NCBI GenBank assembly: GCA_002712305.1
Contig: PATE01000063.1
Coordinates: 20,265 to 43,847, forward strand
DNA length: 23,583 bases
Direction: 5' to 3'
From: Gemmatimonadota bacterium
GTDB lineage: Bacteria > Latescibacterota > UBA2968 > UBA8231
The notes under the pieces are model-generated. The model saw nothing but the letters and a program-made list of their open reading frames with translations. It was not told the origin of the DNA and did no database searches. The translations under genes and the position numbers were made by a program. Below, piece by piece: positions 1-23,583 of this stretch (positions are counted from its first letter, which is position 1; each line of letters opens with the position of its first letter).

Positions 1-1233
1 CAATGGGAACATGAGAAGTCGCAGATCGCTCGGGTTCGTGATCTGCGTGAGCAGATCGAAACGGTTCGGCGAGAGATCGAGACCGCCGAGCGTCGGGCTG
101 ATCTCAATCGAGCGGCCGAGCTGAAGTACGGACGTCTGCCCGAACTACAGGCCTCGTTGGCTCAACTGGAGCAGGATCAGATACCCACCGAGGGGTCGCG
201 TCTGCTGCGTGAGGAGGTCACGGAAGAGGAGATCGCGGAGATCGTCTCCCGGTGGACGGGAATCCCCGTGACGCGGCTCGTGGAAGGCGAGCGCGAAAAG
301 CTGCTGCGACTCGATCAGATTCTGCACGAACGCGTCGTGGGCCAGGACGAAGCCGTCCAACTGGTGGCCGATGCCGTGATCAGAGCGCGTGCTGGCATCA
401 AGGACCCTCGCCGACCGATCGGATCATTTCTCTTTCTCGGTCCCACAGGAGTAGGCAAGACGGAACTTGCTCGAACACTGGCGCAAGCGTTGTTCGACTC
501 GGAGGACTGCGTAATCCGCATCGACATGTCGGAATACATGGAGAGACACGCTGTCTCTCGGCTCATCGGTGCTCCCCCGGGGTATGTTGGCTACGAAGAG
601 GGTGGACAGCTGACGGAGGCAGTACGCCGTCATCCCTATGCGGTGGTGCTCTTTGATGAGATCGAAAAGGCACATCCAGACGTCTTCAACAGCCTGCTAC
701 AACTGCTCGACGATGGGCGTCTCACCGACTCACAGGGCAGGACGGTCGATTTCAAGAACACGGTCGTGATCATGACCTCCAACATCGGCTCTGCACATTT
801 GGAGGAAGGCCTCAGCGACACGGGTGGAGAGATCCCAGAGGAGATTCGCAAAGACGTGATGGGGCATCTGCGTGTTCACTTCCGCCCTGAGTTTCTGAAT
901 CGGATCGACGATGTGGTTCTGTTCAAACCTCTCACCCTTGCGGAGATCGAGATCATCGTCGGCCTCATTCTCCAAGACCTGGGGCATCGACTCGTTGACC
1001 GAGGCATCGACCTTGAGATCACCGAAGCCGCTCGACACCACATTGCCAAAGAGGGATACGATCCGGTCTATGGAGCGCGGCCAATGAAACGATATCTTCA
1101 ACACGAACTGGAAACACGCATCGCTCGGGGCTTGATCGCGGGTGAGTTCGCCGAGGGTGCCCATCTGCTGGTGGACATCGACGGTGACCACCTGGCTGTG
1201 CGCACCCCACACAAGACTGAGTGTGCTGCCTGA
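1..1233 (+). CDS. clpB: ClpB protein disaggregase, C-terminal part (5' end outside window)
   Basis: Partial gene, open from the first base; 410 codons are present. ClpB is the cytoplasmic AAA+ hexamer that, with DnaK, pulls proteins out of aggregates. The first ~55 residues are charged and helical (WEHEKSQI..., then [10 protein letters not shown]), which is the end of the coiled-coil middle domain and the ClpB-typical segment after it. The linker VSRWTGIPV follows, then the second AAA+ domain: Walker [12 protein letters not shown] at about 439-471, pore loop GYVGYEEGG, Walker [12 protein letters not shown], sensor MTSNIGS, then the C-terminal small domain ([20 protein letters not shown]). The pore GYVGYE and the long middle domain favour ClpB over ClpA or ClpX. 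The stop lies 118 bases before the periplasmic protease gene on the same strand, so both may belong to one proteostasis unit. Nothing looks damaged. Confidence 0.97.
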
Positions 1234-1351
1234 CCGGATGCGGAGGCGCTGAAAAAGGGGAACCAGCTCCTTGTCACCCTCGTCTGTATCAACGCACATT
1301 CAACAGCACATCAAGCGCATGGCGCCTCGTCGCCATCGGAGGAAAGTAGAG

Positions 1352-2764
1352 ATGCGAACCTCGATTGCCCTCGTCGCCCTGGCCACTGCACTGACAGTGA
1401 ATCCAGCCCCCGGCGACGCCGCTGGACTGCAGGATCTGCAGGCCTTCAGCGACGCCTTCGCCGAACTGACGGCACGGGTGAGCCCCGCCGTCGTGGCGGT
1501 CAAGACCGAACAGGAGATCTCAGGAGAGCCCCTCAACGACATCTTCCGCAACCATCCCTTCGTCAGGCCGCGAGAGCCGGACAGTGAGATCCGCGAGGGA
1601 CTCGGGTCGGGTGTGATCGTCAGCGCCGACGGGTACATCATCACCAACAACCATGTGATCACCTCCGGGCGAGAGCGTGATCATGTGGCGGATCGGATTC
1701 TGGTGGAATTGGCGGACCGTCGCAGTTTTGAGGCGCGCGTCATCGGTCGCGACCCACGAACGGATCTGGCTGTGCTCAAGATCGACGAGATGGAGGACCT
1801 GCCCTTTCTGTCGTTCACAGACTCTGACGAGCTCGGTGTGGGCGAATGGGTGGTCGCGATTGGCAATCCCTTTGGTCAGCTACACACGGTCACGACGGGA
1901 ATCGTCAGCGCCGTGGGGCGAAGTGCCCATCTCAGCGACTATGAGGACTACATCCAGACGGATGCAGCGATCAATCCGGGGAACAGTGGCGGTGCCTTGG
2001 TGGACACACGCGCCGGCCTTGTCGGTATCAACACAGCCATCATGTCCAGGTCGGGGGGACATCAGGGTATCGGTTTTGCGATCCCGGCAAATCTGGTGCA
2101 GAACATCATGTCACAGCTCATCGAGAATGGTGAGGTCCATCGGGGTATGCTCGGTGTTCAGATTGACAACGTCGACGCCGACATGGCCCAAGCGTTGGGA
2201 CTGGAGAGGAACGAAGGCGCTCTCGTAGAAGAGGTCGTCGACGACACGCCGGCGCAGGAGGCGGGGATCGAAGCTCTGGATGTCATCGTCGCGGTAGACG
2301 GTGAACTGGTTGAAGGAAAGGCCGCTCTTCGGGCCTACATCGCTCACAAACCCCCCGGTACCCAGGTCGTGCTTACCCTCCTCCGAGACGGCCGAGAAAA
2401 GAGCGTTCCCGTGACACTTACCGCGCTGGAGACCCCCGTGGCAGCAGCGCCGTCTGAACCAGACGACGACAATGAACGGCTCGGCCTGCGCGTGAGGAAT
2501 CTGACCGATGAAGTGGCCGATCGTCTCGGGCTCGATGAACAGGATGGTGTGATCATTTCCCGCGTTCAGCGTGGGTCCCGAGCACAGCGTGCCGGTCTGC
2601 AACAGTATGACCTCATCGTCGAAGTGAATCGAGAAGCCATCTCGGATATCGAGGACTATGAGGACGCACTCGAACAGGCAACCGGCACGGCCCTGTTGAT
2701 GATTCGTAGACCCAGTCGACGTGGAACCCTGACGGACGTGGTGGCCCTTAGGCTACCCGACTGA
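1352..2764 (+). CDS. degP: DegP/HtrA-family periplasmic serine protease with two PDZ domains
   Basis: 470 residues. HtrA proteases degrade or refold damaged envelope proteins. The ATG at 1352 is chosen because GGAGGA (1338-1343) sits 8 bases upstream and the protein then begins with a signal peptide: MRTS, a hydrophobic stretch to about residue 17, and a likely cleavage after GDAAG. An in-frame TTG at 1271 would hide that signal peptide. The trypsin-like domain spans about 35-255, with catalytic His101 (TNNHV), Asp138 (DPRTDLAVLKI) and Ser212 (NPGNSGG). PDZ1 is about 262-358 (begins RGMLGVQI); PDZ2 is about 376-470, after a Pro/Asp-rich linker. Length and architecture match DegP/DegQ/MucD, and the triad is intact. 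I saw no extracytoplasmic stress promoter in the 118-base gap after clpB. A strong terminator follows. Confidence 0.95.
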   Translation: MRTSIALVALATALTVNPAPGDAAGLQDLQAFSDAFAELTARVSPAVVAVKTEQEISGEPLNDIFRNHPFVRPREPDSEIREGLGSGVIVSADGYIITNNHVITSGRERDHVADRILVELADRRSFEARVIGRDPRTDLAVLKIDEMEDLPFLSFTDSDELGVGEWVVAIGNPFGQLHTVTTGIVSAVGRSAHLSDYEDYIQTDAAINPGNSGGALVDTRAGLVGINTAIMSRSGGHQGIGFAIPANLVQNIMSQLIENGEVHRGMLGVQIDNVDADMAQALGLERNEGALVEEVVDDTPAQEAGIEALDVIVAVDGELVEGKAALRAYIAHKPPGTQVVLTLLRDGREKSVPVTLTALETPVAAAPSEPDDDNERLGLRVRNLTDEVADRLGLDEQDGVIISRVQRGSRAQRAGLQQYDLIVEVNREAISDIEDYEDALEQATGTALLMIRRPSRRGTLTDVVALRLPD

Positions 2765-2787
2765 CGCCACACCGATGGCCCAACAAA

Positions 2788-2822
2788 GCGCGGATCCTGG
2801 GGCATCGGGGTCCGCGTTTTTT
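2788..2822 (+). terminator. Rho-independent terminator after degP
   Basis: A 9-bp stem (2789-2797 with 2808-2816, one G-U pair) encloses a loop of about 10 bases and is followed directly by six T. It lies 24 bases after the protease stop codon and separates the clpB/degP unit from the glycosidase-like gene. Confidence 0.85.
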
Positions 2823-2844
2823 GGTCCGTGACAAAACGCCAGCA

Positions 2845-2909
2845 ACGGATCGTCGTTCGATGTGACGGATGATCTCCTGAGGCGATCCAAACGTCCGCCA
2901 CGGATCGTC
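2845..2909. repeat. Short direct repeats upstream of the GH78-like gene
   Basis: The 10-base word ACGGATCGTC occurs at 2845-2854 and again at 2900-2909, with a related ACGGATGATC at 2865-2874. A perfect 8-base palindrome TGACGTCA follows at 2913-2920. All lie in the 181-base gap before the gene starting at 2947, where operators would be expected. The words are short and chance occurrence cannot be excluded. I saw no convincing -35/-10 pair. Confidence 0.3.
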
Positions 2910-2946
2910 CCTTGACGTCAGCGAGGCCAATGCGGATCTATCAAAG

Positions 2947-5148
2947 GTGAGTACACCCATCCCCATCTGGTCCGCAGGCAATCCACGAGAAGTGGTTCTC
3001 CGCCTTGCGTTACGTCTCCCGGAGCCGTGCCGTGACGGCCAGATCCGTTGTTGCGCCAGTGGTCCCTACCACATCTACCTGGGTGGCACCCGCCTTGGTG
3101 GGGGCGCCGGCGGGGTATTGCTGGACACACCCATGCAGGAGACTGTGCCCCTGGAGGGATCCTGGAATTCGGGGGAAATCGAACTCATCGTCGTTGCCCA
3201 GGGCGGCGCGACGGACACCCCATGGTTTCTCTGTGATGGCACTCTTCAGGTCGCGGGCCACGAAGACCAGACCGTGGCCATCACCAGTGGGGTGGACTGG
3301 CAGGCTTGCCCACGTCCCCAGGATTCGATGGGCAACCCGACGTCCTTCGAGCGACACATGGCCATGGACGCACCCATTGGCCATGGCGGGTGGGAAGGGG
3401 TCAGCGTCGTCGACGGTCCATCCTCACCCCGCGACCTTGTCGGCTCAGCCGAATCAGCACAGTCGCCGACGGTTGTGGTCCACGTCGGGGCACGTTCGTC
3501 GGACGCAGATCTCGCCACGATCATGATCCCTCAGTCTCTTGGCAGCTGTAAGTGTGTAAACCACGATGCCCTTCTGGGTGGTGGTCACGGTACAACTCAA
3601 GTGCGTACCCGTCCCGGTGACACGGTGCAGATCCAGTTCGATCTGGGTCGCCAGATCAGCGGATGGCCTCTTCTAAGGCTCCGGGGTGGCCGCGGTGGGG
3701 TCGTAGACCTGCGGCTGTCTTCTCGCCCGGATACTTCCGAACACCACATCCGCTATCACTGTGGCGACGGGCGTCAGGAAATGGCGGGGCTGCGTCTTAT
3801 CACCGCCCGGTACGTGACGATGAGCCTTACCGGATTCGATGATGAGGATACGGCCATCGAAGCGCTGCACATGATCGAACGGGCCGTAGAGGAGACCGCA
3901 GTAGGGCAGCTGCAGATCGACGACCAATTTGATGCAGCCTGGCTGATCGGCCAGGCTTCGGTCCACAACAGCCGTCAAGAGTCCTACGGCTCTCGTCTGT
4001 TGCCGGATCGATACGACTGGTTGGCCGGTTGGGTCTTACAGAGCAACGACCTGGCTCATACGAGCTCGCCTCGGATTGCTCGGCAGACGTTGCTGGGCCG
4101 GGCACCTATCGCGCCTTTCGAGCCCGGCGATTTCGCATATGCCCTGGCTGTGCTCGGCTACTATCAACATGCCGGTGACGAGGCCACGACCGATGCGGCT
4201 CTGGGTGTGCTGGCCCGGTTGTGGTCTCAGGCGGACGACGTGCTCGACCGGCCGACCACTCGGTGGGGCCAAGCGGCTGCTGCGGCTCTGGCTCTGGCCG
4301 CCATCGACGCCACGTGTCAGATCGGTGAATACCGCCAGCGAACGCTCGAGCTGGACGCGATCCGAGCAAAGTGTCTTGAAGTGCTGACCGCATGCTGGGA
4401 CGAAACGACAGAGTTGTACGCAGATGATCCGAAGGGCGATCGTTTCCAGCAGTGGACGAATGGACTCGTTCTGCTGGCTCGTGGGGACAAAGACGGACGG
4501 GCAGCCCAGATTGAACAGTCCATGCGCCGACCTGGTGTCGAACCCATCTCAACCTTCACACAGGCGTGGGTCGTGGCCGCGGGCCTGGGCCGTGCCGGGC
4601 GTGTGCAGCGGATGATGGATGTGATCTCCAACCATTGGCTCCGACGACTCTCACGCGAGGGACGCACGTGGCGCGACAAAGGGGCATTCGATCCATCGGC
4701 AAGCGCACCGGGTCCGGACGCCTTGTGGGTTCGTCATCTTCTCGGTGTCCGCTCGCTGGGTCCAGCATGGTCGATTCGTGAAGTGACGCCGCCCCTGGCC
4801 GTGTTGCCACAGGCGCAAGCGCGAGTTCCGCTTTGCGAGGGTGCATCTCTAAGCCTGTCGTGGGGACCGGATATCGACGAGGACCCGCCAGACCCCGAAG
4901 TCTCTCGGGCGGACAACCTTCGCCCGAATCCCGTTCGCCTGAATCTCGGTGTCGACTTGGAGGGCGAGACACACCTGAGGCTCGAGCGCGGAGGCCGCAA
5001 GCGGCCGACCGTCAGCGTCAATGGCGAGGTGGTCTGGCGAAACGAAAAAATCTATCCCAATCCGATCGTGCATCTGATCGCCGCCGAAGAGGACCATGTT
5101 CTGCTGCTGTTGGATCGCACCGGGCATTTTCAGATCTATCTCGAATGA
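2947..5148 (+). CDS. GH78-like (alpha-L-rhamnosidase-type) six-hairpin protein, catalytic residues doubtful
   Basis: 733 residues, GTG start, no signal peptide, so probably cytoplasmic. The order of parts resembles GH78: an N-terminal beta domain (GPYHIYLGGTRLG, 39-51), a region around GHGGWEGVSVVDGP (145-158), the characteristic FDLGRQISGWPLLRLRG (231-247), an (alpha/alpha)6-barrel-like part from about 310 to 605, and a C-terminal beta domain with LLGVRSLGPAW (598-608) and a TPPLAVL strand. In canonical enzymes the barrel carries an acidic motif of the type DCPxRERxxWxGD. Here the matching stretch reads LLPDRYDWLAGW (351-362), and the later WE motif region reads RTWRDKGAF (573-581). The usual acids therefore seem replaced, and activity on rhamnosides is uncertain. 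The stop overlaps the next ATG (ATGA at 5145-5148), implying translational coupling to the esterase. The start is the weakest point: AAAGG overlaps the GTG. Confidence 0.7.
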   Translation: MSTPIPIWSAGNPREVVLRLALRLPEPCRDGQIRCCASGPYHIYLGGTRLGGGAGGVLLDTPMQETVPLEGSWNSGEIELIVVAQGGATDTPWFLCDGTLQVAGHEDQTVAITSGVDWQACPRPQDSMGNPTSFERHMAMDAPIGHGGWEGVSVVDGPSSPRDLVGSAESAQSPTVVVHVGARSSDADLATIMIPQSLGSCKCVNHDALLGGGHGTTQVRTRPGDTVQIQFDLGRQISGWPLLRLRGGRGGVVDLRLSSRPDTSEHHIRYHCGDGRQEMAGLRLITARYVTMSLTGFDDEDTAIEALHMIERAVEETAVGQLQIDDQFDAAWLIGQASVHNSRQESYGSRLLPDRYDWLAGWVLQSNDLAHTSSPRIARQTLLGRAPIAPFEPGDFAYALAVLGYYQHAGDEATTDAALGVLARLWSQADDVLDRPTTRWGQAAAAALALAAIDATCQIGEYRQRTLELDAIRAKCLEVLTACWDETTELYADDPKGDRFQQWTNGLVLLARGDKDGRAAQIEQSMRRPGVEPISTFTQAWVVAAGLGRAGRVQRMMDVISNHWLRRLSREGRTWRDKGAFDPSASAPGPDALWVRHLLGVRSLGPAWSIREVTPPLAVLPQAQARVPLCEGASLSLSWGPDIDEDPPDPEVSRADNLRPNPVRLNLGVDLEGETHLRLERGGRKRPTVSVNGEVVWRNEKIYPNPIVHLIAAEEDHVLLLLDRTGHFQIYLE

Positions 5149-5801
5149 CAGATCTGGCCCTCGTCACCAGTGAGCCACGGCAGTCCAGCTCCCGCTCACC
5201 GCTGCTTGTCATGCTACACGGGTATGGCAGCCACGAGCAGGACCTGATCGGGCTCGTAGACTTCATCGACCCCCGCTATCGAGTCGTCAGCGTCCGAGCG
5301 CCCCTTGAGTTGGATATGGGCGGCTTCGCATGGTTTCCCATTGAGTTTTCACCCGTGGGCATGGTGATGGATATGGACGAGGGGCTGCGATCCCGGGATC
5401 GCCTCCTCAGCATGCTCGAGCAGACCCAGCGCCAATACGGAAATGATGATTCGGATACCGTGACGCTTGGTTTCAGCCAGGGCGGAGCGATGGCGCTGAG
5501 CATGTTGCTCACAGCACCCGGAAAACTCGCGGGGACAGCCTTTCTATCTGGCGTCTGGTTGCGCGAGCTCCTGCCAGATGACGCGCAATCCCTTACTGCA
5601 CTTGAGGGCAAACCCGTCCTGCAAACCCATGGTCTTCACGATCCGTTGCTGCCGATCAACAAGGCACACAAGACACGCGACATCCTCGAATCGCTGCCTC
5701 TTGATCTGACCTATCGGGAGTATCCCATGGGGCACGAGATCAACGGAGAGTGTCTCCAGGACGTCAGCACCTGGCTCGCCGGGAGACTGCCGTCAGGCTG
5801 A
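5145..5801 (+). CDS. Alpha/beta-hydrolase, phospholipase/carboxylesterase family (YpfH-like)
   Basis: 218 residues, the usual size of small cytoplasmic acyl esterases related to YpfH, which hydrolyse short acyl esters of unsettled natural identity. Oxyanion loop LHGYGSHEQDL at 24-34; nucleophile Ser111 in GFSQGGA; Asp166 in HGLHDPLLP; His197 in MGHEI, so the triad is complete. No signal peptide. The ATG is taken because it overlaps the stop of the GH78-like gene; this frame is open further upstream inside that gene, but the upstream part has no family resemblance. Coupling suggests both proteins act on the same material, for example an acylated glycoside (inference). The last 9 bases overlap the end of the convergent hemH. 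Confidence 0.88.
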   Translation: MTDLALVTSEPRQSSSRSPLLVMLHGYGSHEQDLIGLVDFIDPRYRVVSVRAPLELDMGGFAWFPIEFSPVGMVMDMDEGLRSRDRLLSMLEQTQRQYGNDDSDTVTLGFSQGGAMALSMLLTAPGKLAGTAFLSGVWLRELLPDDAQSLTALEGKPVLQTHGLHDPLLPINKAHKTRDILESLPLDLTYREYPMGHEINGECLQDVSTWLAGRLPSG

Positions 5802-6821
5802 CCATCCAGCACTCTCCTGCCGGACGATCGTCGCCATCGCATCGAGCCAGTGTGGATGATCGTTGACGCACGGCACCAGATAAAGCTCTCCGCCTCCGGT
5901 GGCGCTGAACTGCTGCTGTCCCTCATGGCCGAGCTCATCCAGCGTTTCCAGACAGTCGGCGGTAAATCCGGGGCACGTCACCACGAGCGTCTCTATTCCT
6001 TCGCGTCCGAAATCGGCGAGCAGTTCCTCCGTATACGGCTCCAGCCACGGTTCCTTGCCAAACCGGGACTGGAAGCCGACACGCCACTGGTCGGGTGCCA
6101 GTTGAAGCGCTTCGGCCAACAGGTCGGCCGTTCGTTCGCATTGCCGACGGTACGGATCACCCTCCTCAACATATCGAGCAGGCACACCATGGAAGGTGAT
6201 CAGGTAGCGGTCGGGGACCTGACCCAGCGCTTCCACCTGTTCCTCGACTCGAATCTTCAGACTGTCGATGTAGTCTGGATGCTCGAAATAGGGTGGCACG
6301 AAACGAAGCGTCGGCATCCGTCGGCGCCGATCGAAAAACAGCGGGCAGCGTCGACCAAAAGCGGCTTGATTCACGGCATCATAGATCGACGCTGTCGTCG
6401 AACAGGAAAACTGTGGGAACATAGGTAGGACGACGATGCGCTCGATCTCTTCCCGCTGCAGCCTGGCCATGGCCTGTTCGATACTTGGTTCACCATACCG
6501 CATGCCCAGGATCACCCGGTAGTTCTCACCGAGTCTCTGTTGAAGTCCTTCCTCCTGCGATTGCGATGTCAGCAGAAGCGGAGATCCCGCATCGGTCCAG
6601 ATTCTGGAATACAGTTTCGCTGATCTGGCGGGACGGCGGGTAAGGATGAACAGATACAAGATGGGAAGCCACTTCCACCATTTTAGGTCGATGACCCGTG
6701 GATCTGACAAGAATTGCCTCAGATAGGGCCGCAGTGCTTTGGCCGTGGGTGCGGCGGGTGTGCCGAGCTGGGCGATGAGTACGCCCACCTTCGAAGATTG
6801 AGCTGATGAGGCGGAAGACAC
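5793..6821 (-). CDS. hemH: Ferrochelatase
   Basis: 342 residues. HemH inserts ferrous iron into protoporphyrin IX, the last step of protohaem synthesis. Visible landmarks: N-terminal GVLIAQLGTP (13-22), FLSDPRVID (37-45), MRYGEPSI (107-114), LPMFPQFSCSTTASIYD (132-148), the metal-binding His211 in ITFHGVPARYVEEGDPY, FQSRFGKEPWLEPYT (250-264), and Glu292 in the VTCPGFTADCLETLDE signature. Length is standard. The start is GTG at 6821, with AAGGA (plus-strand 6827-6831) just upstream. No other haem gene is in the window. It converges on the esterase with a 9-base overlap of coding ends. The gene on the other side (6948) points away, so 6822-6947 must hold divergent promoters. Confidence 0.96.
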   Translation of the reverse strand: MSSASSAQSSKVGVLIAQLGTPAAPTAKALRPYLRQFLSDPRVIDLKWWKWLPILYLFILTRRPARSAKLYSRIWTDAGSPLLLTSQSQEEGLQQRLGENYRVILGMRYGEPSIEQAMARLQREEIERIVVLPMFPQFSCSTTASIYDAVNQAAFGRRCPLFFDRRRRMPTLRFVPPYFEHPDYIDSLKIRVEEQVEALGQVPDRYLITFHGVPARYVEEGDPYRRQCERTADLLAEALQLAPDQWRVGFQSRFGKEPWLEPYTEELLADFGREGIETLVVTCPGFTADCLETLDELGHEGQQQFSATGGGELYLVPCVNDHPHWLDAMATIVRQESAGWSA

Positions 6822-6947
6822 GTGTATCCTTGGGTTTGCCGGTGGCCGAACCGGTTGCCTATCTTGCGGCGGCCGTCAGGTCAATACTGCGTTCGTGAAT
6901 ATATCCAACACGCCTTCGTACACCACCTGAATCCACTGAGACTGCCC
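6822..6947. promoter_or_regulatory. Divergent intergenic region, hemH / P-loop kinase operon
   Basis: 126 bases between two divergent starts, so promoters for both directions are expected here. I can identify only the hemH ribosome-binding site (6827-6831, minus strand) and an A/T-rich TATATC at 6900-6905 that could be a weak plus-strand -10 but has no matching -35. The plus frame stays open through this gap but shows no family resemblance before 6948. Confidence 0.35.
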
Positions 6948-7670
6948 ATGCGCTGCGTTTTCGTAGGTGTCGAATACTCCGGAAAGACAACCCTCATCAA
7001 TCTGCTGTCGGACTACTACCGTCATCGCCAACAGCGAGTCCACGTGGACGATCATTTCACGATCCCTGATTCAACGCTGAGTGCCGAGTCTCGAGAGCTG
7101 TATCTGGACTTTCCGAACGACGTGAAGGAGCGGATGCAGCGCATGCAACTGCAGTATCACGTGGAAGTCATACGCAACTATCCGCACACCATGATCAGCG
7201 GATGGCACATTGAAGAATTGATCTATTCCGAGATCTATGGTGAGGACGACGAGAGTCCGTACTACCCGCGTTACGCGTACCGGCATCAGCGTCTCTACGA
7301 AGTGCAGGTTCTGGAATCTCGATTACCCGACATCGTTTTCATCCACGTGAAGGCCAATGCGGACACGATCCGTCAGCGCATGGAAGCCGACCCCCACCAA
7401 TACCAGATCATCAAGGCGGCGGACGTCGAGCGTCTCCAGCAGCGATTCGACGACGAAGTCGATCGCTCTCTGTTTACTGACAAAGGCCGATTGATCCAGC
7501 TCGACACGACGGACAAGACGCCAACTGAGTCACTGGACGAGCTGCTATTGCTCAGCGAACCACTGATCACGGCGGGCGAGATGGCTTTGCGGTCGATCGA
7601 GGTGCCGACTCAGGAATATGAGGTGGGATACGAGAATGGCGTGCGACGTCTGATTCCCAAATCGGGCTGA
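6948..7670 (+). CDS. P-loop nucleotide-kinase-like protein of unknown function
   Basis: 240 residues. Not recognised as a named enzyme. The ATG at 6948 places a clean Walker A, GVEYSGKT (residues 7-14), directly at the N-terminus after the strand MRCVFV, as in thymidylate and deoxynucleoside kinases. DDHFTIPD (about 36-43) follows strand 2, where nucleoside kinases bind substrate. A strand with VFIHVKA near 128-135 precedes an Arg-rich segment (TIRQRMEADPHQYQ, about 137-150) that may be the lid. The last ~30 residues, ending IPKSG, resemble nothing I know. Likely a phosphotransferase on a nucleoside, nucleotide or small molecule (inference). It heads a tight run: the metallo-beta-lactamase gene starts 6 bases after its stop. 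The ribosome-binding site is weak, so a start further upstream in 6822-6947 is possible. Confidence 0.7.
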   Translation: MRCVFVGVEYSGKTTLINLLSDYYRHRQQRVHVDDHFTIPDSTLSAESRELYLDFPNDVKERMQRMQLQYHVEVIRNYPHTMISGWHIEELIYSEIYGEDDESPYYPRYAYRHQRLYEVQVLESRLPDIVFIHVKANADTIRQRMEADPHQYQIIKAADVERLQQRFDDEVDRSLFTDKGRLIQLDTTDKTPTESLDELLLLSEPLITAGEMALRSIEVPTQEYEVGYENGVRRLIPKSG

Positions 7671-7676
7671 ATCCAC

Positions 7677-8498
7677 GTGAGATTCACGCTTCTCGGAAGC
7701 GGAGCGGTACGAAACAACCCGCGTCGCGCCGGCCCCTCACAGATCGTCCACATCGGTGATCAGCGGCTGTTGTTCGACTGTGGACGCGCGGCCTGTCTGC
7801 GTCTTGCCCAGCAAGGGGAGAGTGTCGAGGACATCGATCGTCTCTTCCTCACGCATCTGCACTTCGACCACATTGTGGACGTGCCCTACTTCGTCTTTGT
7901 CGGCTGGAACAACTCCAGACAGAACAAACTGCGAATCACGGGCCCTCAGGGCACGACAGATTTCGTCGAGCGACTCATCCGTCCGCCTTTTGAGCAGGAC
8001 ATCGAGAGTCGGTTGGGACATGGCAAGAGTGAGTTTGGCCTTGACCCACAGATCGTGGAAGTCGTCGAACGCGGCACATTTTATGAGGAACAGGACATTC
8101 GCATCAGCGCCGCTTTTACAGATCATTCGAAGATGCCCACCATCGCCTATCGCGTGGAGGCCCAAGGCCAGCGCATCGTGATCAGCGGCGACGGGTTGCC
8201 GCAGGACGATTTCGTGGAATTCGCCCGCGATGCAGACCTGCTGGTCTACGAATGTTCCGGGACGCAGGAATTCCTCGATCAGCAACCATGGGGTACGTGG
8301 CACATCATCCCTGAGGCCCTCGCCGAGCTGGCCACCGAGTGCGGCGTCAAGCGGCTGATGATCAAACACCTGGTCATAGAAGACATCACGGGAGATCTGA
8401 CTGCCGTCGACAAGATGGGGGAGACGATTCGCCAGAGATTCGACGGCGAGGTCCTTGTCGGGGCAGATGGCCTGGTCGTCGACCTGGGGAGTGTCTGA
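7677..8498 (+). CDS. Metallo-beta-lactamase-fold hydrolase (RNase Z / arylsulfatase-like branch)
   Basis: 273 residues, GTG start 6 bases after the previous stop. The zinc motif THLHFDHIVD gives His60, His62, Asp64 and His65; further ligands are His150 (TDHS), Asp172 (SGDG) and His231 (IKHLV). N-terminal FTLLGSGA and the GPQGTTDF region (89-95) are shared with RNase Z and with AtsA-type hydrolases. The RNase Z HEAT/HST motif is not visible, and the C-terminus follows the shorter arylsulfatase-like pattern. I therefore do not call tRNA 3' processing, although the RNA methyltransferase next door keeps it possible. No signal peptide; cytoplasmic. Probable operon 6948-9837. Confidence 0.85.
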   Translation: MRFTLLGSGAVRNNPRRAGPSQIVHIGDQRLLFDCGRAACLRLAQQGESVEDIDRLFLTHLHFDHIVDVPYFVFVGWNNSRQNKLRITGPQGTTDFVERLIRPPFEQDIESRLGHGKSEFGLDPQIVEVVERGTFYEEQDIRISAAFTDHSKMPTIAYRVEAQGQRIVISGDGLPQDDFVEFARDADLLVYECSGTQEFLDQQPWGTWHIIPEALAELATECGVKRLMIKHLVIEDITGDLTAVDKMGETIRQRFDGEVLVGADGLVVDLGSV

Positions 8499-8503
8499 CA
8501 CCG

Positions 8504-9061
8504 ATGGCGATGCTGCCATTGAAGAAAGTCGAGATTCGTCGCCTCTTTGAAGAAGCAGCGAAGCAGTATCCTCCCCAATCGGAGGTGACATTTCTCCTCC
8601 AGAGCATGGAAGATCCGCGCAATGTGGGGTCGATCTTCCGCGTTGCCGACGCGGTGGGTGCGCACGAAATCATCTTCACCGGCAAGACGCTGACACCACC
8701 CCATGATGAGATCGACAGGACCTCACGGGGCCATGATCGCCGCATCCCATGGCGTCGGATCGCTCGAATCGATGAGGCGATCGAAATCCTCCACGACGAG
8801 GGGAACCAGGTGGTGGCCCTGGAGACGGCAAAGGGAGCCCGCTGTTTCCTGGAATATCCCTACACCGAAAAGGTGTGCCTCGTGCTGGGCAACGAATCCA
8901 ACGGCGTCTACGCAGCCACACTCGGGCAGTGTGACGGGGCGGTCTTTGTCCCAATGTACGGGAAAGGTCCGTCGATGAATGTTCACGTAGCTGCCGCACT
9001 GGTTGCCTATCAAGCGTTGTTGGGTAACCATTCCGACGACTCCGCACCCGCGCACGATTGA
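8504..9061 (+). CDS. SpoU/TrmH-family RNA 2'-O-methyltransferase
   Basis: 185 residues. SPOUT enzymes with this pattern methylate ribose 2'-OH in tRNA or rRNA using SAM. Motif 1 is EDPRNVGSIFRVADAVG (36-52), motif 2 LVLGNESNGV (126-135), motif 3 VFVPMYGKGPSMNVHVAAALVAYQAL (from 147). Asn40 and Arg46 of motif 1, Glu131 of motif 2 and the Ser-x-Asn of motif 3 are present, so it should be active. It lacks the N-terminal substrate-binding domain of RlmB/TsnR types, so the target base cannot be named. ATG 8504 lies 5 bases after the upstream stop; a second ATG at 8510 is the alternative. The frame is open further upstream but there lies inside the previous gene. Confidence 0.92.
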   Translation: MAMLPLKKVEIRRLFEEAAKQYPPQSEVTFLLQSMEDPRNVGSIFRVADAVGAHEIIFTGKTLTPPHDEIDRTSRGHDRRIPWRRIARIDEAIEILHDEGNQVVALETAKGARCFLEYPYTEKVCLVLGNESNGVYAATLGQCDGAVFVPMYGKGPSMNVHVAAALVAYQALLGNHSDDSAPAHD

Positions 9062-9108
9062 ATCACCCACAAGAGATCATGGATCAAGGAAATGGAGATG
9101 ACAGGTCG

Positions 9109-9837
9109 ATGAGCAAACGACGAGTATTGGTGACGGGAGGCGCGGGACGCGTGGCATCTATTCTGCGCCAGCACTGGGGTGATCGATACGAGATCCGATT
9201 GGCCGACATTCGTCCCGTGGATGATCTGGCTTCTCATGAGACCTTCGTCGAACTCGACATTACCGATCTGGACGCCTTCACCGGCGCGTGTGAGGGAATC
9301 GACACGGTGGTCCATCTGGCGGCCGATCCCAGCCCAAATGCGGACTTCTACGAGAGCCTGCTGCAGCGAAACATCATCGGTGGGTACAACGGATTCGAAG
9401 CGGCTCGATTGGCCAGTTGTCGCCGGATCGTGTTCGCGTCCAGCATCAATGCCGTGCTGGGATATGGAAGCTCGGACGAGGCCGCCCACTGGGATGTGCC
9501 GATCTATCCGGCGAATGTCTATGGTGCGACCAAGTGCTGGGGAGAGGCCCTGGCCCGTGTCTACGACGAGCAGCATTCCCTTTCATGCATCTGCGTACGG
9601 CTTACATCCCCAAGCTTCGATCAGACCTCTTTTGACCCGCAGGCCAGTGCCGCTGCCATCAGCGCACGAGATGCGGCACTGGTTTTCGGTCGCTGCGTGG
9701 AGGCCGACGACGATGTGGGGTTCGCCATCGTAAACGGAGTCTCTCGCCACAGGGTTACGTGGTTCCCTGTCAGTGAGTCGGATTCGCGGGTCGGATTTGA
9801 GCCCGAAGATGGCACCAGTTTTCCAATAGGCGAGTAG
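9109..9837 (+). CDS. NAD-dependent epimerase/dehydratase-family SDR, uronate-dehydrogenase-like
   Basis: 242 residues, short for an extended SDR. Rossmann motif TGGAGRVA at 9-16, Asp33 at the end of strand 2 (NAD rather than NADP), VVHLAADP at 67-74, Ser111-Ser112, and the catalytic pair Tyr138/Lys142 (YGATKCWGEALARVY). The GRV instead of GFIG, the small size, and the YGATK...GEAL...VRL run are typical of uronate dehydrogenases, which oxidise glucuronate or galacturonate to the aldarolactone. The activity is inferred. The ATG at 9109 directly precedes the Rossmann strand; in-frame TTG 9058 and ATG 9079 are less likely alternatives. Its stop is 3 bases from the stop of the convergent xylulokinase. 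Confidence 0.8.
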   Translation: MSKRRVLVTGGAGRVASILRQHWGDRYEIRLADIRPVDDLASHETFVELDITDLDAFTGACEGIDTVVHLAADPSPNADFYESLLQRNIIGGYNGFEAARLASCRRIVFASSINAVLGYGSSDEAAHWDVPIYPANVYGATKCWGEALARVYDEQHSLSCICVRLTSPSFDQTSFDPQASAAAISARDAALVFGRCVEADDDVGFAIVNGVSRHRVTWFPVSESDSRVGFEPEDGTSFPIGE

Positions 9838-9840
9838 TTC

Positions 9841-11412
9841 TCAACCCGTGTGTCGCTGTTCCAGTGCTCGATAAGCCTCGACGCACTCGGTGTAACGGCT
9901 GACCGCTTCGGGTCGAGGCGAAATCGTCGAACCTGCTTCGGGCTGGATGAAGGGGTCTACGACATCCTCCCACGACATGGGTGTTCCCTGCGCTCGAGCC
10001 AGGCCGTGTACGGCGCGAAGGGCAGCACCCAGAGCGGCGGCATTGGTCGTTTGAAAACGATGCACCTGACAATTGTGGACATCTGCGTAGACCTGCAGAA
10101 TGTCCTCGCTGGATGAAGCGCCTCCGGTGACAGACACCGACTGTACCTGGATTCCCATCCACTCTGCATGAATTCTCGATGACATCGCCTGTGCCTCCAC
10201 GACAGCGCGAACGTTCCCCGCAACATCACCCTTGTCGAGGTTCTCGCGGATCACACCGGCCGCGGTCACGTGGGGGACGATCTCAGCATCGAAATAGGGA
10301 AGCATCAGCCGGCCATCATTACCCGGTTCGGTTCGACGAAGTGTCTCGGCGAATTCAGCCCAGTTCAGCCCATACTGATCTCTCACCGCTTCGCGAGCCA
10401 GGGATCCATTGAGAAAGCAGATCAGGGCCATATAGTGCTCACCATCGGGAGAGGCGAACAACGCGCCTTCGCCCGAATCGGACGTTCTCACCTGATCCAT
10501 ACAGGCGAAGAAGGTGTCCGATGTGCCGAGGCTCAAAGCCATTTGCCCGGGTTGCACCAGACCCAGGCCGATGAGGCTGCACGGGTTGTCGCCCGAGAAA
10601 GGGAGTACCTGGCAGGTCGCAGCCAGGCCGTATCGCTCGACCCAGAAGGGGCTGATCGGACCCACGACCGAATCCGCGTCGATGACAGGCAACAACCGAC
10701 GATTCAGCCCGTCGGCCGTGGCTGCCAACGCATCAGGACTCCACCGTCGCTGACGGATGTCCATCAGATTGGTCCCACTTGCATCGCCCGCGTCGACGGG
10801 AACCAGACGACCGGCCAGTAGACTGGTCATAAAGGAACTGACGAGACAGATGCTGGCTGTACGTTCGTAGGCTTCCGGTTCGGTCTGTGCGAACTTGCGG
10901 ATCTGCGGTCCGCTGAAGCGCTCGAAGGCGGTGTTCCCTGTCAGATCCAGGAGGCGCTGACGTCCACCCACACCCTCCTCGATCTGTGTACACTGTTCTC
11001 GCGTCGAGGTGTCCATCCAAACAGGCGCAGTGGCACGCGAGAAAATGTCTCTCAGTTGCTCGCTCAGATCCATGTCCGCCCGCAGGCCCCCTAAGACGCC
11101 GGCCGCACTCATATTCAGATAGACCGTACCGTGTTGCTGCCCGCTGCCGGCCACCGCGTCGATGGAGGCCATCTTGACGCCGGACGCGTCGAGTTGTCGA
11201 AAGAGAATCTCCAGGGCCTCCACCCACATCAGGGGTGGAGAATGCACGACACCGTCACCCAGATCGATGACGCCATTGGCCACGCCATATCGATGGCTGA
11301 AGTGTTCATCGAAATTCACGGACTCTTCGGCAACGATCTGTCCTGTGACAGGGTCGATGACGAGGCCTGTCAGAGACTGCGTACTGGCGTCGATGCCGAG
11401 AAAGTTGCCCAT
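9841..11412 (-). CDS. xylB: Xylulokinase, long animal-like FGGY type
   Basis: 523 residues. Phosphorylates D-xylulose to xylulose 5-phosphate, feeding the pentose phosphate pathway. Nucleotide-binding start FLGIDASTQS (4-13), MWVEALEIL (62-70), SGQQHGTVY (90-98), VWMDTSTREQC (131-141), DASGTNLMDI (210-219), catalytic Asp275 in FSGDNPCSL, LGTSDT (295-300), and a C-terminal TGGASSSEDILQV ATP-binding signature. The MWV, WMDSST-like and HYMALICFLNGSL segments are those I associate with mammalian XYLB rather than the shorter E. coli enzyme. ATG 11412 is chosen because AGGGG precedes it by 7 bases and the FGGY fold starts at once; an in-frame start 16 codons upstream is less likely. It is divergent from glyA and convergent with the SDR. 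Confidence 0.9.
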   Translation of the reverse strand: MGNFLGIDASTQSLTGLVIDPVTGQIVAEESVNFDEHFSHRYGVANGVIDLGDGVVHSPPLMWVEALEILFRQLDASGVKMASIDAVAGSGQQHGTVYLNMSAAGVLGGLRADMDLSEQLRDIFSRATAPVWMDTSTREQCTQIEEGVGGRQRLLDLTGNTAFERFSGPQIRKFAQTEPEAYERTASICLVSSFMTSLLAGRLVPVDAGDASGTNLMDIRQRRWSPDALAATADGLNRRLLPVIDADSVVGPISPFWVERYGLAATCQVLPFSGDNPCSLIGLGLVQPGQMALSLGTSDTFFACMDQVRTSDSGEGALFASPDGEHYMALICFLNGSLAREAVRDQYGLNWAEFAETLRRTEPGNDGRLMLPYFDAEIVPHVTAAGVIRENLDKGDVAGNVRAVVEAQAMSSRIHAEWMGIQVQSVSVTGGASSSEDILQVYADVHNCQVHRFQTTNAAALGAALRAVHGLARAQGTPMSWEDVVDPFIQPEAGSTISPRPEAVSRYTECVEAYRALEQRHTG

Positions 11413-11566
11413 GGGTACACCCCTGGTTAAGTTCGTCCGCTCACCCTCACACCGACCCATTTCGCCGGTGCTGAGGGCCAGAAACTAACGCCGAATCGCC
11501 TGCGAGCGGAAGTCGGCGGCGACACCCCACCATCACCTTCACTCTCCGCCTTACGTGAGGAAGTGC
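11413..11566. promoter_or_regulatory. Divergent intergenic region, xylB / glyA
   Basis: 154 bases between divergent starts must contain both promoters. Visible are the xylB ribosome-binding site (AGGGG, minus strand 11424-11420) and the glyA site GAGGA at 11557-11561. I found no convincing -35/-10 boxes, operator palindrome or riboswitch-like fold. Confidence 0.4.
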
Positions 11567-12838
11567 ATGTCCGTTCTGGACCAGGTCGACCCCGATGTCA
11601 GCTCGATCATCGCTGCCGAACAGCGTCGGCAACACGCCAAAATCCGACTGATCCCCTCCGAAAACTATGTCAGTCACGCCGTTCTTGAGGCGACCGGTTC
11701 GATTCTGACCAACAAATACTCGGAAGGCTACACAGGCGACCGGTACTACGAAGGGCAGCAGCAGATCGACAAGATTGAGCAGCTGGCTATCGATCGCGCT
11801 CGGTCACTGTTCGGCGCCGAACACATCAACGTTCAGCCCTATTCGGGTTCTCCCGCGAACCAGGCTGTTTACGTCGCGCTGGCGAATCCCGGAGACACGG
11901 TGATGGGTCTGTCGCTGGCTCACGGAGGTCATCTGACCCACGGTGCCGGTGTCAGTATCTCGGGCCTTCACTACAAGGCGGTCCAGTATGGGGTCAACGA
12001 GTCTACGGGGTATCTCGACTACGACGAGATTGAGCGACTCGCCACCGAGTGCCAGCCGAAGCTCATCTTCTGTGGAACCACTGCCTATCCACGGGTATTG
12101 GACTTCGAGCGTTTCGCGGCGATTGGCAAGAAGGTCGGCGCTTTCGTCATCGCGGACATTGCCCACATCTCTGGACTGGTCGCCGCCGGGGTGCATCCCT
12201 CCCCCGTAGGTCACGTGGATGTGGTGACCACGACAACGCACAAATCCCTGCGTGGCCCACGTGGGGGCATGATCATGTGCCGAGCACAGTTTGCAGACGC
12301 CATCGATAAGGCTGTTTTCCCGGGTCTGCAAGGTGGGCCGCACAATCACACGACAGCCGCCCTGGCCGTGGCACTGAAGGAAGCGGACACCGCGGAGTTT
12401 CGGGCCTATGCACAGGCCATTGTCGACAACGCCAAGGCTCTTGGTCAGGCGCTGGTGGAGCGGGGCTTCGGCGTCGTATCGGGCGGTACCGACAACCATC
12501 TGCTATTGGTGGACATGACGAACAAGGGCGTCACGGGCAATCAGATGAGCAAGGCTCTGGACGCGGCCGGGATCGTGTGCAACTACAATCTGGTCCCGGG
12601 CGACCCGCGTTCGGCACGACGCCCCAGTGGCATTCGCCTCGGAACACCGTCGATCACGAGTCGTGGGTTTGGCGGTGATCAGATGATCCAGCTTGCCGAT
12701 TGGATGGACGAGATTGCCCAGATCCGCGCTGACGAATCGATCGATCGAGATTCCAGGCGAGAGGCGTATCGAAGAGTCGCGGGTGAGGTGAGAGATCTGT
12801 GCGATCGTTTTCCCGCACCCGGATTGGACATCGCGTAA
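11567..12838 (+). CDS. glyA: Serine hydroxymethyltransferase
   Basis: 423 residues. PLP enzyme interconverting serine and glycine with tetrahydrofolate, the main source of one-carbon units; also cleaves beta-hydroxy amino acids. Landmarks: LIPSENYVS (28-36), SEGYTGDRYYEG (52-63), NVQPYSGSPANQAVY (88-102), LAHGGHLTHG (117-126), Asp197 and His200 in IADIAHISGL, and the Schiff-base Lys226 in TTTTHKSLRGPRGG. Length and motifs are canonical. ATG 11567 has GAGGA 5 bases upstream; a GTG four codons earlier would bury that site. It is the first of three genes on this strand ending at a terminator; the next begins 46 bases after its stop. Confidence 0.97.
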   Translation: MSVLDQVDPDVSSIIAAEQRRQHAKIRLIPSENYVSHAVLEATGSILTNKYSEGYTGDRYYEGQQQIDKIEQLAIDRARSLFGAEHINVQPYSGSPANQAVYVALANPGDTVMGLSLAHGGHLTHGAGVSISGLHYKAVQYGVNESTGYLDYDEIERLATECQPKLIFCGTTAYPRVLDFERFAAIGKKVGAFVIADIAHISGLVAAGVHPSPVGHVDVVTTTTHKSLRGPRGGMIMCRAQFADAIDKAVFPGLQGGPHNHTTAALAVALKEADTAEFRAYAQAIVDNAKALGQALVERGFGVVSGGTDNHLLLVDMTNKGVTGNQMSKALDAAGIVCNYNLVPGDPRSARRPSGIRLGTPSITSRGFGGDQMIQLADWMDEIAQIRADESIDRDSRREAYRRVAGEVRDLCDRFPAPGLDIA

Positions 12839-12884
12839 GACCGACGGCTGCATTTCGTCTGGCCTCGTGCTCCTGGAGTGACGC

Positions 12885-13982
12885 ATGAAGATATCTCGGA
12901 TCAAGCTCCATATCGTCAATGTGCCCGAGCGGCACTGGTGGTGGTCGGACGACATCTACGGACAGCCTCTGCACCAGTGCGCAGAGCACGGGATTGCGGA
13001 GGTTGAGACCGACGAGGGCCTGACGGGCCTGACCCAGGTCGAACGATTCACAGATCAGAAGATTATCGACGAGCAACTTCGCGGATGGCTCGGCACGGAC
13101 GTGTTGCAGGTGAATCTGGCACACCCACGGGCGACGATGGCTGGTTCCTTCGAGCAGGCCATTCTCGATCTACGGGGTCAGGCTCTGGGCGTGCCACTGC
13201 ACCAGTTGCTCGGTGGAAAACTGCGGGACTCCGTTCCTATCACTCAGTGCACGGGCTACAAGACACCTCAGCACACCGGTGAGGATGCCGCCTGGGGATG
13301 GGAGCGCGGCTTCAGATTCTACAAGATGAAGTGCATCACCCATCGCGAGACCGATGCGCAGCAGCGCATTCGCTACGTGACCGATCGTGTTGAGGCCATT
13401 CATGCGGCGGCACCGGGGATGCAGGTTCGTCCCGATATCCGTTGGCGACTGGAGCAGGTGTGGGTGGCCCAGGAGTTGGCCAAGAGACTCGCCGACTATC
13501 CCATGGAGTCTCTCGAAAGCCCGATCGCGAAGGCAGCCGCTGGTGGGTCCTTCAGTGAATGGCGCCGGCTGCGCCAAACCATTCATCTACCCATCGGCGA
13601 TCACGTCGCCGGCCCCGAGGATCTGCTTCGTCGCCATCAGGCCGAGGCGCTCGACTACGCCATCGTCGGCGGTGCCAGTCACGTGCAGACATTGAATCAC
13701 AGTCGTTTGGCGCACGATCTGGGCATGGGCGGTTGGTCGCAGTGTGTGGCCTATGGCCCGGGTGCTGCCATGGGATTGCATGTGGCAGCTTGTATGCCGC
13801 ATCTGAGCCAACCATACGACATGGTTGGACCCATGGCCTGGGAGCACGATTTGACCCTCGAACCGTTCGAGTTTGTCGATGGCGGTCTCGTGGTCCCCGA
13901 CCGACCCGGTCTCGGCTTCAAACTCGACTCCGACGCTATGAAGTCCTACCTCGTCAATCGTTTCATCTACGAAGCGAGTTGA
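12885..13982 (+). CDS. Enolase-superfamily enzyme, mandelate racemase/muconate lactonizing type
   Basis: 365 residues; GGAG at 12875-12878 supports the ATG. Family members remove a proton alpha to a carboxylate, mostly as sugar-acid dehydratases or racemases. An N-terminal capping domain (about 1-115) is followed by the barrel: Lys147-x-Lys149 (FYKMKC), metal ligands Asp184 (VRPDIRW) and Glu211 (ESLESPI), third ligand position Asp239 (LPIGDHV) where Glu is usual, and Asp257 preceding VGGASHV. The segment after Asp257 that carries the catalytic His of mandelate racemase reads GGWSQCVAYG, so Gln286/Cys287 may stand in its place. The unusual N-terminus ERHWWWSDDIYG probably forms part of the substrate lid. 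Likely a dehydratase or epimerase of an acid sugar, possibly with Lys as base (inference). Sits between glyA and a SelA-like gene. Confidence 0.88.
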   Translation: MKISRIKLHIVNVPERHWWWSDDIYGQPLHQCAEHGIAEVETDEGLTGLTQVERFTDQKIIDEQLRGWLGTDVLQVNLAHPRATMAGSFEQAILDLRGQALGVPLHQLLGGKLRDSVPITQCTGYKTPQHTGEDAAWGWERGFRFYKMKCITHRETDAQQRIRYVTDRVEAIHAAAPGMQVRPDIRWRLEQVWVAQELAKRLADYPMESLESPIAKAAAGGSFSEWRRLRQTIHLPIGDHVAGPEDLLRRHQAEALDYAIVGGASHVQTLNHSRLAHDLGMGGWSQCVAYGPGAAMGLHVAACMPHLSQPYDMVGPMAWEHDLTLEPFEFVDGGLVVPDRPGLGFKLDSDAMKSYLVNRFIYEAS

Positions 13983-14049
13983 GAGATCTCGTCCGCAACG
14001 TACCATCCATCCGCAGTCGCTTCTCGCGTCTTCCAGACTAGGTACAAAA

Positions 14050-15255
14050 ATGACTCACATCTACGAGCGTCTCGGCATCAAGCCGATCATCAACGCCCTC
14101 GGACCGGCAACCCGTGTCAGTGGCTCGATCATGCCGACTGAAGTGGCAGACGCGATGCGCGATGCGTCCCAATACTGCGTCGACATCACATCTCTGCAGG
14201 CACGGGCAAGTCAGATTATCTCCGGCCATACCGGCGCCGAGGCGGGATATGTGACCAGTGGCGCCGCAGCGGGTCTGTTGTTGGGGACAGCAGCGTGTGT
14301 CACTGGACTGGATCCTACGCGGATGAATCGCCTGCCCGACACGACGGGAATGAAGAATCGTGTGGTGATGGCTCGCAGCCATCGAAACTTCTACGACCAT
14401 GCCGTCCGGTCGGTCGGGATCGAACTGGTCGAGATCGGGATCGCCGACCGTTACTCCGGTGCTGGCGTTCGTGACGCAGAGCCATGGGAATATGCGGCAG
14501 CCATCGACGAGCATACGGCGGCCGTCGTCTACGTCGCCTACGAGCATACACAACCTGATTTGGCTTCGGTGGTCGCAGTAGCGCACGAGGCGGGCGTCCC
14601 TGTGATCGTCGATGCCGCAGGCCAACTTCCGCCGGCAAGCAATCTGAAGCGCTTCATCGTTGAGGGGGCGGATCTGGTCGCCTACAGCGGCGGCAAAGCC
14701 ATTCGCGGCCCACAAGCGTCGGGGATCCTCTGCGGCCGACGCGATCTGATCGAGGCCGTAGCCCTCCAGCATCTCGACCTGGATATTCTCTGGGATCAAT
14801 GGAATCCACCGGTCGAACTAATCGACAAACGACATCTGCCGGGCGCACCCCATCACGGGATCGGTCGCCCCTGCAAGGTGGGCAAAGAGGAGATCGTTGG
14901 GTTGCTCACCGCCCTGGATCTGTTCGTCCAGCAAGATCCAGCTGCACGACGAGCGGATTGGTTGACATTGATGGAGCAGTTGTTATCCGCGGCCGGCGAG
15001 ATTCGCGGTGTCGAGTTGGCTCTTGTCAACGACCCGAAGCGATCGGAGATCCCTGTCGTTACGGCACAGATCGACGCAGACGTGTGCGGCATGTCAGCGC
15101 TGGATGTGATTCGTCGTCTGCAGGATGGCGATCCGTCGATTCAGGCAAACCCAACCCACGTGCGCGAGGGGGGAGTCGCCTTCGGACCCATGTGCCTGAA
15201 AGAAGGTGAGCCGGAGATCGTTGGTCGACGGTTGCGAGAAGTCCTCAGTGCCTAG
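14050..15255 (+). CDS. SelA-like PLP-dependent enzyme (D-glucosaminate-6-phosphate ammonia-lyase / selenocysteine-synthase-like family)
   Basis: 401 residues, fold type I PLP protein. Opening IYERLGIKPIINALGPATRVSGSIMP, then TSGAAAGLLLGTAAC (69-83) binding the phosphate, VIVDAAGQLPP with Asp188, and the Schiff-base Lys216 in AYSGGKAIRGPQASGIL. These are hallmarks of the COG1921 group, which includes SelA and sugar-amine ammonia-lyases such as DgaE. It lacks the extra N-terminal domain of true bacterial SelA, and no selB, selC or selD is present, so selenocysteine synthesis is unlikely. A lyase on an amino sugar or beta-hydroxy amino acid is more likely (inference). It follows the enolase-superfamily gene by 67 bases and ends at a strong terminator. 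Confidence 0.82.
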   Translation: MTHIYERLGIKPIINALGPATRVSGSIMPTEVADAMRDASQYCVDITSLQARASQIISGHTGAEAGYVTSGAAAGLLLGTAACVTGLDPTRMNRLPDTTGMKNRVVMARSHRNFYDHAVRSVGIELVEIGIADRYSGAGVRDAEPWEYAAAIDEHTAAVVYVAYEHTQPDLASVVAVAHEAGVPVIVDAAGQLPPASNLKRFIVEGADLVAYSGGKAIRGPQASGILCGRRDLIEAVALQHLDLDILWDQWNPPVELIDKRHLPGAPHHGIGRPCKVGKEEIVGLLTALDLFVQQDPAARRADWLTLMEQLLSAAGEIRGVELALVNDPKRSEIPVVTAQIDADVCGMSALDVIRRLQDGDPSIQANPTHVREGGVAFGPMCLKEGEPEIVGRRLREVLSA

Positions 15256-15266
15256 GCGTTTCTGAC

Positions 15267-15318
15267 AGAACGAGGAAGGGGGTGGAACCAGCCTGGTCCC
15301 ACCCCCTTTGCCCGTTCT
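15267..15318. terminator. Bidirectional hairpin terminator between convergent operons
   Basis: A 14-bp stem with one A-C mismatch (15276-15289 with 15295-15308) and a 5-base loop, flanked by a second 6-bp pairing (15267-15272 with 15313-15318). It lies 11 bases after the SelA-like gene and 14 bases before the end of the opposite kdsC. The T-run is short (TTT on the plus side), but stem strength and position between converging units make it a shared terminator. Confidence 0.8.
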
Positions 15319-15332
15319 TGTTACGACTAATG

Positions 15333-15896
15333 TCAGGTCGCGCTGTATCGATCCAACACAGCTTGCCACTCACCTCGAGCGCGAAGAATGAGTTCAATGA
15401 CCTCGCGTACCGCTCCATCTCCTCCGCGGGCTTCTGTAACGTAGTCAGCGGCGGCCTTCACCTCTTGCCGAGCGTTAGCGACGGCTGCCGAAACCCCCGC
15501 GCGTCGAAGGAGGGGGATGTCCGGCAAATCATCGCCAACATAGGCGACTTCCTCATCGCTCACACCGACGGCGGCACAGATCTCCTCATAGGGCGCCATC
15601 TTTTCCAGATGATTCTGGTAGATGTAGGTCACACCCAACATCCGGGCACGATAGTCGATGCCAGGTGCTTCGCGCCCTGAGATAATTCCACTCACGTGCC
15701 CGGCTGCATGCCACCAACGGAATCCCTGTCCGTCCAGGGCGCTGACGGCCTTGGTCTCGACGATCTGATCATCGAGACCTGGGACATACAGCAACCGACC
15801 GTCTGTCCATACGCCATCGACGTCCGTCAACAACAGTCGGACACGAGCGGCTGCCGTTGCGAGGTGGGGGTGCGGAGCCAACACAGTTCTCGCCAT
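15333..15896 (-). CDS. kdsC: KdsC-type HAD phosphatase (3-deoxy-D-manno-octulosonate 8-phosphate phosphatase)
   Basis: 187 residues. KdsC removes phosphate from Kdo-8-phosphate in LPS core synthesis. Motif I LLTDVDGVWTDG with Asp25/Asp27, motif II Ser73 in IISGREA, motif III Lys99 (YQNHLEKM), motif IV YVGDDLPDIPLL (119-130), and the KdsC C-terminal pattern EARGGDGAVREVIELIL. It has the capless small size of the family. Trp30 replaces the more usual Leu/Phe in motif I. It is last in the tal-zwf-glk-fbaB operon, starting 11 bases after the aldolase stop; no other Kdo gene is present, so a role on another sugar phosphate (as in related NeuA-linked or phosphosugar phosphatases) cannot be excluded. 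Confidence 0.85.
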   Translation of the reverse strand: MARTVLAPHPHLATAAARVRLLLTDVDGVWTDGRLLYVPGLDDQIVETKAVSALDGQGFRWWHAAGHVSGIISGREAPGIDYRARMLGVTYIYQNHLEKMAPYEEICAAVGVSDEEVAYVGDDLPDIPLLRRAGVSAAVANARQEVKAAADYVTEARGGDGAVREVIELILRARGEWQAVLDRYSAT

Positions 15897-15907
15897 CGCT
15901 GAGTCGC

Positions 15908-16828
15908 CTACAACTTGCCCTGATAGATCTTGATGACCGAATCGAGCAGTTCCAGCGCCTCGGAGCGCTCGCGCTGGAAGGCGTTGCGTCCCATGATCGA
16001 GCCAAAACCCCCGCCATCCCGGATTCCTCGAATCTCCTCCAGGACTTGCTCGGTGCCTTTGGCGGCCCCCCCGGAGAAGATCGTGACCCGTCGACCATCG
16101 AAGGCCGAATGGATCACGTGTTCGATACGTTTGGCAAGTGTATCCGTCTGTTGGCCCGCATCCTCGTAGGTCTTGCGCGCTTCATCCTGCTCCACGAAAT
16201 CGCCCGGCGGTTTGACCTTGAGGATGTGTGCACCGAGTTGGGCAGCGATCTGAGCTGCATAGGCGGAGACATCCAGGGCCGTTTCACCGTCTTTGCTGAT
16301 GTCACGACCCCGCGGATAGGACCAGACCACGACGACGAGCCCGTGCCGCTTGGCCTCTTCGGTCAGAGCCTGGAGCTTCTCATACATGGAAACGCGCTGC
16401 AGAGACCCAGGGTAGACGGTGTAGCCGATGGCGGCGCATCCGAGACGCAAGGCCGCTTCGACCGATCCGGTCACCGCCTGCAGCGGATCTGCGTCCGAAC
16501 TCAGATTCTCTCGGTTGTTGAGCTTCAGAATCAGCGGAATGTCTCCCGCATAGTCCCCGGCGCCGGCCTCCAAGAATCCAAGGGGCGCCGCATAGGCGCT
16601 GAGCCCGGCATCGATAGCCAACTCAAAGTGATATCGTGGATCAAAGCCGGCGGGATTGGGGATGAAGGTCCGCGCCGGGCCATGTTCGACCCCCTGATCC
16701 ACCGGCAGAATCACAAGTTTTCCCGAACCACCGAGTTTCCCCTGGTTCAGTATGCGGGCCAGGTTGGTGAGGGTACCGGGATTGTCGGATCCATACCAAC
16801 TGAGGATCTCGCGGATACGGCGTTTCAT
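15908..16828 (-). CDS. fbaB: Class I fructose-bisphosphate aldolase, FbaB/DhnA (archaeal-type) family
   Basis: 306 residues. Cleaves fructose 1,6-bisphosphate to triose phosphates through a lysine Schiff base, without metal. Visible: GKLVILPVDQGVEHGP (36-51), the substrate strand VVVVWSYPRG (165-174), HILKVKPPGD (201-210) where Lys204 or Lys206 is the Schiff-base residue, FSGGAAKG (251-258), and GSIMGRNAFQR (276-286), the phosphate-binding end. The start ATG has AAAGG about 10 bases upstream and lies 13 bases after the glk stop. The frame is open further upstream but there overlaps glk and shows no homology. Related DhnA members also make aromatic precursors (ADH synthase), but the operon supports a glycolytic/gluconeogenic role. 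Confidence 0.92.
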   Translation of the reverse strand: MKRRIREILSWYGSDNPGTLTNLARILNQGKLGGSGKLVILPVDQGVEHGPARTFIPNPAGFDPRYHFELAIDAGLSAYAAPLGFLEAGAGDYAGDIPLILKLNNRENLSSDADPLQAVTGSVEAALRLGCAAIGYTVYPGSLQRVSMYEKLQALTEEAKRHGLVVVVWSYPRGRDISKDGETALDVSAYAAQIAAQLGAHILKVKPPGDFVEQDEARKTYEDAGQQTDTLAKRIEHVIHSAFDGRRVTIFSGGAAKGTEQVLEEIRGIRDGGGFGSIMGRNAFQRERSEALELLDSVIKIYQGKL

Positions 16829-16841
16829 CGACGTGCCTTTC

Positions 16842-17831
16842 TCATAGATGTTCAGCCTGCTGTGCACCGTAGTAGGCGGCACCCAGCATAGCCGTGTGAT
16901 CATTTCGAATGATGTGCACCGGAATGCGGTGCAGGATGTCAGATACGCGGCCCTTTTCCGCAAAGGCGGCCATGAAGGAACCGTCTGCGAGTTTGTCGGC
17001 GATTTTGGGCGCAATACCACCACCGATGAAGACACCCGCCGTGGCCAGGAACTTGAGCGCCAGATTGCCCGCTTCCGCTCCGTAGAGAGAGACGAACAAG
17101 TCGAGGGCATCTGCAGCGAGCTGGCAGCTTTGCGAGGCTGCCTCGGAGATAACCTGTGCGCCACCCCCGTTGCTGCCCAGTTGCTCGCGCAGCCACTCGG
17201 GTTCCTCGCCCCGTCCAGTGTCTCGCAAGAACTGATAGATGTTCACCAGCCCCATGCCGGACACGACTCGCTCCCAACTCACATGGCCGTGACGCTCGAA
17301 CAGATAGGACCACAGCTCGGCCTCGAGATCAGTACCCGGCGCGAAAGAAGCGTGGCCGCCTTCAGATGGCACGGCAACGTGGCCTGACCCGACCCATGCG
17401 AGACCGCCTTCACCCAAGCCTGTGCCGGCGGCGATGACGGCCGCGTTGCCGTTGGGGTCTGGCTCTCCCGCATTCAGTTCGATCAGATCGTCGGGCCCCA
17501 AGGCGAGTGTGCCATATGCCGTCGCCTCCAAGTCATTGAGCAGATCCACCCAAGCGACGTCCAGGTGTGCCGCTATCGCCTCGGGGTCGATGACCCATGG
17601 AAGGTTCACGGGTTTCACCGGCGTTTGCCGCACAGGGCCCGGTACACCGAGCACGACCCTGTTCGGTCTGTAGCCGTCACACGATTTCAGGAAGGCCTTC
17701 AGCAATTCGGCTGCACCTGGGTAGTCGTTGGACTCAAATCGAGACACGGTGACTTCCTTCAACCCGTCTGAGGTCGACTGATACAGGCCCAGATAACTCT
17801 TCGTCCCACCCACATCCCCAGCAAGAATCAT
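16842..17831 (-). CDS. glk: Glucokinase (ROK-distinct, proteobacterial Glk type)
   Basis: 329 residues. Phosphorylates glucose with ATP, supplying glucose 6-phosphate to Zwf, encoded just upstream. Phosphate loop AGDVGGTKSYLGLY (4-17), GVPGPV (62-67), LPWVID (77-82), catalytic Asp100 in LLNDLEATAYG, AGTGLGEGGL (135-144), and Glu157-Gly-Gly-His160 for sugar binding. Near the C-terminus GVFIGGGIAPK and NDHTAMLGAAYY are typical. The absence of a ROK zinc cysteine cluster separates it from ROK glucokinases. ATG overlaps the zwf TGA (ATGA on the minus strand, 17831-17828), so it is translationally coupled and this start is firm. Confidence 0.95.
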   Translation of the reverse strand: MILAGDVGGTKSYLGLYQSTSDGLKEVTVSRFESNDYPGAAELLKAFLKSCDGYRPNRVVLGVPGPVRQTPVKPVNLPWVIDPEAIAAHLDVAWVDLLNDLEATAYGTLALGPDDLIELNAGEPDPNGNAAVIAAGTGLGEGGLAWVGSGHVAVPSEGGHASFAPGTDLEAELWSYLFERHGHVSWERVVSGMGLVNIYQFLRDTGRGEEPEWLREQLGSNGGGAQVISEAASQSCQLAADALDLFVSLYGAEAGNLALKFLATAGVFIGGGIAPKIADKLADGSFMAAFAEKGRVSDILHRIPVHIIRNDHTAMLGAAYYGAQQAEHL

Positions 17832-19345
17832 TCGGCAACGGCCTCTTCCCAGCTTCGCCAATCGCGATCGAACAACGCCCGAGCTTCAGTCGGTCCCCAG
17901 CTACCGGCTGGGTAGGATGGCATCTGAGTCGCGGAGGCGGCACTCCACGCCTCGAGAATCGGCATCAGCAACCCCCAGGATTTTTCGATCCAGTCGCTGG
18001 ACGCGAACAGCGTGCCGTCGCCAATCAGGCAATCGAGGATGAGTGTCTCGTAGGCCTCGGGAGATCGACCACCAAAGTGATCTGCGTAACAGAAGTCCAT
18101 GTCCACCGTGTCCAACTGGACATCGGGACCGGGTCGTTTGCCACTGAAGGCGAGAGAGATCCCCTCCTCGGGCTGTATCCGGATCGTCAGTGTACTCGGA
18201 CGAAGGTTATCACCTCCCGAGAAGATGAGATGGGGAGGCTGCTTGAACTGTAGCGTGATCGTACTGGTCCGGCGCGCCATCCGTTTTCCTGTCCGCACAT
18301 AGAAAGGCACGCCCTGCCACCGCCAGTTGTCGATCGTGAACTCGACGGCGGCGAAGGTCTCTGTCCTGGACCCCGCTGGTACATCCTCTTCCTGCAGATA
18401 CCCGGGACACGGCTTCCCGTCTGCGTCTTCGCCGTCTTCATACTGCGCACGCACAGCGATCTGATCGACCTTCCCTACACTGAAGGGCCGCACCGCCTTG
18501 AGCACCTTCAGCTTCTCTACCCGGACCGATTCGGCGTCGAAGGTAGAGGGTGGCTCCATGGCCACGACACACATGACCTGCATCAGATGATTTTGGATCA
18601 TGTCCCGCAGAGCACCAGACGTATCGTAGTACCCGGCTCTATGCTCTACCCCCACGGACTCGGCCGCTGTGATTTGTACATGGTCGACGTATCGTCGGTT
18701 CCACAGGGGCTCAAACATCGAGTTGGCCAAGCGGAACACGAGGATATTCTGGACCGTCTCTTTCCCTAGATAGTGATCGATTCGAAAGATCTGATGTTCG
18801 CGAAAGACCAGATGAAGAGAGCGATTGAGGCTGCGCGCGCTCTCCAGGTCATGGCCGAATGGTTTTTCGACGATGATGCGGACCCATCCATCATCCTCTG
18901 CCGCAAGGCCTGTGTTGCCAAGTTGGCGGACGATGTCGAGAAAGACCTGGGGTGGTACCGAGCAGTAGTAGCAGCGATTCGATGAGGTCCCCAGTCTCTC
19001 GTCGATGGAGCTCAGCTTTTTCCGCAGCTGATCATAGGTCTCATCATCAGCTGGATCGCCGCTGACATAGTCAACGCGTTCAAGGAAGTCATCCACACGC
19101 TGCGCGTCAGCCTCGCCGAGCTGGACGAATTCGTTCAACGACTCCCGCAGCCGACGTCGAAACTCCTCCGTCGACATCTGGGTGCGTGCGACGCCAACAA
19201 GCGCAAACGCGTCGGGGAGTCGGCCCTGCCGGGATAGGTGCCAGACCGCGGGGAGCAACTTCCTTCGTGTCAGGTCGCCGGAGGCACCGAAGATGACAAG
19301 AACACAGGGGTCCGGAACTCGTTCCGGGGCGAGGAAATCGTTCAC
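17828..19345 (-). CDS. zwf: Glucose-6-phosphate 1-dehydrogenase
   Basis: 505 residues. Oxidises glucose 6-phosphate to 6-phosphogluconolactone and makes NADPH, opening the oxidative pentose phosphate or Entner-Doudoroff route. Cofactor motif IFGASGDLTRRKLLPA (18-33), EKPFG (160-164), the active-site signature RIDHYLGKE (188-196), general-base His253 in MIQNHLMQV, FYVRTGKRM, and the C-terminal WGPTEARAL. Length is normal. The start is GTG at 19345, 9 bases after the tal stop; no clear Shine-Dalgarno is visible, suggesting coupling to tal translation. Neither gnd, edd nor pgl is in this window, so the fate of its product is set elsewhere. Confidence 0.97.
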   Translation of the reverse strand: MNDFLAPERVPDPCVLVIFGASGDLTRRKLLPAVWHLSRQGRLPDAFALVGVARTQMSTEEFRRRLRESLNEFVQLGEADAQRVDDFLERVDYVSGDPADDETYDQLRKKLSSIDERLGTSSNRCYYCSVPPQVFLDIVRQLGNTGLAAEDDGWVRIIVEKPFGHDLESARSLNRSLHLVFREHQIFRIDHYLGKETVQNILVFRLANSMFEPLWNRRYVDHVQITAAESVGVEHRAGYYDTSGALRDMIQNHLMQVMCVVAMEPPSTFDAESVRVEKLKVLKAVRPFSVGKVDQIAVRAQYEDGEDADGKPCPGYLQEEDVPAGSRTETFAAVEFTIDNWRWQGVPFYVRTGKRMARRTSTITLQFKQPPHLIFSGGDNLRPSTLTIRIQPEEGISLAFSGKRPGPDVQLDTVDMDFCYADHFGGRSPEAYETLILDCLIGDGTLFASSDWIEKSWGLLMPILEAWSAASATQMPSYPAGSWGPTEARALFDRDWRSWEEAVAE

Positions 19346-19354
19346 TGGGGCGGA

Positions 19355-20491
19355 TCAAGCACGGCGAGCGACTGCCGCGCACTGGTCCTCGATCGTGGCC
19401 AGCAGCTTGTCGAAGGGTTCGACGAAGAGTCGTACTGCGTCCGCCTGAAGCTTGTCGGTTACCTCTGCGATCGAGATGCCCGCCGCACCGAGTGTCTCCA
19501 TGACATCGGCTGCTTCATCGAGATCTTCCTCCAATCCGGGTCGCGGTATGCCATGATCGCGGAAGGCCTCATATGTCGCATCGGGCATGGTGTTGACCGT
19601 ATCGGGACCGATGAGCTCCTCCACATAGAGGACATCCCGGTAACTCGGATTCTTCACACTCGTGCTTGCCCACAACAAGCGCTGGGGTCGAGCCCCATTG
19701 GCGGCCAACTGCTGCCAGCGCTCATCGGCGATCAGACTCTTGTAGGATGCGTAGGCCAGTTTCGCATTGGCGATGGCGACACGTCCTTTCAGGGAGCGCA
19801 GCGCCACACGCCGCTCGGCACTGCCGGTCTCGGGGAGACGTTCATCGATCAGACCATCGACAAAGGCATCGATGCGGCTGATGAAGAAACTGGCCACACT
19901 TCCTACGCTCGAAAGGTCTCCGCCCCGACTGGCCAGTTGCTCCAGACCGGCGATGTAGGCCTGGGCCACCTGGAGGTAGTTCTCCTGCGAAAACAGCAGG
20001 GTGATGTTGATGTTGATGCCCTGGGCAATCAACTGTTCAACAGCGGGGATGCCCGCCGCCGTGCCTGGTACCTTGATCATCACATTGCGACGACCCACGT
20101 CGGTGGCCAGCCGCAAGGCCTCTTCGACCGTGCCCTGTGTGTCGTGGGCCAAGTGTGGAGAGACTTCGAGAGAGACATATCCATCGATGCCTTCCGTCCG
20201 TTCATACACCGGCAACATGACATCGGCTGCCCAACGGATGTCTTCCATGGCAATGGACTCGTAGATCTCCACAGGCTGCAATCCCGCCGAGGCCAGTTGA
20301 CGCAGGGCGCCCCGATAGTCGTCAGATCCGGAAATGGCTTTCTCGAAGATCGCTGGATTCGACGTCATCCCCGACAGACCGTCCTCCTGGATCAGGCGAT
20401 TCAACTCGCCGGTCGTGATCATACTGCGGCGGATGTTGTCGTACCAGACACTCTGGCCCTGCTGGCCGAGATCGACGAGCGGATTCGACAT
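19355..20491 (-). CDS. tal: Transaldolase (long Tal form)
   Basis: 378 residues. Moves dihydroxyacetone units between sedoheptulose 7-phosphate and glyceraldehyde 3-phosphate. VWYDNIRRSM (15-24), GMTSNPAIFEKAI (41-53), YVSLEVSP (105-112), Schiff-base Lys140 in NVMIKVPGT, NITLLFS (about 167-173), SVASFFISRID, and LLWASTSVKNP near 269-279. This is the roughly 370-residue type seen in actinobacteria and cyanobacteria, not the shorter TalC/FSA type. It has no fused glucose-6-phosphate isomerase domain. ATG with AGGAG 8 bases upstream (plus-strand 20500-20504). It is the first gene of the five-gene operon running to 15333. Confidence 0.95.
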   Translation of the reverse strand: MSNPLVDLGQQGQSVWYDNIRRSMITTGELNRLIQEDGLSGMTSNPAIFEKAISGSDDYRGALRQLASAGLQPVEIYESIAMEDIRWAADVMLPVYERTEGIDGYVSLEVSPHLAHDTQGTVEEALRLATDVGRRNVMIKVPGTAAGIPAVEQLIAQGININITLLFSQENYLQVAQAYIAGLEQLASRGGDLSSVGSVASFFISRIDAFVDGLIDERLPETGSAERRVALRSLKGRVAIANAKLAYASYKSLIADERWQQLAANGARPQRLLWASTSVKNPSYRDVLYVEELIGPDTVNTMPDATYEAFRDHGIPRPGLEEDLDEAADVMETLGAAGISIAEVTDKLQADAVRLFVEPFDKLLATIEDQCAAVARRA

Positions 20492-20541
20492 GGAAACAAC
20501 TCCTGGTGACGGTGAGGCTCAGATGGGTGCGGACAGCAGCC

Positions 20542-20557
20542 CTCGCGCGGACGCGAG
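20542..20557. other. Small perfect hairpin in the tal leader
   Basis: Six perfect base pairs (20542-20547 with 20552-20557, CTCGCG/CGCGAG) around a 4-base loop, about 50 bases upstream of the tal start. If the promoter near 20623-20653 is used, it lies in the 5' leader of the operon mRNA. It could stabilise the transcript or bind a regulator; it is too short to name. Confidence 0.3.
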
Positions 20558-20621
20558 AACCCCGACGTCGATACAGACGCGGAGGGACTGCAGGCGAAGT
20601 GCAGCGGCTGCGCTTCAAGGC

Positions 20622-20653
20622 TATAATATCCCGACTGGGTCGATGACCGGCAA
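20622..20653. promoter_or_regulatory. Candidate overlapping divergent promoters, tal operon (-) and epimerase (+)
   Basis: On the plus strand 20622-20627 is a perfect TATAAT, but the -35 position (around 20599-20605) matches poorly. On the minus strand the same A/T block reads TATTAT (20628-20623), with TTGCCG at 20653-20648 and a 19-base spacer. The two -10 elements overlap, so polymerase binding would be mutually exclusive. This is the only A/T-rich patch in the 228-base divergent gap (20492-20719). Confidence 0.45.
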
Positions 20654-20719
20654 ACCCGCCGCGTCTCCGAGCCACGGGACGTCCAGTATCCCTTCACAAC
20701 CCGAGACAAGCGCGTAGGA

Positions 20720-21646
20720 ATGGCTCGATACCTCGTGACGGGTGGCGCCGGTTTTATTGGTTCTCACCTGTGTACCCGACTCTGTGCCGAAGGGCATGAC
20801 GTGCGTGCTCTTGACGATCTGTCGAGCGGTCACCGATCGAACCTCGACGGTGTCGATGTGGATCTCATCGTCGGCGATCTGCGCGATCGTGATGCACTCG
20901 AGTCGGCCACAGATGGCGCCGATTTCGTTCTACATCACGCCGCGATCGCTTCGGTTCAGTTTTCAGTCGAGCATCCGTTGGAAGAACAGGATGTGAACGT
21001 TGTCGGCACCCTGAGATTGCTGGAAGCGGCACGTGCGGCGGGAGTGAAGCGTGTCGTCTTCGCAGCGTCCGCCGCAGCCTATGGTGAAGACGAAACCGTG
21101 CCGAAACAGGAGTCGATGCGTGCGCAGCCAATCTCCCCCTACGGCCTATCGAAGGTGACCGGTGAGCACTACTGTCGTGTCTGGTCCCATGTCTTCGGCC
21201 TCGAGACCGTCTGTCTACGCTACTTCAACATTTTCGGACCCCGTCAGGATCCGAACAGTCCCTACAGCGGTGTGATCTCCATTTTCGCACGGATCATGCT
21301 GGATGGTCGGATCCCGTCGATTCACGGCGACGGTGAACAGTCGCGAGATTTCACGTTCGTCGACAATGTGGTCGATGCCAACATGGGGGCATGTGCCGTC
21401 TCCTCCACAGCGGGAGAGATCTACAACATTGGCTGTGCGCGAGCGATCACGATCAATGATCTGGTGCAGGCCATAAACGATGAGCTCGGAACCGATCTCC
21501 AACCGGATCATGTGCAGGCACGTGCCGGAGACGTTCGCGCCTCCCTGGCCGACATCGCCGCCGCGACCAGTGACCTCGGTTACGTCCCCACCACATCTTT
21601 CGAGGAAGGTCTGCGCCAAACCCTCGCCTGGATGCGCACCGCCTGA
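20720..21646 (+). CDS. NAD-dependent nucleotide-sugar epimerase (GalE/WbpP-like extended SDR)
   Basis: 308 residues. Rossmann start YLVTGGAGFIGSHL (4-17), Asp32-Asp33 after strand 2, LHHAAIASVQFSVEHP (71-86), catalytic Ser117 (FAASAAAYG), Tyr141/Lys145 (SPYGLSKVTGE), LRYFNIFGPRQDPNSPYSGVI (from about 161), and RDFTFVDNVVDA. The HHAA-x-SVxxS and RDFTFVDNV pattern is that of UDP-glucose or UDP-N-acetylglucosamine 4-epimerases; which sugar cannot be decided. It probably supplies envelope polysaccharide or LPS. The ATG is assigned by homology: AGGA immediately abuts the start, which is too close for a normal Shine-Dalgarno. Divergent from tal; followed after 95 bases by the 2-phosphoglycerate-kinase-like gene. 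Confidence 0.92.
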   Translation: MARYLVTGGAGFIGSHLCTRLCAEGHDVRALDDLSSGHRSNLDGVDVDLIVGDLRDRDALESATDGADFVLHHAAIASVQFSVEHPLEEQDVNVVGTLRLLEAARAAGVKRVVFAASAAAYGEDETVPKQESMRAQPISPYGLSKVTGEHYCRVWSHVFGLETVCLRYFNIFGPRQDPNSPYSGVISIFARIMLDGRIPSIHGDGEQSRDFTFVDNVVDANMGACAVSSTAGEIYNIGCARAITINDLVQAINDELGTDLQPDHVQARAGDVRASLADIAAATSDLGYVPTTSFEEGLRQTLAWMRTA

Positions 21647-21718
21647 TCCCCAAATCGTGGAGGCGGTGCTATCTTTCCAAGAATCGATCGCACCTTCACT
21701 TCTACCACGACACTCCAA

Positions 21719-21731
21719 CCACGAATCGTGG
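21719..21731. repeat. 13-base inverted repeat just upstream of the 2-phosphoglycerate-kinase-like start
   Basis: CCACGA-A-TCGTGG is a perfect inverted repeat with one central base, 10 bases before the ATG at 21742. The half-site AATCGTGG also occurs at 21653-21660, just after the epimerase stop. Possible operator, or a fold occupying the ribosome-binding region, which otherwise lacks a clear Shine-Dalgarno. Confidence 0.4.
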
Positions 21732-21741
21732 CCACGGTCCT

Positions 21742-22920
21742 ATGGCAGACATTATCGACGGCAAGAAGCGCATTCCCTTCATGCGTGGCATGCTCGTTCA
21801 TCACCTGATTCAGCACGGTCTCGACCACGAGGCTGCCTTCGAGGTGGCCGACGAGGTGCGCTCAGCCCTGCGAAGTCACAAGCAGGACATCGATCGTGAG
21901 GAACTGGTTGTCCTGATCGAGGAACTGTTGAGCCGTGACCACCCCGACCACGGGATCCGTGATCTGGTCTTCTGGGAGCCCGTGCCGACGTCCATTACCG
22001 TCGATGTCGGCGACAGTGCTCATCCCTTTTCCCGCGAGAGACTGGCTCACTCCGTGCGCGCAGCAGGTCTGGCACCTGACCAAGCTCTCGAGATGGCCCA
22101 CCGAGTGGAGAAACGGCTCCTCGAGCAGCGCAGAGACCGAATACAAAGCCAGGAACTTGAATCCCTCGTGGTCGAGGTGCTCGCCGAGTACCGCGGTGAT
22201 CGATTGGTCGATCGGTATCTGGTCTGGCGCGCATGGGGAGATGTCGGCAAGCCACTCGTCGTCCTGATCGGTGGCGCTTCGGGAGTGGGCAAGACATCAC
22301 TTGCGATCAGTCTGGCCAGCGTTCTCGATATTCCACGGCTGGTGGCGACCGATGACATTCGACAGATTCTCCGGCTCACTCTGTCACCGGAGTTCATGCC
22401 CTCGATCCATCGCTCCTCGTATACCGTTTCACGAGGTGTACAGTTGCCCGACACGTCATCGGAAGACCCCGTCATCAGCGGCTTCCGCGATCAGGCGCGC
22501 GTTGTGGGTGTCGGTGTGCGTGCGATTATCAGTCGCTGCATCGAAGAGAACACGAGTGTCATTGTCGACGGCGTTCACTTGATCCCGGGGTTTACGGACC
22601 TGAGCGCGTTCGTCGACGACGCCTTCATCGTACCCATGTGCCTGGCCGTAACGGATCGTGAAGTCTATGAGGAGAGATTCGCACGTCGCGCTGACCAGGC
22701 GCCGAATCGCCCCAAGCAACGATACCTCGACAACCTCGAAGACATCATTGCGATCCAGCAGCACATTTTAGATGAAAGTGACCAGGAAGATATTCCCGTG
22801 ATTGAGGTGACCACCGTTGAAGACCCAACTAGTGCCGCCGTCACTCTGGTTGCTGAGCGACTTCGCAAACACCGGGAGATCCGTCGTCTCTTCAAAGGAA
22901 ACGGGAAGAAGAAGAAGTAG
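21742..22920 (+). CDS. 2-phosphoglycerate-kinase-like protein with two N-terminal ATP-cone modules
   Basis: 392 residues. The kinase part (about 168-380) has GGASGVGKTSLAISLA (177-192), TDDIRQILR (203-211) and VIVDGVHLIPG (273-283), the pattern of archaeal 2-phosphoglycerate kinase, which makes 2,3-bisphosphoglycerate as precursor of cyclic 2,3-diphosphoglycerate. In front are two similar ATP-cone-like segments, residues about 11-74 (IPFMRGMLVHHLIQHGL...) and 93-165 (HPFSRERLAHSVRAAGL..., ending DRYLVWRAW). Archaeal enzymes as I recall them carry one. ATP cones are nucleotide-sensing regulatory domains, so activity is probably gated by ATP/ADP (inference). The protein ends in GNGKKKK, a basic tail. 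Neighbours are sugar-phosphate genes. The ribosome-binding site is unclear; a terminator follows. The substrate in a bacterium is unproven. Confidence 0.8.
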   Translation: MADIIDGKKRIPFMRGMLVHHLIQHGLDHEAAFEVADEVRSALRSHKQDIDREELVVLIEELLSRDHPDHGIRDLVFWEPVPTSITVDVGDSAHPFSRERLAHSVRAAGLAPDQALEMAHRVEKRLLEQRRDRIQSQELESLVVEVLAEYRGDRLVDRYLVWRAWGDVGKPLVVLIGGASGVGKTSLAISLASVLDIPRLVATDDIRQILRLTLSPEFMPSIHRSSYTVSRGVQLPDTSSEDPVISGFRDQARVVGVGVRAIISRCIEENTSVIVDGVHLIPGFTDLSAFVDDAFIVPMCLAVTDREVYEERFARRADQAPNRPKQRYLDNLEDIIAIQQHILDESDQEDIPVIEVTTVEDPTSAAVTLVAERLRKHREIRRLFKGNGKKKK

Positions 22921-22939
22921 ACCGCTGAAGGAGCGAATG

Positions 22940-22963
22940 GGGTGCCCACAGGGGCTCCCTTTT
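22940..22963 (+). terminator. Rho-independent terminator after the 2-phosphoglycerate-kinase-like gene
   Basis: An 8-bp stem with one T-T mismatch (22940-22947 with 22952-22959), a 4-base ACAG loop and a run of four T (22960-22963). It is 20 bases after the stop. The short T-run makes it moderate in strength. Confidence 0.65.
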
Positions 22964-23064
22964 CCGTTGCTCCACCACCACGCCCGGGCTATATTGACAA
23001 CTCAAGCATTAACCGACATTTAGCGGCTGTTTTTCTAGCCGATACAGCGACTGGAATCGACTAC

Positions 23065-23538
23065 ATGTTGGGCAAAAAGGACAACGGCGCCGTCGCCGGC
23101 GGTCAGACCCTGAACACGATCATCGGTCGGGGTACGATCTTCGAAGGTGTGATGAAGGTCGACAACAGTGTCCGCATCGACGGCCTTTTCAAAGGCGAAC
23201 TCTCGTGCTCTGGGGCCCTGACAATCAGTCAGTCCGGCGAGGCCTACGCCCATCTCGAAGGTCACGATATCTATATCAACGGTATCGTTCGTGGAACGGT
23301 GCGTGCCGAAAAGGTGCGCCTCGATAGTCAGGCGCGTTTTATCGGCGACGTCTATACCGGCGCCCTGTCGGTCTCGGAAGGTGCCGTGTTCCATGGCAGC
23401 TGCTCCATGGAATCGGCAGCGGCTGAGGTGAAGGAGTCGAAGAAGCGTGACGCCAACGTTCTGACGATGGACGGCAAGCGTGACGAGACCACTCAGTCCC
23501 TCGAGGTCACCGACGAGGCTCGTGTAGCTCAGACCTGA
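23065..23538 (+). CDS. Bactofilin (polymer-forming cytoskeletal protein)
   Basis: 157 residues. Bactofilins assemble without nucleotide into membrane-associated filaments that organise cell shape or peptidoglycan enzymes. The beta-helix core spans about 18-115: TIIGRGTIFEGVMKVDNSVRIDGLFKGEL, then repeated strands (ALTISQSGEAYAHLEG, DIYINGIVRGTV, EKVRLDSQARFIGDV, ALSVSEGAVFHG). The ATG at 23065 gives a short N-terminus MLGKKDNG, like the MFSKK-type membrane-contact tail of the family; the frame is open 41 codons upstream but that part covers the terminator region. The C-terminal ~40 residues are charged and probably disordered. No M23 peptidase, a common partner, is visible within the window. 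Confidence 0.92.
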   Translation: MLGKKDNGAVAGGQTLNTIIGRGTIFEGVMKVDNSVRIDGLFKGELSCSGALTISQSGEAYAHLEGHDIYINGIVRGTVRAEKVRLDSQARFIGDVYTGALSVSEGAVFHGSCSMESAAAEVKESKKRDANVLTMDGKRDETTQSLEVTDEARVAQT

Positions 23539-23583
23539 GTCTGGTCCGATGTGATCCCCTCGGTATTCGGGGCGCCCTGCCTT

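Follow-up and report, generated by a model that had tools for sequence, protein, structure and literature searches.

A Gemmatimonadota kinase of the 2-phosphoglycerate kinase family with two ATP-cones

Results

The kinase gene and its neighbours

The window, by which we mean the entire analysed stretch of 23,583 nucleotides from a contig of a marine, metagenome-derived Gemmatimonadota genome, contains on its plus strand an open reading frame (21742..22920) encoding a 392-amino acid kinase of the 2-phosphoglycerate kinase (2PGK) family with two ATP-cones, as identified by the ORF call together with NCBIfam and Pfam profile matches. The start of the protein is conserved, the pattern M/V-A-x-I-(V/I)-D-G being kept among homologues from the class. 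A GalE-like epimerase gene (20720-21646) lies upstream on the kinase strand; the next downstream gene on that strand is bactofilin-like by eye and has no NCBIfam match. Genes for transaldolase, glucose-6-phosphate dehydrogenase (G6PD), glucokinase, and class I aldolase run along the minus strand from 20491 downwards, and are divergently transcribed from the kinase gene.

The gene was found in 45 of the 47 genomes of its Gemmatimonadota class and was absent from all 17 genomes that represent the rest of the phylum. A relative (L021, JABJJN010000072, labelled Gemmatimonadota) is 81% identical. In the family of the window (f1), G6PD, epimerase, and bactofilin genes are conserved neighbours of the kinase gene, but they are absent beside it in families f3 and f4 of the class; genomic context therefore does not define a pathway. 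The first-pass annotation had placed the kinase among aldolase, glucokinase, and pentose phosphate genes. These genes are indeed present, but a functional link to them is rejected, since the kinase gene runs on the other strand and does not have them as neighbours in other families.

The palindrome CCACGAATCGTGG (CCACGA-A-TCGTGG) is located at 21719-21731, 10 bp before the kinase start; there is one exact match to it, with 0.15 expected at one mismatch or fewer. It was discarded as a candidate conserved element, being not conserved upstream of relatives.

No viral or phage relatives of the kinase were found. Plasmid relatives comprised a short, kinase-only Meiothermus protein and weak matches from Deinococcus and Streptomyces, and were not informative. 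The Meiothermus taiwanensis plasmid gene (L080:3938-4471), which is annotated as 2-phosphoglycerate kinase and lies near a transposase gene, encodes a protein whose P-loop is shortened to GGVGKS and which lacks a cone.

The kinase half belongs to the 2PGK family but misses the curated cut-offs

The P-loop kinase domain occupies residues 170-380 (22249..22881, plus strand). Taken alone, this half of the protein matches PRK04220 (archaeal 2PGK) best among NCBIfam profiles (model positions 91-296, E = 2.5e-59), followed by PRK12337 (bacterial 2PGK), the same order as for the whole protein. The Walker A motif GGASGVGKT (residues 177-185; 22270..22296, plus strand) and the motif TDDIRQILR (residues 203-211; 22348..22374, plus strand) are where the first-pass annotation had reported them within the same reading frame, and its assignment of the kinase half also held, no other kinase family giving a better match. 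With the whole protein, PRK04220 aligns residues 85-379 to positions 6-297 of its 306 (E = 5e-88), so that one cone and the P-loop kinase are homologous over the length of the profile. The score, 295.3 bits, is nevertheless below the curated cut-off of 343, which none of the 64 genomes of the phylum reached, and the PRK12337 score of 278.4 bits is below its cut-off of 603. Judged from sequence, homology to the 2PGK family is secure, while the curated equivalog names are not earned. A profile for mevalonate-3-phosphate 5-kinase also matches the protein (E = 2e-18).

Structure prediction covered the window protein and its relatives L021 and L022, the latter from Actinomycetota. For the full window protein, the AlphaFold model reached a mean pLDDT of 69.9, a moderate confidence. 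During structure searches, the model of the kinase half was nearest to gluconate kinase (Z = 14.0 over 169 residues), with nucleotide and APS kinases next; the predicted fold is that expected of a small-molecule P-loop kinase. A sequence search of the PDB found no 2PGK structure. The family profile also matched the N-domain and P-loop of the SRP receptor FtsY (E = 1e-6; window-protein residues 102-200). This similarity is mostly that of a P-loop beside a helical bundle, which precedes the P-loop in both proteins.

Both N-terminal segments are ATP-cones

Cone 2 (residues about 84-168; 21991..22245, plus strand) is the one common to single-cone 2PGKs. The Pfam ATP-cone profile PF03477 matches it over residues 94-165 (E = 3.5e-12; 47.2 bits, over the gathering cut-off of 25.8) and matches cone 2 in 20 of 20 homologues; in hhalign comparisons, it aligned with the cones of single-cone 2PGKs at E = 6.6e-26. 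For cone 1 (residues about 3-78; 21748..21975, plus strand; a beta-hairpin plus helices), the Pfam ATP-cone match was absent in the window protein and weak in one of the 20 homologues (E = 0.049).

Other comparisons did detect cone 1. The cone region of PRK04220, a profile that contains one cone only, matched cone 1 as a second, separate match in the genome of the window (E = 5e-7) and in most class genomes. The isolated cone 1 segment matched model positions 10-84 (E = 2e-8), and the corresponding segments matched the cone part of the profile in 20/20 homologues, the best E being 1.2e-9. Profile-profile alignment with hhalign gave a probability of 97.7% (E = 2.4e-12) against the cone of single-cone 2PGKs and of 97.3% against cone 2. 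The probability did not exceed 2.2% for any of 30 column shuffles and stayed below 1% for a reversed profile and for unrelated kinase segments; chance resemblance is ruled out by these controls. When cone 1 was modelled alone, with no alignment, a hairpin and three helices were obtained (pLDDT 78), and ATP-cones of NrdR or ribonucleotide reductase filled the top 18 places in Foldseek and the top 19 rows in VIA-align. The same fold was matched in these cones with Z scores of 6.2-9.3 over 70-79 residues; the first unrelated VIA-align row had a Z of 6.0, and argininosuccinate lyase ranked under all cones. Weak Pfam matches of cone 1 to the PAH repeat (E = 0.012) and ASL_C2 were taken as noise. 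A sequence search of the PDB with the cone profiles retrieved no cones. Because the 2PGK-profile matches, the profile-profile controls, and the fold overturn the missing Pfam match, we conclude that the duplication is real and that cone 1 is a homologous ATP-cone. The two tandem cones proposed in the first-pass annotation, at residues ~11-74 and ~93-165, were thus upheld with boundaries close to those found (about 3-78 and 94-165), although PF03477, named there as a check on residues 1-165, bore out the second cone and left the first to be rescued by the other tests.

Among the stretches compared in the class, conservation is highest at the start of cone 1, which reads I-(V/I)-D-G-x-x-R-I-P-F-(L/M)-R-G-M-L. 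Mean majority identity is 83% for residues 4-26, 80% for the P-loop region, and 61% for the start of cone 2; D6 and R15 are invariant, and G7 and R10 nearly so. Conservation on a par with the P-loop region argues for a working domain. The phosphate-binding motif of ribonucleotide reductase and NrdR cones is VxKR, which was seen, by eye, in neither cone of the window protein. Lys53 of E. coli NrdR, which contacts both nucleotides (PMC12176259), has no evident counterpart in these cones, and the Pfam match of cone 2 leaves out the first strand, starting at model position 11. As neither cone shows the VxKR motif recognisably, both may have a purely structural role.

Double-cone and single-cone kinases differ at fixed positions

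We compared 20 double-cone sequences from the class with 31 single-cone sequences linked to cyclic 2,3-diphosphoglycerate (cDPG) synthetase (cDPGS). Both clades keep a common catalytic core: Walker A, T203, D204, R207, R211, G277, H279, R316, R323, and Y328. Within the motif DGVH (residues 276-279; 22567..22578, plus strand), D276 is present in 20/20 class sequences and is replaced by Glu in 31/31 single-cone sequences. Within YEERFARR (residues 309-316; 22666..22689, plus strand), two His residues that are invariant in the single-cone set (31/31 at each position) give way to R312 (20/20) and an aromatic residue, Tyr or Phe, at 309 (20/20). T185, the last residue of Walker A, is a further fixed difference, being Ser in all 31 single-cone homologues. 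From their position in the fold, these residues are predicted to contact the acceptor. The two clades are split in the tree with 100/99 support, and this split, together with the residue switches, allows for a different substrate.

No cDPG synthetase in the phylum, and a gene pair in Actinomycetota

The cDPGS profile had no match in the 64 Gemmatimonadota genomes, among them that of the window, which is 90.9% complete, and matched in 168 of 296 Actinomycetota genomes, which served as a positive control. The window enzyme therefore stands outside any recognisable cDPG pathway, in keeping with the first-pass expectation that cDPG would be lacking.

The only distant relative from the scan of named genomes was L022, a single-cone 2PGK from Actinomycetota. 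Directly upstream of its gene is a cDPGS homologue (1845-3029 and 3082-3984 for the cDPGS-2PGK pair, both on the plus strand) that matches PDB entries 8ork, 8oru, and 9sxb (E = 1.7e-65). A cDPGS homologue was also found immediately upstream, on the same strand, in all of the 30 best Actinomycetota single-cone 2PGK loci (L030-L059), three of which are cut or broken; the two genes are thus adjacent in 31 of the 31 Actinomycetota loci examined. One cDPGS homologue from the 30 matches the Methanothermus fervidus enzyme in the PDB (E = 1.6e-136). Among the 296 genomes, 160 had both genes, three had 2PGK only, three had cDPGS only, and 130 had neither (Fisher p = 2e-76, for strong matches counted by hand and with a p value that relatedness among the genomes inflates). 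The pair is widely separated in some Actinomycetota genomes, such as G071.

Phosphoglycerate mutases

In chemical terms, an obvious role for 2,3-bisphosphoglycerate (2,3-BPG) is as cofactor of phosphoglycerate mutase. The 2,3-BPG-dependent enzyme (dPGM) was over its cut-off in 0/47 class genomes. Archaeal-type apgM was over cut-off in 24 of 25 f1 genomes, often in two copies, and iPGM is carried by families f3 and f4; most f1 genomes had neither dPGM nor iPGM over cut-off. Both apgM and iPGM are cofactor-independent mutases. Judged by the profiles, then, the mutases have no need of 2,3-BPG as a cofactor. The genome of the window has two apgM homologues (C39:5986-7164 and C66:1134-2258), as do many f1 relatives.

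Discussion

Relation to known 2PGKs and ATP-cones

The archaeal 2PGK (PRK04220; the M. fervidus enzyme, COG2074) has one ATP-cone directly before a P-loop kinase. Cone 2 and the kinase half of the window protein align over almost the whole of this profile; the window protein differs in its extra N-terminal cone, its sub-threshold score, and the lack of cDPGS in its genome. The first-pass contrast with a single archaeal cone agrees with PRK04220, yet the two-cone form already occurs in other bacteria: PRK12337 has two cones and a kinase in the same order, and window residues 6-377 correspond to its positions 94-473. A genome fragment bearing cone 1 only (G033) likewise matches PRK12337 positions 92-157. 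The model, of 492 positions, has about 90 more at the N terminus than the window protein and, with less than half of its cut-off score attained, represents a different equivalog. Two of the 14 control genomes passed the PRK12337 cut-off, with Thermus and Deinobacterium among the four that gave matches, and COG2074 was noted in Thermus and Deinococcus in 2005 (PMC1274311). Double cones are therefore not unprecedented, PRK12337 of Thermus (Deinococcota) showing the same order. The single-cone 2PGKs of Actinomycetota have cone 2, the kinase, and the catalytic motifs in common with the window protein, but form a separate clade, carry Glu/His/His in place of Asp276/Arg312/Tyr or Phe309, and adjoin cDPGS. 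Compared with the cones of NrdR and ribonucleotide reductase, those described here sit on a metabolite kinase and have no recognisable canonical phosphate-binding motif.

Proposed function

Our preferred reading, to which we assign a probability of roughly 0.45, is that the protein is a 2PGK-family kinase whose two-cone front end gates, by nucleotide, the phosphorylation of a small phospho-hydroxy-acid to a product that is not cyclised. A soluble small-molecule kinase with two regulatory ATP-cones would transfer a phosphate from ATP to, most likely, a small phosphorylated hydroxy-acid, with 2-phosphoglycerate as the first candidate acceptor; the product from 2-phosphoglycerate would be 2,3-BPG, which in the window organism would not be cyclised to cDPG. 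The cones would bind adenine nucleotides, as they do in ribonucleotide reductase and NrdR, and binding may change the oligomeric state or domain packing such that kinase output tracks energy charge. The analysis establishes the two cones, the family, the conservation in the class, and the absence of a detectable cDPGS and of a recognised 2,3-BPG-dependent mutase; we infer which acid is phosphorylated, what is made from it, that the cones bind nucleotides, and that they act as a switch. In favour of this reading are the family assignment, the two cones, conservation in 45/47 class genomes, the common catalytic core, and the small-molecule-kinase fold, and 2PGK activity is established for M. fervidus (cited in PMC12136491 and PMC10690619). 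Against it are the missed cut-offs, the residue switches, the clade split, and the absence of cDPGS, dPGM, and VxKR. The first-pass assignment of 2-phosphoglycerate as substrate is accordingly not established, both equivalog cut-offs being missed and pocket-region residues being switched. Its suggestion of an ATP-sensing switch is weakened by the truncated Pfam match of cone 2 and by the lack of VxKR in either cone.

Another explanation, which we regard as a genuine, if somewhat doubtful, possibility, is that the kinase has kept its fold and chemistry and acquired another acceptor. Candidates would be sugar acids, other phospho-hydroxyacids, and, in view of the roles or names given to other relatives, phosphates of inositol or mevalonate. 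Pocket-region residues are fixed differently in the two separate clades, and cDPGS is missing from all 64 Gemmatimonadota genomes while it goes together with 2PGK in Actinomycetota (160:3:3:130). Relatives bear other names, as with the mevalonate-3-phosphate 5-kinase profile, and rice Lpa1 was proposed to be an inositol-monophosphate kinase (PMC4844318). However, 2PGK is still the best family match by a wide margin, the E276D change is conservative, and no neighbour conserved across families indicates another pathway. The cones pose a separate question. That a true 2PGK uses them as oligomerisation or stability modules with no nucleotide sensing is consistent with the truncated Pfam match of cone 2 and with the lack of VxKR and of a Lys53 counterpart, but we consider it improbable: the hairpin and first helix of cone 1 are conserved beyond the needs of a spacer, down to the invariant D6 and R15 and the nearly invariant G7 and R10. 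Least probable by far, and rejected on the mutase inventory, is supply of 2,3-BPG as a mutase cofactor; obvious as this use is chemically, no class genome passes the dPGM cut-off, and the mutases of f1, f3, and f4 dispense with the cofactor.

A further reading, of a kinase with two-cone gating that makes a phosphorylated acid, is in our judgement rather unlikely. According to it, this would be a class-wide Gemmatimonadota kinase that has departed from the cDPG pathway, with a changed acceptor site, and its product (2,3-BPG or another phospho-acid) would serve as an energy-linked signal or buffer of a kind undescribed in bacteria.

ATP-cones have been described chiefly in ribonucleotide reductase and NrdR, where they serve as on/off switches. 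With two cones on a metabolite kinase, one of which is missed by Pfam, the present enzyme offers a clean system for studying what ATP-cones sense outside the control of DNA precursors. In our comparison, 2PGK relatives moreover fall into two kinds, single-cone enzymes tied to cDPGS and double-cone enzymes with no cDPGS, a division that warns against naming proteins "2-phosphoglycerate kinase" by homology.

A predicted cDPG pathway in Actinomycetota

The same comparison exposes the cDPGS-2PGK pair of Actinomycetota as a predicted bacterial cDPG pathway, which is possibly of more interest than the double-cone kinase itself. cDPG was stated to be exclusive to hyperthermophilic archaeal methanogens (PMC10690619), and cDPG synthetase was inferred in ancestral ammonia-oxidising archaea (PMC7554672). 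Our literature search, which left subscription papers mostly outside its reach, found no report of the Actinomycetota pair. Just downstream of the pair at L022 lies a sequence resembling class II fructose-bisphosphatase (GlpX; 4329-4994, named by eye); the short flanks of the other pair loci yielded no such sequence. The pair-bearing genomes are bacterial, with full-length tmRNA over cut-off in 28 of 31.
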